DNA of 64,000 bases, taken from Alphaproteobacteria bacterium (GTDB taxonomy: Bacteria; Pseudomonadota; Alphaproteobacteria; Micropepsales; Micropepsaceae). Position 1 is the stretch's first letter, and every line of letters begins with the position of its first letter. The DNA lies in the NCBI GenBank assembly GCA_025924715.1, contig JAICHV010000011.1, forward strand, positions 1 through 64,000, in the 5' to 3' direction. Both the position numbers and the translations under genes were made by a program. Shown here one piece after another: positions 1-64,000 of this stretch. A model generated the notes under the pieces. The model saw only the letters and a program-made list of their open reading frames with translations. It searched no databases and had not been told where the DNA came from.

Positions 1-818
1 GCGCCCAGCAAAGCGCCACCGAGGAAGCCGCGCATGACGAAATCCGCGGCTCGGTCGAATTGCATCACCAGGAGGGCAGCGTCGAACGCGAGCACCGCGA
101 CATGATCGGCGGCATTCTGGACCTGCGCGAACTGCAGGTCGGCGATGTCATGAAACATCGCACCAATATGGTCAGCGTCGATGCCGATCTGCCGCCCCGC
201 GCTTTGGTCGATGCCCTGATGGAAACCCATCATACCCGCGTGCCTTTGTGGCGGGGCGAACCCGAAAACATCGTGGGGGTGATTTCCACCAAGCTCTTGG
301 CCCAGGCCCTGGTCGAGCATCGCGGCGATCTTTCCAGCGTCGACATCGCGGCCATCGCCGCCGAGCCCTGGTTCGTGCCCGACACCACCAGTCTGGAGGA
401 ACAGCTTCAGGCCTTCCGCGACCGGCGCACGCATTTCGCCCTGGTGGTGGATGAATATGGCGCATTGCAAGGCCTGGTCACGCTGGAAGACATCCTGACC
501 GAGATCTTCGGCGACATCCCGGACGAACATGCGCGCCACAGCAGGCCCGATGTGCGCAAGCGTCCCGACGGCTCTTACCTGATCGACGGGACCGTGCCGG
601 TGCGCGATCTGAACCGGGAATTGGAGTGGAACCTGCCCGACGACAGCGCCACCACCATCGCCGGACTGGTGATCCAGGAATCGCGCACCATTCCCGAACC
701 GGGCCAGCGCTTTGCGTTTTTCGGCTATAAATTCGAGGTGCTGCGGCGGCAGAAGAACCAGATCACCGCCCTGAAAGTGACGCCGCCGAAAGCGCTTCAG
801 AAGGGCTCAGCGCCTTGA
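1..818 (+). CDS. CorC/HlyC-type CBS-domain membrane protein, 5' end outside window
   Basis: C-terminal about 270 residues of a DUF21/CBS/CorC_HlyC family protein (CNNM/CorC type, linked to Mg2+/Co2+ efflux or tolerance). The frame is already open at base 3, so the gene starts upstream and the DUF21 membrane domain is missing from view. Visible are the post-membrane motif with EEAAHDEIRGSVELHH, a pair of CBS domains (roughly bases 130-500, with VVDEYG before LVTLEDILTEIFGDI), and the small C-terminal transporter-associated domain ending near KVTPPK. The last 56 bases overlap the convergent bolA gene. Family assignment is firm; the transported ion is inferred from the family only. Confidence 0.92.
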   Translation, partial: AQQSATEEAAHDEIRGSVELHHQEGSVEREHRDMIGGILDLRELQVGDVMKHRTNMVSVDADLPPRALVDALMETHHTRVPLWRGEPENIVGVISTKLLAQALVEHRGDLSSVDIAAIAAEPWFVPDTTSLEEQLQAFRDRRTHFALVVDEYGALQGLVTLEDILTEIFGDIPDEHARHSRPDVRKRPDGSYLIDGTVPVRDLNRELEWNLPDDSATTIAGLVIQESRTIPEPGQRFAFFGYKFEVLRRQKNQITALKVTPPKALQKGSAP

Positions 819-1062
819 CGCTGAGGGCATGCAGTCCTGTCTCGAATTCCTCGGCCAGCGCGGCATAGACCAGCCGCTGGCGTTCGACGCGCGAGACCCC
901 GGCAAAACCGGCGGCAACGATAGTGACCTCGAAATGGGTTTGCCCCTCGGGCCGGGCGCCGGCGTGACCATGGTGGCGTGCGCTTTGGTCCTCGACGCGC
1001 AAATCCTGGGGCGCGAAGATTCGTGCCAGTGTGGAATGTATGCGTTCGGCCCGCGTCATCAT
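763..1062 (-). CDS. bolA: BolA family transcriptional regulator / Fe-S partner
   Basis: A 98-99 aa protein with the BolA fold signature: HFEVTIVAAGFAG, then RQRLVYAALAEEF, then GLHALSVKALSP. BolA proteins bind monothiol glutaredoxins and take part in Fe-S/iron homeostasis, and they can bind DNA. Two adjacent ATG codons (1060-1062 and 1057-1059) are possible starts; the product is nearly identical either way. The gene is divergent from the J-domain gene (81-base gap), an arrangement I recall as common in alphaproteobacteria. Its 3' end runs 56 bases into the convergent CorC-like gene. Confidence 0.9.
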   Translation of the reverse strand: MMTRAERIHSTLARIFAPQDLRVEDQSARHHGHAGARPEGQTHFEVTIVAAGFAGVSRVERQRLVYAALAEEFETGLHALSVKALSPSEALSAASLSGR

Positions 1063-1143
1063 CGCCAGTTCGCGCGGGGTGGATTTCAATGTCAAGCAAT
1101 ACGTTTTCTTGTTTTTTACCCGCACCCCCCCATAATCGCGGAA

Positions 1144-1740
1144 ATGGCAAACCGTCCCCGTTTCAAATCGGACATTCGGATCAAGCCGGATGCGCCCGCC
1201 AAATCGTCCAAGCCCAAGGCGCATGCCTGCGCCGTGGCCGGCTGTGAGGGCTCGGGCGATTGCCGCGTGCCCAAATCGCGCGAGAACCTGACCGATTATG
1301 TCTGGCTCTGCACCCGTCACGCCCGCGCCCATAACGAGGCCTGGGATTTCTTCAAAGGCATGGACGACGGCGATATCGAGAAGTTCCGGGAAGAAGCCAT
1401 GCTGGGCCATCGCCCGACCTGGCCGATGGGCAAGCGCGCCGCCCGGATGCGCACCGGCCAAGGCCCGCTGCAATTTCAGGACGGCTATGCGGTTTTGGGT
1501 GAGGATGACGACAGCGGCCAAGTCCGCCGCCCGGAACGGCAATTAACACGGCTGCAGGTGATCGCGATGGACACGCTGCAGCTGGCCCATAACGCCACCT
1601 TGATCGAGATCAAGGCGCGGTATAAGGAACTGGTGAAGCGGTTCCATCCTGACGCGAATGGCGGCGATCGCAGCGCCGAGGAGCGCCTGAAACAGGTCAT
1701 AAAAGCCTATGGCGTGCTTCGCGCCTCCGGCCTCACCTAA
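1144..1740 (+). CDS. J-domain (DnaJ-like) protein
   Basis: 198 aa. The N-terminal part has a cysteine cluster (CAVAGCEG, then DCRVP and WLCTRHA) that looks like a small zinc site, followed by residues typical of the alphaproteobacterial J-domain protein found next to cobS. The C-terminal 60 residues form a J domain with the HPD motif ([10 protein letters not shown]), which would stimulate an Hsp70 ATPase. The reading frame extends upstream through the bolA region, but the ATG at 1144 lies after the divergent intergenic gap and begins the conserved protein, so I chose it. CobS follows 53 bases downstream, so the gene may be its co-chaperone partner; that is inference. Confidence 0.85.
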
Positions 1741-1793
1741 ATCAGCTCCCCGCCTTCCTCGTCAGGGCGAACCATCGTTCGGATTTTGCATTC

Positions 1794-2786
1794 ATGACCA
1801 CGCACCAAGCTCCCCTGGACCCCGCGTCCATGCCCGATACCACCGTCGATGCGGCGGCGGTGTTCGGCATCCAGACCAAGATGAAGGTCCCCGCCTTCAG
1901 CCGCGCCACCGAACAGGTGCCCGATCTCGACGAAGCCTATCGCTTCGACCGCGAGACCACGCTGGCGATCCTGGCGGGCTTTGCCTTCAACCGCCGGGTG
2001 ATGATCCAGGGCTATCACGGCACCGGCAAATCCACCCATATCGAACAGGTGGCTGCAAGGCTCAACTGGCCCTGCATCCGCATCAATCTCGACAGCCATG
2101 TCAGCCGTATCGATTTGATCGGCAAGGATGCCATCGTGCTGAAAGATGGCCAGCAGGTCACCGAATTCCGCGAAGGCCTTCTGCCCTGGGCGCTGCAGCG
2201 TCCGGTGGCCCTGGTATTCGACGAATATGACGCCGGGCGTCCCGATGTGATGTTCGTGATTCAGCGGGTGCTGGAAGCGCAAGGACGCCTGACGCTGCTG
2301 GACCAGAACAAGGTAATCCGGCCGCATCCGGCCTTCCGGCTGTTCTCCACCACCAACACCATCGGGCTGGGCGACACCACCGGGCTCTATCATGGTACCC
2401 AGCAGATCAACCAGGGTCAGATGGACCGCTGGAACATCGTCACCACCCTGAATTATCTCAGCCATGACGCCGAGGTCGAGATCGTGCTGGCCAAGGTGCC
2501 GGCCTATGCCGACGCAGCCGGGCGCAAGACCATCGCCTGCATGGTGCGGGTGGCGGATATGACCCGCAACGCCTTCATCAACGGCGATATCTCCACGGTG
2601 ATGAGCCCGCGCACGGTGATGACCTGGGCGCAGAATGCCGAGATCTTCGGCGATGTCGGCTTTGCCTTCCGCGTCACCTTCCTCAACAAATGCGACGAGC
2701 TGGAACGCGCCAGTGTGGCCGAATTCTATCAGCGCGCCTTTGGGGAAGAATTGCCGGAAAGCGCCGCCAAGGTGCTCGTGGCGTGA
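1794..2786 (+). CDS. cobS: Cobaltochelatase subunit CobS (AAA+ ATPase)
   Basis: 330 aa, the usual CobS length. It is a MoxR-like AAA+ ATPase of the aerobic ATP-dependent cobaltochelatase CobNST, which inserts Co2+ into hydrogenobyrinate a,c-diamide in aerobic B12 synthesis. Walker A is GYHGTGKST near residue 80; Walker B is LVFDEYDAG near residue 140; a sensor region follows (FSTTNTIG). The stop TGA overlaps the GTG start of the next gene by four bases. CobT lies one gene downstream. The same pair also occurs in genomes lacking a full B12 pathway, so the substrate here is by family. Confidence 0.95.
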
Positions 2787-3205
2787 ACGGGCGGCACGTT
2801 CGGGGACTGATTTTCTCCGCTTTTGTGCTCCTTTCGGTGCCAGTGCCAGTATCAGCCGCATTCGCTGCGGATATGCGGGGGAATTACTGGAAAGACTGGA
2901 ATGGAGCCGTGAAGCTTCAGTGCCCGTCTCATCATCTGGAATTGCTGGGTGATATCTATGATGAACTGATCGATAAATTTTCCAAGACGCTCCCTCGCTC
3001 TATAGACGAGAAGGCAATTTCGATTGCCGATTATTCGCGGCGATGTGCCGATGAAACAGCGGGCTTTAGTTGCGAGATGGCTGTCTATGTCGACGCCTAT
3101 AAGAAACTGGGTTTGCTAAAAAAGTTTACGCAATTCAGCTGCCGCCAGTACAAATGCCTTGAAGCCGCCTACTGCGTTGATCCCCGGACCGGCAAATTCC
3201 GATGA
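2783..3205 (+). CDS. Uncharacterised small secreted protein with six cysteines, inserted between cobS and cobT
   Basis: 140 aa from a GTG at 2783 that overlaps the cobS stop (GTGA); its own stop overlaps the cobT ATG (ATGA at 3202-3205). That double coupling fixes both ends and argues for real translation. A hydrophobic stretch ([20 protein letters not shown]) followed by ADMRG looks like a signal peptide, leaving about 110 periplasmic residues. The mature part holds six cysteines ([28 protein letters not shown]), which could form three disulfides. The coding sequence is visibly AT-richer than cobS and cobT, suggesting later insertion. I recognise no family. A periplasmic protein inside a cytoplasmic chelatase operon is odd. 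Confidence 0.75.
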
Positions 3206-5037
3206 AACCTGAAAACCCCTCCGAGCCTTTCAAGCGTGCCGTCTCCGTCGCGGTGCGCAGCCTCGCGGGCGAGCCGGAGCTGGAAGTCAATTTCTCCTCC
3301 GAGCCGCCTTCGCTGAAAGGCCTGAAGGCCCGCCTGCCCACGCCCACCCGCACCCTGCCCGCCCATGAAGTGGCGCTGGTGCGCGGCGTCGGCGATGCCT
3401 ATGCCCTGCGCAAGGCCTATCACGACGAAAAAGTGAACGCCCAATTCCGCCCCGCCACCGCCGATGCCGGCGCGATTTTCGAGGCGGCGGAATCGGCGCG
3501 GGTCGAAGCCATCGGCTCTATCGCCATGGCCGGGGTGCGCAAGAATCTGGCGGCCGGACTGGAACAGCGCCTGACCCAGCGCGGTCTGGCCAAGGCGCGC
3601 ACCCGCGAGGAAGCGCCGATCGCCGACGTCATGGGCCTGATGGTGCGCGAGCGGCTGACCGGCGAGAAACCGCCGGCCAATGTCGCGGCCGCGGTCGATC
3701 TGTGGCGTCCCTTTATCGAAGAGCGCGCCGGCAAGGACCTGGCGCGGCTGGAGGGCGCCTTGCGCGACCAGAAGGCCTTCGCCCGCCTGACCCGCACCAT
3801 CCTGAAAGACCTGGCGCTGGGCGATGATGCCGACGGCTCTTCCGATGACGAGTCCGAAGGCGAGGACAACGAAAGCCAGGAGGGCGGCGAGGAAGAAGAC
3901 GACAGCCGCGCCCAAAGCGAGAGCGAGGCCAGCGAAACCAGCGAGGACAAAAGCGAGGACGGCGAAGACAGCGATGTCGAAACCAGTCCCGAACAATCCG
4001 ACGACCTCTCCGACGCCGAAGAACCCGACGAAGGCATGAAGCCCAACCGGTCCGAGGCGCCGTTCTCGCATCAGGACGAATGGGGCTACAAGGTCTATAC
4101 CGCCCAGTTCGACGAGGAAATCCACGCCCCCGATCTTTGCGATGCCGAAGAGTTGACCCGGCTGCGCTCGTTCCTGGACCAGCAATTGGCCTCGATGCAG
4201 GGCGTGGTGTCGCGGCTGGCCAACAAGCTGCAGCGGCTGCTCTTGGCGCAGCAAAACCGGCATTGGGAATTCGATCTGGAAGAAGGCATGCTCGACACCT
4301 CGCGCCTGCCCCGCATCATCATCGATCCGATGTATCCGCTGTCCTTCAAGCGCGAGAAAGACACCAATTTCCGCGACACGGTGGTGACCCTCCTGCTGGA
4401 CAATTCCGGCTCGATGCGTGGCCGTCCCATCATGGTGGCGGCGATGTGTGCCGATATCCTGGGCCGTACCCTGGAGCGCTGCGCCGTCAAGACGGAAATC
4501 CTGGGCTTCACCACCCGGGCCTGGAAAGGCGGCCAGTCACGCGAGAAATGGCTGGGCGAAGGCAAGCCCGCCAATCCCGGCCGGCTCAACGATCTGCGCC
4601 ATATCGTCTACAAATCCGCCGACGAGCCCTGGCGGCGGGCGAAAAAGAATCTCGGCCTGATGATGCGCGAGGGGCTGCTGAAAGAGAATATCGACGGCGA
4701 GGCCCTGATGTGGGCCCATAACCGCATCATGGCGCGGCCCGAACAGCGCAAAATCTTGATGGTGATTTCCGACGGCGCGCCGGTGGACGATTCAACCTTG
4801 TCGGTCAATGCCGGCAGTTATCTGGAGCGCCATCTGCGCCGGGTGATCGACGACATCGAAAACAAATCGCCGGTCGAGCTCACCGCCATCGGCATCGGCC
4901 ATGACGTGACGCGCTATTACGCCCGGGCCGTCACCATCGTCGATGCCGAGCAATTGGGCGGTGCGATGACGACCCAGCTCATCTCGCTGTTCGAGGAAGA
5001 CGCGGCGCACGAACGCCATGCCCGCCGCAGGGCCTGA
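3202..5037 (+). CDS. cobT: Cobaltochelatase subunit CobT
   Basis: 611 aa, matching CobT size. It partners CobS as the chaperone-like component of cobaltochelatase. The layout is typical: an N-terminal CobT domain (to about residue 210), a very acidic Asp/Glu/Ser linker (about 210-275), then a C-terminal von Willebrand A domain. The MIDAS motif is visible as [10 protein letters not shown] near residue 400, and [10 protein letters not shown] follows around residue 528. The ATG overlaps the upstream gene's stop, so translation is coupled to the small secreted protein rather than directly to cobS. Confidence 0.95.
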
Positions 5038-5061
5038 TACCCGTAAACCGGCGGCGGACCC

Positions 5062-5352
5062 TTAGGCGGCTTTGGCGGATTTCTTGGCGATGGCGCGCTT
5101 GAGGCGCAGCGCCTTGGGCGACAGCACGGTATCGCGGGATTTCAGCAGGAAGGGATCCAACCCGCCATTGCGGTCGACCGAGCGCAGCGCGTTCATCGAG
5201 ATCTTGAGGGTATAGGAATTGCCCAAAATCTCGCTGACCAACGAAATATGCTGCAGGTTTGGGCGGTAGATCCGCTTGGTCTTGTTGTTGGCATGGCTGA
5301 CATTGTTGCCAACCAGGGTGCCTTTACCGGTCAATTCGCAGCGGCGGGACAT
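5062..5352 (-). CDS. rpmB: 50S ribosomal protein L28
   Basis: 96 aa. It begins [11 protein letters not shown] and continues with [12 protein letters not shown], the classic L28 start, and has a Lys/Arg-rich tail with the alphaproteobacterial extension. It is a structural protein of the large ribosomal subunit. It stands alone between convergent cobT (24-base gap) and the divergent DUF3108 gene. Confidence 0.97.
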
Positions 5353-5497
5353 GGGATTCTCTCAAGAAAGGCAAAAGTGCCGGAAAGAGCGGGTTCATAC
5401 GGGAGGAGCCCTGGCCGGTCAAGCCATTTGCCCCCACCCCGGTCAGAACATTATAACCAGTCCGGACTTAGGGTTAGGGGCGTTTTGGAGTGGAATT

Positions 5498-6343
5498 ATG
5501 AACAAAAACCCGTTTTTGGCCGCCGCCGCCCTGTTGCTGGCCGGCCCAGCCCTGGCCGCCGGCGGCGCCGGGGCTGACCTGCCCGCCGCCCCCGCCTCCC
5601 AGCTCGAGGCCGCCCTGACCCTTTATGCGGGCGGAATCACCATGGGGAAAATGGACCTGGACGCCAGCCTGCGGGGCAGCGAATACAACGCCACCGCCAA
5701 CCTGCAGACCTCCGGCATCGTCAACGCCTTCTGGCAGGCGGAAATCCAGGCGACCTCGACCGGCAAGGTGGGCCCCAAGGGCCTCTCCCCTGCGCTCTAC
5801 GATTCCTTCGATATCGGCAAAGGCGGCAAGAAACAGGAAGTTTCGCTCACTTACGAAAACGGCAATGCGCCGCGCCTGTTTGCCGATCCGGTCTATGAGA
5901 CCCGCGGCTATGACGTGAAGCCGGAAGAACAGAAAGGCAGCGTCGATCCTTTGAGCGCGGTGATGCTGATCCTGACCGGCGTGGGCGCCGATGCGGGCAA
6001 TCCTTGCGCCCTGGTGGCGCCGGTATTCGATGGCCGCAGGCGCTACAACATCGAAATGACCAAGGTCCGCGACATCGATATCAAGATGGACAACGGGCTT
6101 TATGCCGGCAAAGGCCTGCTCTGCCGGGTCAAATACAACCAGCTGGCGGGCTGGAAGCCCAATGTGATCAAGAAGAACGAGCAGTTCCCCCTGATCAATG
6201 CCTGGGTCGCCACTTTCCCCAGCGCCGTGGCGGGGCGCTCTTATGTGGTGCCGCTGAAGGTCTGGACCGATACCAGCTTCGGTACGATTGCGGCCGTCGC
6301 CACCAGCCTGAAAATCGATGGCCAGCGCCCGGCCAAGGGGTAA
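5498..6343 (+). CDS. DUF3108 domain secreted protein
   Basis: 281 aa from the ATG at 5498, the first start giving a clean signal peptide (MNKNPFLAAAALLLAGPALA). The mature protein follows the DUF3108 pattern: repeated beta-strand segments such as LYAGGITMGKMDLDASL, a central GSVDPLSAVM segment, and a late RVKYNQLAGW. DUF3108 proteins are periplasmic or envelope proteins of unknown function that resemble lipoprotein-carrier-like beta folds. It is divergent from rpmB. The frame also runs upstream of 5498, but that part lies over the rpmB 5' end and lacks a signal sequence. Confidence 0.85.
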   Translation: MNKNPFLAAAALLLAGPALAAGGAGADLPAAPASQLEAALTLYAGGITMGKMDLDASLRGSEYNATANLQTSGIVNAFWQAEIQATSTGKVGPKGLSPALYDSFDIGKGGKKQEVSLTYENGNAPRLFADPVYETRGYDVKPEEQKGSVDPLSAVMLILTGVGADAGNPCALVAPVFDGRRRYNIEMTKVRDIDIKMDNGLYAGKGLLCRVKYNQLAGWKPNVIKKNEQFPLINAWVATFPSAVAGRSYVVPLKVWTDTSFGTIAAVATSLKIDGQRPAKG

Positions 6344-6604
6344 ACCATCCGGATACGGAAGATCGAGTCGCCACCGGGCAGGCAGACTCCATGCCTGGAG
6401 TCATCCACAAGATGTGGTGGTTAACCAATCTTGACAAACAGCTAAATGTATGAGAACAAACGCAGATAAACGAATGGTTAGTGATTCGGACTATGTTCGT
6501 TCCCGGTCCGTTTGCTTTGTTTACCCGTCATCCACAGCAGCGAGTTCCAAGCCTTTGGCCGGCAAGGCTTTATTCGGCGCCGCGGCACCCCATATCGTTT
6601 GTTG
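6344..6604. other. Intergenic region with hairpins and a palindrome
   Basis: This 261-base gap precedes the helicase gene. Just after the DUF3108 stop there is a perfect 7-bp hairpin (GACTCCA, 4-base loop, TGGAGTC; 6385-6402), possibly the end of the upstream transcript although no T-run follows. A perfect 10-base palindrome TGGTTAACCA lies at 6418-6427, next to a TTGACA (6431-6436) that could be a -35 element, but I find no convincing -10 at the right distance. The segment is AT-richer than the surrounding genes. Confidence 0.4.
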
Positions 6605-9115
6605 ATGCACCCCCAGCACAGCCCAGCGAAGGTGACGGCCATTCTCGGCCCCACCAATACGGGCAAGACCTTCTTCGCCATCGAACGCATGCTGGCTCAC
6701 AAGTCCGGCATGATCGGCTTGCCGCTGCGGCTTCTGGCGCGCGAGGTCTATGACAAGATCGTCCGGCTGAAAGGCGCGAACGAAGTCGCGCTGATCACCG
6801 GCGAGGAAAAGATCGTCCCCAAAGCGGCGCGCTTCTTTGTCTGCACCGTGGAAGCGATGCCGCTGGAAATTCCCGTCGCCTGCCTGGTGGTGGACGAGAT
6901 CCAGCTTTGCGCCGATCCCGAACGCGGCCATGTTTTCACCGACCGCTTGCTGCATGCCCGGGGCCAGGAGGAAACTCTGTTCCTGGGCAGCGACACCATG
7001 CGCGGCGCCATCCAGCGCTTCATTCCGAAAACCTGGTTCACCGTCCGCCCGCGCTTTTCCGATCTCGCCTATACCGGGCCCAAGAAACTGACCCGCCTGC
7101 CCCGCCGCTCCGCCGTGGTGGGATTTTCGGCCGAAGATGTCTATGGCATCGCCGAGATCGTGCGCCGCCAGCGCGGCGGCGCCGCGGTGGTGCTGGGCGC
7201 CCTCAGTCCGCGCACCCGCAACGCGCAGGTGGCGCTCTATCAATCCGGCGATGTCGATTTCCTGGTCGCCACCGATGCCATCGGCATGGGCATCAACATG
7301 GATGTCGACCATGTCGCTTTCGCGGGACATGAGAAATTCGACGGGCGCGGGTTTCGTGCGCTGCGGGCCGACGAGACCGGCCAGATCGCCGGGCGCGCCG
7401 GACGCTATATGAATGACGGCACCTTCGGCGTCACCGGCGAATGCGAGCCCTTCGACAATGAACTGGTGGGCCGCATCGAAAGCCACCGTTATGATCCGGT
7501 GAAGGTGCTGCAATGGCGCAATGCCACGCTGGATTTTGAATCCCTGCCGCGGCTGCTTGACAGTTTGGATGCGCCGCCGCCGGAACGCGGGCTGGCGCGG
7601 GCCCGGCCCGCCAGCGATGCGATCGCCCTCACCCATCTGGCGCGCGAAGCCGATATTCAGGCGCTGGCGACTTCACGCGATGCGGTGCGGCGCTTGTGGG
7701 AAGTCTGCCAGCTCCCCGATTTCCGCAAGCTGTCATCCGACGAACATGCCCGCATGATCCGCACCATCTATCTCTACCTGATGGCGGGCCATATTCCGGA
7801 CGACTGGATGGGGCGCCAGATCGCGCGGCTGGATATCGCCGAGGGCGATGTCGCCACCCTGTCCGGGCGCCTCGCCCAGATCCGCACCTTCACCTATGCC
7901 GCGCACCGCGCCCATTGGACGCGCGACACCGCCCATTGGCAGGGCGAAACCCGCGCCGTCGAAGACCGGCTTTCCGACGCGCTGCATGAGCGGCTCACCC
8001 AGCGCTTCATCGACCGGCGCACTTCGGTGCTCATGAAGCATTTGCGCGAAGAGGAAATCGCCGATGTGCGGCTGGACGAGTCCGGCGGCGTCGCCATCGG
8101 CGGGGAATTGATCGGCCGGCTGGACGGCTTTCATTTCACGCCCGACCCGCGCGGCACCGGCGACAGCAATGGCCTGATCCATGGCCGCACCTTGCGCACC
8201 GCCGCGATGCGCGGGCTGGAAAGCGAGTTTCTTTCGCGTGCCGAACGCCTGTCGCGTGCGCAGGACGCCGAGATCACCCTCAGCGAGCATGGCAAGCTGT
8301 GGTGGGACGGCGCCATTGTCGCCCGGCTGACCGCCGGCGCCGCGCCGCTGTCGCCGCGGCTGGAGCTGATCGCCGACGAATGGCTCAAAGGCGCGGCACG
8401 CCAATCGGTGCAGACGCGCCTGGATGCCTGGCTGGAAGTGCGCATTGCCGCCAGGCTCGAGCCCCTGCTCGCATTGGCGCGCGCGGCCCAGGCCAAGGTC
8501 GGAAGCGCCGCGGCACTGTCGCCGGCCGCTCGCGGCGTGGCGCATCAATTGGCGGAGAATTTCGGGTCGCTCAACCGCACCGCCCTCGATCTTCCCGATA
8601 AGTTGGGGCCGGTGATCCGCAGCCTGCGTCCCTTCGGGCTCTGGTTTGGCCGCCGCCATGTCTATCTGCCGCGATTGCTGAGGCCCGATGCCGCTTCACT
8701 GTTGGCACTGCTGTGGGGCGTGTGGACCAAGCAAAGCCAATTGCCCGGGCCGCCGGCGCCAGGTCTCACCTCCTTCGCGCGCGGTGCCGAGCCGGAAGAA
8801 TTCCTGGGCGCCGCCGGCTTCGCCCTGATCGCCGGCCGCGCCATCCGCTACGACATGCTGGAGCGGCTGGAGGACGAGTTGGAGAAAGCGGTGGCCGGCG
8901 GCACGGGCGCCGAGGCTTCGCTGCCCCGGCTGGTGTCGCTACTGGGCACCGGCAATGACGAAGGCAAAGCTGTGCTGGCGGCGCTGGGCTGGCGCAGCGT
9001 GGCGGTGACGGGTGCGCCGGCGGTCTGGCGCAAGGCGCGCGAAAAGCGCCGCAAGCCGCGCCCTGAAGCGAGGCGTCGGGATTCCCCCTTTGCCGCGCTG
9101 CTGGGCGCCAAATGA
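6605..9115 (+). CDS. SUV3-like DEAD/DEAH-family RNA helicase
   Basis: 836 aa if started at the ATG 6605. It is a superfamily 2 helicase of the mitochondrial SUV3-like type shared with alphaproteobacteria. Walker A is GPTNTGKT near residue 15, the Walker B box is VVDEIQL near residue 97, and motif VI is QIAGRAGRY near residue 260. The long C-terminal half is less conserved and ends in a basic tail (KAREKRRKPRPEARRR), consistent with RNA binding. The S4-domain gene follows with an ATGA overlap, so the two probably act together in RNA handling. No clear ribosome site precedes 6605 and the frame is open further upstream (to 6512), so the start is the weak point. Confidence 0.88.
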   Translation: MHPQHSPAKVTAILGPTNTGKTFFAIERMLAHKSGMIGLPLRLLAREVYDKIVRLKGANEVALITGEEKIVPKAARFFVCTVEAMPLEIPVACLVVDEIQLCADPERGHVFTDRLLHARGQEETLFLGSDTMRGAIQRFIPKTWFTVRPRFSDLAYTGPKKLTRLPRRSAVVGFSAEDVYGIAEIVRRQRGGAAVVLGALSPRTRNAQVALYQSGDVDFLVATDAIGMGINMDVDHVAFAGHEKFDGRGFRALRADETGQIAGRAGRYMNDGTFGVTGECEPFDNELVGRIESHRYDPVKVLQWRNATLDFESLPRLLDSLDAPPPERGLARARPASDAIALTHLAREADIQALATSRDAVRRLWEVCQLPDFRKLSSDEHARMIRTIYLYLMAGHIPDDWMGRQIARLDIAEGDVATLSGRLAQIRTFTYAAHRAHWTRDTAHWQGETRAVEDRLSDALHERLTQRFIDRRTSVLMKHLREEEIADVRLDESGGVAIGGELIGRLDGFHFTPDPRGTGDSNGLIHGRTLRTAAMRGLESEFLSRAERLSRAQDAEITLSEHGKLWWDGAIVARLTAGAAPLSPRLELIADEWLKGAARQSVQTRLDAWLEVRIAARLEPLLALARAAQAKVGSAAALSPAARGVAHQLAENFGSLNRTALDLPDKLGPVIRSLRPFGLWFGRRHVYLPRLLRPDAASLLALLWGVWTKQSQLPGPPAPGLTSFARGAEPEEFLGAAGFALIAGRAIRYDMLERLEDELEKAVAGGTGAEASLPRLVSLLGTGNDEGKAVLAALGWRSVAVTGAPAVWRKAREKRRKPRPEARRRDSPFAALLGAK

Positions 9116-9402
9116 ACGAGTTGATGCGTGACGGGGGCGGCAAACCCGGCGACCGGATCGACAAATGGCTGTTCCATGCCCGCTTCTTCCGCACCCGGGC
9201 CCTGGCCCAGGCGGCGGCAAGCGCCGGGCGGCTGCGGCTGAACGGCAATCGGGTGGAAAAGCCGGCTCAGACCGTCCGGCCGGGCGATATCCTGACCCTG
9301 CCCTGGGGCCGGGAGGTTTTGGCGCTTCGAATCAAGGCTTTGGCGCAGCGGCGCGGCCCCGCGTCACAAGCGCAGGCGCTCTACGAAATCGTCGCGGATT
9401 AG
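9112..9402 (+). CDS. S4-domain RNA-binding protein
   Basis: 96 aa. The S4 fold is plain: RIDKWLFHARFFRTRALAQ, then GRLRLNGNRVEKPAQTVRPGD. Related small S4 proteins (Hsp15/HslR type) bind stalled 50S subunits or structured RNA. The ATG overlaps the stop of the helicase gene by four bases, so the two are co-translated. A strong hairpin follows 42 bases after the stop. Confidence 0.9.
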   Translation: MNELMRDGGGKPGDRIDKWLFHARFFRTRALAQAAASAGRLRLNGNRVEKPAQTVRPGDILTLPWGREVLALRIKALAQRRGPASQAQALYEIVAD

Positions 9403-9444
9403 ACGCTTGCGTTGAGCGCCCACCAGTCTTATGGACCCTGGCGC

Positions 9445-9485
9445 CCTGGCCATAACCGCCATCACGGATGGCAATTATGGCCAGG
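9445..9485. repeat. Perfect two-tier hairpin downstream of the S4 gene
   Basis: Outer arms CCTGGCCATAA (9445-9455) and TTATGGCCAGG (9475-9485) are perfectly complementary over 11 bp. Inside them GCCATC (9458-9463) and GATGGC (9467-9472) form a second perfect 6-bp stem with a 3-base loop. The RNA would be a tight 41-nt hairpin with one 2x2 internal loop. No T-run follows on the plus strand (TTATTGATTG). It may end or stabilise the helicase/S4 transcript, or act as a protein site. Confidence 0.7.
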
Positions 9486-9577
9486 TTATTGATTGTCGCG
9501 CGATCTGCGGAAAACCGGCCCATCTTCAGTAAGAAGTGGCCACTTTTCCGGATCGCGCTTATGGAGCCGTCCCGCCT

Positions 9578-9916
9578 ATGACCTATGTCGTCACCGAAGC
9601 CTGCATCAAGTGCAAGTTCATGGACTGCGTCGAGGTTTGCCCGGTGGACTGCTTCTACGAAGGCGAAAACATGCTGGTGATCCACCCGGACGAATGCATC
9701 GATTGCGGGGTTTGCGAGCCGGAATGCCCACCCGAGGCGATCAAGCCCGATACCGAGTCGGGGCTGGAGAAATGGCTGTCGGTGAATGCCGAATATGCCA
9801 AGACTTGGCCCAATATCTCGCAAAAGGGCGATGCCCCGGCCGATGCCAAGGAATGGGAAGGGGTGCCCGACAAGTTCGACAAATTCTTCTCCCCCACGCC
9901 GGGCTCGGGTTCCTGA
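9578..9916 (+). CDS. fdxA: Ferredoxin FdxA (7Fe, 3Fe-4S/4Fe-4S)
   Basis: 112 aa from the ATG at 9578, exactly the FdxA family length. Cysteines lie in the 7Fe pattern: C9, C12, C17, C21 and C25 in the first half, then [12 protein letters not shown] in the second. The C-terminal extension ([20 protein letters not shown]) is diagnostic for the long alphaproteobacterial FdxA. It is a soluble electron carrier whose partners are not indicated by its neighbours. Confidence 0.95.
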
Positions 9917-9917
9917 C

Positions 9918-9934
9918 GGCGCGGCGGCCGCGCC
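9918..9934 (+). terminator. GC hairpin just after fdxA
   Basis: GGCGCGG (9918-9924) and CCGCGCC (9928-9934) pair perfectly with a 3-base loop, starting one base after the fdxA stop codon. There is no T-run, so this is at best a weak or Rho-assisted terminator or an mRNA-stabilising end. Confidence 0.35.
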
Positions 9935-10163
9935 TGACTGCAGGCTGTGGGAGGGCGCCCGCGCAACCGGCCAACCGGTTGAATTTGTGACATATTATTG
10001 CTGCTCTGCAATAAACATCGCAATTTCAATGTCTTGGCCGCGATTGTGCTTCTAATTCCGCGATTTTTATGATAGGGTTTCTGACGATCTGGCCATCAAC
10101 TCAATCCAGCGCGTCGACACCCTCGCCGCGTCACGGCCATATTGACTTGCAATAATCTGTCGG

Positions 10164-10775
10164 ATGGCTCCCCCAGCCCTCCCAGCTATGGAAACAGGAA
10201 TGACCGCCCCCAAGACCCTTGCGACCAAGCCCGCCGCCGCCCCCGCACCCGTCAAAAAGGTGCCCGCCAATTCCAACAAGAAGCATGAGTTCAAAACCAA
10301 CGACCATGTGGTCTACCCCACCCATGGCGTCGGGAAGGTCTCGGGCATCGAGGAAAAGGAAGTCGCCGGCCTCAGGCTCGAACTTTTCATCATCGACTTC
10401 GAAAAAGACAAGATGACCCTGCGGGTGCCGACCATGAAGGCCAAGGCCGTGGGCATGCGCAAATTGTCGTCCCCCGAAGTGGTGGCCGGCGCCCTCAACA
10501 CCTTGAAGGGCCGCGCCCGCATCAAGCGCACCATGTGGTCGCGCCGGGCCCAGGAGTACGAAGCGAAGATCGATTCCGGCGACCTGGTTTCGATCGCCGA
10601 AGTGGTGCGCGACCTGCACCGCGCCGGCGGCCAGCCGGAGCAGTCCTATTCCGAGCGTCAGCTCTATGAAAAGGCCCTGGCCCGCATGGCCCGTGAAGTC
10701 GCGGCCGTCGAACGCACCGACGAACAAACCGCGGTCAAGCGCGTCGAAGGCATGCTGACCAAGAAAGCAGCTTAA
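10164..10775 (+). CDS. carD: CarD family transcriptional regulator
   Basis: 203 aa from the first ATG; ATGs at 10188 and 10200 are also in frame, and none has a strong ribosome site, so the first dozen residues are uncertain. After an Ala/Pro/Lys-rich leader comes the CarD/CdnL RNA polymerase-interacting domain (DHVVYPTHGVGKVSGIEE). The helical DNA-binding half follows, with WSRRAQEYEAKIDSGD and IAEVVRDLHR. CarD binds the RNAP beta subunit and stabilises open complexes, often at rRNA and growth genes. A good intrinsic terminator lies 65 bases downstream. Confidence 0.93.
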   Translation: MAPPALPAMETGMTAPKTLATKPAAAPAPVKKVPANSNKKHEFKTNDHVVYPTHGVGKVSGIEEKEVAGLRLELFIIDFEKDKMTLRVPTMKAKAVGMRKLSSPEVVAGALNTLKGRARIKRTMWSRRAQEYEAKIDSGDLVSIAEVVRDLHRAGGQPEQSYSERQLYEKALARMAREVAAVERTDEQTAVKRVEGMLTKKAA

Positions 10776-10840
10776 TGCAGGATCTCGGGCTATTCGCGCT
10801 TCGCGCGGCCCTCGCCCTGCACGTTTAAAACCAGAAAAAG

Positions 10841-10870
10841 AAGGCCCGGTGGAAACATCGGGCCTTTTTA
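10841..10870 (+). terminator. Intrinsic terminator of carD, probably bidirectional
   Basis: AAGGCCCG (10841-10848) pairs with CGGGCCTT (10859-10866) and runs into TTTTTATTT. On the minus strand the same stem is followed by TTCTTTTTCTGG, so it can also end the convergent gene whose stop lies at 10868. Confidence 0.8.
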
Positions 10871-11665
10871 TTTGATGGCTCTGATCTTCCCGTCCTTGAC
10901 CTCCCAGGTCTTGCCATTCGCTGTTCCAATGTCGATGGGAAGATGATGCTCCAAGCTGAGAAATACAGCCGTTTCCACCGGAATGTCTGACACGATCTGG
11001 GTGGCAAACAGCGCCGCCAGTTTGCCCTGGGGAGGATCTTTCTTGTTCATTATCAAACAGGTTCGGGACAATGCGTCTCTCCGAAGAACTGTTTTGCCGT
11101 CTGCGGAAATCGTCAGCCGCAAATGGCCTCCCACCATGACCAGGGCAGGATTTGTCGTTGACGCCAACGCCCAGGCCAACCACCCCTCACTTTCAGGGTC
11201 TTTCAATACCACCGTGTTGTAGTTGTCGCCGCAGCGCTGCGTCACACTTTTGATCGCCAAGGTTCGAGCAGAAAATTGGGCATTTTCGGTATCCGACAAA
11301 TGCCGGTCTTGCGGCACGTCGATAACCGGCTTTTCGTGGGCGTAGTCGCTGCCAGGCGCGTAGCGAATGTCATACGCCGTTTCGGGGCCATCTGCTCCCT
11401 CGCGGATAAAACGGATCAAAGTGCCGGCCGCATCCTTTTCGACGATCCAGCCACGGACCTTTTCCTGAACCAGCTGTGCTTGCGGATGCAACGCAAGAAG
11501 CGCGTCCGTCCCGTGCCAGGCCGCCTGGTCTTGGTCGTATATGTCGTGGCCGAGTTTTTCGAGCGTGGCGATATCAAATTGGCGGATTTCAGGCTCGGCC
11601 GGCTGAGCCGCGGCGGGCAAAACCAGGGCCGCCAACACGCCCACACAGAAAGGAGAAACGCGCAT
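10868..11665 (-). CDS. Uncharacterised secreted protein
   Basis: 265 aa. The ATG at 11665 is preceded by GGGGGA at normal spacing and gives a signal peptide (MRVSPFCVGVLAALVLPAAA); an upstream TTG in frame is less likely. The mature protein has no motif I know. It contains an RQFDIATLEKLGHDIYDQD segment near its start, which hints at a short helical region, and two isolated cysteines (RCGDN, RTCLI). Base composition is a little lower in GC than its neighbours. It converges on carD and shares its terminator. Function is unknown; an envelope location is inferred from the signal peptide. Confidence 0.75.
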   Translation of the reverse strand: MRVSPFCVGVLAALVLPAAAQPAEPEIRQFDIATLEKLGHDIYDQDQAAWHGTDALLALHPQAQLVQEKVRGWIVEKDAAGTLIRFIREGADGPETAYDIRYAPGSDYAHEKPVIDVPQDRHLSDTENAQFSARTLAIKSVTQRCGDNYNTVVLKDPESEGWLAWALASTTNPALVMVGGHLRLTISADGKTVLRRDALSRTCLIMNKKDPPQGKLAALFATQIVSDIPVETAVFLSLEHHLPIDIGTANGKTWEVKDGKIRAIK

Positions 11666-11775
11666 GAAATCCCCCCGCAAATATGTATCACCGCAAGCAT
11701 ATGCTGCGATCCGGCGTCACTCCAAGTGTAGCTTTGGTGAAGGCGGATGCCGTTTTCAATCAGAACGGGGGACCG

Positions 11776-12582
11776 TTAATTCAACACTTCGATCTGGGCC
11801 GGATTGGATAGCGCGATATCGGGATGGCCGTCGCGCATCTGCACGATGCCGCGCAGGCGAATCCGCTTGCCCACCAAATCGTCCAGCGGAGGATCGAAAT
11901 CGCGGAAGGGGTGCAGGTCTTCCTGGGCTACCGTGACAGTGAATCCCCGCCCTCCCTCGAAATCCAGGACCATGCGGCCGTCGCGCCGACCCACATTGCT
12001 TACCCGCCCTTCGACAATGGTGAAGCGGCCCATGTCACCGGCCAATCCTTCCGGCCGGCGCGGCGCAGAGGCGGACTCTGCCCATAATCCGGACCTGTTC
12101 TGCCGCGCGGCTTCTTCGCTTTCGTAAAAGTCCGGCGCGCATTCGTTGCGGTCGGGGGAAATCTGCACCTGGGCCAAACCGGCTTTGAGCAATTCCATCT
12201 GCAGCCATAGCGTGGCTTCGCCCGAGGCGGCGAAAGCCTGCACCCGGATGCGGCCATAGCGGTCCTGCTTGGGGGCCACCGCGGTCAGCGTCAGCGGCCC
12301 GTTCAAAGCCAGGCGGCGCAACTGCGCCAGCGCCTGGTCGGCGAGAGCGCCGTCCTGCGGCAGGCGAATGCCCTCCAGCAGCGCGGCGTGGCCATCACCC
12401 AGGATCAGGTCGCCGTTCTTGTCCACCCGGACGATATGGGCCGCGGCGATCTCCACAGTCCCGGCGCAGTCGGGAATGATCAAAGCCCCCGAGGCTGGAC
12501 TTGTCGCGGTCAAAAAGCCGGCAGTGATCAGGACCCAGAGGGCGCGCATGCCCCATCTTGCACGAAGTCCCGGTGATTTCAT
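11776..12582 (-). CDS. Secreted thermonuclease-fold (SNase-like) protein with degenerate catalytic site
   Basis: 268 aa. A signal-peptide-like segment (MRALWVLITAGFLTATSPAS) lies after an Arg-rich start; a second ATG at 12549 is a possible start. Residues about 45-160 follow the staphylococcal nuclease fold, ending in DRYGRIRVQAFA and LLKAGLAQVQ. Where active SNases read RL.GIDAPE this protein reads LLEGIRLPQ, so Arg35, Asp40 and Glu43 (S. aureus numbering) all appear replaced; only the DRYGR arginine is kept. A C-terminal OB-like part (GRVSNVGRRDGRMVLDFEGG) follows. It is divergent from sua5 with a 53-base gap. Probably a binding or inactive relative rather than a nuclease. Confidence 0.8.
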   Translation of the reverse strand: MKSPGLRARWGMRALWVLITAGFLTATSPASGALIIPDCAGTVEIAAAHIVRVDKNGDLILGDGHAALLEGIRLPQDGALADQALAQLRRLALNGPLTLTAVAPKQDRYGRIRVQAFAASGEATLWLQMELLKAGLAQVQISPDRNECAPDFYESEEAARQNRSGLWAESASAPRRPEGLAGDMGRFTIVEGRVSNVGRRDGRMVLDFEGGRGFTVTVAQEDLHPFRDFDPPLDDLVGKRIRLRGIVQMRDGHPDIALSNPAQIEVLN

Positions 12583-12635
12583 GTCCTCCGAAACGCGGCC
12601 ATGACAGGCCCCGCAAACCTCCCTAGATTGCCGTC

Positions 12636-13580
12636 ATGGACAGCCTGACAGCCAAAATCGCCCCCGCTGACACCGCCGGCATCGATGCCGCGGCACGGCT
12701 ATTGCGCGCCGGCAGCCTGGTCGCCTTCCCCACCGAGACGGTCTATGGCCTGGGGGCCAATGCGTTGGATGGTTCGGCGGTGGCGGCGATCTTTGCCGCC
12801 AAGGGCCGGCCCCGTTTCAATCCCCTGATCGTGCATGTGAGCGATTTGGCGCAGGCGCAGCGGCATGGCGACTTTCCCGCCGCCGCCCTGCGTCTGGCCG
12901 ATCGGTTCTGGCCCGGCGCGTTGACCTTGGTGGTGCCGCGCCGCCAGGACACGCCTCTGTCCCTGTTGGTCAGCGCGGGGCTCGACACCGTGGCCTTGCG
13001 GGCGCCGTCGCATCGGATAGCCCAGGCGCTGCTGGAGCGGGCGGGGCTTCCCCTCGCCGCCCCCAGCGCCAACCGCTCCGGCGCGGTCAGCGCCACCACC
13101 GCGGCGCATGTCGCCGAAGGCTTGGGCGAGCGGGTCGATCTGGTGCTGGACGGCGGCGCAACCCCGCTGGGGTTGGAATCCACCGTGGTGGGATTTGACG
13201 CGGAGACGCCGGTGCTGCTGCGGCCCGGCGCGATTGCGCGCGACGAGATTGAAGCGTTGGTCGGTGCGCTGGCCGCGCCGGGGGCCGGGATCCAGTCGCC
13301 AGGGCAATTGGAAAGCCATTACGCGCCGGCGGCGCGGCTGCGGCTTGACGCGGGAATGGCGCGGCCCGGCGAAGCGCTGCTGGGCTTCGGCGCGGTCTCG
13401 GGCGCGACACTCAATCTCAGCGCCGCCGGAGATTTGAAAGAGGCCGCCGCCAATCTTTTCGCCATGCTGCGCGCGCTCGACAAACAGGCGGGCGCCATCG
13501 CGGTATCGCCTATCCCGCAAACGGGACTGGGCGAAGCGATCAATGACCGGCTGCAACGCGCCGCGGCCCCGAGACCATGA
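12636..13580 (+). CDS. sua5: L-threonylcarbamoyladenylate synthase (Sua5 type)
   Basis: 314 aa, a long form with both the YrdC domain (about 1-200) and the C-terminal Sua5 domain. It makes threonylcarbamoyl-AMP from threonine, bicarbonate and ATP for the t6A37 tRNA modification. Signatures are VAFPTETVYGLGANA, KGRPRFNPLIVHV and SANRSGAVSATTA, and the linker SPGQLESHYAPAA marks the Sua5 extension. Its stop overlaps the next ATG by four bases. Confidence 0.95.
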   Translation: MDSLTAKIAPADTAGIDAAARLLRAGSLVAFPTETVYGLGANALDGSAVAAIFAAKGRPRFNPLIVHVSDLAQAQRHGDFPAAALRLADRFWPGALTLVVPRRQDTPLSLLVSAGLDTVALRAPSHRIAQALLERAGLPLAAPSANRSGAVSATTAAHVAEGLGERVDLVLDGGATPLGLESTVVGFDAETPVLLRPGAIARDEIEALVGALAAPGAGIQSPGQLESHYAPAARLRLDAGMARPGEALLGFGAVSGATLNLSAAGDLKEAAANLFAMLRALDKQAGAIAVSPIPQTGLGEAINDRLQRAAAPRP

Positions 13581-14983
13581 GTGTCTATACAAGACTGAAA
13601 CAGGTGGTGGGCGAAAAGGGCTTCAGCGAAGACCCGGCCGACATCGCGCCTTATTTGAAAGAGTGGCGCGGCAAATATGAAGGCCACACCCCGCTCCTAT
13701 TGAAGCCGGCTAGTACCGACCAGGTCAGCGCCATCCTGACCATCTGCCATGAGACCGGCACGGCGCTGGTGCCGCAGGGCGGCAATACCGGCTTGGTGGG
13801 CGGACAATTGCCGCTGCGGGGCGAGGTGCTGCTGAGCCTGACGCGGATGAACAAGATTCGCGGTATTGATACCGCCGGCATGACGCTGACGGCGGAGGCC
13901 GGGGTGACGCTGGCGGGCGCCCAACAAGCCGCCGCCGATGTTCAGCTGCTCTTCCCCTTGACCCTTGCCTCCGAAGGCAGTTGCACCATCGGCGGCAATA
14001 TCTCGACCAATGCCGGCGGCAATCATGTGCTGCGCTATGGCATGATGCGGGCGCTGGTGCTGGGGCTGGAAGTGGTGCTCGCGGACGGGCGGGTGCTGCC
14101 CATGCTGAAAAGCCTGATCAAGGACAATAGCGGCTACGACCTGAAGCAGATATTCGTCGGCGCCGAAGGCACGCTGGGGGTGATCACCGCCGCCAGCCTG
14201 AAACTTTTCCCACGGCCGGCGCAGACCGTGGTCGCGTTTGCCGCCATCCCGGACCCGCAAGCGGCGGTGATGCTGCTGTCGTTGCTGCAGGGCGAGACGG
14301 GGGGAATGCTGTCGGCCTATGAATTGATCCCGCGCTTTGGAATGGATCTGGTGCTCAAACATATTCCCGGCACCCGCGACCCGCTGGCGGTACCCTCGCC
14401 CTGGTATGTGCTGATCGAAGTCGCCGGCGGCGCCCAGAACCTGGATGTCCTCACAGCGGCGGCGTTGGAAGAGGCGATGGGTCAAGGCTTGATCACCGAC
14501 GGCCTGGTGGCGCAGAACCAGGCGCAGGTGCGCGAGTTGTGGCGCATCCGAGAAACGATCTCGGAAGGGCAGAAACGCGAAGGCGCCTCGATCAAGCACG
14601 ATATTTCGGTGCCGGTGACCGCGATTCCCGCCTTTGTGGAAAAAGCCACGGCGGCGGTGCTGGCGGCGTTTCCCGGTGCCCGCCCCTGCAGCTTCGGCCA
14701 TGCCGGCGACGGCAATCTGCATTTCAATTTCAATGCGCCGGTGGGGCGCGACGCGGAATTCCTCGCCCAGTGGGATGAAATCCAACTCGTCGTCCATGAT
14801 ATCGTCAAGGAATTCGCCGGCTCGATCAGCGCCGAACACGGCATCGGCACCATGAAGCGCGATCTGCTGCCCCGCTACAAAAGTCACGAAGAACTGGACG
14901 CGATGCGGATGCTGAAGCAGGCCTTCGATCCCAAGAACATTCTCAATCCCGGCAAACTGGTGCCGACGGTGAAGCGGCTTTAG
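13577..14983 (+). CDS. FAD-binding oxidoreductase, GlcD / D-2-hydroxyglutarate dehydrogenase type
   Basis: 468 aa. A PCMH-type FAD domain comes first (VPQGGNTGLVGGQ near residue 70, SCTIGGNISTNAGG near 135). A FAD-oxidase C domain follows, with CSFGHAGDGNLHFN near residue 375 and SAEHGIGTMKRD near 420. The family oxidises D-2-hydroxyacids (D-lactate, glycolate, D-2-hydroxyglutarate). Sequence alone does not tell which; the intact HAGDGNLH motif favours a D-2-hydroxyglutarate or D-lactate enzyme. Translation is coupled to sua5 by ATGA. Its stop overlaps the convergent VOC gene by four bases (TTAG). Confidence 0.88.
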   Translation: MSVYTRLKQVVGEKGFSEDPADIAPYLKEWRGKYEGHTPLLLKPASTDQVSAILTICHETGTALVPQGGNTGLVGGQLPLRGEVLLSLTRMNKIRGIDTAGMTLTAEAGVTLAGAQQAAADVQLLFPLTLASEGSCTIGGNISTNAGGNHVLRYGMMRALVLGLEVVLADGRVLPMLKSLIKDNSGYDLKQIFVGAEGTLGVITAASLKLFPRPAQTVVAFAAIPDPQAAVMLLSLLQGETGGMLSAYELIPRFGMDLVLKHIPGTRDPLAVPSPWYVLIEVAGGAQNLDVLTAAALEEAMGQGLITDGLVAQNQAQVRELWRIRETISEGQKREGASIKHDISVPVTAIPAFVEKATAAVLAAFPGARPCSFGHAGDGNLHFNFNAPVGRDAEFLAQWDEIQLVVHDIVKEFAGSISAEHGIGTMKRDLLPRYKSHEELDAMRMLKQAFDPKNILNPGKLVPTVKRL

Positions 14984-15453
14984 CTTTCCCGTTCCATCCG
15001 TATCAACCGGTCCTGGTCCTTGCGTCCACGCAGGAAGATCGCGCGGGCATCGGGCCGCTCCCAATAAATCTCCAAGACATTGCCGTCGGGATCGCAGAAA
15101 TAAATGCTTTCCTGGCTTTCATGATCGACCGCCGCCAGGACGCGCACCTTGCGGTCGGTGAGTTCGAAATAGGCCTGCCGCAATTCGCCGGCACTGGCGA
15201 CCGGAAAAGCGACATGCGCGATGCCGAGCGACGGCTTCAAATCCGCCAACGATTGTGGGACCACCGGCGGCGGCAAGCCCCCCATCGGCACCAGATCGAT
15301 GACATGCGAGCCTTCGCCGAGGGTCAGGAACAACCCGCCATGCTCGGGATCGTCTTCCAGGACTTCGAACCCCAGCACGCCGGTATAGAAGTCCTTGGAA
15401 CGGGCCAAATCATGCACGGCGATCAGGACATGGCCTATTCCCGTCAAGCGCAT
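14980..15453 (-). CDS. VOC superfamily (glyoxalase-like) protein
   Basis: 157 aa from the ATG at 15453, which directly begins the fold and has a GGGGGT upstream; an in-frame ATG at 15477 would add eight residues. Two beta-alpha-beta-beta-beta modules are visible: GHVLIAVHDLARSKDFYTGVL, and later GIAHVAFPVASAGELRQAY. Likely metal ligands are the His of GHVLIAVHD, the His of IAHVAF and the Glu of VLEIYWE. Members include glyoxalases, extradiol dioxygenases and resistance proteins; the substrate here is unknown. Confidence 0.85.
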   Translation of the reverse strand: MRLTGIGHVLIAVHDLARSKDFYTGVLGFEVLEDDPEHGGLFLTLGEGSHVIDLVPMGGLPPPVVPQSLADLKPSLGIAHVAFPVASAGELRQAYFELTDRKVRVLAAVDHESQESIYFCDPDGNVLEIYWERPDARAIFLRGRKDQDRLIRMERES

Positions 15454-15513
15454 GATGACGACCCCCGTTGCCGACATCCGACATTAAATGCCAATCCGCA
15501 AGGCGTGAAGGGA

Positions 15514-18174
15514 CTAGGCCGCTTTGGGCAGCTCCGGCTCGACCTCGGCGGGGGCCGCGGCCAGGATCGCTTTTTTGTTCGACATCGCGCTGATGCTGGC
15601 GGTGGCGAAGGTGGCGGCATAGGGAAGGCTTTGCACGCCCAGCATCACCATCCACAAGCTCACCGCCGGATCAAGGAAGCCGCGGTCGAAGCCCATCGAG
15701 GCCATCGCCGCCAGCAGCAGCGCCAGCAGCACCGTTTCCTGCCACACCACCCGCAGCACTTGGCTAAAACGGGCCGGATCGGCGCATTTGGGCGTGCGCA
15801 GGAAAGGTTTGCCCGAAATGAACAGCCCCGCCCACATCGCCTTGCCCACCGTATGGGTCAGGGCAAGACCCGCGACCGCCGCCATCGCCGCGCCCTTGAA
15901 GCCGGAGCGCACCTTGGGCGGATAAAGCACCAGAGTCTTGAGCATCTTGGTGGCGAACAGCGCCATCGCCGCCGCCGACAGCGCCGGCATCGGCACATCG
16001 ATGGCGCCGGGCGCCGCCCACATCAACACGGTCCACACCAGCGCGGTCAGTGTCACCACCATGCCCAGGCCGTCGGAAATCCAGGGCAGCCAGCCGGAAA
16101 GGAATTGATAGCGCTGGTTCCAGGTCAGCTCTGACCTGCCGAGAAAAATCTCCTTGGCGTGCCGCTTCATGATCTGCATGGCGCCATAGACCCAGCGATA
16201 GCGCTGCGACATGAAGGCTTCCAAAGTGTCGGGCTCCAGCCCCGATCCCATGCTTTGGGGAATATAGGCGGCGTGATAGCCGGCCTCGAAAATGCGCAGG
16301 CCCAGCTCGGTATCTTCGGTGATGCACCATTCCGACCAGCCGCCGACCTCATGCAGCGCCTTTTTGGAGACGATGGTCATGGTGCCGTGCTGGATGATGG
16401 CATTGTGTTCGTTGCGCTCGACCATGCCGATATGGAAGAAGCCGCGATATTCCTGATAGGCCATCGCCTTGAAGATGTTCTCGCGGTGATCGCGGTAATC
16501 CTGCGGCCCCTGCACGATGGCGATATCGGGCGCGGCGAAATAAGGCATGCAGCGGCGCAGCCAGAACGGCGCCACCTGATAATCGCTGTCGATCACCGCG
16601 ACATGCGTGGCAGCGGAATCGGTCAGCGCCAAAGCGCGGTTGAGGGCACCGGCCTTGAAACCGGCGATCCTGTCGAAATGGAAAAAGCGGAAACGCTCGC
16701 CAAGCTGGGCGCAATGCGCTTCCACCGGCCGCCACACCGCCGGATCGGACGTGTTGTTGTCCAGCACGATGACTTCGAAATTGTCGTAGTCCAGCCGCGC
16801 CAGGGCATCCAGGGTCTCGATCACCATGGCCGGCGGCTCGTTATAAACCGGCACATGGATCGAGACGCGGGCCGAGCGCGCCGGTATAGCGGCATGCATG
16901 ACCCGCCGGTCCACCCGCCACAGGCTGGAGGCCAGCTCGATCCCTTCGGTCAGGATGATGGCGCAGGCCAGCAGCACCAAAGGCGACATCGCGATCATGG
17001 CGGCGATATCGGTGGGGTCGATATATTCCAGCGCCGTGGCGTCGATCAGCGCCAGCAGCCCCGTCGAGACCAGCGCGATCAAGCCGCCCATCACCAGATA
17101 GCCGGTCTGGCGCACCCGCGGCATGCGGCCCAGCACCAGCAGGCCCAGCGCCAGGGTCAGCGCGGCGGCCAGAAGGGCATAGATGCGCCATTGCGGGAAA
17201 GACCGCAGCAAGCCGGTGAAGGCGAATTTGGGATGGCCGGTAGCGTCGAACAGCCCCCAATAGGCTTCGACGCCGCCGCCCGCCGCGGTGCTTTTCCACG
17301 GCGAGTCGTACGCCTCCATGATGTAATAATCATAACCCTTTTCCATCGCCCGCTGGACGAAAGCCCTGAGGAAATAGGCCTCGTTCGCGGTGGTCGCTTC
17401 GGCCCGGCCACGGGTGCGCCCTTCCGAAGGCCAGCCGACTTCGCCGATGATGATCGGCTTGCCCGGGAACGTGCTCTTCATCGTGGCAAAAGCGCTGTCG
17501 ACGAAATGGATACCGTAGGAGACGTGGCTGTTCTCCCAATAGGGGAGCAAATGCACGAAGATCACATCGACATGTTCGGCGATCTGGGGATTGAGCAGCC
17601 AGGTGGTCCAAGGCTCCGCCGTCGTCACCTTGATCCGCGCCGGCAGTGCGTTGCGCACCCGCAGAATATAGGCGTTCAACTGTTCGGCCGAGACCAGACC
17701 GAACAACTGGGTTTCATTGCCGACGATCACCCGGTCGATGGTCCGCCGGTTCGCCAGCGCGGTCTTGATGCCCAATTCGATCTGCTGTTCGTTCTTTTCC
17801 AGATCGGGCGACAGCCAGATTCCCAGCGACACGGTCATGCCGTAATGGCGGGCGATCTCCGGCACCTTGTCCATGCCGCCGTCCACCGTATAGGTGCGGA
17901 TATGGCCGGTGATTGTGGAAAGCTGGCGCAGATCGCGGTCGATCTGCTCCGGCGTCACCGCCAGCATGGATGACACGGAAAAGACGTGGCTGGGATTATA
18001 GGCGATGCCCCGCACCTGCCCGTCCCAATCGGGCGCCATCACCGTGTAGTCGCGGCTGGCCCAGAACAGGCCCGTCGCGCTCAGCACCATCACCAGGGCG
18101 ACAGCGATGCGCAAGCGGCCGCCGCGCGTGCGCGACGTCCACATTCCATGCATGAAGTGCGCGAAGCGTGTCAC
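15514..18174 (-). CDS. Membrane beta-(1,3)-glucan synthase: GH17-like domain fused to GT2
   Basis: 886 aa. After one N-terminal membrane segment a GH17-like glucanase/transglycosylase domain lies outside (about 50-310); both family glutamates are present (VGNETQ near residue 150, IIGEVGWPSEG near 243). Several membrane helices follow (about 325-410), then a cytoplasmic family 2 processive glycosyltransferase domain. It has VIDSDYQV near 528, ITEDTELG near 619 and QRYRW near 657, i.e. the D, TED and Q..RW signature. C-terminal membrane helices close the protein. The architecture matches NdvB/NdvC-type enzymes of Bradyrhizobium and Pseudomonas that make cyclic or branched beta-1,3-glucans, so a periplasmic or exported glucan is expected. 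The FKBP gene lies just upstream (12-base gap), probably in the same operon. Confidence 0.85.
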   Translation of the reverse strand: MTRFAHFMHGMWTSRTRGGRLRIAVALVMVLSATGLFWASRDYTVMAPDWDGQVRGIAYNPSHVFSVSSMLAVTPEQIDRDLRQLSTITGHIRTYTVDGGMDKVPEIARHYGMTVSLGIWLSPDLEKNEQQIELGIKTALANRRTIDRVIVGNETQLFGLVSAEQLNAYILRVRNALPARIKVTTAEPWTTWLLNPQIAEHVDVIFVHLLPYWENSHVSYGIHFVDSAFATMKSTFPGKPIIIGEVGWPSEGRTRGRAEATTANEAYFLRAFVQRAMEKGYDYYIMEAYDSPWKSTAAGGGVEAYWGLFDATGHPKFAFTGLLRSFPQWRIYALLAAALTLALGLLVLGRMPRVRQTGYLVMGGLIALVSTGLLALIDATALEYIDPTDIAAMIAMSPLVLLACAIILTEGIELASSLWRVDRRVMHAAIPARSARVSIHVPVYNEPPAMVIETLDALARLDYDNFEVIVLDNNTSDPAVWRPVEAHCAQLGERFRFFHFDRIAGFKAGALNRALALTDSAATHVAVIDSDYQVAPFWLRRCMPYFAAPDIAIVQGPQDYRDHRENIFKAMAYQEYRGFFHIGMVERNEHNAIIQHGTMTIVSKKALHEVGGWSEWCITEDTELGLRIFEAGYHAAYIPQSMGSGLEPDTLEAFMSQRYRWVYGAMQIMKRHAKEIFLGRSELTWNQRYQFLSGWLPWISDGLGMVVTLTALVWTVLMWAAPGAIDVPMPALSAAAMALFATKMLKTLVLYPPKVRSGFKGAAMAAVAGLALTHTVGKAMWAGLFISGKPFLRTPKCADPARFSQVLRVVWQETVLLALLLAAMASMGFDRGFLDPAVSLWMVMLGVQSLPYAATFATASISAMSNKKAILAAAPAEVEPELPKAA

Positions 18175-18186
18175 CGTCGAAAAGCC

Positions 18187-18732
18187 TTATGGCTGCTGAT
18201 CAGCGTCCTTGTCCGTGGGATCGGGACGATAGTCCGGGTCGCCACGCTTGGGCGCCGGCTTGGTCGAGATCAGGCGCAGATCGAAGACCAATGTCTGGTT
18301 CGGGGGAATGCTGCCATCGGGGGCACCGCGATTGCCATAGCCCAGTATGGCGGGGATCACGAGCTGCCAATGATCGCCTTCACGCATCAGCTGCAACGCC
18401 TGGCTCCAGCCGGGAATGAGGTCGGCGACCGGGAAAGTGGCGGGAAGGCCCGGTGAAGTGCCGTCGAACACTTTGCCGTTGATCAAACTGCCGGTGTAAT
18501 AGACCACCACCGTGTCTGTGGCGCCTGGCCGCTTGCCGAAGCCGTTCTGGATGATGCGATATTGAAGGCCACTCCCGTTGGAGAGGACATGCACCCCGGG
18601 CTTCTTGGCATTGGCGGCCAGAAAGGCCTGGTTGGCTTGCGCGCTCAAGGCATCGTCGGCCGCCATGGCCGGGAGAGCCGCGAACGTCATCAAGGACGCG
18701 GCCAGCGCCCACACAAAAGCCAAACGCGTCAT
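18187..18732 (-). CDS. Periplasmic FKBP-type peptidyl-prolyl cis-trans isomerase
   Basis: 181 aa with a signal peptide (FVWALAASLMTFAALPAMA then ADDALS). The short dimerisation-like helix (NQAFLAANAKKPGV) precedes a single FKBP domain with VVYYTGSLINGKVFDGT, VIPAILGYGNRGAP and LVFDLRLI. It catalyses proline isomerisation during folding of exported proteins. It lies directly upstream of the glucan synthase. Confidence 0.93.
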   Translation of the reverse strand: MTRLAFVWALAASLMTFAALPAMAADDALSAQANQAFLAANAKKPGVHVLSNGSGLQYRIIQNGFGKRPGATDTVVVYYTGSLINGKVFDGTSPGLPATFPVADLIPGWSQALQLMREGDHWQLVIPAILGYGNRGAPDGSIPPNQTLVFDLRLISTKPAPKRGDPDYRPDPTDKDADQQP

Positions 18733-18841
18733 TCTTAAAACCTCCGTAACCCCGCGGGCCCGCGCAAATTACCGCGCCGGCCGGGCATGCTCCTAGCCCC
18801 TTGGGAGAGGAAACCCAAGGTTTTTGGCGAATTTAAGGGGT

Positions 18842-18994
18842 GAGGCCGAAAAAGGGAAAGCTCCAGTGGAGCTTTCCTCGGCCGAACGCCGAGCCCGCGT
18901 CAGCGGGCGATGGCCGGAGGAGGCCGAAAAAGGGAAAGCTCCAGTGAGCCTTCCCCGGCCGAACGCCGAGTCCGCGAAGGCGGGCGAAGGCCGG
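18842..18994. repeat. Two tandem copies of an imperfect 78-base repeat
   Basis: Unit one begins at 18842 and unit two at 18920; both start GAGGCCGAAAAAGGGAAAG, continue CTCCAGTG and contain GGCCGAACGCCGAG and a CGGGCGA-GGCCGG end. They differ by scattered substitutions and small indels. The repeat fills most of the 273-base gap between the FKBP and LysE genes. It codes for nothing convincing and is likely a dispersed intergenic element. Confidence 0.75.
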
Positions 18995-19005
18995 ACAGCG
19001 TTAAT

Positions 19006-19653
19006 TCAGAAGACCTTGATGACCAGATTGACCAGCACCGCCGCCCCGAACAGCAGCACCATCAGGCCGGTCACCCGGTTGATCATCTGCATGGCGGCAT
19101 CGTCGATCCGGGCATGGAACAGGCCGATGACCGTGGTCAGGACCAGCCACCAGGCAGTCGAGCCCAAGACCACGCCGGCGACCACGAGGCTGGCGTCAAC
19201 ATAGGACCCCGCCCCACCCGCCAAGCCCCCAAGGCCCGTGAACATCAGGGTAAAAGCCAGCAAAGTGGCGGGATTTGTCACGGTCAGGGCGAAAGTGGAG
19301 GCGAACGCCCGGGCCAGGGAGGTGCCGCCGCGGTCGGTTTTGTCGTCGCAGTCCACCCGCGGCAAAACCGGGGCCATCAGGATGCGGAAGCCGAAATAGA
19401 CCAGCAGGGCGCCGCCGATCAGTTCGATGATGGTGGTGTAGCTTTTGATCAACTGCGCCACCCAGGTCAGGCCCAGCCCCATCACCGCGGCGAAGATGCC
19501 GTCGCCCAGGGCTGCGCCCAGGCCGGAAACGAAGCCATTGAGCGGGCCATAAGCGAAGGTGCGTCGCACGCAGATCAGATTGACTGGACCGATCGGGACG
19601 GCAGCAATCAGCCCCATCACCACGCCGGAAAAGATCAGGATCAGATAATTCAT
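19006..19653 (-). CDS. LysE family amino-acid exporter
   Basis: 215 aa from the ATG at 19653 (MNYLILIFSGVVMGL), preferred over an in-frame ATG at 19683 that lies inside a repeat copy. About six membrane helices are visible. The N-terminal PIGPVNLICVRRTFAYG motif is typical for LysE/RhtB translocators, which export amino acids or small metabolites. A polar loop with DCDDKTDRGG separates the two halves. Substrate unknown. Confidence 0.88.
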   Translation of the reverse strand: MNYLILIFSGVVMGLIAAVPIGPVNLICVRRTFAYGPLNGFVSGLGAALGDGIFAAVMGLGLTWVAQLIKSYTTIIELIGGALLVYFGFRILMAPVLPRVDCDDKTDRGGTSLARAFASTFALTVTNPATLLAFTLMFTGLGGLAGGAGSYVDASLVVAGVVLGSTAWWLVLTTVIGLFHARIDDAAMQMINRVTGLMVLLFGAAVLVNLVIKVF

Positions 19654-19671
19654 CTTGGCTCTTTGGCGGCG

Positions 19672-19715
19672 AGTGGCGCCCATTTTTAAATTGGGCGCGT
19701 CCGCGCCCGGGCGGC
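19672..19715. repeat. Copy of a dispersed palindromic repeat
   Basis: GTGGCGCCCATTT, then AAATTGGGCGCGTCCGCGCC: a hairpin-forming unit whose arms are GCGCCCA and TGGGCGC. The same unit occurs three more times at 42672-42808. It sits just upstream of the LysE start. Confidence 0.75.
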
Positions 19716-19771
19716 AGGCGACCCGAATTTGCCGGTTGGGTCAAGTCGGGGGAACAAGTCCGGCGGTGTTG

Positions 19772-21103
19772 TTAGGACGGTTCTAAAGTTTCGACAAAGC
19801 GCAGCGGCTGGCCCGTGGAGGCTTTGGTCAAAGCGAAATCGCGCATCACCACTTGCCCGCGCAGAAGCGTCGCCACCGCCCAGCCTTTGGTCTTCATGCC
19901 GTCAAAGGGAGTCCAGCCGCAGCGCGAGGCGATCCAGCTGTTCTGAATCGTGCGCGTAAGGCTCATATCGACAATGGTGAAATCGGCGTCATAGCCGAGC
20001 GCGATGCGTCCCTTGCCGGCGATGCCGAAAATGCGTTGCGGCCCGGAGGCGGTGAGATCGACAAAACGCTCCAGGGTGAGATTGCCCTTGTTCACATGGT
20101 CGAGGAGAAGCGTGACCAAGGTCTGCACCCCTGGCATGCCTGAGGGCGTGTCGGGATAGGTCTTGTCTTTTTCTTCTCTTGTATGGGGCGCGTGGTCGGA
20201 GCCGATCACATCGATCACGCCCTGGCGCACCGCATCCCATAGCGCCAGGCGATGGCGCTCATCGCGGATGGGCGGATTCATCTGGGCATAGGCGCCCAGC
20301 CGCTCATAACATTCCGGCGCGCTGAGCGTGAGATGTTGCGGGGTGGTCTCGGCGGTGGCGTAATCTTTCGCGGCAGCCAGCAGCGGAATTTCCTCCGCGG
20401 TGGTGACATGCAGCACATGCAGCCGACGCCTGGCTTGTTTCGCCAGGGCCAGCACACGCTCGGTGGATGCGCGCGCCGCTTCGACGTCGCGCCACACCGG
20501 ATGGGTCTGCGGCCTGCCGCGTTCGGCCAAATGCTTGCGGGTGATCAGCCGGTCTTCATCTTCCGAATGCACCGCGACGCGGCGGCGGCCCGCTTTGAGC
20601 GCGGCAAGAATGTCCTCGGGTTTGTTGAGCAGCAGCGTGCCGGTGGAGGAGCCGAGAAAGGCCTTGATGCCGCAAACGCCGGGAAGGCGCTCCAACTCCG
20701 CCAACGCGCCGATATTGGCCGGGGTGGCGCCGGCGTAGAAGGCATAATCGCAATGCATGCGGCCGCGCGCGCGGGCCAGCTTGTCGGCGATGGCGGCGCG
20801 GCTGGTGGTGGGCGGCGCGGTGTTGGGCATCTCGAACACGGCGGTGACCCCGCCCAGGATCGCGGCGCGGCTGCCGGTTTCCAGATCTTCCTTGTGCTCA
20901 TTGCCCGGCTCGCGGAAATGCACCTGGCTGTCGACGGCGCCCGGCAGGACATGCAGGCCCTTGGCTTCGAAAATCTCCGCCGCCTTGGCACCCGCCAGGC
21001 TGCCGATGGCGGCAATGCGGCCACCGACAACCCCGATATCCGCAGGGGCAATGCCATTGGGTGTGGCCGCGGTGCCGCCGCGGATCAACAGGTCGAAATG
21101 CAT
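19772..21103 (-). CDS. pyrC: Dihydroorotase
   Basis: 443 aa amidohydrolase. It would catalyse carbamoyl-aspartate to dihydroorotate in pyrimidine synthesis. Visible sites: FREPGNEHKEDLETGS, the GIKAFLGSSTG lysine that is carbamylated in active enzymes, VAVHSEDEDR, VLHVTTAEE, and IGSDHAPHTREEK with the catalytic aspartate. In the first metal motif the expected D.H.H reads DSQVHFREPG, so one zinc-binding His is Gln. I recall other alphaproteobacterial proteins of this subgroup with the same change. Allantoinase or another hydantoinase-like activity is possible, but the rest fits dihydroorotase best. Confidence 0.82.
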   Translation of the reverse strand: MHFDLLIRGGTAATPNGIAPADIGVVGGRIAAIGSLAGAKAAEIFEAKGLHVLPGAVDSQVHFREPGNEHKEDLETGSRAAILGGVTAVFEMPNTAPPTTSRAAIADKLARARGRMHCDYAFYAGATPANIGALAELERLPGVCGIKAFLGSSTGTLLLNKPEDILAALKAGRRRVAVHSEDEDRLITRKHLAERGRPQTHPVWRDVEAARASTERVLALAKQARRRLHVLHVTTAEEIPLLAAAKDYATAETTPQHLTLSAPECYERLGAYAQMNPPIRDERHRLALWDAVRQGVIDVIGSDHAPHTREEKDKTYPDTPSGMPGVQTLVTLLLDHVNKGNLTLERFVDLTASGPQRIFGIAGKGRIALGYDADFTIVDMSLTRTIQNSWIASRCGWTPFDGMKTKGWAVATLLRGQVVMRDFALTKASTGQPLRFVETLEPS

Positions 21104-21216
21104 GCGCGTTACAATTGCCCTCTCTCCCTTCGCCGGAGGCCCGGCTATGGGAAGAAGCGGGTTAACCTCTCATCGCCACCTTGGCAAGTTTGACGCCAGG
21201 TATTACTTCGGGGTCC

Positions 21217-22014
21217 ATGGAACCCGCCCATCTTCACGACCGCGCCATCATCGCCCTGGCGGGCGCCGAGGCGAGGTCTTTCCTGCAGGGCCTCATCACC
21301 AACGATATCGATCGGCTTGCACCCGGCGCCGCGCTTTATGCCGCGCTGCTGACGCCGCAGGGCAAGATCGTCTGCGATTTTCTGATCAGCGAAGGCGATG
21401 GCGCGCTGCTGCTGGACTGCGCCGCCGAGGCGGCCGGGGCTTTGCTGAAAAAGCTCCGGCTCTATCGGTTGCGCAGCAAGATCGAGATCGAACTTCGTCC
21501 CCAGCTTGGCGTCTATGTCGGCCTCCATGCCAAGCCGGCCGTCAGCTTTCCCGATCCCAGGCTGGCGGAATTGGGGCCCCGCGCGGTCGCCGCCGTCGCC
21601 GAAATGCCGGCGGGCCTTGCCGGCCCCGGCGCCTATCATGCGCAGCGGCTGGCGCTGGGCGTGCCCGAAGGGAGCGATTTCGGCAGCGATAAGATTTTCG
21701 CGCTGGATGCGGGGCTCGATGAGCTCCATGCCGTGGCGTTCGACAAGGGCTGTTATGTCGGCCAGGAATTGACTGCGCGGATGAAGCATCGCGGCACGGC
21801 GCGCAAAAGGCTGCTGCCGGTAGAAGCACAGGCAGCGCTGGTGGCGGGCGCGGAAATCACGGACGGCACGCAGGTATTGGGCGAGATTGTTTCCGGCTAT
21901 GGCGACAAGGGATTTGCGCTTGTCAGGCTGGACCGTCTGGAAACCGCCAAAGGCACGCTGAAAGCCGCGGGCCTGCCCATCATCTTGCGCAAACCCGATT
22001 GGCTTGACGCATGA
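21217..22014 (+). CDS. ygfZ: Folate-binding Fe-S assembly protein YgfZ
   Basis: 265 aa from the ATG at 21217. It is a GcvT-like fold with the YgfZ hallmark KGCYVGQELTARMKH near residue 180, followed by RKRLLP. YgfZ/IBA57 proteins use folate to help build or repair 4Fe-4S enzymes such as MiaB. It is divergent from pyrC, and its stop overlaps the tag start (ATGA). Confidence 0.93.
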   Translation: MEPAHLHDRAIIALAGAEARSFLQGLITNDIDRLAPGAALYAALLTPQGKIVCDFLISEGDGALLLDCAAEAAGALLKKLRLYRLRSKIEIELRPQLGVYVGLHAKPAVSFPDPRLAELGPRAVAAVAEMPAGLAGPGAYHAQRLALGVPEGSDFGSDKIFALDAGLDELHAVAFDKGCYVGQELTARMKHRGTARKRLLPVEAQAALVAGAEITDGTQVLGEIVSGYGDKGFALVRLDRLETAKGTLKAAGLPIILRKPDWLDA

Positions 22015-22610
22015 GCGGCAAAACCCGCTGCCATTGGCCGGGCGAAGACCCGCTTTATTGCGCCTATCACGACACCGAATGGGGCGTGCCGGAATATGAC
22101 CCGCGCGCGCTCTACGAAAAGCTGGTGCTGGACGGCTTTCAGGCGGGCCTCTCCTGGATCACCATCCTGCGCAAGCGGGAAAATTTCCGCAAAGCCTTTC
22201 ACGGTTTCGATCCGCACAAGATCGCGCGTTATGGGAATCGCGACATTGAAAGGTTGCTGGGCAATGACGGCATCATCCGCAGCCGCGCCAAAATCGAAGC
22301 GGCGATTCGCGGCGCCCGGCTATGGTTGGAGATTGAGGAAAAAGAACCGGGCGGCTTTACCGAGCTGATCTGGAAACATGTGGACGGCAAGCCGCGCATC
22401 AACCGCTTCAAATCCAAGAGCCAGGTTCCCGCCAAGACCGCGATGAGCGAAGGCCTGGCCCGGGAGCTCAAACAGCGCGGCTTCAATTTCTGCGGCCCGG
22501 TGATCGTCTATGCCTTTGCCCAGGCTATCGGCATGGTCAATGACCATGTCATCGCCTGCTTCCGGCATGGCGAATGTGCCCGCCTGGCCGGTTCGCAAAA
22601 GCAATCTTGA
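22011..22610 (+). CDS. tag: DNA-3-methyladenine glycosylase I
   Basis: 199 aa, the Tag length. It excises 3-methyladenine from alkylated DNA. Signatures: RCHWPGEDPLYCAYHDTEWG at the start, GFQAGLSWITILRKRENFR, the NFCGPVIVYAFAQAIGMVNDH segment, and the zinc-site residues at the ends (C and H near the N-terminus, HVIACFRHGEC near the C-terminus). Translationally coupled to ygfZ. Confidence 0.96.
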   Translation: MSGKTRCHWPGEDPLYCAYHDTEWGVPEYDPRALYEKLVLDGFQAGLSWITILRKRENFRKAFHGFDPHKIARYGNRDIERLLGNDGIIRSRAKIEAAIRGARLWLEIEEKEPGGFTELIWKHVDGKPRINRFKSKSQVPAKTAMSEGLARELKQRGFNFCGPVIVYAFAQAIGMVNDHVIACFRHGECARLAGSQKQS

Positions 22611-22641
22611 AGCCGGCAAGCCGCTTCTCTAGGGTTCCGTC

Positions 22642-23679
22642 ATGTCCAGCATCAAGAAAGACGTCATCGCCGCCATCGGAAACACCCCGCTGATCCGGCT
22701 CAATCGCGCTTCCGAAGAAACGGGGTGCGAAATTCTCGGCAAGGCGGAGTTCCTCAATCCCGGCCAGTCGGTCAAGGACCGCGCCGCCCTTTTCATCATC
22801 CAGGATGCGCTCGCCCGCGGCACACTGCGGCCGGGCGGAACCATCGTCGAGGGTACCGCCGGCAATACCGGTATTGGCCTCGCCGTGGTGGCGAATGCGC
22901 TGGGCTTCAAGACGGTGATCGTGATCCCCGATACCCAGAGCCAGGAAAAGAAAGATGCCTTGCGCCTCTTGGGCGCGGAGTTGATCGAAGTGCCGGCGGT
23001 GCCTTATCGCGACCCCAACAATTATGTGCGCCTGTCGGGGCGGCTGGCCGAACAATTGGCCAAAAGCGAGCCCAATGGCGCGATCTGGGCCAATCAGTTC
23101 GACAACACCGCCAACCGCCAGGCTCATATCGTCGGCACCGCGCCCGAAATCTGGGAGCAGACCGGGGGCAAGATCGACGGCTTTGTTTGTTCGGTGGGCA
23201 CCGGCGGCACCTTGGCCGGGGTCGCCATCGGCCTGAAAAAATTCAATCCCAAGATCCGCATCGCCGCCGCCGATCCCTTGGGCGCGGCGATCTATAGCTG
23301 GATCAAGACCGGCGAACTGACCATGCATGGCTCGTCGATCACCGAAGGCATCGGCCAAAGCCGGGTCACCGGCAATCTCGAAGGCGCCCCGATCGACGAT
23401 GCCTATGAAATTTCCGATGAAGAAGCCCTGCCTTTGATCTTCGACCTTTTGCAGCATGAGGGGCTGTGCCTGGGCGGCTCGACCGGCGTCAATGTGGCGG
23501 GCGCGATCCGCATGGCCAAGGATCTGGGGCCCGGCCATACCATCGTCACCATCCTGGCCGATTACGGCAATCGGTATCAGGGCAAGCTGTTCAATCCCGA
23601 CTTCCTGCGCTCGAAGAATTTGCCGCTGCCGCCCTGGCTGGCAGAGCCGGCGCCGCCCATCGCGGTGCCTTATCAATGA
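22642..23679 (+). CDS. cysK: Cysteine synthase A (O-acetylserine sulfhydrylase)
   Basis: 345 aa PLP fold-type II enzyme. The PLP lysine lies in NPGQSVKDRAA near residue 47; the phosphate loop is GTGGTLAG, and the substrate loop reads EGTAGNTGIG where classic CysK has TSGNTG. It makes cysteine from O-acetylserine and sulfide. It heads a sulfur-metabolism run with sseA and metC; its stop overlaps the sseA ATG. Confidence 0.9.
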   Translation: MSSIKKDVIAAIGNTPLIRLNRASEETGCEILGKAEFLNPGQSVKDRAALFIIQDALARGTLRPGGTIVEGTAGNTGIGLAVVANALGFKTVIVIPDTQSQEKKDALRLLGAELIEVPAVPYRDPNNYVRLSGRLAEQLAKSEPNGAIWANQFDNTANRQAHIVGTAPEIWEQTGGKIDGFVCSVGTGGTLAGVAIGLKKFNPKIRIAAADPLGAAIYSWIKTGELTMHGSSITEGIGQSRVTGNLEGAPIDDAYEISDEEALPLIFDLLQHEGLCLGGSTGVNVAGAIRMAKDLGPGHTIVTILADYGNRYQGKLFNPDFLRSKNLPLPPWLAEPAPPIAVPYQ

Positions 23680-24500
23680 CCGCGCTGGTTTCCACGCAGT
23701 GGCTGGCGGCGCATCTGAATGCGGTGCGGGTGGTGGACGCCTCCTGGTACATGCCCGAAGACAAGCGCGACCCCGCGCGGGAATTCGAAGCGGAGCATAT
23801 TCCCGGCGCGGTGTTCTTCGATATCGACGCCATCAGCGACAAAGCCACCGACCTGCCCCATATGATGCCCAGGCCCGAACAATTCGCGCGCCAGTTGGGG
23901 GCTTTGGGGATTGCCGATGGCGACAAGGTGGTTGTCTATGACGGCGCGGGCGTGTTTTCCGCGCCCCGCGCCTGGTGGATGCTGGAAGCAATGGGCCACA
24001 AGGACGTCGCCGTTCTGGATGGCGGATTGCCCAAGTGGAAGCGCGAGGGGCGGCCCTTGGAACAAGGACCGGCAAAACCGCTGCCGGCGCATTTTACCGC
24101 CAGGCCCGATCCCGCTTTGATACGCGACTTCGCGCAAGTCAAAGCGGCTTTGGGCAACACGCAGATCCTGGACGCTCGCTCCGCCAGCCGCTTCAGCGGC
24201 GCGGAAGCCGAACCGCGGCCGGGCCTGAAATCCGGCCACATGCCGGGCGCCGTGAATGTGCCCTGGCGCAGTCTGCTGGCACCCGACAATACCTTGAAAG
24301 ACGATCACGCCTTGCAGAAATTGCTCGCCGAAAAAGGCGTCGATCTGCGCGCGCCGATCATCACCACTTGCGGCTCCGGCATCAGCGCCGCGATCGTCGC
24401 CCTGGCGCTGGAGAAAATAGGGGCACGCAATCTGGCGCTCTATGACGGGTCCTGGGCGGAATGGGGCGGGCGCGAAGACGCGTCTGTCGAGGCCGGATGA
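23676..24500 (+). CDS. sseA: 3-mercaptopyruvate sulfurtransferase
   Basis: 274 aa, two rhodanese domains. The first is inactive; the second carries the catalytic loop TTCGSGISA near residue 230, the CGSG type of mercaptopyruvate (not thiosulfate) sulfurtransferases. The ATG at 23676 overlaps the cysK stop. The stop overlaps the ATG of the GNAT gene, so three genes are coupled. Confidence 0.94.
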   Translation: MTALVSTQWLAAHLNAVRVVDASWYMPEDKRDPAREFEAEHIPGAVFFDIDAISDKATDLPHMMPRPEQFARQLGALGIADGDKVVVYDGAGVFSAPRAWWMLEAMGHKDVAVLDGGLPKWKREGRPLEQGPAKPLPAHFTARPDPALIRDFAQVKAALGNTQILDARSASRFSGAEAEPRPGLKSGHMPGAVNVPWRSLLAPDNTLKDDHALQKLLAEKGVDLRAPIITTCGSGISAAIVALALEKIGARNLALYDGSWAEWGGREDASVEAG

Positions 24501-25027
24501 GCCCAACGGGAACGCCGCGCCGCATTCCCATGACCGTCACCTTCCTGGAAATGGCGGCAAAGCCCAGCGTGCTGCCGCCGCCCCAGCCGCGCGGCAAGAT
24601 CGCCTTCCTGAGGGCGGAAAATCCGCCGATTCATTTTTATCGCTATCTCTATGACACCATCGGCGAAAAATATTTCTGGGTCGACCGCAAGAAGCTGACC
24701 CCGGAAAAACTGGCCGAGATCATCCATGCCCCCACCACTCTGCTTTATGTTCTGTACACGGAAGGAAGCCCGGCCGGGTTGGCCGAGCTCGATCTGCGGG
24801 CCAACGGCACCGCCAATATCGCCTATTTCGGGCTGATGCCCGAGGCGATGGGGCGCCATCTGGGGTTCTTCTTCCTCTACCACACCTGCATCAGCGCCTG
24901 GCTGAATCCGATTTCCAAGCTCCTGGTCAACACCTGCACCCTGGACCACCCCCGCGCCCTGCCCCTGTACCAGCGCATGGGCTTCACGCCCTTTTCGCGC
25001 GAAGAACGCTATGTGGAATTGCCCTGA
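24497..25027 (+). CDS. GNAT family N-acetyltransferase
   Basis: 176 aa from the ATG at 24497 that overlaps the sseA stop. It has the GNAT pattern: GLAELDLRANGTANIAYFGL as the central strands, then the acetyl-CoA region (MGRHLGFFFLYHTC) and LYQRMGFTPFSRE near the end. Substrate unknown; the operon suggests small amine or amino-acid metabolism, but this is only context. Confidence 0.88.
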   Translation: MSPTGTPRRIPMTVTFLEMAAKPSVLPPPQPRGKIAFLRAENPPIHFYRYLYDTIGEKYFWVDRKKLTPEKLAEIIHAPTTLLYVLYTEGSPAGLAELDLRANGTANIAYFGLMPEAMGRHLGFFFLYHTCISAWLNPISKLLVNTCTLDHPRALPLYQRMGFTPFSREERYVELP

Positions 25028-25072
25028 AAGGGGATTGAAGGCAAAGTCCGCAGGCCACCCTCACCCGGGCCG

Positions 25073-26482
25073 ATGATGACCACCCTGGATACCGCAGCAG
25101 CACCCGCCTCGCGCCGCGATCTGTTCGGTCATCCCCGCGGCCTCACTTTCCTATTCGGCTCGGAAATGTGGGAGCGGTTTTCCTATTACGGCATGCGCGT
25201 GCTGCTGCCGCTTTATTGCCTTCAATATCTTTTGCTTCCGGGCCATTACGGCACCGTGGTGGGCGGCGCGACGATGCGCCATGTGTTGGAAAGCGTCTAT
25301 GGCGGTTTCACCACGCCGCAACAATTCCAGTCGGCCATTTATGGCGCCTATACCTCTCTGGTCTATTTCACGCCGTTGGTCGGCGGTTATCTCGCCGACC
25401 GGTGGTTCGGGCGCCGCTACACTGTGGTTGCGGGCGGCATTCTGATGGCGATCGGCCATTTCCTGATGGCCTTTGAGAATTATTTCTATTTTGCCCTGTT
25501 GTTCATCATTCTGGGCAATGGCGGCTTCAAGCCCAATATTTCGACCCAAGTGGGCGGGCTCTACAAGCCGGGCGATCACCGGATCGATCGGGCCTATTCC
25601 ATTTTTTATGTCGGCATCAATGTCGGCGCCTTTATCGGCCAGAACATCTGCGGCGCCTTTGGCGAAGCGAAACTGTGGTCTTATGGCTTCGGCGCGGCGG
25701 GCGTGGGCATGTTGATCGGCACCGTCGTCTATCTCTTCGCGCTTCGCGTGCTGCCCGACGACCGGCCCCGGCTGGTGGCGGCTGGCAAAAGGCCCCCCTT
25801 CACCCGCGAAGACTGGCGTGCCTTCCTGATCCTCTGGCTGCTCTTCGTGCCCGGCTGCATTTTCTGGGCGACCTACGAGCAATCCGGCAACACCGTCGAA
25901 GTGTGGAGCGTCGATCATCTGAACCGGTTGGTAACGCTGGGGCCGCTCAGCTTCACCCTGACGGTGGGCTTTATCCAGTCGATCAACGGCATCTTCATCG
26001 TCCTCTTCACGCCGCTGGTGATCACGTTTTGGAAAAAGCAGGAAGCGGCGGGGCGTGAACCCAGCGCCGTGATCAAGATGGCGCTGGGCTTCGTCATCCT
26101 CTCGCTCTCCTATTTCATTCTGGCGGCATCACAGTGGATGGCCGGCACCGGCCAGGTGGCCTGGACCTGGTCGATCCTGTTCTGGGCCGTCTACACTCTG
26201 GGCGAGCTTTATTTTTCGCCCGTCGGATTGTCGCTCTATTCCAAAGCGGCGCCGCCCCAGGTCGCAGCCCTGATGATGGCGGTGTTCCTGGCCACATCCT
26301 TTCCGGGCAATTTCCTGGCCGGATGGCTGGGCAAGTTCTACAGCACCATGAGCAACACCAACTTCTTCCTCTTTATCGCCGCCCTCGCCCTGGCGCCGGC
26401 GCCGATCATCTGGGCCTTCGACCGTCCGCTGCGGGCGATCATGAAAAGCCATGAAGACAAGCGGCAAGCCCCGCAATTATGA
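25073..26482 (+). CDS. POT/PTR2 family proton-dependent oligopeptide transporter
   Basis: 469 aa with about twelve to fourteen membrane segments. The PTR2 signature near residue 35 (SEMWERFSYYGMRVLLPLY) and GGYLADRWFGRRYTV near residue 105 mark the proton-coupled di/tripeptide transporter family. FYVGINVGAFIGQ follows around residue 180. It sits between the GNAT gene and metC, so imported peptides may feed the amino-acid enzymes around it. The stop overlaps the metC ATG. Confidence 0.93.
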   Translation: MMTTLDTAAAPASRRDLFGHPRGLTFLFGSEMWERFSYYGMRVLLPLYCLQYLLLPGHYGTVVGGATMRHVLESVYGGFTTPQQFQSAIYGAYTSLVYFTPLVGGYLADRWFGRRYTVVAGGILMAIGHFLMAFENYFYFALLFIILGNGGFKPNISTQVGGLYKPGDHRIDRAYSIFYVGINVGAFIGQNICGAFGEAKLWSYGFGAAGVGMLIGTVVYLFALRVLPDDRPRLVAAGKRPPFTREDWRAFLILWLLFVPGCIFWATYEQSGNTVEVWSVDHLNRLVTLGPLSFTLTVGFIQSINGIFIVLFTPLVITFWKKQEAAGREPSAVIKMALGFVILSLSYFILAASQWMAGTGQVAWTWSILFWAVYTLGELYFSPVGLSLYSKAAPPQVAALMMAVFLATSFPGNFLAGWLGKFYSTMSNTNFFLFIAALALAPAPIIWAFDRPLRAIMKSHEDKRQAPQL

Positions 26483-27636
26483 CCGGACAAAAGGACAAAC
26501 CCGACACCATCGCGGTTGCGGCCGGACGGATGAGCGAGGCGCATTTTGGGGCGGTCAACACCCCGGTCTATCGCGCCTCCACCATTCTCTATCCCGATCT
26601 GGCGACGCTGAAGGCCAATGCCCAGCCCTACACCTATGGCCGGCGCGGCACCCCCAGTTCGCGCAGCTTTGAAGAGGCGATCTGCGCCCTGGAGGGCGGG
26701 GCGCGCACCATGGTGGTGCCGTCAGGGCTCAATGCCTGCGCCGTGGCGATCATGGCGGTTTGCGGCGCGGGCGATCATCTGCTGGTCACCGACACGGTCT
26801 ATGAACCGACGCGCAAATTCTGTGACAGCGTACTGGCGCGCTTTGGGGTGGAAACCGAATATTACGCGCCGGACCAAGACATCGCCCCCCTGCTGCGGCC
26901 CAATACCAAAGCGGTGTTCTGCGAAAGTCCCGGCTCCCTGACCTTCGAGGTCCAGGACATTCCCGCCATTGCCGCGGCTGCGCATGCCAAAGGCGTCTCG
27001 GTGCTGCTCGACAACACCTGGGCGACGCCGCTGCTGTTTGCCGCCATAGCCCATGGCGTCGATCTGTCGATCCAGGCGGTGACCAAATATATCGGCGGCC
27101 ATGCCGATGTGATGCTGGGCACCATCACCGCCAATGACAGCCATGCGGCGCGCCTGGTCCATTGCCATGGCCATATGGGGCTGTTCGCCGGCGGCGACGA
27201 CACTTGGCTGGCGCTGCGGGGCTTGCGCACCCTGCCGACGCGGCTGAAGCGCCATCAGCAGACCGCGCTGGCTTTGATCGCCTGGCTGCAGGCCCGCCCC
27301 GAAGTCAGCCGCATACTTTATCCCGCCCTGCCCTCCGATCCCGGCCATGCCTTGTGGAAGCGCGATTTCACGGGGGCCAATGGCTTGTTCGGCGTGGTGT
27401 TCAAACCCGTGCCCGAGCGCGCTCTGGCCGCCATGGTGGACGGCTTTTCCCATTTCGGGATCGGCTATTCCTGGGGCGGATTTGAAAGTCTGGTGCTGCC
27501 GGCCCATATCAAGCGGACCAAGACGGCTTTCGCGGCGGAAGGACCCCTCCTTCGCTTTCATGCCGGGCTGGAAGACGTCGCCGACCTGATCGCCGATCTG
27601 GAACGCGGCTTTCAACGTTTGAAGGACCATTCGTGA
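26479..27636 (+). CDS. metC: Cystathionine beta-lyase
   Basis: 385 aa, Cys/Met-metabolism PLP family. The PLP lysine lies in QAVTKYIGGHADVMLG near residue 202; the N-terminal half has YTYGRRGTPSSR and the late part has YSWGGFESLVLP. The WGGFESL form fits cystathionine beta-lyase, giving homocysteine, pyruvate and ammonia. Coupled to the peptide transporter upstream and, by a GTGA overlap, to hisI downstream. Confidence 0.92.
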   Translation: MTGQKDKPDTIAVAAGRMSEAHFGAVNTPVYRASTILYPDLATLKANAQPYTYGRRGTPSSRSFEEAICALEGGARTMVVPSGLNACAVAIMAVCGAGDHLLVTDTVYEPTRKFCDSVLARFGVETEYYAPDQDIAPLLRPNTKAVFCESPGSLTFEVQDIPAIAAAAHAKGVSVLLDNTWATPLLFAAIAHGVDLSIQAVTKYIGGHADVMLGTITANDSHAARLVHCHGHMGLFAGGDDTWLALRGLRTLPTRLKRHQQTALALIAWLQARPEVSRILYPALPSDPGHALWKRDFTGANGLFGVVFKPVPERALAAMVDGFSHFGIGYSWGGFESLVLPAHIKRTKTAFAAEGPLLRFHAGLEDVADLIADLERGFQRLKDHS

Positions 27637-27974
27637 CCGATATTCTTTCCCGCGCCGCTTTCCTGTCGGCGATCAAATTCGACGACAAGGGCCTGGTGCC
27701 GGCGATCGCCCAAAGCCATGCCACGGGCCAGATCCTGATGATGGCCTGGATGACCCGCGAGACCCTGGAAGCCACCCTGCACACAGGCGAGGTGACCTAT
27801 TGGTCGCGCTCGCGCCAGCAAGTCTGGCGCAAGGGCGAAACCAGCGGCCATCACCAGCATCTGGTCGAGGCCTGGGTCGATTGCGACGGCGATGTGGTGC
27901 TTTTGAAGGTGGATCAACTGGGTCCGGCCTGCCACACCGGGGCGCCAAGCTGTTTCTTCCGCCAGTTGGGCTGA
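27633..27974 (+). CDS. hisI: Phosphoribosyl-AMP cyclohydrolase
   Basis: 113 aa, a stand-alone HisI without the HisE domain. It opens the purine ring of phosphoribosyl-AMP in histidine synthesis. Core motifs: MMAWMTRETLEATL, YWSRSRQQVWRKGETSGH, and metal ligands in DCDGD and CHTGAPSCFF. It starts with GTG, overlapping the metC stop by four bases. Confidence 0.96.
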   Translation: MTDILSRAAFLSAIKFDDKGLVPAIAQSHATGQILMMAWMTRETLEATLHTGEVTYWSRSRQQVWRKGETSGHHQHLVEAWVDCDGDVVLLKVDQLGPACHTGAPSCFFRQLG

Positions 27975-28007
27975 ACGGAACCGCATAATCCGCGCTATAC
28001 AGGGGAC

Positions 28008-29861
28008 ATGACCGAACTCAAGGCGCCCCCCGCCGACACCCTGACGCCGAAATTCATGACCGCCGTGATCACGGCCGTGGTGGTGATGGGTCTTTATTTC
28101 GGCCGGCCGGTGCTGATGCCGCTGGCTTTGGCGGTGCTGATGTCTTTCGCCCTGGGGCCGCTGGTGGGGCTGCTGCGGCGGGCGCATTTGGGGCATCTGC
28201 CGGCGGTGCTGCTCAGCCTTTTGGTGGCCTTGGTGCTGCTCACCGGGATCGGCATTTTCGTCGGCGCGCAGTTCGCCGGCCTGGCCCGCGACATTCCCTC
28301 TTATCAGAACAACATCGCCCATAAGATCGAATCGGTGCGCGGTTCGGCCACCGGCAACGCCACTTTTGCCCGTCTCAACCACACCATCGAGGCGCTTGCC
28401 GACCAGATCACCGGCACCCGTCCCAACACCCCCGGCACCGCCGGCGTCCCGGCCGAGGAAAAGCCGGTGCCGGTCGAAATCCGCGCCAGCAGCGTCGCCC
28501 CCTGGCAGATGGCGCAGGACATCCTGGGCCCGCTGCTGGAGCCATTGGGCCTGATCGCCCTGGTGCTGATATTTGTCGGCTTTATTTTGTTGCAGAAGGA
28601 CGATCTGCGCGACCGCTTTGTCCGCCTGGCGGGATCGCGCGACATGCAGCGCACCGCCGTGGCGCTGGACGAAGCCGCGGCGCGGCTGTCGCGCTATCTG
28701 TTCCTGCAGACCCTGATCAATAGCGGTTTCGGCCTCACCATGGGACTTGGGCTGTGGCTGATCGGCATCCCCAATTCCGGCTTATGGGGGCTGATCGGCA
28801 TGTTGTTCCGCTTCGTCCCTTATGTGGGCGTGCCCATCGCCTTTCTGTTTCCTGCCGTGCTGGCAGTGGCGGTCGATCCGGGCTGGTCGATGCTGCTTTG
28901 GACCATGGCGCTGTATGGCGGCGTCGAATTCGTGGTCGGCCAGGTGATCGAGCCTTTCGTCTATGGCCGCTCGATGGGGCTTTCGGCGGTGGCCGTGGTT
29001 GTCGCCTTGGTGTTCTGGACCTGGCTATGGGGCCCGGTCGGATTGCTGCTGTCGACGCCCCTGACCATGTGTTTCGTGGTGCTTGGCCGCCATGTCCAGG
29101 GCCTCAAATTCCTGGATGTGATGCTGGGCGATTCCCCGGCCCTGGCGATCGAGGAGAGCCTTTATTTGCGCATGCTGGGGGAGGATCCCGACGACGCCAC
29201 CGAGGACGCCGAGGAATTCCTGCGCAACAACGCGCTGTCGGTCTATTACGACGAGGTCGCAGCGCGCGCCCTGATGCTGGCCCAGGCCGATGTCAATCGC
29301 GGCGTGCTGGACGGTATGCGCCAGGCGCGCATCCGCGACGCCATCAAGGGCCTGATCGAAAATCTCGCCGACCGCAAGGATGAGGACGCCGCCAGCGCAT
29401 TTTCGGAATTGCCGGCCGCCTGGCACCAGATTCCGGTGCTCTGCGTTGCCGGCCGCGGGCCGCTGGACGAAGCCGCGGCGCTGCTGCTGGTCGACATGCT
29501 GCACAAATATGGCGTGGCGGCGCGGGTGGTGAACTCGGAGCAGATTTCCGCGGCGCAGATCGACAGCCTCGATGCCCAGGGGGTGCGGGTCGCCTGCCTC
29601 TCCTATCTGGAGCCGGGGACTTACAAGAATGCCCGCTATCAGGTGCGGCGCCTGCGCAAGCGCATGCCCGGCGTGCCGGTGATGGCGATCTTCTGGGGCC
29701 TGGGCAACGACCATTCGCGCTATCTCGACAGTGTCGAGGCGACCGAATGCGATGTGGTGACCACCGGCCTGAAAGAGACCATCCACCACATCCTGGCTTT
29801 TGCCCGGCGCGCGGGGCGGCCCGAAGCGGCGCGCCCGGTCGGCCAGGTGGCGGCCCCATGA
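28008..29861 (+). CDS. AI-2E family (PerM-like) permease with extra C-terminal soluble domain
   Basis: 617 aa. Residues about 15-365 are the AI-2E family transporter body: hydrophobic N-terminal helices, a soluble insertion, then the conserved MLFRFVPYVGVPIAFLFP and GQVIEPFVYGRSMGLS segments. About 240 further residues follow that the basic family lacks. They comprise a helical linker (EESLYLRMLGED to ENLADRKDED) and an alpha/beta domain with PVLCVAGRGPLDEAAALLL, GVRVACLSYLEPG and VPVMAIFWGLG. The latter resembles a Rossmann or B12-binding-like fold without the cobalamin histidine. Transport substrate is unknown. The stop overlaps cutA. Confidence 0.85.
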   Translation: MTELKAPPADTLTPKFMTAVITAVVVMGLYFGRPVLMPLALAVLMSFALGPLVGLLRRAHLGHLPAVLLSLLVALVLLTGIGIFVGAQFAGLARDIPSYQNNIAHKIESVRGSATGNATFARLNHTIEALADQITGTRPNTPGTAGVPAEEKPVPVEIRASSVAPWQMAQDILGPLLEPLGLIALVLIFVGFILLQKDDLRDRFVRLAGSRDMQRTAVALDEAAARLSRYLFLQTLINSGFGLTMGLGLWLIGIPNSGLWGLIGMLFRFVPYVGVPIAFLFPAVLAVAVDPGWSMLLWTMALYGGVEFVVGQVIEPFVYGRSMGLSAVAVVVALVFWTWLWGPVGLLLSTPLTMCFVVLGRHVQGLKFLDVMLGDSPALAIEESLYLRMLGEDPDDATEDAEEFLRNNALSVYYDEVAARALMLAQADVNRGVLDGMRQARIRDAIKGLIENLADRKDEDAASAFSELPAAWHQIPVLCVAGRGPLDEAAALLLVDMLHKYGVAARVVNSEQISAAQIDSLDAQGVRVACLSYLEPGTYKNARYQVRRLRKRMPGVPVMAIFWGLGNDHSRYLDSVEATECDVVTTGLKETIHHILAFARRAGRPEAARPVGQVAAP

Positions 29862-30181
29862 GCGCCGGCGATTACGGCATGCTGCTCACCACCATGCCCA
29901 ACGCCGATGCGGCGCGGTCACTGGCGCGCAGCCTGGTCGAGGAACAGCTTGCCGCTTGTGTGCAGCTGGCCGGAATCGAAAGTTTCTATTCCTGGGAAGG
30001 AAAGATCAACAACGAGCCCGAAACCCTGCTCTTGATCAAGACCCGCAGCGCCCTGTTCGACGCCGCCATCGCCCGCATCAAGACGCTGCATCCCTATAGC
30101 GTGCCGGAAATCGTCGCCACGCCGTTTGCGGCGGGATCCAAGGATTATTTCGCCTGGATCGCGCAAAACACCGGCACATAA
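29858..30181 (+). CDS. cutA: Divalent cation tolerance protein CutA
   Basis: 107 aa from the ATG at 29858, which overlaps the stop of the permease. The CutA fold is clear: LLTTMPNADAARSLARSLVEEQLAACVQL, then SFYSWEGKI and HPYSVPEIVATP. These form trimers; a role in copper or other metal tolerance is the usual assignment, though mechanism is poorly defined. Confidence 0.93.
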   Translation: MSAGDYGMLLTTMPNADAARSLARSLVEEQLAACVQLAGIESFYSWEGKINNEPETLLLIKTRSALFDAAIARIKTLHPYSVPEIVATPFAAGSKDYFAWIAQNTGT

Positions 30182-30195
30182 AGGGCGGAGCCGTT

Positions 30196-30561
30196 CTAGC
30201 TGGCGATCCGCTCGCACCAGAATTGTTTGAGAAAATCCAGCGCCGGATCGACGATCTGCTCGACGGCGAAACTGCGATGAAAGCTCAGCCCCGCCTGATA
30301 TTGCGACGACCATGCCACCCGCGCTTCGTGGATAAGATGGCTGGCGATGTCGATGAAATAGAAATTGCCCGGCAGCATGCTGTTGCGGGAAAAAGCGATT
30401 CGGGCCCCGGTGGCGCTGAGATCGCGGATGCTGCAGGCCAAGAGCCCGCGGCCTTGGTCGTAAACCGCATAGCCCGGTGACAGCACGCGCCGGCGTTTGT
30501 TCGGGCGGCGCTCGGCCTGCGCCTCGATGTGATATCCGGCCCGCTCGATAAAATCGTCCAT
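30196..30561 (-). CDS. PilZ domain protein
   Basis: 121 aa from the ATG at 30561, preceded by a G-rich ribosome site. The c-di-GMP binding signature is present: an ERRPNKRRR arginine cluster and DLSATGARI, i.e. RxxxR and D/NxSxxG. The rest is the PilZ beta barrel. Likely a stand-alone c-di-GMP receptor; the output partner is not visible. Convergent with cutA. Confidence 0.88.
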   Translation of the reverse strand: MDDFIERAGYHIEAQAERRPNKRRRVLSPGYAVYDQGRGLLACSIRDLSATGARIAFSRNSMLPGNFYFIDIASHLIHEARVAWSSQYQAGLSFHRSFAVEQIVDPALDFLKQFWCERIAS

Positions 30562-30792
30562 GCCGCCCCCCGGCCTTTCGCAAAGCCTAGGCCTATGGCG
30601 GTTAAGGAAGCCTGATTTGATGCCCGCGTTTTTCGGGTATCGGGGCAATCCTGTGGGCAAGAAATGGGCGCTCCCAATCGCACTTCGGCGCGGGATTTCA
30701 TGACGAATTTGTCATAGGGGGGCGACACCTGTTCATCCTGGGTTTAACTTGGGCCAATCACATTGGTGACGACGGATTTGGCGGGAGATGCC

Positions 30793-32226
30793 ATGTCGCT
30801 GGAAGGATCGATTGCCGTAAACCGCTTCGGGCTGGGCGGACGCCCGGGGGAATTGGAGCAAGCCAGCCGCGACCCCAAGGCCTGGTTGACCGCCCAGATC
30901 GCCCCGGCTGAACAGCCACGCAAACCGGGCGGGACAGCGTTTCCCAATGGCGCCGAGCTGGTGCGTGACCTGGTTGCCTATCGCCGGCAGCGCCAGCAGA
31001 TGAAGAAGGCGCAGGACGCAGACTTGAAAGCCTTCGTCCAGCAGCAGCGCCAGGTGTTGATCGACGAAATGTCCGCGCGCTTCGATCTGGGCTTCAAAAG
31101 CCAGCGCCCCTTTGCCGAACGGCTGGTCTGGTTCTGGTCCAATCATTTCACGATTTCGACCCAGAATGCCGGCACGGCCAGTCTTGCGGGCGCCTATGAG
31201 CGCGAGGCCATCCGGCCTTTCATTGCCGGAAAATTCGAGGACATGCTGCTGGCCGTGGCCACTCATCCGGCCATGCTGATCTATCTCAACAACGCGCAAT
31301 CCATCGGCCCCGACTCGCCCGCCGGCGAGTTGGCCAAACGCGGTCTGAATGAGAATTTCGGCCGCGAATTGATGGAGCTGTATTCGCTTGGGGTGGATGG
31401 CGGCTACACCCAGGCGGACGTCATCGCCTTGGCCAAGCTTTTGACCGGCTGGAGCATCGACACCGGCCAAGCGGCGGGGCGGCGGGGACGGCTCATGCCG
31501 GCAGTTTTCACCAGGGACGATCTGCCGAACGATGCGGGCGTGTCCGGCGGCTTTCGCTATTTTCCCAACCGGCATGAGCCGGGCCCCTTTGCTTTGCGCG
31601 GCAAGACCTATCCCGATGGTTTTGCCGGGGGCCGCGCCGCCATTCACGATCTTGCCCATGATCCCGCCACGGCGCATTTCATCGCCCAAAAATTCGCGGT
31701 GCATTTCATCGCAGATAAACCACCCGCCGCTTCCGTGGCGCGGCTGGAAAAAACCTTTCGCGATACAGGCGGCGACCTGAAGGCGCTGGCCGTGGCGGTG
31801 GTTGAGGATCCCGCCGCCTGGGCGCCGGGGCCAGGCAAGATGCGAGCGCCGGTGGAATTTGTCACCGCCTCCTACCGTTTGCTTGATTTGCCCCAAACCG
31901 AAAATGCCCAGCGCCAGACTTTGGCGGCGATGCAGGCTTGCCGCCTGATGGGCCAATTTCCCATGGCGGCGCCTTCGCCAAAGGGCTGGTCCGATCAGTC
32001 CCAGGACTGGTCGGGCGCCGATGCCGTGCTGTCGCGCATCGCCTTCGCCCGGCAACTGGCGTCGCGCCTGCCCCAGGCATTTTCCATGCCCCAAATCACG
32101 CAATTGGCGAAAGGCGCGCTGGGCCCGCGCCTTTCCGCCGCCACCGGCGCCGCCATGACTCATGCCGGCAACCCAAGTGAAGCGCTGGCCCTTCTGGTTG
32201 CCAGTCCCGAATTTCAACGCAGGTGA
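30793..32226 (+). CDS. DUF1800 family protein
   Basis: 477 aa from the ATG at 30793, which has GGGAG upstream. DUF1800 features: AVNRFGLGGRPGE at the start, RLVWFWSNHFTIS near residue 115, NFGRELMELYSLGVDGGYTQ near 195, and HPATAHFIA-like HDPATAHFIAQKFAVHFI near 300. These proteins occur paired with DUF1501 proteins; their function is unknown, with suggestions of envelope or polymer-related roles. The next gene begins in the stop region, so the pair is co-translated. Confidence 0.9.
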   Translation: MSLEGSIAVNRFGLGGRPGELEQASRDPKAWLTAQIAPAEQPRKPGGTAFPNGAELVRDLVAYRRQRQQMKKAQDADLKAFVQQQRQVLIDEMSARFDLGFKSQRPFAERLVWFWSNHFTISTQNAGTASLAGAYEREAIRPFIAGKFEDMLLAVATHPAMLIYLNNAQSIGPDSPAGELAKRGLNENFGRELMELYSLGVDGGYTQADVIALAKLLTGWSIDTGQAAGRRGRLMPAVFTRDDLPNDAGVSGGFRYFPNRHEPGPFALRGKTYPDGFAGGRAAIHDLAHDPATAHFIAQKFAVHFIADKPPAASVARLEKTFRDTGGDLKALAVAVVEDPAAWAPGPGKMRAPVEFVTASYRLLDLPQTENAQRQTLAAMQACRLMGQFPMAAPSPKGWSDQSQDWSGADAVLSRIAFARQLASRLPQAFSMPQITQLAKGALGPRLSAATGAAMTHAGNPSEALALLVASPEFQRR

Positions 32227-32231
32227 TCGCC

Positions 32232-33452
32232 ATGGATAGGATTGCTGCCTCGCGCCGTTCGCTGCTCAAAGGATTGAGCGCTACCGCCGGGTTATGTCTA
32301 TGGGATGCGCCCCTGCACGCGGCTTTCGCAGCGATGCCGGGCGACCGGCGGTTGGTGGTGGTGATTTTGCGCGGCGCCGTCGATGGCCTGGCCGCCGTCC
32401 CCCCGCATGGCGACAAGGATTATGCCGCGACGCGCGGCGTGCTGGCCCTGAGCACGGACGGCACGGCGCCCCTGCACGACTTGGACGGCATGTTCGGCCT
32501 GCATCCGGCCCTGGCGAATATGAAATCCCTGTACGACGCCAAGGAATTGATCGCATTCCAGAACATCTGTTCGCCCTATCGCAATCGTTCGCATTTCGAG
32601 GGCCAGAATGTGCTGGAGACGGGCGGCGCCCGGCCCCATGTGATCAGCGATGGATGGCTTAACCGCGCCTTGGCACCGATGGGTCTTGCGGATGGCGCTC
32701 ATGCCCTGGCCGTGGCGCAAACGCCGCCTTTGCTGCTCACCGGACCCGCGCGCGCCACCAGTTGGATGCCGGCCTCACTGCCGACGCCCGACGCGGCGTT
32801 TTTGGCGCAGGTCAAATTGTTATATGCGGGCGATCCCTCGCTCTCCCACGCGCTGGACGACGCGCTGTCGCTACAAAGTGCTGCCATGGTGGCCTCGGAC
32901 GATCCTTCCGACAAGAAAATGGGACCCGGCAATGCCGCCAATCTGACGCCTTTGTTTGCCGGTGCCGGACGGCTGTTGGCATCGGCGGGCGGGCCACGGG
33001 TGGCCGTGCTCGATATCAGCGGCTGGGATACGCATATCAATGAAGGCGCGGCCGCGGGGGCGCTGGCGCGGCGATTGGCGGCCCTCGATGGCGGGCTGGA
33101 CGCGATGAAAGCCGCGTTGGGTCCGGTGTGGGGCAAGACCGCGATCGTCATGGCGACGGAGTTCGGCCGCACGGTGCGGCCCAATGGCAATGGCGGCACC
33201 GATCACGGCACCGGCGGCGCAAGTTTCCTCCTAGGCGGCGCTGTGGCGGGCGGCCATGTCCGCGCCGAATGGACCGGCCTTTCAACTGCGGCGCTGCAGG
33301 ACGGGCGCGATCAGCCGCCGCGAACGGATCTGCGCAGCCTGTTCAAAGGCATCTTGGCCGAACATATGGGCGTGCCGGCATCTGCCTTGAACGGCGCAGT
33401 CTTTCCCGACAGCGCCAACGCGCCGGCAATGACGGGGCTTATCCGGGCTTAA
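32232..33452 (+). CDS. DUF1501 family protein with Tat signal
   Basis: 406 aa from the ATG at 32232, which has AGGTGA six bases upstream; a GTG at 32223 overlapping the previous stop is an alternative. A twin-arginine leader (SRRSLLKGLSATAGL) predicts folded export by Tat. The body is sulfatase/alkaline-phosphatase-like: VVVILRGAVDGLAAVPP, NRSHFEGQNVLETG, VLDISGWDTHINEG and TEFGRTVRPNGNGGTDHGTGG. Its partner DUF1800 lies immediately upstream. Enzyme activity is unproven. Confidence 0.9.
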   Translation: MDRIAASRRSLLKGLSATAGLCLWDAPLHAAFAAMPGDRRLVVVILRGAVDGLAAVPPHGDKDYAATRGVLALSTDGTAPLHDLDGMFGLHPALANMKSLYDAKELIAFQNICSPYRNRSHFEGQNVLETGGARPHVISDGWLNRALAPMGLADGAHALAVAQTPPLLLTGPARATSWMPASLPTPDAAFLAQVKLLYAGDPSLSHALDDALSLQSAAMVASDDPSDKKMGPGNAANLTPLFAGAGRLLASAGGPRVAVLDISGWDTHINEGAAAGALARRLAALDGGLDAMKAALGPVWGKTAIVMATEFGRTVRPNGNGGTDHGTGGASFLLGGAVAGGHVRAEWTGLSTAALQDGRDQPPRTDLRSLFKGILAEHMGVPASALNGAVFPDSANAPAMTGLIRA

Positions 33453-33484
33453 GACCGCGGGGGTATTTCCTGCTTCGTGGGTAA

Positions 33485-33561
<77 letters not shown>

Positions 33562-33600
33562 TTGCGCCTATTCTAGGACAAAATCGGCGGGAAATTGATA

Positions 33601-33697
33601 CCACCCTCCCCTTGAGAGGTCCGAAGGACGGGCGCGCGGCCAAGCGCGCCCAGTGGGGTCGCAAAATCGTGCGTAGCGCGATTTTCGGGGAGGGTGG
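33601..33697. repeat. 97-base inverted-repeat element with nested hairpins
   Basis: Ends are perfect 11-base inverted repeats, CCACCCTCCCC (33601-33611) and GGGGAGGGTGG (33687-33697). Inside are two more perfect stems: GGGCGCGC/GCGCGCCC (33630-33651) and AAAATCG/CGATTTT (33663-33685). It looks like a small dispersed intergenic element (RIME/MITE-like), lying between tRNA-Arg and the NDUFS4 gene. Confidence 0.75.
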
Positions 33698-33715
33698 AAG
33701 GTGGAGCGCCCCCCT

Positions 33716-34021
33716 TTAATGCGACCAGGGTTGCTTGCGGTCGAAGCGGAAATTGTCGGAATAGGATTTTGGTCTGGGCTTGGGGGCGTGGGGCTCGAAC
33801 ACCTGATAGGCGATGTCATGCGCCTTCGCATAGGCCACCGCTTCCTCGCAACTGTCGAATTCCAGCACCACTTGCTGGCGCATGTCGTCGGAACTGGTCC
33901 AGCCCATCAGCGGGTCGATATGGCGGGGGCGTTCGGGTTCATATTCCAGCAGCCATTGCTTGGTGCGGGCCCTGCCCGATTGCATGGCGTTCTTGGCCGG
34001 TTTGAAAATACGCGCGCGCAT
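33716..34021 (-). CDS. ETC complex I subunit (NDUFS4/ETC-1 family)
   Basis: 101 aa from the ATG at 34021. The frame extends upstream only across the tRNA-Pro gene, so this start is right. Family features: MRARIFKPAKNAMQSGRA, then WLLEYEPERPRHIDPLMGWTSS and EEAVAYAKAHDIAYQVFEP. It is the small accessory subunit of NADH:ubiquinone oxidoreductase that alphaproteobacteria share with mitochondria (18 kDa, NDUFS4), bound near the NADH-oxidising N module. Confidence 0.95.
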   Translation of the reverse strand: MRARIFKPAKNAMQSGRARTKQWLLEYEPERPRHIDPLMGWTSSDDMRQQVVLEFDSCEEAVAYAKAHDIAYQVFEPHAPKPRPKSYSDNFRFDRKQPWSH

Positions 34022-34043
34022 CAACTTGTCCTTTTTGCCCGGC

Positions 34044-34120
34044 TGGTCGGAGCGGTGTGATTCGAACACACGACCCTCTGCTCCCAAAGCAGATGCGCTA
34101 CCAGGCTGCGCTACGCTCCG
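34044..34120 (-). tRNA. tRNA-Pro (anticodon TGG)
   Basis: 77 bases with encoded CCA. Acceptor CGGAGCG pairs with CGCTCCG; anticodon stem TCTGC/GCAGA encloses TTTGGGA, giving TGG (reads CCA). The T arm has TTCGAAT. Transcribed towards the NDUFS4 gene, 22 bases from its ATG, so the two may be co-transcribed. Confidence 0.96.
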
Positions 34121-34305
34121 ATTTGCTCGGCCATCGGCCAAGAAAAGCCAGGTCGTCCTTGCCGTTACGGGGGGCTAAATGGCCGGTTTGACCAGGACCC
34201 GTCAAGCCACAAGAGGGTCGCAGACAGGCCTTGCCCGAAAGGCGGGCAAAATCACGGCTGGAGCGTTAGTGTTTTCCGGAACCAGATCGAGGAACCGAGG
34301 GTGCC

Positions 34306-35073
34306 ATGGCAAGGGTTTTGATCACCGGTTCGTCCGATGGCCTGGGCCTGCTCGCCGGCCGGCAGCTGGCCGCGCAAGGTCACAAGGTTGTCCTTCATGC
34401 CCGCAGCGAGGCGCGGGCGCAGGCGGCGCGGGGCAAGCTTGCCGATTGCGAAGCGGTCGTCATCGGCGACGTCGCCACCTTGGCGGCGATGCGCTCGGTT
34501 GCCGATCAGGCCAATGCGCTGGGGCGCTTCGACGCCGTGATCCACAATGTGGCGATCGGTTACACCGAAAGCGGGCGGCATGAGACGGAAGACGGCATGA
34601 CGCAGATTTTCGCCGTCAACGTCGCCGCGCCTTACGTCTTGACCGCCTGTATCGATCGCCCGGCGCGGCTGATCTATCTGAGCTCGGGCATGCACCGGCA
34701 AGGAAATCCCGATCTCGACGACGCCCAGTGGAAAAAGCGCCGCTGGAACGCATCGCAAGCTTACGCCGACACCAAATTGCACGACACCATCCTGGCGATG
34801 GCGCTGGCCCGCCGCTGGCCTGAGGTACTGGTCAATGCGGTCGATCCCGGCTGGGTGCCGACAAAGATGGGCGGGCGCGGCGCCCCGGACGATCTGGACC
34901 AGGGCGCCGAGACCCAGGCCTGGCTGGCGGTGAGCGAGGAGCCCGCGGCGCGGGTAAGCGGGGGTTATTTCCACCACCGGCGGCGCGCCAAGATGGCGCC
35001 GGCGGCTGAGGACGAAGCGGTGCAGGACCGGCTGCTGGCTTATCTGGCGCAGCTTTGCGGCATCGCCATCTGA
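34306..35073 (+). CDS. Short-chain dehydrogenase/reductase family protein
   Basis: 255 aa Rossmann protein. The NAD(P) loop is TGSSDGLG near residue 9; NVAIGY stands for the NNAG region; the catalytic tyrosine and lysine lie in YADTK near residue 160 after LIYLSSGMH. The late PGWVPTKMGG is typical of the SDR subgroup that includes retinol-dehydrogenase-like oxidoreductases. Substrate unknown. A GAGG-rich ribosome site precedes the ATG. Confidence 0.88.
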   Translation: MARVLITGSSDGLGLLAGRQLAAQGHKVVLHARSEARAQAARGKLADCEAVVIGDVATLAAMRSVADQANALGRFDAVIHNVAIGYTESGRHETEDGMTQIFAVNVAAPYVLTACIDRPARLIYLSSGMHRQGNPDLDDAQWKKRRWNASQAYADTKLHDTILAMALARRWPEVLVNAVDPGWVPTKMGGRGAPDDLDQGAETQAWLAVSEEPAARVSGGYFHHRRRAKMAPAAEDEAVQDRLLAYLAQLCGIAI

Positions 35074-35081
35074 GCAAAGTT

Positions 35082-35888
35082 TCAGGGAGGGGAAAAACGC
35101 CCGGCGAACATCACCGGCCATTGCTTGCCGGTGAGATAGAATTGCTTATGCGCCCCATCCCAGGCGATGCCGTTGAGGACGAAATTGGCATCGGCGCCGA
35201 TGGCGGCACGGTCCGCCGGCGTCAGGCGGCCCCATAAATCCGTCAGCTGGGCCCGCGCCTCGACACAGCCGCTGACCGGATCGATCCGCACCACATCGGG
35301 GGTCTCGAAAATATTGGCGTAGATTTTGCCATCCACCCATTCCAGCTCATTGATCATCGGCAGTGGATCGGCGCCCTGGCGCACCGCCACGGTATGGAGG
35401 GTGGCGAAATTCTTGGGATCGGCGAAGGTCAAACGGTTGCTGCCGTCGCTATAGACCAAAGTATTGGCCCCCGGAATATGCGTCAGGCCCCAGCCTTCGT
35501 CGTCATTGCGCATGCTGCGCAGCAACTCGCCCTTCAGGTCGTAAACGAAGACCACATGATCCTTCCAGCTCAACTGGTAGATCTGGTCGTTCACGATGGT
35601 GAGGCCCTCGCCGAAGAATTTCTCTCCGAAATCGGCGACGGTGGTGACCTTTCCACCCGGGGCAATGCGCATCAGGCGCGAGCCGCCGAACATCGAGCCG
35701 GTGCTCTCGTAAATATCCGCCCCATGCACCTCGAAGCCTTCGGTGAAACCCAGCCGGCTCAGCCTGATGGTGCGGCCGACGGTGAATTTCATGGCTTTGG
35801 GCGCCGGGCAGTCGGCCGCCTGGACGGGCGCAGCGGCCAGGGCAAGGGCCAAGGCCAGCAAAGATGCGAAAAAGTGAGAGCGGAACAT
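35082..35888 (-). CDS. Secreted glutaminyl-peptide cyclotransferase (plant-type, beta-propeller)
   Basis: 268 aa with a clear signal peptide (FASLLALALALAAAPVQAA). The mature protein matches the plant/bacterial glutaminyl cyclase family (PF05096 type), which forms N-terminal pyroglutamate. Landmarks are LGFTEGFEVHG, YQLSWKDHVVFVYD, DDEGWGLTH, INELEWVDGKIYANIFETPDVV and FVLNGIAWDG. It converges on the SDR gene with an eight-base gap. Confidence 0.9.
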   Translation of the reverse strand: MFRSHFFASLLALALALAAAPVQAADCPAPKAMKFTVGRTIRLSRLGFTEGFEVHGADIYESTGSMFGGSRLMRIAPGGKVTTVADFGEKFFGEGLTIVNDQIYQLSWKDHVVFVYDLKGELLRSMRNDDEGWGLTHIPGANTLVYSDGSNRLTFADPKNFATLHTVAVRQGADPLPMINELEWVDGKIYANIFETPDVVRIDPVSGCVEARAQLTDLWGRLTPADRAAIGADANFVLNGIAWDGAHKQFYLTGKQWPVMFAGRFSPP

Positions 35889-35935
35889 GCGCGACTATCC
35901 CATGGCGCGATGCAAAATCAATGCGCCAAACAGGC

Positions 35936-36478
35936 CTAGTCGTCCAACAAGGTGATCTCTGCCGCCAATTCGCCCTTGGGGCCGTCGCCGGTGCGGATCA
36001 TGACCCGCTGGCCCTCGCGCAATTCGGCAATGCCGCCGCGGCGCAGGGTTTCCATATGCACGAAGATGTCGGGCGAGCCGGGGCCGCGCGAAACAAAGCC
36101 ATAGCCCTTGGCGCGGTTGAACCACTTTACGGTGCCCTCGAAACTGGGACCGCGCGGTTCGGCGGTGTAGCGGGCCATGCGGCCCTCCTGGGCCGGCATC
36201 ATCTGGGCGGTGGAATTGTCGACTGAGATCAGCCGGCTGGCTTGGAGGCCGCGCGGCCCCTGCACCACCTCGCAAACAACCTGGGCGCCCTCCTGCACCA
36301 GCTTGACGCCCGATTGGCGCACGCAGTTCTGATGCAGCAGGACATCCTCGCCTTGCGCCAGGGTGATGAAGCCATAGCCCTTGGTGAAATCGAACCATTT
36401 GATTTGGCCGGCGCGCGTCTCGGCCCGCTGTTCGGGCCCTCCATGCTGCCTGGGTGACGGATCCGCGTCACGCTCCAT
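35936..36478 (-). CDS. Cold-shock domain protein with two CSDs
   Basis: 180 aa from the ATG at 36478, which has AAGGA about ten bases upstream. Two cold-shock domains: the first has [15 protein letters not shown] and VLLHQNCV, the second [15 protein letters not shown] and DIFVHMETL, i.e. RNP1 and RNP2 in both. A flexible Pro/Gln/Arg linker lies between. Such double-CSD proteins are characteristic of alphaproteobacteria and bind single-stranded RNA or DNA. Divergent from coxG, with a 191-base gap. Confidence 0.92.
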
Positions 36479-36669
36479 GACAAAACTATCCTTCCGAGCG
36501 GGCTTGGCCCGGGCCGCTACAGCCTGTTGCAAGGCCCGAAGCTGACATAAAGCTCGGCCGGTGTCCTGCGCGAATCCTGTAAAGAACCTGCGAAATTCTT
36601 GTAAAGACAACGGAACCGCGCGGAGATCATGGTCTGGTCAAAAATTTCACAGCGCTCTAGGAACGATCC

Positions 36670-37239
36670 ATGGAATTCACCGGCCGATATTTTATCGCCG
36701 CGCCACCCCAGGCAGTCTGGGATGGTTTGTTCGATCCTTCGATCTTGAAAGCCTGTATTCCAGGCTGCGAGGCACTGGAGCAAACCGGCGCCAGCGATTT
36801 CGCCGCGCGGGTGGGCGTCAAGATCGGGCCGATGAAAGCCAGCTTCCAAGGCAAGGTGACACTGCGCGAGCAGGAGCCGCCGCGGCGCTGCGTCTTGGCC
36901 GGCGAAGGCCAGGGGGGCGCCGCCGGTTTTGCCCAGGGGGAAGCCACGGTATTGCTGGCGCCGGCCGAAGGGGGCACCGAGCTTCGCTACAGCGCCCGCG
37001 CCCAAGTCGGCGGCAAGCTTGCCCAGATCGGCCAACGGCTGATCGACGCCGCCGCGCGTCAGCTTGCCGACCAGTTCTTTGCCCGTTTTTCGCAGGCCGT
37101 GGCGCCGCCCAGTCTGCCGCCGAGCGCAGCGGCGCCCGGTGTCTCCAGCCGTCCCGATACCGCCAGCCCGCTAATCTGGATGACAGGCTTGGCCGCGGTG
37201 GTGATAATCCTGGGTTTGATGCTCATGGTGGTCCGATGA
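36670..37239 (+). CDS. coxG: CoxG family SRPBCC protein with C-terminal membrane anchor
   Basis: 189 aa. The START/SRPBCC body ([41 protein letters not shown]) is the carbon-monoxide-dehydrogenase subunit G family. The last 25 residues ([20 protein letters not shown]) form a membrane anchor; CoxG of Oligotropha recruits CO dehydrogenase to the cytoplasmic membrane. It is the first gene of a tightly coupled operon. Its stop overlaps the coxS ATG. Confidence 0.92.
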
Positions 37240-37703
37240 GGACGATTGCACTCACGGTGAACGGCAAGCCGGTAGCGGCTGAGGCCGAGGACCGCACGCT
37301 TCTGGTCTATTTCCTGCGCGAGCAGCTTGGCCTGACCGGCACCCATATCGGCTGCGACACCAGCCAATGCGGCGCTTGTGTGGTGCATGTCGATGGGGTG
37401 CCGGTCAAAAGCTGCACGCTCTTCGCCGCACAGGTGGAAGGATCGCAGGTCACCACCATCGAAGGCCTGGCCAAGAATGGCGTGCTGCATCCGGTACAGC
37501 GCGCCTTCCATGAGCATCACGGATTGCAATGCGGCTTCTGCACCCCGGGAATGATCATGACCGCGGTGGACATGATCAAGCGCCGGCCCGGCCTCACGCG
37601 CGATGCCATCCGCCAGGAGCTGGAAGGCAATATTTGCCGTTGCACCGGCTATCACACCATCGTCAGCGCCATCGAGGCGGCGGCCAAGGAGCCGCAGCCA
37701 TGA
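37236..37703 (+). CDS. coxS: Molybdenum hydroxylase small subunit, two 2Fe-2S clusters (CoxS type)
   Basis: 155 aa. The plant-type ferredoxin cysteines ([15 protein letters not shown], then SCTLF) and the second cluster motif ([17 protein letters not shown]) are both complete. It carries electrons between the molybdopterin and FAD subunits in CO dehydrogenase / aldehyde / isoquinoline-type hydroxylases. ATGA overlaps on both sides (coxG and coxM). Confidence 0.95.
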
Positions 37704-38497
37704 TCCCCTATGCCTTCACCTATCATCGCGCCAAGAGCGTGGCCGAGGCCGAACGCTTGCTGGGCGGCGAGGCGCAATTGCTGGCGGGGGGACAAAGCCT
37801 GATCCCGGCGATGAAGACGCGGCTGGCGGCGCCGCCGGCGCTGGTCGACATTTCCGGCCTGCGGGAATTGGCTTTCATCCGTAGCGAAGGCGACGATTTG
37901 GTGATCGGCGCCAATGCCACCCATTTCCAAGTCGCGAGTAACGCCGAAGTGAAGCGCCTGCTTCCCGCCCTCGCCTATCTGGCGGGGATGATCGGCGATC
38001 CGGCGGTGCGCTATCGCGGCACGCTTGGCGGCAGCCTGGCCAACAATGATCCGGCCGCCGATTATCCCGCCGCCGCGCTGGCGCTGGCGGCCAGGATCAA
38101 AACCAACCGCCGGCAGATCGATGCCGATGATTTCTTCACCGGGCTTTTCGCCACGGCGCTGGAGCCGGGCGAAATCATCCTGGAAGCGCGTTTCGCCCTG
38201 CCCCAGCGCGCCGGTTACGCGAAATTCCGCAACCCGGCCTCGCGCTATGCCCTGGCCGGGGTCTTCGTTGCGCAAGGCAAAAAAGGCGTTCGGGTGGTGG
38301 CGACCGGCGCCGGTGCCTGCGTGTTTCGTCTGTCGCAGATGGAACGGGCGCTGGAAAAGAATTTCGGTCCTGCCGCGCTGGCCAGTATCGGTGTCGATGA
38401 CGGCGCGCTCAATTCCGACATCCACGCCTCGGCCGAATATCGCGCCCATCTGGTTGGCGTGATGGCCAGGCGCGCGGTGGAAAGCGCATTGGCATGA
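37700..38497 (+). CDS. coxM: Molybdenum hydroxylase FAD-binding medium subunit (CoxM type)
   Basis: 265 aa. FAD motifs [11 protein letters not shown] near residue 30 and [14 protein letters not shown] near residue 115 identify the FAD_binding_5 family; a CO_deh_flav_C part follows ([16 protein letters not shown]). It passes electrons from CoxS to the acceptor. Coupled on both sides. No large subunit gene follows, which is unusual (see findings). Confidence 0.94.
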
Positions 38498-38805
38498 CCA
38501 GCGAATTGCAACAGGCGGCGGATTGGCTTGGTGCCGGCCACAAAGTGGCGCTGGCGACGGTGCTGGCCACCTGGGGTTCGGCGCCGCGCCCGGCAGGAAG
38601 CCAGATCGCAGTGCGCGACGATGGCGCCTTTGCCGGCTCGGTCTCGGGCGGCTGCGTCGAAGGCGCCATCATCGAAGCGGCACAGGCCGCGATGCAGGAC
38701 GGCAAATCGCGCCGGCTGGAATTCGGCGTCACCAACCAGACTGCCTGGGAGGTCGGATTGGCCTGTGGCGGGCGGATCGAAATCCTGGTCGAGCCGGTCA
38801 CATGA
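38494..38805 (+). CDS. XdhC/CoxI N-terminal domain protein
   Basis: 103 aa, only the XdhC_CoxI N-terminal domain: VALATVLATWGSAPRPAGSQ and GSVSGGCVEGAIIEAA. XdhC proteins bind molybdenum cofactor, help its sulfuration and insert it into the apo-hydroxylase. The Rossmann half is the next, separate gene, joined by an ATGA overlap. Confidence 0.9.
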   Translation: MTSELQQAADWLGAGHKVALATVLATWGSAPRPAGSQIAVRDDGAFAGSVSGGCVEGAIIEAAQAAMQDGKSRRLEFGVTNQTAWEVGLACGGRIEILVEPVT

Positions 38806-39467
38806 AACGCGAGACCCTGGCGGCCCTGATTGCCGGCTCGGGCCGTCCGCTGGTGCGCGCCGTGGCGGCGGATGGCGAGGAGCAGGTGATCGATCCCGCA
38901 TCCGATGCTTCGCCCTTGGGCGCCGCGGCGGCCGAGGCGGCCCGCACCGACAAAAGCGGCGAAGTGGAAATCGCGGGCCGCAAATATTTTCTGGAAGTTC
39001 ACAATCCGCCCCTCGACCTGGCGCTGGTGGGCGCCGTGCATATCGCCCAGCCCCTGGCCGCCATGGCCGTGCTGGCCGGCTGCCGGGTGCGGGTGATCGA
39101 CCCGCGCATGGCTTTCGCCAGCGCCGAACGCTTCCCCGGCATCACCCTGGTCCATGAATTTCCCGATGAGGCGCTGGCGCGAACGCCGCTCGGCCCCCGC
39201 TCGGCCCTGGTGGTCCTGGCCCATGACCCCAAGATCGACGATCTGGGCCTGGCCGCGGGCCTGCGCTCGCCGGCCTTTTATGTCGGTGCCCTGGGCTCGA
39301 AAAAATCCCATGCCGCCCGGCTGGAGCGGCTGGCTGCAGCCGGCTTGACCCCGGCAGAGCTGGCCCGCATTCACGGCCCGGTGGGGCTGGCGATCGGCGC
39401 CCGCAGCCCGGCCGAAATTGCCATTTCCATTTTGGCCCAAATCACTCAGACTTTGCGCAACTCATGA
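38802..39467 (+). CDS. XdhC Rossmann-domain protein (second half of split XdhC)
   Basis: 221 aa. After a short N-terminal part, the XdhC_C NAD-binding-like fold is visible: LALVGAVHIAQPLAAMAVLAG, VRVIDPRMAFA, then ALVVLAHDPKIDDLGL and FYVGALGSKKSHAARLERL, ending in GLAIGARSPAEIAISI. Together with the 103-aa upstream protein it makes a complete XdhC. The stop overlaps the response-regulator ATG. Confidence 0.9.
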   Translation: MKRETLAALIAGSGRPLVRAVAADGEEQVIDPASDASPLGAAAAEAARTDKSGEVEIAGRKYFLEVHNPPLDLALVGAVHIAQPLAAMAVLAGCRVRVIDPRMAFASAERFPGITLVHEFPDEALARTPLGPRSALVVLAHDPKIDDLGLAAGLRSPAFYVGALGSKKSHAARLERLAAAGLTPAELARIHGPVGLAIGARSPAEIAISILAQITQTLRNS

Positions 39468-40192
39468 CCAAGGACGACGTAAAGCCCCATATTCTTCTGG
39501 TGGAAGATGCCCGCGATATCCGCGAGCCGCTTGCCCGCTATCTGCGAGAGCATGGCTACCGGGCCACCACCGCCGCCGATGCCGCCGCGGGGCGCAAAGT
39601 GATGAAAGCTTCGGCCATCGATCTGGTGGTGCTGGACATCATGATGCCGGGCGAGGACGGGCTGTCGCTATGCCGCTCGATCCGCGAGACCTCGCAGATT
39701 CCCGTGATCCTGCTGACCGCCCGGGGCGAGGAAGTCGACCGCATCATCGGGCTCGAGATGGGCGCGGATGATTATATCGCCAAGCCCTTCAGCCCGCGCG
39801 AGCTGATCGCCCGCGTCACCGCCGTGCTCCGCCGCACCCAGGCTTTGCCGCCGCGGCAGAAGCCGCCCGGCGCCGACCGCATTCGCTTCGGCGACTGGAC
39901 GCTCGATACCGGCCAGCGCGAGTTGATCGGACCGGAAGGGATCGCCCTGCCCCTTTCCAGCGGCGAGTTCCGCCTCCTCACCGCGCTTCTGGAACGGCCC
40001 AAGATCGCCCTGACCCGCAATCAATTGCTGGATTTGACCAAGGGGCGCGACGCCGATCTGTTCGACCGCTCGATCGATAACCATGTCAGCCGGCTGCGCA
40101 AGAAAATCGAGCCGGACCCCAAAAATCCGCGCTATATTAAGACCGTTTGGGGAGGCGGTTACATCTTCGCGATGGAACCCGAAGCGGCGTGA
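39464..40192 (+). CDS. OmpR/PhoB-family response regulator
   Basis: 242 aa. Receiver domain with acidic pocket (LLVEDARDIRE), phospho-acceptor Asp in VVLDIMMPGEDG near residue 57 and Lys in IAKPFSP near 108. A C-terminal winged helix follows (SSGEFRLLTALLERP, DRSIDNHVSRLRKKIE). ATGA-coupled to the XdhC half and followed ten bases later by its histidine kinase, so the system sits inside the hydroxylase operon and may regulate it. Confidence 0.94.
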   Translation: MTKDDVKPHILLVEDARDIREPLARYLREHGYRATTAADAAAGRKVMKASAIDLVVLDIMMPGEDGLSLCRSIRETSQIPVILLTARGEEVDRIIGLEMGADDYIAKPFSPRELIARVTAVLRRTQALPPRQKPPGADRIRFGDWTLDTGQRELIGPEGIALPLSSGEFRLLTALLERPKIALTRNQLLDLTKGRDADLFDRSIDNHVSRLRKKIEPDPKNPRYIKTVWGGGYIFAMEPEAA

Positions 40193-40202
40193 GAAACAAG
40201 AC

Positions 40203-41567
40203 ATGAAGCTCAAATTATGGCCTCGCACCCTGGTGGTCCAATTGATCGCGGTGACCGCGGCGGCCGTGGTGATTTCCAATCTTGCCGTGGCCTTCTGGTT
40301 CGAACATGGCAACGAACAACAAAATGAAATCGCCGCCAATGAACGCGTCTTGGACCGCGCTTCCGCCGTCGCCACGACCTTAAGCGCCATTCCATCGGAG
40401 TCCCGCGATGTGGTGATGCGGACCATGAGCCTGCGGCGTATCTGGCGCTTCCGCGAACTTCCGGCGCAAAGCGGCACCGAGCCGATGGACGAGGACGAAA
40501 CCCGTCTGGCACAGCGTCTGGCCGCCATGCTGCCACCGGAAGCCCAGCACGGTCCGGTGAATATCCAGCTTCATGAATCGCCAAAGGATATTCCCGCCGA
40601 TCTATTGCCCGAGGGCGCCGACAAGGACGCCAATGCCATCCGGCTCTCCATTCCGCTCGACAAACACAACCGCCTGTCTGTGGTTTTCCTGCGCAATCCT
40701 CCGCCCTGGCCGGTCGAAATCGTCACCGCCGCCATGGTCGCGATCCTGCTGGCCTCGCTGGCCGGCGCCTTGATGGCGCGCCGCGTGGTGCGGCCGCTGT
40801 CGGAATTGACTGCCGCCGCTTCGGTGGTGGCACGAGGCGGCAACGCCCCCCATGTCGAGGAGAAGGGCCCCGATGACGTGCGCAATGCCGCCATCGCCTT
40901 CAACAAGATGACCGGCGAAGTCACCCGCACCCTGGAAAGCCAGCGCCATCTTCTGTCGGCGGTGGGCCATGACCTGCGCACGCCCCTGACCGCCATGCGC
41001 ATCAATCTGGAATTCATCGACGACGACGATTTGCGCGAGCGGCTGCTGGAGAACCTGGACGAGCTGCAAGCCCTGACCGAGCAGGTGCTGTCCAGCGCCC
41101 GCGGCACCGGCGGGGAAACCAAGCGCAATGTCGATCTGTCCGCCCTGGTGGAAAGCCTGGTCGCCGATCTGGACGATCTGGGCGAGCCGGTGAGCTGGCA
41201 CCATCATGGCCCCGCCCCCGTCAGTTGCCGGCCCAATGAGATTCGCCGGGCGGTGCGCAATCTGGTCGAGAACGCCGTCGCCTATGGCGCCAAGGCGGAA
41301 GTCCAGATCAATGAGCGGGCCGACGGCTATGACGTGGTGGTGGAGGACGACGGCCCGGGCATTCCCGACACCGACCGCCAGCGGGTATTCGAGCCTTTCG
41401 TCCGGCTGGAAAGTTCCCGCAACGCGGCCACCGGCGGCACCGGGCTGGGACTGACGCTGGTCAAGGCGATCGTCGAAGGCCATGGCGGGGCGATCCTGCT
41501 GGAGAACCGCGAGAATGGCGGCCTCAGGGCCCGGCTGCATCTGCCGCGCATGGCGGCAGCCACCTGA
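40203..41567 (+). CDS. Sensor histidine kinase (EnvZ-like)
   Basis: 454 aa from the ATG at 40203. Membrane helix about 10-30, a periplasmic sensor region of about 150 residues, second helix about 178-200, a HAMP domain (RRVVRPLSELTAAASVV), a HisKA H-box (SAVGHDLRTPLTAMR, His near 255), and HATPase with N (NLVENAVAYG), G1 (DDGPGIP) and G2 (GGTGLGLTLVKAIVEGHGG) boxes. Partner of the response regulator directly upstream. The sensed signal is unknown. Confidence 0.94.
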   Translation: MKLKLWPRTLVVQLIAVTAAAVVISNLAVAFWFEHGNEQQNEIAANERVLDRASAVATTLSAIPSESRDVVMRTMSLRRIWRFRELPAQSGTEPMDEDETRLAQRLAAMLPPEAQHGPVNIQLHESPKDIPADLLPEGADKDANAIRLSIPLDKHNRLSVVFLRNPPPWPVEIVTAAMVAILLASLAGALMARRVVRPLSELTAAASVVARGGNAPHVEEKGPDDVRNAAIAFNKMTGEVTRTLESQRHLLSAVGHDLRTPLTAMRINLEFIDDDDLRERLLENLDELQALTEQVLSSARGTGGETKRNVDLSALVESLVADLDDLGEPVSWHHHGPAPVSCRPNEIRRAVRNLVENAVAYGAKAEVQINERADGYDVVVEDDGPGIPDTDRQRVFEPFVRLESSRNAATGGTGLGLTLVKAIVEGHGGAILLENRENGGLRARLHLPRMAAAT

Positions 41568-41586
41568 CGGGCCTAGACTGGCCCTT

Positions 41587-42210
41587 ATGACCGCCATGCA
41601 CCCCAAGATCGGCGCCGTGATCCTGGCGGCCGGCCACGCCTCGCGGTTCGGCCGCAACAAGCTGCTGGAGCCCCTGGGGGGCAAACCGATGCTGCGTCAT
41701 GTTGCCGAAGCGGCCCTGGCCAGCGGGGCCGATCCGGTGGTTGTTGTCAGCGGCAACGAAGCGCAGAAAATCCGCAACCTGCTGGCGCCCCTTCCCCTCA
41801 CCACTTGCGAAAATCCCGATTTCGCAATGGGTTTGAGCACATCCCTGAAGTGCGGTGTGAGGGCGTTGCCGGAGGATTGCGACGGCGTGGTGGTGTTGCT
41901 GGGGGACATGCCGGGGATAGATGCCGCCCTGATCGATGCCATGATCGCGGCTTTCGATCCCGCGCTCGGCCGGGCCATTATCGTCGCCACCCGCCAGGGC
42001 CGGCGGGGCAACCCGGTACTATGGGCGCGGCAGTTCTTTGCCCAGATTGCGAGCCTCACGGGTGACGCGGGGGCGCGGTCTCTTTTCGAACATTATGCGG
42101 GTCTAGTCTTTGAGGTGGAGGCGGGCCATGACGGTCCCGTCACCGACATCGATACGCAAGAGGCTCTCGCGGCCTATCTCGCCCGGCAGCCCCAAGCGGC
42201 GAAGCGCTAA
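41587..42210 (+). CDS. MocA-like molybdenum cofactor nucleotidyltransferase
   Basis: 207 aa from the ATG at 41587 (an ATG four codons later at 41596 is possible). NTP-transferase motif LAAGHASRFGRNKLLEPLGGKP near residue 15, then VVVLLGDMPGIDAAL near residue 100 and RGNPVLW. MocA and its relatives attach CMP (or GMP) to Mo-molybdopterin for xanthine-oxidase-family hydroxylases, which fits its place in this operon. Twenty bases after the kinase. Confidence 0.88.
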   Translation: MTAMHPKIGAVILAAGHASRFGRNKLLEPLGGKPMLRHVAEAALASGADPVVVVSGNEAQKIRNLLAPLPLTTCENPDFAMGLSTSLKCGVRALPEDCDGVVVLLGDMPGIDAALIDAMIAAFDPALGRAIIVATRQGRRGNPVLWARQFFAQIASLTGDAGARSLFEHYAGLVFEVEAGHDGPVTDIDTQEALAAYLARQPQAAKR

Positions 42211-42220
42211 GGCCGACACC

Positions 42221-42658
42221 ATGAGCGACGCCCTCTACAAAAAGGACTTGCTACGGCTGGCAGCCGATGCCGCCGGGGCCGGCCGGCTGGCCCAGGCGGA
42301 TGCCAGCGCCACCGCCCATAATCCCGCCTGCGGCGACCGGGTCACGGTCGATGTGGCGCTGGAGAATGGTCGCATCACTGCGCTGGCCCACCACACCCAT
42401 GGCTGCGTGCTGACCCAGGCCTCGGCGGCGATCCTGGGGGCGGACGCCACCGGACTGGACCGCGCCGATATCCAGGTGCTGGTGGCGGCGGTGCGGGCGA
42501 TGCTGAAAGGCGGCGAGGCCCCGATGGCGCCTTTCGACACCTATACCGTCTTCGACGGCGTGGCGGGTTATGCCGGGCGGCATCGCTGCGTGATGCTGCC
42601 GCTGGAGGCGACGCTGGAAGCGATGGACGCCCTGGAGCGCCGGCCAGCAAAAGTGTGA
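42221..42658 (+). CDS. IscU/NifU-like iron-sulfur cluster scaffold
   Basis: 145 aa from the ATG at 42221. The three IscU cysteines are present: HNPACGDRVTVDV, HHTHGCVLTQASAAIL and RHRCVMLPLEATLEAM. Such scaffolds assemble 2Fe-2S clusters. Its place at the end of a CoxS/MocA operon suggests dedicated cluster supply for the hydroxylase small subunit; that is inference. Three palindromic repeats follow the stop. Confidence 0.9.
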   Translation: MSDALYKKDLLRLAADAAGAGRLAQADASATAHNPACGDRVTVDVALENGRITALAHHTHGCVLTQASAAILGADATGLDRADIQVLVAAVRAMLKGGEAPMAPFDTYTVFDGVAGYAGRHRCVMLPLEATLEAMDALERRPAKV

Positions 42659-42671
42659 AACGGTTTTGCGA

Positions 42672-42808
42672 GTGGCGCCGGAGGCGCCCATTGCTAATTG
42701 GGCGCGTCCGCGCCCGGGTGCCGGAGGCGCCCATTGCCAAATTGGGCGCGTCCGCGCATCGGGCGCCGGAGGCGCCCATCGTTAAATGGGGCGCGTCCGC
42801 GCCCCCGG
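42672..42808. repeat. Three tandem copies of the dispersed GGCGCCCA palindromic repeat
   Basis: Units of about 45 bases at 42672-42717, 42718-42761 and 42762-42808. Each has the form GCCGGAGGCGCCCAT, a short AT core, then TTGGGCGCGTCCGCGC (unit 3 has TGGGGCGCG). Arms GCGCCCA/TGGGCGC form a hairpin. A fourth copy lies 23 kb away at 19672-19715. It fills the gap between the IscU-like gene and the glucosidase gene. Confidence 0.8.
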
Positions 42809-42819
42809 CCGCGCGACCA

Positions 42820-44400
42820 TCAATAAACCGGACTGCCAAACCAGGCGCTTGAAGGACCCAGCGTCAGGACATCGGCGCGCAGATCCGCCGTCCCGCTGCC
42901 CAGCTCCAACGTCGTCGCGCCTTCCAAGTCCGGACTGCGCCAGGACTTTGCCGTTTCGCTGAGATTGAAGACACAGAACATCTCGCCGCGCCGGAATGCG
43001 ATCAGCGCCGGCGGCGCCTCCAGCAAAGTCAGATCGCCTTGGGTCAGGGCGCGGTGCTTTTTGCGCGCTTGAAGCAAGGCGCGGACATAATTGAGCGGCG
43101 AATGGGGATCGGCCTCTTGCGCCGAAACCGCCAGGGCGGCATGGGCGGGGCCGAGCGGCAGCCAAGGCGTGCCGCTGGTGAAGCCCAGTTGCGGCCGGCT
43201 AGCGTCCCAGGGCATCGGGGTGCGGCAGCCGTCGCGCCCCTTGAACAGCGGATAATAAAGATCGCCGACCGGATCGCGCAATTGATCGCGGCGCAAATCC
43301 ACTTCGGGCAGGCCCAGCTCTTCGCCCTGATACAAAAGAATGGTTCCGCGCAGCGCAAACAGCAGCGCCAGCATCACTTTGGCATTGGCCGGACCGAAGC
43401 GGCTGGCGGTGCGGATCACGTCATGATTGGAAAAGGCGATGCAGGGCCAATGGTCGGGATAGCGGGCCAAAGTCTCGAGATGCGCCTTGATCGCGCCCGC
43501 GTCCTTGGCCAGCAGCAGGGCAAAATTGTATCCGGCGTGAAGGCCCGTATTGGAGGGCAGATAACAGCCGGAGCGTTCGAACTCCTCCGAAAATTCCCCG
43601 AACACGAAGCGATCGTCGAACCCTTCCACCCGCCGTCGCACCACATCCAGCAAGGGCTTGTTCTCGGCCAGGTTTGAATCGTTCAGATGGCGCTGCATAT
43701 TGGCGGCGGCCGACCATTCCTCCGGGCCGCGCGCGGCGGGCGGAATCGCCGGATTGTCGGCGAGCTTGGCGTCATGCAGAAACGCATTGGCGACGTCGAG
43801 GCGGAAACCATCGACCCCGCGCGTCAGCCAGATATCCAAAACCTTGAGCGCGGCTTCGCGCGCATCCGCCTGCGCCCAGCTCAGCTTGGGCTGCTGGCGC
43901 AGGAATTTGTGATGATAATATTGCCGCCGCGCCGGCTGATAGGACCAGGCGGGGCCGCCGAACACCGACAGCCAGTTGTTGGGCACCGTGCCGTCGTCCT
44001 TGGGGTCGGCCCAGACATACCAATCGCGTTTGGCCGCATCGCCGTCGCGGCTGGCGGCGAACCAGGCATGTTCGTCCGAAGTATGCGCCAGCACTTCGTC
44101 GAGAATAATCTTGAGGCCTTTGGCATGCGCCGCCTCGATCAGGGCTGTGAAATCCGCCAGCGTGCCGTAATCGGGATGGACGCCGTCATAATCCGAGACG
44201 TCATAGCCCCAGTCGCGGTTGGGCGAGGGATGGATCGGGGACAGCCACACGGCATCGACGCCCAGCGAGGCGATATAGCCGAGCTTTGAGATCAGCCCGG
44301 CAAAATCCCCCTGCCCGTCGCCGTTGCCGTCGCAGAAACTGCGGACATAGACCTGATAAACAACCGCGCCGCGCCACCAGGGTGCCGGCGCGTCGCTCAC
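42820..44400 (-). CDS. GH13 alpha-glucosidase / oligo-1,6-glucosidase type
   Basis: 526 aa with a GTG start overlapping the ClpP stop. GH13 motifs: DEVLAHTSDEHAWF (region I variant), DGFRLDVANAFLHD with the nucleophile Asp near residue 197, FGEFSEE with the acid/base Glu near 258, and FSNHDVIRTA near 328. WWRGAVVYQVYVRSFCDGNGDG at the start is typical of intracellular alpha-glucosidases acting on maltose, isomaltose, sucrose or trehalose-derived sugars. Subfamily substrate not certain. Confidence 0.92.
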   Translation of the reverse strand: MSDAPAPWWRGAVVYQVYVRSFCDGNGDGQGDFAGLISKLGYIASLGVDAVWLSPIHPSPNRDWGYDVSDYDGVHPDYGTLADFTALIEAAHAKGLKIILDEVLAHTSDEHAWFAASRDGDAAKRDWYVWADPKDDGTVPNNWLSVFGGPAWSYQPARRQYYHHKFLRQQPKLSWAQADAREAALKVLDIWLTRGVDGFRLDVANAFLHDAKLADNPAIPPAARGPEEWSAAANMQRHLNDSNLAENKPLLDVVRRRVEGFDDRFVFGEFSEEFERSGCYLPSNTGLHAGYNFALLLAKDAGAIKAHLETLARYPDHWPCIAFSNHDVIRTASRFGPANAKVMLALLFALRGTILLYQGEELGLPEVDLRRDQLRDPVGDLYYPLFKGRDGCRTPMPWDASRPQLGFTSGTPWLPLGPAHAALAVSAQEADPHSPLNYVRALLQARKKHRALTQGDLTLLEAPPALIAFRRGEMFCVFNLSETAKSWRSPDLEGATTLELGSGTADLRADVLTLGPSSAWFGSPVY

Positions 44401-44999
44401 ACTTCGGACGCCTTGCTGACGATCTTGTTCACCAAGCCGTATTTTACCGCTTCTTCCGCGCCCATCCAGAAATTGCGCTCGGTGTCTACCACCACCTTTT
44501 CATAGGGCTGGCCGGTCTCCATGGAGATTTCGCGGATCAGGCGGGCGCGCATCTTGATGATTTCTTCCGCCTCGATGGTGATATCGGAGGCCTGGCCCTG
44601 CACGCCGCCCAGGGGCTGGTGCAGCAGAAAGCGGGTGAACGGCAGGCAGAAGCGGTTTTCTTTTTTCGCGCCCAGATAGATATGGGCGCCGGCGCTGGCG
44701 ACCCAACCGGTGCCGATCATCTTCACCTTGGAGCCGACGAAGCGGATCATGTCGTGAATGGTGTCGCCCGACTCCACATGGCCGCCCGGAGAATTGACGA
44801 TGACGCGGATATCGCCTTCGCTTTCGGCATAGGCGAGCAATTGGGCGGTGACCCGCTCGGCCATTTTCATATTCACTTCGCCGAAGATCAGCACCGTGCG
44901 CGATTTGAACAGCGCCTTGGCGACCTCCGACATTTGCGGTTCCGGCGACTTGTTCTTGTCGTCGTCTTTTTCCTCTTTTTCTTCGTCGGCGCGGCGCAA
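44397..44999 (-). CDS. clpP: ClpP-family serine protease (paralogue)
   Basis: 200 aa from a TTG at 44999, preceded by GGAG with an 8-base spacer; an ATG at 44933 would remove the acidic leader, and a longer frame to 45071 lacks support. The catalytic triad is conserved: Ser in GWVASAGAHIYLG, His in FLLHQPLGGVQGQ, Asp in VVVDTERNFWMGAEEAV. The sequence differs from housekeeping ClpP and has the charged N-terminus EEKEEKDDDKNK, as in the second ClpP-like group of alphaproteobacteria. It would degrade proteins with a Clp ATPase. Coupled to the GH13 gene downstream. Confidence 0.87.
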   Translation of the reverse strand: MRRADEEKEEKDDDKNKSPEPQMSEVAKALFKSRTVLIFGEVNMKMAERVTAQLLAYAESEGDIRVIVNSPGGHVESGDTIHDMIRFVGSKVKMIGTGWVASAGAHIYLGAKKENRFCLPFTRFLLHQPLGGVQGQASDITIEAEEIIKMRARLIREISMETGQPYEKVVVDTERNFWMGAEEAVKYGLVNKIVSKASEV

Positions 45000-45067
45000 G
45001 GCTTTACTCCGGGAAAATGGGTGATTCGAGGGCCATACTAGCGATCCGCTTCTGCGGGGCAACCCGC

Positions 45068-45817
45068 TCACAAGGCCTTAACGGCGGCGGTCAAAATCGG
45101 GCCGATCTCGCCATGAATCACCAAGTCGGCATAAGGGTCTTGCGGCGTTTCCTCGCGGTTCAGAATGGCAAGCCGCGCCCCCGCTTTCTTGGCCAATACG
45201 GGAAATCCGGCCGCCGGATAGACCACCAGCGAGGACCCCATCACCAGGCAGAGATCGGCAGCCAGCGCGGCCGCCTCGGCCCGCGCCATTTCCGCGTCCG
45301 GCATGGCCTGGCCGAAGGAGATGGTGGCGGTCTTGAGAATGCCGCCGCAAAATTTGCAATCGGGGGCGTCGCCTTCGCGCGCGAAATGCCGGCGGATATC
45401 GGCGATCTCGGCCCGCGCCTCGCAGGTGAGGCATTTGGCGTAACTGGTATTGCCGTGAAGTTCGATCACCCGGTCCGCGGGCACGCCCGACGCGTGATGC
45501 AGATTGTCGATATTCTGGGTGATGACATGGCTGACCACGCCGCGCTTCACCAGTTCGGCGACGGCATGATGCCCGGCATTGGGCTGCACCGCGTTCCAGG
45601 TGTCTTCCATTTCAAAGCGCCGCTGCCAGGATAGGCGCCGCGCCTGCGGGTCCGCGATGTAATCTTGAAACTGGACGGGCATCATCTTGGTCCAGATTCC
45701 GCCGGGTGAGCGGAAATCGGGAATGCCGGATTCGGTGGACATGCCGGCGCCGGTAAAGACCACGGCGCGGCGCGCCTGTCTGAGCAAAGCGGCCAGCGCC
45801 GCGACGTCTTCGTCCAT
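45068..45817 (-). CDS. cobB: NAD-dependent protein deacylase (sirtuin)
   Basis: 249 aa. Sir2 signatures: VVFTGAGMSTESGIPDFRSPGG near residue 20, ITQNIDNLHHASG near 100, the catalytic His in VIELHGNTSYAKCLTC, zinc cysteines CLTC and CKFCGG, and VMGSSLVVYPAAGFP. It removes acyl groups from lysines using NAD+. The ATG overlaps the stop of the DUF3617 gene by one base (TGATG), indicating coupling. Confidence 0.95.
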   Translation of the reverse strand: MDEDVAALAALLRQARRAVVFTGAGMSTESGIPDFRSPGGIWTKMMPVQFQDYIADPQARRLSWQRRFEMEDTWNAVQPNAGHHAVAELVKRGVVSHVITQNIDNLHHASGVPADRVIELHGNTSYAKCLTCEARAEIADIRRHFAREGDAPDCKFCGGILKTATISFGQAMPDAEMARAEAAALAADLCLVMGSSLVVYPAAGFPVLAKKAGARLAILNREETPQDPYADLVIHGEIGPILTAAVKAL

Positions 45818-46314
45818 CAGCGCAGTTTATAAGGCTTCACCGCCCCGCAATCCTTTTTCACCCAATCGCCCTTGAAGCTGGTGGACATGCTGGTGGGATT
45901 TCCCTCAACCGTGCCTTTGAAGCTGTAGCTGCCGGCATAATGCTCCGGCGCGCTATAGGCGATCTGCATATGGCCGGTGCCTTTCATCTTGCCGCTGCAG
46001 GTCATCTGAGCCTCGATCCCGGATGGGCCGGCCTTGATCAGCTTGGTGTCGCAGCCGCTGGCATTGGGATCTATCTGCGGCGGCTTGTCGGAGTCCACAT
46101 CCGATTGGCTCATGCACATCTGGCGGGTGATCGGCGCGGGTTTGGGCATCTTCATGCCCGCCTGCTTCATCTGCGTCGCCACTTCGGGCGGCATCGCCAT
46201 CGCCATATCGGTGGTCGAAGTGACGTTCCACAGTCCCGCTTTGCCGTGCCCGGCGAAGGCGGCACTCGGCGCCGACATCAGCACCGCGGCCACCAGCCAA
46301 ATTGCTTTGTTCAT
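45817..46314 (-). CDS. DUF3617 family secreted protein
   Basis: 165 aa from the ATG at 46314, preceded by GGGAGG. It has a signal peptide (MNKAIWLVAAVLMSAPSAAFAG). DUF3617 pattern: GLWNVTSTTDMAM, the Met/Pro-rich PPEVATQMKQAGMKMPKP, RQMCMSQSD and GTGHMQIAYSAPEHYAGS. Three more cysteines suggest disulfides. Function unknown; exported. Translation is coupled to the sirtuin. Confidence 0.88.
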   Translation of the reverse strand: MNKAIWLVAAVLMSAPSAAFAGHGKAGLWNVTSTTDMAMAMPPEVATQMKQAGMKMPKPAPITRQMCMSQSDVDSDKPPQIDPNASGCDTKLIKAGPSGIEAQMTCSGKMKGTGHMQIAYSAPEHYAGSYSFKGTVEGNPTSMSTSFKGDWVKKDCGAVKPYKLR

Positions 46315-46382
46315 TGTGCGCCTCCCAAGCTTGTCCAAACGGGAAACTGGCACGGGCGGGCGCGATTGGCAAAATGGACCGT

Positions 46383-46577
46383 TTAGGCCACGGTCTTGAG
46401 CTTGGGCATCGGATGCACCACGCCGCATTTGGCGCAGACAATTTTGGGGACGTCTGTGAAATGGACGCAGACCCGCAAATAGAACGGCTCTTGCGCATCG
46501 ACCGGTAAACCGCGGTCCATCACCACGGTGCCTTCGGCCCCACAACCCATACACAACAAGGGTACCCGGACCTCCAC
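46383..46577 (-). CDS. Small zinc-ribbon-like protein
   Basis: 64 aa, GTG start with GGAGAG seven bases upstream. Two CxxC pairs (LLCMGCG near residue 10 and IVCAKCG near residue 49) 40 residues apart would bind one zinc. I recognise no named family. An EcfG-type promoter lies 28 bases upstream of the start codon (46605-46629), which supports expression under general stress. Confidence 0.7.
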   Translation of the reverse strand: MEVRVPLLCMGCGAEGTVVMDRGLPVDAQEPFYLRVCVHFTDVPKIVCAKCGVVHPMPKLKTVA

Positions 46578-46604
46578 GGACGCTCTCCGTTCACGCTCCG
46601 TAAG

Positions 46605-46629
46605 AACAGTCCAGCGGAACTATGGTTCC
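46605..46629 (-). promoter_or_regulatory. EcfG (general stress sigma) promoter of the zinc-ribbon gene
   Basis: On the minus strand GGAAC (46629-46625), 17 bases, then GTT (46607-46605). This fits the alphaproteobacterial EcfG consensus GGAAC-N16/17-cGTT, with T instead of C before GTT. It points at the gene at 46577. Confidence 0.6.
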
Positions 46630-46722
46630 CCCGAAAGCAAGGCTTGCGGCAGAAATGTGTCGCGTGGTGGCTCGCGCAGGTTGACTCCAAAAACATTGGG
46701 GAATGGCAATGTCGGGGCTGAA

Positions 46723-47258
46723 CTAAGCCGGCGCCGATTTGGCGCGGGCGATGCCGTCCAGGATCAGGTTGCGGGCTTCCCCGGCGTCGCCCCAGCGCAC
46801 GATCTTCACCCATTTGCCGGGCTCCAGATCCTTGTAATGAGCAAAGAAATGCTCGATCTGTTTTAGCGTGATCTCGGGCAGATCGGCAGCATTGGCGATG
46901 GCGTCGAAGCGCTGGCTGATATGGCCGACGGCACGGCGATGATTTTTTCGTCCGCGCCGGCATTGTCTTCCATCAGCAGCACACCCACGGGGCGCACGCT
47001 GATCAGCGCGCCGGGCGCGATGGCGCGGGCATTGACGATCAGCACATCCACCGGATCGCCGTCGCCGGAAAGCGTGTGGGGAATGAAGCCGTAATTTCCC
47101 GGATAGCGCATGGCGGTATAGAGGAAGCGATCGACCACCAGGGTGCCGGCTTCCTTGTCCAATTCATATTTGATCGGTTCGCCGCCGATCGGGACTTCGA
47201 CGATGACGTTGACGTCGTGCGGCACATTGCGGCCGACCGCGATTTTATCGATGCGCAT
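46723..47258 (-). pseudogene. ppa: Inorganic pyrophosphatase with a one-base frameshift
   Basis: Soluble family I pyrophosphatase (PPi to 2 Pi). The first 110 residues are normal: [43 protein letters not shown] and DEKIIAVPS. Then the frame goes out and would stop at 46863. In the neighbouring minus frame the rest of the enzyme continues without a gap: [59 protein letters not shown], stop at 46723-46725. One G is missing where PSGHIS is expected (CCGTCGGCCAT instead of CCGTCGGGCCAT, near 46927-46932). Repaired length would be 178 aa, normal for the family. The gene is usually essential, so a sequencing error is as likely as a real mutation. AAGGA precedes the ATG. Confidence 0.88.
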
Positions 47259-47429
47259 TTGCTTCCTTGATGGCCATGGGCGCTGCCGCGCCGGATGGCG
47301 TGTCGATAAAGCACCGGCCCCCCCGGTTCAACGACAGACGGTTCAACGCCGGGAGGCGGGGCCCCGGCAGCAGACCCGGGCCTGCCCCGGCCGTGCTTTG
47401 GCCGGTGCGGGCGGGCACCCTTATTCGGC

Positions 47430-47458
47430 TTGCAACGCAAGGGGCTGGCGGTTATCAA
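47430..47458 (+). promoter_or_regulatory. Likely promoter of tRNA-Glu
   Basis: TTGCAA (47430-47435), a 17-base spacer, then TATCAA (47453-47458), ending 14 bases before the mature 5' end of tRNA-Glu. Match to the housekeeping consensus is moderate; position is right. Confidence 0.45.
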
Positions 47459-47472
47459 CCCCGCCTCCGGCG

Positions 47473-47547
47473 GCGCCCTTCGTCTATCGGTTAGGACTCA
47501 AGATTTTCAATCTTGCAAGAGGGGTTCGACTCCCCTAGGGCGCACCA
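47473..47547 (+). tRNA. tRNA-Glu (anticodon TTC)
   Basis: 75 bases with encoded CCA. Acceptor GCGCCCT/AGGGCGC, D arm GTCT/GGAC, anticodon stem CAAGA/TCTTG around TTTTCAA giving TTC (reads GAA), T arm AGGGG/CCCCT with loop TTCGACT. All stems pair fully. Confidence 0.97.
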
Positions 47548-47576
47548 GGATCCTCTAAGCGATTGATTTTAAATAT

Positions 47577-48305
47577 CTATGCCCCCACCGGGGCGCTTGG
47601 GACGAAGAGCCGGCGATACTCCGCTTCCGCCATGCCGTAGCTGCCATCGGCCAGTTCTTCCAGGCCTGCGCGGGAGGTGATGATGAGGCGCCCCCGCTGG
47701 TTGTCGAGCATGCCTTGGTCATGCAGATGCTTCAGGGCTGCCGTCACGCCCGGGCGCCGCACCCCCAGCATGACGCCGAGAAACTCATGGGTGAGGGCCA
47801 GGCAATCGCCGTCCACACGGTCATGCGCCATCAACAGCCAGCGCGCCAGGCGCCTTTCGATGGACTGGCGGCCATTGGCCAGCGCCGTCGAACTGAGTTG
47901 GACCATCATGGTTTGCGCATAGTGCAGTATGGTATCCCGGAAGGACCGGCTTTCCTGAATGGCCTGCGTAAATTCCTGCGCACCCAGGCGCCAGCCCTCG
48001 CCCGCAAGCTGCATATAAGCGCTGTGCCTGGCGCATCCCTCACCGAGTGCCAAACTGAGGCCGGTCATGCCTTCACGGCCGATCAATCCAACCTCGATCT
48101 GCTGGAGGGAACGCGATCGCGCGACCACCGAAGCAAGCCCGCTGGAGGGAAAGTAAACATGCTGAATTTGCGCGCCCGCGGTTTCCAATTGTTTGCGCAG
48201 CGGCAAATCCATCGCGACCAGATCGGGCTGGATCCGCGCGAACGCATCGGAGGTCAAAGAGGCCAAAAGCTGATTGCAGGCCTGTGATTTCATATCCATG
48301 GGCAC
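47577..48305 (-). CDS. Crp/Fnr family transcriptional regulator
   Basis: 242 aa. The N-terminal cyclic-nucleotide-binding-like beta barrel (about 20-140: IQHVYFPSSGLASVV, GLIGREGMTGLSLALGEG) is followed by a helix and a winged-helix domain with recognition helix LGVRRPGVTAALKHL near residue 185. It lacks an FNR-type N-terminal Cys cluster and the cAMP-site arginine is not obvious, so the effector is unknown. The YFPSSG type is common in Rhizobiales-like genomes. Confidence 0.9.
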   Translation of the reverse strand: MPMDMKSQACNQLLASLTSDAFARIQPDLVAMDLPLRKQLETAGAQIQHVYFPSSGLASVVARSRSLQQIEVGLIGREGMTGLSLALGEGCARHSAYMQLAGEGWRLGAQEFTQAIQESRSFRDTILHYAQTMMVQLSSTALANGRQSIERRLARWLLMAHDRVDGDCLALTHEFLGVMLGVRRPGVTAALKHLHDQGMLDNQRGRLIITSRAGLEELADGSYGMAEAEYRRLFVPSAPVGA

Positions 48306-48563
48306 CTCGCTGATATCGGAGCGGGAGCACGGGCAGCGTTCAAAAACTACCCCGGATGTCTCTCAATCACCTTTTGCTGGCTTACGGGCGACCCAAGCTT
48401 GTACCGCGTATCCGTGTTCGAAAACAGCCGTTGTTTCGGACATTTGCCGCAAACGGCACGTGACGGTGGCGCTTTCGCGGAAAGTTATGCACGCCGGGAT
48501 TGTGACCCCGCGCATATTTTCGGCTTAAAGAGGGAACTTCGCCAGCCCAAAAGCGGGGCGCGG

Positions 48564-48830
48564 TCACGCCCTGCCCTGCCGCGTTTTGCGAATGGTCTGT
48601 TCGACGATATCCAAGGCGGTAATGCTGTCCAGAACCTCGCCCGTTTCGTTCGCGATCTGAATGCCCAGTCCCAGCACTTTGCCGCCCGACTTCACGGTCT
48701 CGGCGACAATGTCGCGAAGGCTGGCCGCCGCTTCCTGCCTAGCGCGCTCGACGTCGCCCAAGCTGGTCCCTTCCCAATCGGGTGTGACCTCGCCGTCCAC
48801 ATTCACGATATGGAAGAAATAATGCGGCAT
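48564..48830 (-). CDS. Small DUF6894-type protein
   Basis: 88 aa. Begins MPHYFFHIVNVDGEV and continues DWEGTSLGDVERARQEAAASLRDI, the usual pattern of the short DUF6894-like proteins found in many copies in Rhizobiales and relatives. Function unknown; acidic centre and Arg-rich end. First of a group of four to five very small genes. Confidence 0.8.
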   Translation of the reverse strand: MPHYFFHIVNVDGEVTPDWEGTSLGDVERARQEAAASLRDIVAETVKSGGKVLGLGIQIANETGEVLDSITALDIVEQTIRKTRQGRA

Positions 48831-49034
48831 GGTCGGCGAATGTAGAACGAAGTTTAGGCGGGCGCCACATGAAGCTTAGTCATTCTTCTACGGTAATTCG
48901 GGACGGTAACCATCGCTTTGGCTCTTTGCCGCACTGCGCGCTTTGTAAAAAAAAAGCAGGCGGTCTGTACCATGGGAGACCCACGCGACATTGCGGTTTA
49001 CGCCGCTTGGGCGCAAAATGTATTTGGGGTTGCC

Positions 49035-49265
49035 ATGCCGATAGATCATTTCCTGGCCAAGGCGAAACACTACCGCGATCGGGCGGATCAGATGCGCGCC
49101 CTTGCATCGGCGGATCCCGATTTCGGCACCCGCGCCTCCCTCAAAGCCCTGGCAGACAGTTACGAGCAGCTCTATCGGGAATTCATGGCGGGTGCGGTCA
49201 TCGGCCAGGCGCAGCGCGACCAGACGCTGCGGGGCACGACCTCGCCGGCGCAAAAACAACATTAG
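49035..49265 (+). CDS. Small helical protein, unknown function (paralogue A)
   Basis: 76 aa from the ATG at 49035 (GGGG upstream); an in-frame extension to 48918 is possible but looks non-coding. The core FLAKAKHYRDRADQMRALAS and LKALADSYEQLYREF is an amphipathic helical pair. The same pattern (YR.RA..L......D......L.LA..W..LA) appears in the convergent gene 49275-49436, so the two are probably related small proteins. No named function. Confidence 0.6.
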   Translation: MPIDHFLAKAKHYRDRADQMRALASADPDFGTRASLKALADSYEQLYREFMAGAVIGQAQRDQTLRGTTSPAQKQH

Positions 49266-49274
49266 CGGCAGGGC

Positions 49275-49436
49275 TCATTCGCTGCGCTTTCCCACCTGAT
49301 CGGCCAGCCGCATCCAGTTTTGCGCCAGGCTGATATAATGCTGGCGCACCGGATCGGGCGTGTTTTCCGCCTTTTTGAGCAGTTCTTCCGCGCGGGCGCG
49401 ATATTCCTCGGCCAGCTTATTATTTTCACGAATCAC
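49275..49436 (-). CDS. Small helical protein, unknown function (paralogue B), EcfG-controlled
   Basis: 53 aa from the GTG at 49436. An upstream in-frame ATG (49502) lies before the -35 box of an EcfG promoter (49465-49489), so it cannot be used by that transcript; this decides the start. The core is LAEEYRARAEELLKKAENTP and YISLAQNWMRLADQVGK, a helical hairpin seen in many small alphaproteobacterial proteins. Converges on its likely relative at 49035-49265 with a nine-base gap. Confidence 0.65.
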   Translation of the reverse strand: MIRENNKLAEEYRARAEELLKKAENTPDPVRQHYISLAQNWMRLADQVGKRSE

Positions 49437-49464
49437 GGCGCCCCAACGTACAGATTTGTACCAA

Positions 49465-49489
49465 AACGTGGCACTTCCCAAATGGTTCC
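49465..49489 (-). promoter_or_regulatory. EcfG (general stress sigma) promoter
   Basis: On the minus strand GGAAC (49489-49485), 16 bases, then CGTT (49468-49465): a perfect match to GGAAC-N16-CGTT. It points at the small gene starting at 49436. The -35 half lies in a 14-base palindrome GTTCCC-TG-GGGAAC (49485-49498). Confidence 0.75.
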
Positions 49490-49556
49490 CTGGGGAACTC
49501 AAAAAAGTCGGGGCAAGGCGAAAAAATCTGGGCGCAGAAATTCCCGCCTCGGGGGC

Positions 49557-49865
49557 TTATTTCCGGGGCCGAGGCGCGAAGTCCACCACCGAGCCGGTGG
49601 ATGGCCCCTCGCCGGACTGTAGATGCGGCGGCGTCAGGAGCCTGACGACTTCCGCCAACACGCCTTCCCACACCTTCGCCCCAGTACTATCGGACTGCCG
49701 TTTCATCTTTTCGATCTGTATCCGGCACTGTGCCGGCGCCTGCGCGCCATAAGCGGCGATCACGCCGGCCGCGGCTCTGCCGATATTCACCCCATCGTCC
49801 AACACACGCCCCCGTCTGTTTTCCGGAACGCTACCTAGGGTCTTCCCGGCGCGCCACGGTTCCAT
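49557..49865 (-). CDS. Small hypothetical protein
   Basis: 102 aa from the ATG at 49865; no good ribosome site, so the start is unsure. The middle part (LDDGVNIGRAAAGVIAAYGA, then KMKRQSDSTGAKVWEGVLAEV) fits a short family in which an IxxYG.xA helix is followed by D..G..VW..V...I..L. The gene 50063-50302 on the other strand shows the same layout. Unknown function. Confidence 0.55.
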   Translation of the reverse strand: MEPWRAGKTLGSVPENRRGRVLDDGVNIGRAAAGVIAAYGAQAPAQCRIQIEKMKRQSDSTGAKVWEGVLAEVVRLLTPPHLQSGEGPSTGSVVDFAPRPRK

Positions 49866-50062
49866 CTTGGCTTGGTAAAAACGCAAAAAGGTTGCGGTAC
49901 CGAACTGCACCCTTTGGTGCCGGCAAGCCGCGCCGATCCATCGCATTAACCAGATGCTGACCGTGTTTGCGGCTCGCGCCGTCCGTCGCCGCGAAACCAT
50001 CGCGCCCGCGGAACCACGCCGCCCCCTCGCGCCTTCTCAATGCAAAGCGAAGGGACGACGGG

Positions 50063-50302
50063 ATGCGTGCAGCGAGTGAGCGGGACATTGCTTTTGCGAT
50101 GATGCGGTTCTGGGGGCGCGATGCCGCCAAACGTGCATTTCATTATGCGCTGGAACATGAGGGCGGCAGCCCAGGGCAGGCGGCGCGGTGGTACCGCGTG
50201 CATGACCTGATCGGTGCAATCCGCGCGGATGAAGGTTCGGCGAAAGCGCCCGCATTTGGCGCGCGCCAGGCATTGCGCTGCGCGCCCGCCGCGACAATTT
50301 AA
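50063..50302 (+). CDS. Small hypothetical protein
   Basis: 79 aa from the ATG at 50063, with AAGGGA about eight bases upstream. Core: ERDIAFAMMRFWGRDAAKRA, ending with RWYRVHDLIGAI, again a helix, A-rich turn, then W..V..LI pattern like the divergent gene at 49557-49865. Function unknown. Divergent gap of about 200 bases between the two. Confidence 0.6.
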   Translation: MRAASERDIAFAMMRFWGRDAAKRAFHYALEHEGGSPGQAARWYRVHDLIGAIRADEGSAKAPAFGARQALRCAPAATI

Positions 50303-50356
50303 GAATCTAGAGCATGACCCGATTCAATGGAATGAGATCGGGTTTTGGTTGTGGAA

Positions 50357-52789
50357 TCATTCGTAGCGCAGCGACGCCGCCGGGACTGCGCGGGCGACCA
50401 GGATTGACTGAACGGCCACGGTCAAAAGCGCGACGATGACGGCCAGAAAAGTCGCCCAGACGAAGACCAGCGGGCTCAAAACCACGTGATAGGCAAAGCC
50501 GCTCAACCAGCGATCCATGGCGTACCAGGCAACCGGCCAGGCAATAAGATTGGCCCACAACACCGGTTTGGTGAACTGCCAGAGTAAAAGACGAACGATA
50601 TCGCCGCTGCCGGCGCCCATCGCCTTCCGGATGCCGATTTCCTTGGTGCGCCGTTCGGCGACGGAGAGGGACAGTCCCAGCAGTCCAAGGCAGGCGAGAA
50701 AAATGGCGATGCCGGAAAATACGCCGAAGAGCTGGGCCTGGCGCAACATGTCGAGATACAATTCCTGCATATGATCGCTCAGAAAGAAGCGGCTGATAGA
50801 AACACCCGGATTGGCCGCAGCCCACAGCCGATCAATCGCGGCCAGCGTTTCGGGGATCTGCTGGCCCTTGAGCTTAACGCTGACTAGCGCTCGATTGGCC
50901 AAAGGATTGGAAACATAGGCTATGGGTAAGATAGGCTGGTCGGAGATCGGCTTGAAGGAAAAGTCTGGAACGACTGCGACGATAGGCACCCTGATAGTTT
51001 TCACTTCCGGGCGCGGTTGGCCGGGCGCGGGGGGCGCCGCCGGCCCCAGATTCTTCGGCAGCGTCTGGCCAATGGCCGCCTGAGGCGAAGCGAAGCCAAA
51101 CCGTCTGACCGCTGCTTCGTTCAGGATATAGGCCGGCGCTGCGTCGGGCCTATAGTCACCGGCGGTTGTCGCGGGCGGCAGCGATCCGGCCAAAGGCTTG
51201 ATGCCGTAGAGCGCGAACATCCCCGGATCGAGGGTCATCTGATTCACGAGGATGGTTTCCCCAGTGGCGGTCCTCATCTGTGAAACCTGAAAGCCGGTGA
51301 GGAAGGTAAAGGCGGCGCAGGAAACCCCCGCCACACCCGGCAGCTTGCGCAGTTCCGCGCGGAAAGCAGGCTTGCAGCCGCCGCGCACCACCAGCATCTG
51401 GTCGATGTTACCGCGCAAGCCTTCGTGGGTGGCATAAAGATTCTGCTGATAGATGACCGTGGTCGCCACCACCAATGCGATCAGAATGGCAAATTGCAAA
51501 ACGACCAGCGCGTTGCGAACCAGGCTCCCCCCGGAAGAATGCTGCAAAGCGCCTTTGAGCACACCGGCCGGCCGGAAAGACGACAACACAAAGGCCGGAT
51601 AGACACCGGACAAAAGACCGAGCACCACCACGCCAGCCAGAAAGACGCCGAGCATCGCGGGATTTTGCCAGTAATCCAGCCTCGCGCCGGTCTGCAAAAA
51701 GGCGTTGGCCGAGGGCAAAATCCATTCGGTCAAAGCCACCGCCAGGCACGTGGCAAAAAACACGGTCAGGACGGATTCCCCCAGGAATTGCAGCACGAGC
51801 ATACGCCGGCCTGCCCCGCACACTTTGCGCACCCCGACCTCGAGGGCGCGGCGGGCCGCTCGCGCCGTGAGCAAATTGACGAAATTGATCGAGGCAATCA
51901 GCAGGATCAGCGCGCCGACAATTCCAGCCACTGCCAGTTTGGTTTTTGCCCCAGGATGAAGACCCTCATAAAGCGGCAACTGATCCACGCCAACCAGCAG
52001 CATGGTGTATCCCACCATTTTCGTGGCGGACAGTTTGTTGATCAGCTCCGGTACCCGGCGTTCGACGGCGGCGATGGAAGCGCCCGGCTTGATCCGCACA
52101 TAAGTCTTAACGGAGATGAGGAAGCCATTGGGTATGTCCGCCTCCTGCGCAAGGGGCGAAAAAGCGGCAAGGCCGGACGCGAAAATACCGCTTTGCAACG
52201 AGGTGCCGTTGCCGGGCAGATCTTCGATCACCGCCCTTACCGTCATGGCGTGGCCGTCCACCTGGATGATTTGGCCCACGGCATCGTCGCGGCCAAAATA
52301 TTTTCGGGCCGCGCTGCGCGGCAAGACAATGCCGTCCGGCTGGCTAAGGGCCTTGGCCAGATCGCCTTTGAATGCCGGCAGCGGCAATACCGCGAAGACA
52401 TTGGGATCGGCCCAGTAGATCACTTCATCCGCGGTGATCTCTCCCCGTTTCAGCCTTGCGAGACTTTCACCCGCGGCATTCGCCGGCGGCAACTCCAGGC
52501 GTGCGGCACCTTCGATCTCCGGCACATTCAATTGGAGAACCTTGGCGGCATTATGATTCGTCGTGTCGTCAATGGCGGCGGACCGTCCAGGTAGGCTAAG
52601 ACTGGACAGCGCCATATAGGTCCGCTCATAGCCCGGAATGAAATGATCGAAGGTCAATTGGTTTCGGATCACAAGCCCCATGATCACCGCCGCGGCAATT
52701 CCGAGGGACAGGCCGACGATGGCGATGGCCGATTGCAGCCGGTTGGCGTTCAGATTTCGCAACGCCGCGACAATGAGATGGCGAAGCAT
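50357..52789 (-). CDS. ABC transporter permease, MacB/FtsX type, two FtsX domains
   Basis: 810 aa. N-terminal membrane helix (AIAIVGLSLGIAAAVIMGLV) and MacB periplasmic core domain, an FtsX membrane domain near residues 285-420 (INFVNLLTARAARRALEVGVRK), a second periplasmic core, and a second FtsX domain at the end (LSLSVAERRTKEIGIRKAMGA). This duplicated-FtsX form belongs to large ABC systems that move lipids, peptides or antibiotics across the envelope by mechanotransmission. Third gene of an adaptor-ATPase-permease operon. Confidence 0.93.
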   Translation of the reverse strand: MLRHLIVAALRNLNANRLQSAIAIVGLSLGIAAAVIMGLVIRNQLTFDHFIPGYERTYMALSSLSLPGRSAAIDDTTNHNAAKVLQLNVPEIEGAARLELPPANAAGESLARLKRGEITADEVIYWADPNVFAVLPLPAFKGDLAKALSQPDGIVLPRSAARKYFGRDDAVGQIIQVDGHAMTVRAVIEDLPGNGTSLQSGIFASGLAAFSPLAQEADIPNGFLISVKTYVRIKPGASIAAVERRVPELINKLSATKMVGYTMLLVGVDQLPLYEGLHPGAKTKLAVAGIVGALILLIASINFVNLLTARAARRALEVGVRKVCGAGRRMLVLQFLGESVLTVFFATCLAVALTEWILPSANAFLQTGARLDYWQNPAMLGVFLAGVVVLGLLSGVYPAFVLSSFRPAGVLKGALQHSSGGSLVRNALVVLQFAILIALVVATTVIYQQNLYATHEGLRGNIDQMLVVRGGCKPAFRAELRKLPGVAGVSCAAFTFLTGFQVSQMRTATGETILVNQMTLDPGMFALYGIKPLAGSLPPATTAGDYRPDAAPAYILNEAAVRRFGFASPQAAIGQTLPKNLGPAAPPAPGQPRPEVKTIRVPIVAVVPDFSFKPISDQPILPIAYVSNPLANRALVSVKLKGQQIPETLAAIDRLWAAANPGVSISRFFLSDHMQELYLDMLRQAQLFGVFSGIAIFLACLGLLGLSLSVAERRTKEIGIRKAMGAGSGDIVRLLLWQFTKPVLWANLIAWPVAWYAMDRWLSGFAYHVVLSPLVFVWATFLAVIVALLTVAVQSILVARAVPAASLRYE

Positions 52790-52798
52790 GGCGGCTCC

Positions 52799-53470
52799 TC
52801 AAATTTTGGTTTCGCTGACGACCTGTCCGTCCAGAAGCTTGATCGTGCGGGCGGCGGCGGCGGCGTGGATCGGCGAATGGGTCACCATGACGATGGTGGT
52901 GCCGGCCCTGGAAGCGTCCTTCAGCAGACCCATCACGGCGTCGCCATTGCTGGTGTCGAGGTTGCCGGTCGGCTCATCGGCCAGGATGAGCTTGGGGTTT
53001 GAGACCAGCGCGCGCGCAATGGCGACGCGCTGTTGCTGGCCGCCGGAGAGTTGCTGCGGCCGGTGCTTGGCGCGGTGGCCGACGCCGACCCGCTCCAGCG
53101 CCTCGGCGATGCGTTTTTTCTTCGCGCTGCCGTCTTTCCGGTAAACCAGCGCCACTTCGACATTTTCCGCAACCGTGAGATCGTCGATCAGGTTGAAGCT
53201 CTGAAACACAAAACCGATATGATCGCGGCGCAGGGCGGTGAGGTTGCGTTCGGTTTGCCCCGCCACCTCTTCGCCCAGCAGCTTGTAGGACCCGCCGCTG
53301 GGCTTATCGAGCAGGCCGAGAATATTCAGCAGGGTGGATTTGCCGCAACCGGACGGCCCCATGACGGCGACGAATTCGCCCTGCGCGATGTCGAAGGAAA
53401 TGTTGTCCAGCGCCCGGGTTTCGACTTCGGTGGTGCGATATTTCTTCGACACACTATTCAGTTGCAGCAT
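52799..53470 (-). CDS. ABC transporter ATP-binding protein, MacB/LolD type
   Basis: 223 aa. Walker A MGPSGCGKSTLLN near residue 40, Q-loop FVFQSFNLIDDLT, signature LSGGQQQRVAIARAL near 140, Walker B LILADEPTGNLD near 160, switch His in VMVTHSP. The sequence groups with MacB/LolD/FtsE ATPases. Powers the permease ten bases downstream. Confidence 0.96.
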   Translation of the reverse strand: MLQLNSVSKKYRTTEVETRALDNISFDIAQGEFVAVMGPSGCGKSTLLNILGLLDKPSGGSYKLLGEEVAGQTERNLTALRRDHIGFVFQSFNLIDDLTVAENVEVALVYRKDGSAKKKRIAEALERVGVGHRAKHRPQQLSGGQQQRVAIARALVSNPKLILADEPTGNLDTSNGDAVMGLLKDASRAGTTIVMVTHSPIHAAAAARTIKLLDGQVVSETKI

Positions 53471-53478
53471 GGCGGCCC

Positions 53479-54750
53479 CTATCTGGTGAGATCAATGCGG
53501 TCGATCTTGTCAAAAGTGGAATAGTCGGATGTGATGACGCGGTCGCCAGGCTCAAGGCCTTGCAGAACTTCGACCTGTTCGGCATTGCGCCGTCCCAGCC
53601 TGACGCGGCGGCGATGGGCGCTGCTGCCTTGCGGATCGAGTACAAAGACATAATCGCCGCCGGAAGCTTGAAGGAACGCACCGGAAGCCAGTATCAGCGC
53701 CGTGCCATCGGCACCCAGCGACAGCTTGCCGTCCACGCCGGCCCCTTGTGTCGGATTCACGGGCGCCTTGCCTTCAAACGTAAAATCTACCGTGAAGGTG
53801 CCGTTTTTGACCTGAGGATAGACGCGGGCAGCGCGCAATTTGTAGTCGGCGCCGTCGATGGTGATATCGGCGGACTGGCCGGCCTTGGTGCGGCTCAGAT
53901 AATATTGGTCGATTTCCGCCGCGATCTTGAATCCGGTGGGCGGGTTGATTTCCGCCAGAGGCGCGCCGGCGACGACATTTTCGCCGATCTTGCTGACGCT
54001 GAGAGAGGTCACCTTGCCCGCGACCGGAGCCTTTTCGGTCAGCGCCTCGAGTTGGTTCTGGTTGAATTTCAGGCTTTTCAAGAGGCTGTCTTCTTCCGAC
54101 TGCAGGCCTGGGAGCTGCTTCACCCGCAATTGTTCGGCCCGCCTATTGGTATCGATCTGCAGCGGTAACAGGGTGTGGTAGTAATCCAATTGGTCGTGGG
54201 CCTGCTGCACGGTTTTGGCATCCATGGCCCCGCTGGCAAGAAGCGGATCGTAACGCGCCACGAGATGCTGCAGATTTGCGATCTGATAGCGGATATTGGC
54301 GAGCTGGCTTTCGTTGTTGGCGCGGGTCGTTTCCAACTGGTTTTGCTGCTGCTGAATCTGGGCGATGCTTTGGGCGGTCTGGCTCTCATTGCGCAGGACA
54401 TTGAGCTGCAAATTTTCGTTGTGGAACACGACCATCGGCTGGCCCTGGACCACCACGTCGCCGGCCTGGACCAAAATGCGTTCGACCTGCCCGCCTTCCA
54501 AGGCATCCATTTCGATCGCATCCCTGGGCACCACCGTGCCGTTCAGGGGCACGAAATCGTGGAACGTGCTTCTTTCCACCGTGGCGATGATGACATTGGC
54601 CAGCGGCACCCTCACGCTGCGCTCGCGCGTGCCCCAGAACCCCAGGGTGATGATGCCGATGGCGATGGCGATTGCGGCAATGCTCAATGCCGGCAGCACG
54701 AATGGTCGATGCCACCAGGCCGGCTCGATCGGGGTGTCCATCGAATGCAT
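53479..54750 (-). CDS. HlyD/MacA-type periplasmic adaptor subunit
   Basis: 423 aa (an ATG three codons in, 54741, is also possible). One N-terminal membrane helix (VLPALSIAAIAIAIGIITLG), then a split lipoyl/barrel-sandwich domain (VERILVQAGDVVVQGQPMVVF and PVAGKVTSLSVSKIGENVVAG). The halves are separated by a long coiled-coil hairpin (about 110-245, rich in Gln/Leu). A beta-barrel and a membrane-proximal domain close the protein (RVRLGRRNAEQVEVLQGLEPG). It links the inner-membrane ABC permease to an outer-membrane channel, not encoded here. Confidence 0.93.
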   Translation of the reverse strand: MHSMDTPIEPAWWHRPFVLPALSIAAIAIAIGIITLGFWGTRERSVRVPLANVIIATVERSTFHDFVPLNGTVVPRDAIEMDALEGGQVERILVQAGDVVVQGQPMVVFHNENLQLNVLRNESQTAQSIAQIQQQQNQLETTRANNESQLANIRYQIANLQHLVARYDPLLASGAMDAKTVQQAHDQLDYYHTLLPLQIDTNRRAEQLRVKQLPGLQSEEDSLLKSLKFNQNQLEALTEKAPVAGKVTSLSVSKIGENVVAGAPLAEINPPTGFKIAAEIDQYYLSRTKAGQSADITIDGADYKLRAARVYPQVKNGTFTVDFTFEGKAPVNPTQGAGVDGKLSLGADGTALILASGAFLQASGGDYVFVLDPQGSSAHRRRVRLGRRNAEQVEVLQGLEPGDRVITSDYSTFDKIDRIDLTR

Positions 54751-54886
54751 CTTGGTCTATTCTAGGGGGACGGGACTTTTCTATGAAACTAGCAAATTCA
54801 AAGGGTTGTTTGGGGCCCGGCCGCCTGGGTCGACCCAAGGTGTCCGAATACGGACGGTTGTTGGGCGCGGGGGTTTAGGGCTGGAC

Positions 54887-55432
54887 ATGGAAAAGCAAAA
54901 GCCGTCCGCGCTTTTGATTGTCGATGACGATGAAGATGTGCAGCGCGCGGCGCGGCTGGCGCTGACGCGCCATATCGAAACCATCGAAACAATATCGTCG
55001 TTGGAGGCGTTGGCGCAAAGGCTGCGGCCCGAGATTTTCGACGCTGTGCTGCTGGACATGAATTTTGCCATGGGGGAGCGCACGGGCCGCGATGGGTTGA
55101 ACGGGCTGGCCCGCATCGCGGCCTGCGACCCTGCGCTATCGGTGGTGCTGATGACCTCCTATGGCGCGGTGTCGCTGGCGGTGGAGGCGCTCAAACAAGG
55201 CGGGGCGGACTTCATTTTGAAGCCATGGCGCAATGAGGCGCTGGTGGCTTCGGTGCTCGCCGCGGCGGAGCGGACAAAGCTTGGTCGCAAAAAACTTTCC
55301 ATGGACGAGGTCGAGCGGGCGGCCATCGAAAAGGCACTGGCCCGGCACGACGGCAATATCGCGCAAGCGGCCGCCGCATTGGGCTTGTCCCGGCCGGCGC
55401 TTTACCGGCGCATGAGCAAGCATGGGCTCTAA
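54887..55432 (+). CDS. NtrC-like response regulator lacking the AAA+ domain (receiver + Fis HTH)
   Basis: 181 aa from the ATG at 54887. Receiver with DDDED pocket (LLIVDDDEDVQ), phospho-Asp in AVLLDMNFAMGE near residue 55, and Lys in FILKPWRNE near 110. After a short linker it ends in a Fis-type helix-turn-helix (NIAQAAAALGLSRPALYRRM). The sigma-54 AAA+ domain of true NtrC proteins is absent, as in the ActR/RegA/PrrA group. Divergent from the efflux operon (136-base gap), and overlaps the kinase gene by 11 bases. Confidence 0.92.
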   Translation: MEKQKPSALLIVDDDEDVQRAARLALTRHIETIETISSLEALAQRLRPEIFDAVLLDMNFAMGERTGRDGLNGLARIAACDPALSVVLMTSYGAVSLAVEALKQGGADFILKPWRNEALVASVLAAAERTKLGRKKLSMDEVERAAIEKALARHDGNIAQAAAALGLSRPALYRRMSKHGL

Positions 55433-56750
55433 ACTCGTTTCAGCGCCAGGCTTTTTCACCCTGAATTTGGCGGCGCGGGCCATGGTTATCGCCCTGTTGG
55501 TGATGGGTATCCTGTTTCTGCTGGTGGCGACACATTATTATGCCACCGCTCTTGTGCTTGCCGGTCTGATGCTGGTGGCCATCGTCGACATGGCGCGCCT
55601 CCTGATGCAGCTTGATGCCTCGACCATGCGTATTTTTGAAGCGCTCGGCGCGCGGGCGCACGAAATTCCGCTGGGTGGCGCCGAGCAATTCGTGCCGGGC
55701 TTGGGCGCGGTCGGAAAAACCGTTGCGCTTCTGCAGGACGAACGGCGGGCCCATGCGCGCCAGATCGCCTATCTGCAAAGCATGATAGATACGGTGGCTT
55801 CGGCCCTTATGGTGGTTGGTGCGGACGGGCGCATTCAGCTCGCGAATCGCGCGGCGAAGCTGCTGGCGGGAGAAATGGTCGGACGGCTCGGCGATGTCTG
55901 CGGCATTGGCCCGGAGGTAGCGGGGAAACTGTTGGCATTGCAACCCGGCAGCCGCGATATTATGCGGCTTGCGAACGGACAGCAGATGCTGGCCTCGATG
56001 ACGGAGTTCTCCGCGCCGGGCACCGCCAATCTGCGCCTGCTCAGTCTTCAGAGTATTGTCGGCGAATTGGACGCGGTGGAATTGAAAGCCTGGCGTGATA
56101 TGACGCGCGTATTGGCGCATGAAATGATGAATTCGCTGACCCCGATTTCCTCGCTTGCCGAAAGCCTGCCCGAGCTGCTTGAAACGAAATCGGACGAGGC
56201 GTTGGTGGCGGTAGAGACCATTAGCCGCCGGACACAGGGATTGCTGCATTTCGTCGAACGCTATCGCAAGGTTGCCGACCTGCCCGAGCCGGTATTGCGG
56301 CCGCTTGGCATGGGCGAATTCGTCGAAAGCCTCGACCGATTGATGGCGCCGCTGCTGGCCCGCAAGCATGTCGCTTATGCCAGTGTCGTGACACCGTTAT
56401 CGCTGACCGTTTTGGCGGATGCCGAGCTTCTGAGCCAGGCGGTGATCAATCTTCTCAAGAATGCGATGGACGCGGTGGAGGGACAAACCGCCGGCGCCAT
56501 TCGTCTGACCTGTTCGCAACATGAAGGCCAAGTGTTGATTGCGGTGGCCGATACCGGCCCGGGCATTTCCCCCGAAGGGATGGACGATATTTTCGTGCCG
56601 TTCTTCACCACCAAAAAGGGTGGCGCAGGGATCGGACTGACCCTGGCGCGGCGGATCGCGCTGGCCCATGGCGGACACATCGCCGTCAACAAAAACCCCG
56701 AAGGCGGCGCAACCTTTGTCTTGGCATTGCCGGCTGTGGCGACGACGTAA
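55422..56750 (+). CDS. Sensor histidine kinase (NtrY-like)
   Basis: 442 aa. Two N-terminal membrane helices (about 15-65), a short linker, a PAS-like segment (MIDTVASALMVVGADGRIQLAN, near 125), the H-box LAHEMMNSLTPISSLAESLP with His near 233, and HATPase boxes NLLKNAMDA, DTGPGIS and GAGIGLTLARRIALAHGG. Cognate kinase of the upstream regulator by overlap. Probably controls the divergent ABC efflux operon. Confidence 0.93.
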   Translation: MGSKLVSAPGFFTLNLAARAMVIALLVMGILFLLVATHYYATALVLAGLMLVAIVDMARLLMQLDASTMRIFEALGARAHEIPLGGAEQFVPGLGAVGKTVALLQDERRAHARQIAYLQSMIDTVASALMVVGADGRIQLANRAAKLLAGEMVGRLGDVCGIGPEVAGKLLALQPGSRDIMRLANGQQMLASMTEFSAPGTANLRLLSLQSIVGELDAVELKAWRDMTRVLAHEMMNSLTPISSLAESLPELLETKSDEALVAVETISRRTQGLLHFVERYRKVADLPEPVLRPLGMGEFVESLDRLMAPLLARKHVAYASVVTPLSLTVLADAELLSQAVINLLKNAMDAVEGQTAGAIRLTCSQHEGQVLIAVADTGPGISPEGMDDIFVPFFTTKKGGAGIGLTLARRIALAHGGHIAVNKNPEGGATFVLALPAVATT

Positions 56751-56787
56751 ACGCGCAAAGTCTATCGGCGGAATTGAAAGCCGACAG

Positions 56788-58575
56788 CTAGATTTCCGCG
56801 GCGGCGGCGTCCTCGATGCGCAGTTGCACCCGGATCTGGCCGTTCCATTCATCCGTTGCCAGTTTTCCCGCGGCATGAATTTTCCGCCCCCGGGCCGCCA
56901 GCAGCCCCTCGCCCAGCGGCGTGGCGGCGGCGCGAAAGGCAATGGCATCCAGCCTGGCGCCGTCGCCGCTCTGCAGCCGCACCTTGACGTGATCGCCGCC
57001 CACCACATCGGCGAACGCCACGCGCAGCTCGGCAAAGCCCAGCAGCGGCTCGCCATTGCCGGCGCCGAAGGGGCCCGCCAAAGCGATTTCGCGCACCAGA
57101 TCCACGGTGGCGCCGGCGCAGGATGACACCGCATCCAGCTCCAACTCGCCCGCCGCCGCCAACGCCGCGCTGACCTCGCCCGAACTGCGGCCCGCAAAGG
57201 CGTCCTCCAGAAAGGCACGGAAGGCGCCGAGTTGATCCGCTACAAGCGAAAATCCCGCCGCCATGGCATGGCCGCCGCCGGCTTCCAGCACGCCTGCCTC
57301 GCGCGCCGCCCGCACCAGCCGGCCAATATCGATGCCCGCCAGCGAGCGCGCCGAACCGCGCCCCATGCCGCCTTCGAAGCCGGCGACAAAGGCGGGCTTG
57401 GCGAAACGCTCTTTCAAGCGACCGGCGACAATGCCCACCACGCCGGGATGCCAGCCCTCCTCGCTCACCAGCAGGAAAGGCGCGTTATCCTGAAGCGCGG
57501 CCTGGGCGGCGGCTTGCTCCAGGATCAGTTTCTCAATCTCGCGGCGCTCGCGGTTGTGAAGGTCGAGTTGGGCGGCATAATCCTGGGCCGCTTCACCGGC
57601 CGCAGCGGTCAAAAGATCGGTACCCAGCGAAGAGCGTCCCACCCGCCCCCCCGCATTGATGCGCGGTCCGAAGACAAAGCCCAGGTGATGGACGGTGAAA
57701 GGCGCGGCGCAATTGGCGACCGCTGCCAGCGCCGCCAAGCCGGGCCGCGCCAGTCTGGTCAGCTGCGCCAGGCCTTGGCGGACAAAGGCGCGATTGACAC
57801 CGATCAGCGGCACCACATCGCAGACCGTGGCCAGCGCTACCAAATCCAGCGACTGGCGCAGATCGGGTTCGGCGATGCCCCGCCGGCTGTAAAATCCGTT
57901 TTCGCGAAGTGCGCGATTGAGCGCCACCAGGAACAGGAACGTCACGCCCGCGGCACACAGATAAGTCAGCCCCGATTCATCGCTCGCCTGGTTCGGATTG
58001 ACATGGGCCAAGGCGTCGGGCCGGGTTTCCACCCGGTGATGATCCAGCACCACCACGTCCAGGCCGAGTTCGCGCGCGCGGGTAAAAGAGGCGCCGCCCG
58101 AGGCGCCGCAATCCACCGTCACCAGCAGGCTGGCGCCTTCCCCTTTCAGGGTTTCGATCGCCGCCGGCGAGGGGCCATAGCCCTCGCGCATGCGGTCGGG
58201 AATATAAATGCGCGGGGCCATGCCCAATTCGGTGAGGAAATTTCCCAGAAGCGCGGCGGAAACCGATCCGTCCACGTCATAATCGCCCAGCACGGCGACG
58301 GCCTCGCCCGCCTCCAGCGCCGCCGCCACGCGGGCCACGGCCAGATCCATGTCCTTGAGGATCAGCGGATCGGGCAGAAATTTGCGCAAGGAGGGATTGA
58401 GGTAATCCTGCGCCTGGTCCTGCGCGATGCCCCGCGCCGCCAGCAGCCGCGCCAGCACCGGCGACAGCGATGCCTTGTCGATCAGCGCCCGCACCGCACC
58501 GTCATCGCCGGCCCTCAGGCGCCAGCGCCGCCCGGAAAACGACCGCGCCACGCCGAAGGCAGCGGCTTCAGCCAC
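56788..58575 (-). CDS. recJ: Single-stranded-DNA-specific exonuclease RecJ
   Basis: 595 aa. DHH phosphoesterase motifs: VLGDYDVDGSVSAALL near residue 95, VTVDCGASGG, LDHHRVE near 180; DHHA1 motif GGGHAMAAGFSL near 425; C-terminal OB part (GDHVKVRLQSGDG). It degrades ssDNA 5' to 3' in recombination and mismatch repair. Its start overlaps the glpX end by eight bases. Confidence 0.95.
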   Translation of the reverse strand: MAEAAAFGVARSFSGRRWRLRAGDDGAVRALIDKASLSPVLARLLAARGIAQDQAQDYLNPSLRKFLPDPLILKDMDLAVARVAAALEAGEAVAVLGDYDVDGSVSAALLGNFLTELGMAPRIYIPDRMREGYGPSPAAIETLKGEGASLLVTVDCGASGGASFTRARELGLDVVVLDHHRVETRPDALAHVNPNQASDESGLTYLCAAGVTFLFLVALNRALRENGFYSRRGIAEPDLRQSLDLVALATVCDVVPLIGVNRAFVRQGLAQLTRLARPGLAALAAVANCAAPFTVHHLGFVFGPRINAGGRVGRSSLGTDLLTAAAGEAAQDYAAQLDLHNRERREIEKLILEQAAAQAALQDNAPFLLVSEEGWHPGVVGIVAGRLKERFAKPAFVAGFEGGMGRGSARSLAGIDIGRLVRAAREAGVLEAGGGHAMAAGFSLVADQLGAFRAFLEDAFAGRSSGEVSAALAAAGELELDAVSSCAGATVDLVREIALAGPFGAGNGEPLLGFAELRVAFADVVGGDHVKVRLQSGDGARLDAIAFRAAATPLGEGLLAARGRKIHAAGKLATDEWNGQIRVQLRIEDAAAAEI

Positions 58576-59545
58576 CGCGGGCGTGCCGCGCCCGAATCCA
58601 GCGCACCGTGCCGGTGGCCGAGCGCATCACCACGCTTTCGGTGGTGAGATAATCGCCGACCCGGTGCACGCCTTTGAGCATCGAGCCGTCGGTGACGCCG
58701 GTGGCGGAGAACACCACGTCCCCGGCGACCAGATCCATCAGCCCATATTTGCGGGCGAGATCCTTGATCCCCCATTTGGCGGCGCGGGCCTTCTCGTCGT
58801 CATTGCGGAACACCAGCCGGCCTTGCATCTGGCCGCCGACACAGCGCAGCGCGGCGGCCGCCAGCACGCCCTCGGGCGCGCCGCCGATGCCGATATAGAT
58901 ATCCATGCGGGTGCCGGGATCGGTGCAGGCAATCACGCCGGCGACATCCCCATCGGTGATCAGCCGGACCGCCGCGCCCGATTTGCGCACTTTGGCGATC
59001 AGCGCTTCATGGCGCGGACGATCCATGATGCAGGCGGTGATCTCATGCGGCTTGCAGCCTTTGGCCTTGGCCAGGGCATTGATGTTGTCGCCCGGTTCGG
59101 CATCCAGATCGATCAGGCCTTCCGCATAGCCCGGGCCGATGGCGATCTTGTCCATGTAGGTGTCCGGCGCATTGAGCATGGTGCCGGGCTCGGCCATCGC
59201 CATCACCGCCAGCGCATTGGACATCGCCTTGGCCGTCAGCGTGGTGCCCTCCAGCGGATCGAGCGCGATATCGACGGCCAGGCCCCCCTGCCCGACTTTC
59301 TCACCGATGAACAGCATGGGAGCTTCGTCGCGCTCGCCCTCGCCGATCACCACGGTGCCTTCGATGGGAAGAGAATTGAACGCCAGCCGCATCGCCTCGA
59401 CCGCGGCCTGGTCGGCGGCATGTTCGTCGCCGCGACCGATCTGGTGGCTGGCGGCAATGGCGGCGGCTTCGGTAACCCGCACCGCTTCCAGGGCGAAGGC
59501 GCGGTCCAAGGGTTTGAGCAAATCGGGGGGACGGATAAGGGTCAT
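58568..59545 (-). CDS. glpX: Fructose-1,6-bisphosphatase class II
   Basis: 325 aa. GlpX motifs: VIGEGERDEAPMLFIGE near residue 80, DIALDPLEGTTLTA near 100, and GIGGAPEGVLAAAALRCVGG near 215. Li+-sensitive, metal-dependent phosphatase of gluconeogenesis or the Calvin cycle. Lies 36 bases after hom; the order hom-glpX-recJ is conserved among alphaproteobacteria as I recall it. Confidence 0.95.
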   Translation of the reverse strand: MTLIRPPDLLKPLDRAFALEAVRVTEAAAIAASHQIGRGDEHAADQAAVEAMRLAFNSLPIEGTVVIGEGERDEAPMLFIGEKVGQGGLAVDIALDPLEGTTLTAKAMSNALAVMAMAEPGTMLNAPDTYMDKIAIGPGYAEGLIDLDAEPGDNINALAKAKGCKPHEITACIMDRPRHEALIAKVRKSGAAVRLITDGDVAGVIACTDPGTRMDIYIGIGGAPEGVLAAAALRCVGGQMQGRLVFRNDDEKARAAKWGIKDLARKYGLMDLVAGDVVFSATGVTDGSMLKGVHRVGDYLTTESVVMRSATGTVRWIRARHARGG

Positions 59546-59581
59546 AGTCTCTCCTGGACGGCTATTTCTTTTGGGGATCTA

Positions 59582-60880
59582 TCAGGCAGCTTCCATGGGA
59601 ATCATGCAGGGCCGCGCGCGCACCTTGTCCGAGGCCGCGATGGCCTTCAAGGCGCGTTCCACCGCCGCGCCGGCGGTTTCATGGGTAATCATCACGATGG
59701 TCACCGACTCGCTGGGGGCCCGGCCGCGCTGGATCATGCTTTCGATGGAAACACCGGTTTGCGACAATTGGCCGGCGATCTCGGCGAGCACGCCCGGCGC
59801 GTCGAGCACCTCGAAGCGCAGATACCAGGCCGATTGCGTCGCCCCCGCTCCGGCCGCGTTCAGCTTGGCAAGGCGGGCGGCGGGTCGGCCGAACACCTGG
59901 GTGAAGGAGCCTTGGGCGATCTCCACCAGGTCGGACACCACGGCCGAGGCGGTCGGTGCCTCGCCAGCGCCGCGGCCGGAGAAGAAATAAGGACCCGCCT
60001 CGCCCGCATCCACCACCACGCCATTGGCGGCGCCGTCGACATTGGCCAGCGGCGAGCGCGCCCGCACCATGGCGGGATGGACCACTTGTTCGATCACCCA
60101 GCCTTGCCCCGCATCATGGCTGCGCCGGCTGACGCCCAAAAGCTTGATGCGGAAGCCGAACTCGGACGCGAAATGAATGTCGGCGGGGGTGATCTGCTCG
60201 ATCCCCACCACTCGCATGGCACCAAGATCGGGGGCGATGCCGAAGGCCAGCGTGGAAAGCAGCGCCAATTTATGCGCCGTGTCGCCGCCCCCGACATCGA
60301 GCGTGGGATCGGCTTCGGCATAACCCTTGGCCTGGGCTTCCTTCAGCACCGCGGCAAAGGAGCGGCCCGAGGCTTCCATCTCGGTCAGGATATAATTGCA
60401 GGTGCCGTTGAGGATGCCTTTAACGGAATGGATGCCATGGCTGATCAGGCTTTCGCGCAGCGCCTTGACGATGGGAATGCCGCCGGCCACCGCGGCCTCG
60501 AATTTGAGCTGGAGATTGTTCTTCTCCGCCTTCACGGCCAGCGCCTTGCCATGCTTGGCCAGCAGGGCCTTGTTGGCAGTCACCACATGTTTGCCGCTCT
60601 CCAGCGCCGCTTCGACCAATTGGCGGGCAATCCCTTCGTCGCCGCCGATCAGTTCGACGATCACGTCGGCGTCGGTCTTGACCAGCGCCAGGGGATCGGC
60701 GGTCCAATTGGTATGGGCAAAGCCGCGCGCTTTGTTGGCGTCGCGGGCGCTGACCGCGACGATGTCGAGTTCGCGCCCCGCCCGTTCGGTCAGGTCCAAC
60801 CGGCGCGCCGTCAAGGCCTTGACCACGCCGCCGCCCACGGTGCCCAGACCCGCGACGGCGATTTTGAGCGGCGATATCAC
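59582..60880 (-). CDS. hom: Homoserine dehydrogenase
   Basis: 432 aa. NAD(P) loop VAGLGTVGGGVVKAL at the start, catalytic region KGILNGTCNYILTEM near residue 182 and GYAEADPTLDVGGGDTAHKLALL near 210, then a C-terminal ACT domain (WYLRFEVLDAPGVLAEIAGQ) for threonine feedback. Reduces aspartate semialdehyde to homoserine for Thr/Met. ATGA overlap with alaC upstream. Confidence 0.96.
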   Translation of the reverse strand: MISPLKIAVAGLGTVGGGVVKALTARRLDLTERAGRELDIVAVSARDANKARGFAHTNWTADPLALVKTDADVIVELIGGDEGIARQLVEAALESGKHVVTANKALLAKHGKALAVKAEKNNLQLKFEAAVAGGIPIVKALRESLISHGIHSVKGILNGTCNYILTEMEASGRSFAAVLKEAQAKGYAEADPTLDVGGGDTAHKLALLSTLAFGIAPDLGAMRVVGIEQITPADIHFASEFGFRIKLLGVSRRSHDAGQGWVIEQVVHPAMVRARSPLANVDGAANGVVVDAGEAGPYFFSGRGAGEAPTASAVVSDLVEIAQGSFTQVFGRPAARLAKLNAAGAGATQSAWYLRFEVLDAPGVLAEIAGQLSQTGVSIESMIQRGRAPSESVTIVMITHETAGAAVERALKAIAASDKVRARPCMIPMEAA

Positions 60881-62091
60881 TTGGCGTCGGCCAGGTCGGC
60901 CGGCGCGTTGTTGGTGCCCAGGCTGAGGAATTTCTTCACATTGCGCGCGGCCTGGCGGATGCGGTGCTCATTTTCCACCAGCGCCACCCGCACATAGCCT
61001 TCGCCATATTCGCCAAAGCCGATGCCCGGCGATACCGCAACCTTGGCATGGACCAGAAGCTGCTTGGCGAATTCCATCGAACCGGCTTCGCGGAATTTCT
61101 CCGGCAGGGGCGCCCAGGCGAACATCGAGGCTTCCGGCGGCGGAATCCGCCAGCCCGCTTTTTCCATGGAAGAGACCAGTACGTCGCGGCGCGATTTGTA
61201 GATGGCGCGGATCTCATCGACGCAGTCCTGCGGCCCGTTCAGCGCCGCCGCGGCCGCCACCTGCACCGGGGTGAAGGCGCCATAATCCAGATAGGATTTG
61301 ATCCGCGTCAGCGCCCCGATCAGATGCTTGTTGCCGGCGGCAAAGCCCATGCGCCAGCCGGGCATGGCATAGGTCTTGGACAGGGATTGGAATTCGATAG
61401 CGATATCCTTGGCGCCCTCGACCTCCAGAATGGACGGCGGCGGCTTGTCGCCGAAATAGATATCGGCATAGGCCAAATCGCTCAGCACCCACATCTCATG
61501 CTTTTTGGCGAAGGCGATGACCTCTTTGTAGAAATCCAGATCGACCACTTGCGCCGTGGGATTGCCGGGATAATTCACCACCAGCGCGATCGGCTTGGGT
61601 ACCGAATGGCGCGCGGCGACGGAAAGGCGCGACAGATATTCTTCCGGCGAATTGGCCGGGACATGACGGATCGCGGCGCCCGCCAGGATGAAGCCAAAGG
61701 AATGGATCGGATAGGCCGGATTGGGCACCAGCACCACGTCGCCCGGAGCCGTGATCGCCTGGGCGATATTGGCGAAGCCTTCCTTGGATCCCAGCGCGGC
61801 GATCACTTCGCTGTCGGGATCGAGGCTTACGCCGAAGCGGCGCTGGTAATAACCGGCAAAGGCCTTGCGCAGCCCCTTGATGCCGCGCGAGGCGGAATAG
61901 CGGTGAGATTTGGGGTCCTGGACGGTTTCGATCAGCTTGTCGACGATATGATGCGGCGTTGGCATGTCCGGATTGCCCATGCCGAAATCGATGATGTCCT
62001 CGCCCCGGGCCCGCGCCTGTGCCTTGAGGCGATTGACTTCCTCGAAGATATAGGGGGGCAACCGCTTGATGCGATAGAAATCGGTTTGCAT
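60877..62091 (-). CDS. Class I aminotransferase, AlaC / LL-diaminopimelate aminotransferase-like
   Basis: 404 aa from the ATG at 62091 (MQTDFYRIKRLPPYIFEEV), the conserved start of the family; an upstream in-frame ATG at 62142 is less likely. Substrate and PLP sites: DFGMGNPDMPTP, NYPGNPTAQVVD, SDLAYADIYFG, and the PLP lysine in EFQSLSKTYAMPGWRMGF near residue 238. It belongs to the group containing AlaC (glutamate-pyruvate aminotransferase) and DapL-like enzymes. Preceding hom suggests aspartate-family metabolism. Substrate not fixed by sequence. Confidence 0.9.
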   Translation of the reverse strand: MQTDFYRIKRLPPYIFEEVNRLKAQARARGEDIIDFGMGNPDMPTPHHIVDKLIETVQDPKSHRYSASRGIKGLRKAFAGYYQRRFGVSLDPDSEVIAALGSKEGFANIAQAITAPGDVVLVPNPAYPIHSFGFILAGAAIRHVPANSPEEYLSRLSVAARHSVPKPIALVVNYPGNPTAQVVDLDFYKEVIAFAKKHEMWVLSDLAYADIYFGDKPPPSILEVEGAKDIAIEFQSLSKTYAMPGWRMGFAAGNKHLIGALTRIKSYLDYGAFTPVQVAAAAALNGPQDCVDEIRAIYKSRRDVLVSSMEKAGWRIPPPEASMFAWAPLPEKFREAGSMEFAKQLLVHAKVAVSPGIGFGEYGEGYVRVALVENEHRIRQAARNVKKFLSLGTNNAPADLADAK

Positions 62092-62179
62092 GGCTGAATC
62101 CTGAAAACACCGGAGAATCGGGGATTTGCCTCCCCCGTGCAATGATTTTCCTGATGACCGGGAGCGCTTTTACCGCAGA

Positions 62180-63436
62180 TTAGCTTTGCACAAACACTTC
62201 CGCGCGGCGGTTGCCGTCCTCGCCCTTGGGCATGGATTCGTAATAGACCGGCTGGCTGTCGCCCACGGCTTCGACCAGCACTTTGTCGGCGGGAACGCCT
62301 TGGTGAATCAGCTCCTGGGCGACGGCATTGGCCCGTGCCTGGGACTTGGCAAAAATCGTTTCCAGGTGTTTTTCGATCGGCATATTGGCGGTGCGGCTGG
62401 AGGAATGGCCTACCACCCGAATGGTGCCGGTGCCGCCGGCGGCCTTAAAGGCTTTGACCGCGCCGCGAAGCTCATTGCGCGCCGCCGCCGATAGAGCGGT
62501 GCCGTCGCCGGGGAAATAGATCACTGCCGTGGGGGTCACGCCGCCAGGGGCGACAGCCGCGCCGGGCGATGCCGGAATGGCGCCCAGATTGGCGATCACG
62601 GCGCCAGACACATCCGCTGCGCCCTGACCGCGTGGGGGCACCGCGGCGGCGGAGGCGGAAACCCCAGCCGTCGACGCGGTCTGGCGATAACGGGCGACGA
62701 TCGGGGCCGGCACCCATTGGCTGATCGAGGGATCCAGCGCAGGCGCTTCGGAGGGCTTGAAGCCGAGTTCGGCGTCGGAGGGCGTGACAGCGGCCATGGC
62801 CGTGGTGCCCCGGCGAACAGGGGTATTGGCCGGAACGGCAGGCACCGCCGGCTGGGCGCCGGGCGGCAAGGCCGCTGCGGCGGCCGCAACCGGCGCCGAA
62901 GCGGTCGGCGCGGCATCTTCCGGAACGGCGGCGGTTTGCGAGGACGGCGCGCGGGGAGCAGGCGCCGCCACTGGAGCCGCCGGCGGGGGCGGCGCAGGTT
63001 CTGCGGTCGGGGGCGCATCATTTTCGGCCGCCGGCAGGGCCGCGGAGACCGGCGGCGGAGCAGCCAAGGCCAGCGCGCTTGGCGGCGGCGGGGCGCCCGG
63101 GACGGGGGCGGCTGCCTCGGTCCCGCCCCTGAGGGCCTCGGCACTGTATTGGACCTGGGCGCCGTCGGCAGCCAGGGACTGCGCCTGTTGCTGCCGTTGG
63201 GCGGGGCTGGAGGTCACCGGACGAGACGGCAAGGCCGCCAGATCGGGGGTGGTGCCGACCGAGGCATCGGAAGCCTGGGGGGTGTTGGCATCGGGGAACT
63301 GGCCGGCCGGAGCGGGCGTGCTATCGCCGCCGAGCAGGCCCGTGGGATCGAGATCGGCTATGGTCGAGCAGGCGCCCGTCGCCAGCGCGAGGCTGAAGAT
63401 TACGGAGAGCTGCAGAAGCGTGCGTGTCTTGGTCAT
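62180..63436 (-). CDS. OmpA-family lipoprotein with long Ala/Pro-rich linker
   Basis: 418 aa from the ATG at 63436. A lipoprotein signal with lipobox LATGAC is clear. Residues about 30-290 are low-complexity Ala/Pro/Val with little structure. The C-terminal OmpA-like peptidoglycan-binding domain (about 300-418) has AVIYFPGDGTALSAAARNEL, RVVGHSSSR and SQARANAVAQELIHQGVP, ending in EDGNRRAEVFV. It should tether the outer membrane to peptidoglycan across the periplasm. Divergent from phaC. Confidence 0.88.
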   Translation of the reverse strand: MTKTRTLLQLSVIFSLALATGACSTIADLDPTGLLGGDSTPAPAGQFPDANTPQASDASVGTTPDLAALPSRPVTSSPAQRQQQAQSLAADGAQVQYSAEALRGGTEAAAPVPGAPPPPSALALAAPPPVSAALPAAENDAPPTAEPAPPPPAAPVAAPAPRAPSSQTAAVPEDAAPTASAPVAAAAAALPPGAQPAVPAVPANTPVRRGTTAMAAVTPSDAELGFKPSEAPALDPSISQWVPAPIVARYRQTASTAGVSASAAAVPPRGQGAADVSGAVIANLGAIPASPGAAVAPGGVTPTAVIYFPGDGTALSAAARNELRGAVKAFKAAGGTGTIRVVGHSSSRTANMPIEKHLETIFAKSQARANAVAQELIHQGVPADKVLVEAVGDSQPVYYESMPKGEDGNRRAEVFVQS

Positions 63437-63592
63437 AGCGAATATCCCCACCGGTTTTCTATAGCGCGACCCCGGGGCGGTTCCAAGCTGGACCATGGCT
63501 AAATTCCGTTAAGGCTTGAACTTTTCGCTCCGGTGCGACACTTGACCTATGCGCGGGAACCATGCGCCGCCCCCAAGAGGCTTTTTTCGGAT

Positions 63593-64000
63593 ATGGCCAA
63601 AAACCCGTCCCACGCCACAGCGGCGCAGCAGCAGTCCAAGCCGGCGCCGGATCCGATCACCCCGGACAGTTTCGCCCAGATTGACGCGGAGAAATTCACC
63701 CGCAACATGCTGGATGTGGGGCTGCGGACCCAGCAATTGATCGGCGACTTCATCAAGCGCGCCGCTTCCAGCGATTCGCAGGCGCCGCTCGATCCGCTCA
63801 ATGTCTCCGGCGCCTTCCTGGCGCTGGCCAAGGCGATGAGCACCGACCGGCAGACCGTGATCAACACCCAGCTCGCTCTGTGGAAGAACTGGATGGGTTT
63901 GTGGGAGACCACGGCGCTGCGAATCCTGGGCGGCGAGGCCGCGCCGGTGATCACTCCTGCCCCCGGCGACCGGCGTTTTCGGGACGCGGAATGGCAGCAG
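63593..64000 (+). CDS. phaC: Class I poly(3-hydroxyalkanoate) synthase PhaC, N-terminal part
   Basis: 136 codons open to the window edge. The start MAKNPSHATAAQQQ is followed by the PhaC N-terminal domain: FTRNMLDVGLRTQQLIGDF, DPLNVSGAFLALAKAM, LWKNWMGLWETTALR, and the family landmark DRRFRDAEWQ at the very end. The catalytic Cys-Asp-His domain lies beyond the window. It polymerises hydroxyacyl-CoA into storage granules. The assignment rests on the N-terminal domain only. Confidence 0.9.
   Translation, partial: MAKNPSHATAAQQQSKPAPDPITPDSFAQIDAEKFTRNMLDVGLRTQQLIGDFIKRAASSDSQAPLDPLNVSGAFLALAKAMSTDRQTVINTQLALWKNWMGLWETTALRILGGEAAPVITPAPGDRRFRDAEWQQ

What the first reader, a model, noticed from the sequence alone, without database searches (positions are those of the whole stretch)
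2783..3205. Unknown secreted Cys-rich protein wedged between cobS and cobT
The gene shares four-base overlaps with both neighbours, so it is translated as part of the chelatase operon. Yet it has a signal peptide, six cysteines and lower GC. A periplasmic factor in a cobaltochelatase operon is not something I know; it might bind cobalt or the corrin precursor, or simply be an inserted gene kept in frame.
Basis: partly seen in the sequence, partly recalled or inferred. Interest (0 to 1): 0.55.

Follow-up and report, generated by a model that had tools for sequence, protein, structure and literature searches.

The report
Foreign six-cysteine gene inside cobST operon
A small foreign gene for an exported six-cysteine protein has landed exactly between two cobalt-chelatase genes of one bacterium; its few known relatives sit elsewhere, some behind genes for cell-wall-cutting toxins, so it is more likely a stray protective (immunity) gene than a cobalt-handling part.

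Summary
A 140-residue ORF at 2783-3205 (+) overlaps cobS (GTGA) and cobT (ATGA) by four bases each. It has an evident signal peptide, six cysteines and GC 0.513 (GC3 0.56), against GC3 about 0.82 in both neighbours.

It is probably not a chelatase part. None of 59 other readable cobS-cobT junctions in the genus has it. I found five relatives: one in G023, two identical copies in G066, one in another class (G630) and one on an acidobacterial conjugative plasmid. CobS and CobT do not match in the DNA read around them. Five distinct sequences share all six cysteines. Pfam, NCBIfam, PHROGs and the PDB give no credible match, nor do Tai4 or Rap1a immunity profiles.

In two of four other sources the gene follows a wall-hydrolase-like gene: a glucosaminidase-like gene in G023, and in G066 the endolysin-like tip of a giant RHS protein, in a duplicated cassette. 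I read it as an orphan or accessory periplasmic immunity protein, inserted in this lineage and coupled to cobS. Insertion is well supported; immunity is inferred. Against a fixed pairing, G048 has a related tip and DUF4431-like partner without the six-cysteine gene.

The parts
1794..2786 (+). cobS, cobaltochelatase ATPase subunit; its end supplies the start context of the inserted gene (AAGGTG at 2769-2774, a possible ribosome site)
   Evidence: PF12556/PF07728; sequence
2783..3205 (+). inserted gene for an exported 140-aa six-cysteine protein; candidate orphan periplasmic immunity protein
   Evidence: ORF; relatives; invariant Cys; GC3 0.56
2783..2869 (+). probable signal peptide (residues 1-29)
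   Evidence: read by eye from the translation
2870..3202 (+). mature domain with Cys 47, 88, 97, 120, 125, 131 (full-length numbering)
   Evidence: alignment A3
2783..2786 (+). GTGA overlap: start of insert / stop of cobS
   Evidence: sequence
3202..3205 (+). ATGA overlap: start of cobT / stop of insert; TGAA occurs at both edges (2784-2787 and 3203-3206)
   Evidence: sequence
3202..5037 (+). cobT, cobaltochelatase subunit
   Evidence: PF06213, PF11775

Best explanation
A horizontally acquired gene for an exported, three-disulfide (inferred) protein inserted at the cobS-cobT start/stop junction in this one lineage. It is now translated as part of the operon by start/stop coupling. Its most likely job is to sit in the periplasm and neutralise a peptidoglycan-cutting antibacterial toxin delivered by competitors, i.e. 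an orphan or accessory immunity protein (a wall-hydrolase inhibitor), kept because the operon gives it steady expression. Shown: the ORF, the overlaps, the foreign composition, the absence from the other readable genus junctions, the unlinked relatives, the invariant cysteines, and a position behind wall-hydrolase-like genes in two genomes. Inferred: export, disulfides, coupling, and above all the immunity function and its target.
For: Insertion: GC3 0.56 against 0.82; the family is absent from 59 of 59 other readable junctions; among the 96 genomes searched in the order only 3 have it, after one chance match was dropped; a relative sits on an acidobacterial conjugative plasmid. Immunity: in G066 the gene lies behind a giant RHS protein (PF05593 E 7.8e-42, LysM E 2.7e-4). 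The C-terminal tip of that protein resembles tail-lysin/endolysin families (phrog_2276 E 8.8e-9, phrog_873 E 2.8e-4; an annotated phage endolysin 33.8%). A secreted DUF4431-like gene and then the six-Cys gene follow. The cassette [tip, DUF4431-like, six-Cys] is duplicated downstream, beyond primase-like and tyrosine-recombinase-like genes (by eye). In G023 it follows a glucosaminidase-like gene on the same strand, 195 bases away (PF01832 E 6.6e-5, below cut-off; PDB endo-beta-N-acetylglucosaminidase E 0.0012).
Against: G048 carries a related tip (40%) and DUF4431-like partner (33%) but no six-Cys gene. The DUF4431-like protein is therefore the better candidate for cognate immunity, and the six-Cys gene may be a passenger in G066. 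The two neighbouring hydrolases (endolysin-like, glucosaminidase-like) differ in type. The G630 and plasmid copies, and the window itself, have no evident toxin beside them. No Tai4/Rap1a similarity. The glucosaminidase and DUF4431 assignments are below Pfam's cut-offs. The structure model is useless (pLDDT 45.9). G000, G023 and G066 show no T6SS sheath gene, so the delivery route is unknown, and G000 has no relative of the G066 tip.
Confidence: 0.45

Rival explanations
1. A mobile exported six-Cys protein with some other envelope role (for example a general lysozyme inhibitor or stress factor) that by chance lies near hydrolase genes in two genomes; the insertion is real but the immunity reading is wrong.
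For: The window, G630 and plasmid copies stand without an evident toxin neighbour; G048 has the toxin tip and partner without it; no known immunity family matches.
Against: It is duplicated together with an RHS toxin-tip cassette in G066 and lies behind a second hydrolase-like gene in G023.
Confidence: 0.4
2. A periplasmic accessory factor of cobaltochelatase or cobalt/corrin handling.
For: Position between cobS and cobT with start/stop overlaps on both sides.
Against: CobS/CobT do not match around the five relatives; 59 of 59 other readable genus junctions lack it; CobNST chelation is cytoplasmic (recalled, from no call), whereas this protein appears exported; its codon usage is foreign.
Confidence: 0.05
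3. A decaying, non-expressed passenger of no function that happens to keep both neighbours in register.
For: Only the window's genome has it among the 60 readable junctions; no close orthologue was found that would allow a test of selection.
Against: Intact frame, intact-looking signal peptide, all six family cysteines kept at 22-33% identity to relatives, precise overlaps on both sides.
Confidence: 0.1

Closest known systems
Orphan immunity genes and arrays of T6SS systems (PMC5361080, PMC12247911; abstracts seen)
   Same: A toxin-less immunity-type gene kept away from its toxin, spread by horizontal transfer
   Different: Those sit in T6SS clusters or recombinase-associated arrays and have identified effectors; this one is alone inside a housekeeping operon and its target is unknown
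Rap1a (PF18602; role as periplasmic amidase immunity recalled)
   Same: Small exported cysteine-containing proteins
   Different: No profile similarity (hhalign probability 1.8%); different cysteine pattern
Tai4 (PF16695; role as amidase immunity recalled)
   Same: Small exported proteins of similar size
   Different: No profile similarity (probability 0.3%, only two rows); different cysteine pattern
RHS polymorphic-toxin cassettes with C-terminal tip and downstream immunity (general scheme recalled)
   Same: The G066 relatives lie in such a cassette, with a duplicated displaced tip
   Different: The six-Cys gene is third in the cassette, behind a DUF4431-like gene, and is absent from the G048 cassette

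Membership tests
Cobaltochelatase accessory (CobNST) protein | conserved linkage to cobS/cobT | tested here: not met
   0 of 59 other readable junctions have it; no CobS/CobT match in the DNA read around the five relatives
Polymorphic-toxin/T6SS immunity protein (functional class) | gene directly behind a toxin gene | tested here: inconclusive
   Near hydrolase-like genes in G023 and in both G066 copies (third in the cassette; one split off by an insertion sequence); not evident in G630, the plasmid or the window
Polymorphic-toxin/T6SS immunity protein (functional class) | located in the compartment attacked (periplasm for wall hydrolases) | tested here: inconclusive
   Signal peptides evident by eye in the five aligned sequences; no predictor or experiment
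Polymorphic-toxin/T6SS immunity protein (functional class) | binds and neutralises a toxin | not testable with these tools
   -
Rap1a (PF18602) | match to the family profile | tested here: not met
   Not among hmmscan hits of the five members; hhalign probability 1.8% against 5 of the 19 Rap1a matches collected
Tai4 (PF16695) | match to the family profile | tested here: not met
   Not among hmmscan hits; hhalign probability 0.3% against both Tai4 matches collected
T6SS-linked immunity | T6SS in the same genome | tested here: not met
   VipB PF05943 not found in G000, G023 or G066, found in G630; G000 is a draft, 92.9% complete; the T6SS of G630 was not examined further

The most novel reading that the evidence does not exclude
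The cobS-cobT start/stop junction of this genus is a recurrent capture site where unrelated small exported or membrane-protein genes become translationally coupled to a housekeeping operon. In this species the captured gene belongs to an undescribed family of periplasmic wall-hydrolase immunity proteins that moves between phyla.
Probability: 0.3. Interest if true: 0.55.

Novelty: new member of a known kind. Interest (0 to 1): 0.36.

Why it matters
If it is an immunity protein, it shows how an orphan immunity gene can gain expression by landing in the four-base overlap of a housekeeping operon, outside any defence island or array. It would also add a six-cysteine family, unnamed in the libraries searched, to the known periplasmic immunity proteins. 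It further corrects a tempting annotation: operon position alone would have made it a cobalamin gene.

Tried and rejected
Family libraries gave no credible match for the protein: Pfam (best chance match E 0.038), NCBIfam, PHROGs, PDB by sequence (best E 0.46) and by profile (best E 0.2, an antibody). The other members also have no credible Pfam match. PADLOC was not searched. Pattern-based scans of genome contigs and viral contigs found no relative; these scans need short conserved stretches and are weak for so divergent a family. Phage tblastn gave 9 records at E up to 1, best E 0.08, none convincing. Single-sequence structure prediction gave pLDDT 45.9, so I did not search folds with it.

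Weak profile matches dropped after reading them: G030 and G876 (frames that read as non-coding); G689 (internal stop, antisense to a Dus-like gene by eye); G1096 (looks like lipoyl synthase by eye); G1235 (partial, 17.8 bits, 74-aa open frame, reads as non-coding); G1256 (internal stop). G1235 rescored at 20.2 bits; I still do not count it, but cannot fully exclude it. The other matches (E 0.03-1) were also not counted.

I considered the NPGN-type tip of G066 as the cognate toxin. G048, which has a tip and a DUF4431-like partner but no six-Cys gene, argues against a fixed pairing. The plasmid genes with similar tips show no six-Cys family member within the 8 kb fetched (profile search).

Full report
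What is there. The ORF at 2783-3205 on the + strand encodes 140 residues starting at GTG. It shares GTGA with the cobS stop and ATGA with the cobT start. CobS and CobT are secure. The protein starts with a basic, hydrophobic stretch ending in AAFAA, read by eye as a signal peptide, and its mature part holds six cysteines. GC is 0.513 and GC3 0.56, against GC3 0.816 (cobS) and 0.815 (cobT). Pfam, NCBIfam and PHROGs give no credible match, nor do sequences of solved structures.

Relatives. Searching the 96 genomes of the family with the protein, and the 96 of the order (the same handles) with a profile, gave three genomes with convincing matches: the window's own genome G000, G023 (32%, E 6.2e-13) and G066 (two copies, E 7.6e-6). 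A class-wide draw of 385 genomes gave only G000. A phylum draw of 398 added G630 (E 3.2e-18 with a profile lacking it). Draws round G630, 295 and 312 genomes, added nothing that I count. In 72,556 plasmids there was one match, on the conjugative plasmid pACIX905 of Granulicella tundricola, an acidobacterium (37%, E 3e-16). In 50,697 phage records the best was E 0.08. Aligned, five distinct sequences share all six cysteines, plus P48, E53, L55 and G94, as invariants, at 22-33% identity to the window protein. So this is a real, rare, widely scattered family.

Not a chelatase gene. CobS was found in 63 of 69 genomes of the genus (64 matches, since G045 has two). I read 63 cobS 3' ends (30 loci, 33; one N-terminal fragment, G073, was left out). 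Of these, 60, the window included, also held the cobT start. The three others are two contig ends (G056, and one G045 copy) and G027, where about 1.2 kb after cobS holds no cobT start but an opposite-strand, epimerase-like gene (by eye). In 22 of 60 the genes overlap by 4 or 1 bases, in 12 the gap is 5-21 bases, in 11 it is 47-79 and in 15 it is 104 or more. Several of the longer gaps hold palindromic elements (by eye). None of the other 59 holds the six-cysteine family (profile search of the loci then held). In a cobS+cobT tree of the 30 loci, the window's genome lies in a clade of nine (support 0.885) whose other eight have gaps of -4 to 58 bases. The insertion is therefore specific to its branch among these genomes; the exact sister group is unresolved (support 0.494). 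In the DNA read around the five relatives (19.5 kb in G023, 36.5 kb in G066, 19 kb in G630, 12.3 kb of the plasmid) CobS and CobT have no match up to E 0.1, and in G023 and G066 cobS lies elsewhere. TGAA occurs at both edges of the insert (2784-2787, 3203-3206), which fits an insertion into an overlapping GTGA/ATGA junction of the kind seen in relatives, but this is an inference from four letters.

What the neighbours of the relatives say. In G066 a giant RHS protein (open from L108:12134 into L033:5969, about 3,600 residues; PF05593 E 7.8e-42 and a LysM domain in the 1,983-residue part scanned) ends in a domain with an NNPGNLR motif. That domain resembles phage tail-lysin and endolysin families (phrog_2276 E 8.8e-9, phrog_873 E 2.8e-4; an annotated endolysin of an Acinetobacter phage at 33.8%). 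One base later a secreted DUF4431-like gene starts (PF14485 E 0.0064, below its cut-off), and then, after an insertion sequence (identified by eye), the six-Cys gene. The cassette, without the insertion sequence, is repeated at 99.9-100% identity downstream, with primase-like and tyrosine-recombinase-like genes (by eye) between the copies. In G023 the six-Cys gene follows a glucosaminidase-like gene on the same strand (below cut-off; PDB support), with 195 bases between. This is the layout of polymorphic-toxin cassettes with downstream immunity genes (general scheme recalled), and a periplasmic protein is what would be needed against a wall-cutting toxin. In G630 and on the Granulicella plasmid no toxin is evident beside the gene.

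Results against. G048 has a related RHS tip (40%) followed by a related DUF4431-like protein (33%, E 3e-28) but no six-Cys gene. In 46 genus genomes searched for the tip only G048 had it; G066 was not in that draw. The DUF4431-like gene is therefore the better candidate for the tip's cognate immunity, and the six-Cys gene in G066 would be an added or stored immunity gene, or a passenger. G000 itself has no related tip. No T6SS sheath gene was found in G000, G023 or G066. Profile comparison with 5 of the 19 Rap1a matches and both Tai4 matches collected here shows no relation; some rows were read on the wrong strand by my script and were not used. The structure model was not usable.

Mechanism proposed. 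The inserted frame starts at the position where cobT starts in the 18 of 60 junctions with a four-base overlap, so it inherits the cobS-embedded start context (AAGGTG eight bases ahead). It hands translation on through ATGA to cobT. The product is exported, folds with three disulfides and binds an incoming peptidoglycan hydrolase. The first part rests on sequence; coupling, export, disulfides and binding are inferred. I put the immunity reading at 0.45 and an unspecified envelope role at 0.4.

Literature. Orphan immunity genes and arrays are known: I saw the abstract and start of the introduction of PMC5361080 (Vibrio cholerae) and the abstract of PMC12247911 (Bacteroidales rAID arrays). Of the other papers I saw listings only. 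Searches for cobS/cobT operon papers (six papers listed, none opened), DUF4431 (none) and the Granulicella protein accession (none) showed me no description of this family or of an immunity gene inside cobST. That is a statement about those searches of open-licence papers only.

Novelty. As a functional kind, orphan immunity is known, so I file it as a new member of a known kind, with the family itself unnamed in the libraries searched and the operon position unusual.

Noticed in passing
cobS-cobT junctions: L056 (G025), L068 (G035), L102 (G024), L075 (G044): Four other junctions hold small ORFs that look different from each other and from the window's: 67-aa and 75-aa two-TM-like proteins, a 92-aa membrane/secreted-like protein and a 218-aa secreted cysteine-containing protein; none reaches a Pfam cut-off. 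The junction looks like a recurrent insertion site.
   Followed up: partly
cobS-cobT junctions, e.g. L046, L050, L052, L066: Short palindromic elements (ATCCCCGC...GCGGGGATCCAGT type, by eye) sit between cobS and cobT in several species.
   Followed up: no
L033:18-6510 and L137:915-2394: RHS tip with an NNPGNLR endolysin-like domain plus a secreted DUF4431-like partner in G066 and G048: a candidate effector-immunity pair of its own.
   Followed up: partly
L033:5008-11128 and 14878-19501: Near-identical duplication of the toxin-tip cassette; one copy is split by an insertion sequence, with primase-like and tyrosine-recombinase-like genes (by eye) between the copies.
   Followed up: partly
L103 (G027:C30): In G027 the cobS end is followed by an opposite-strand epimerase-like gene instead of cobT within the 1.2 kb read: a rearranged junction or assembly break.
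   Followed up: no
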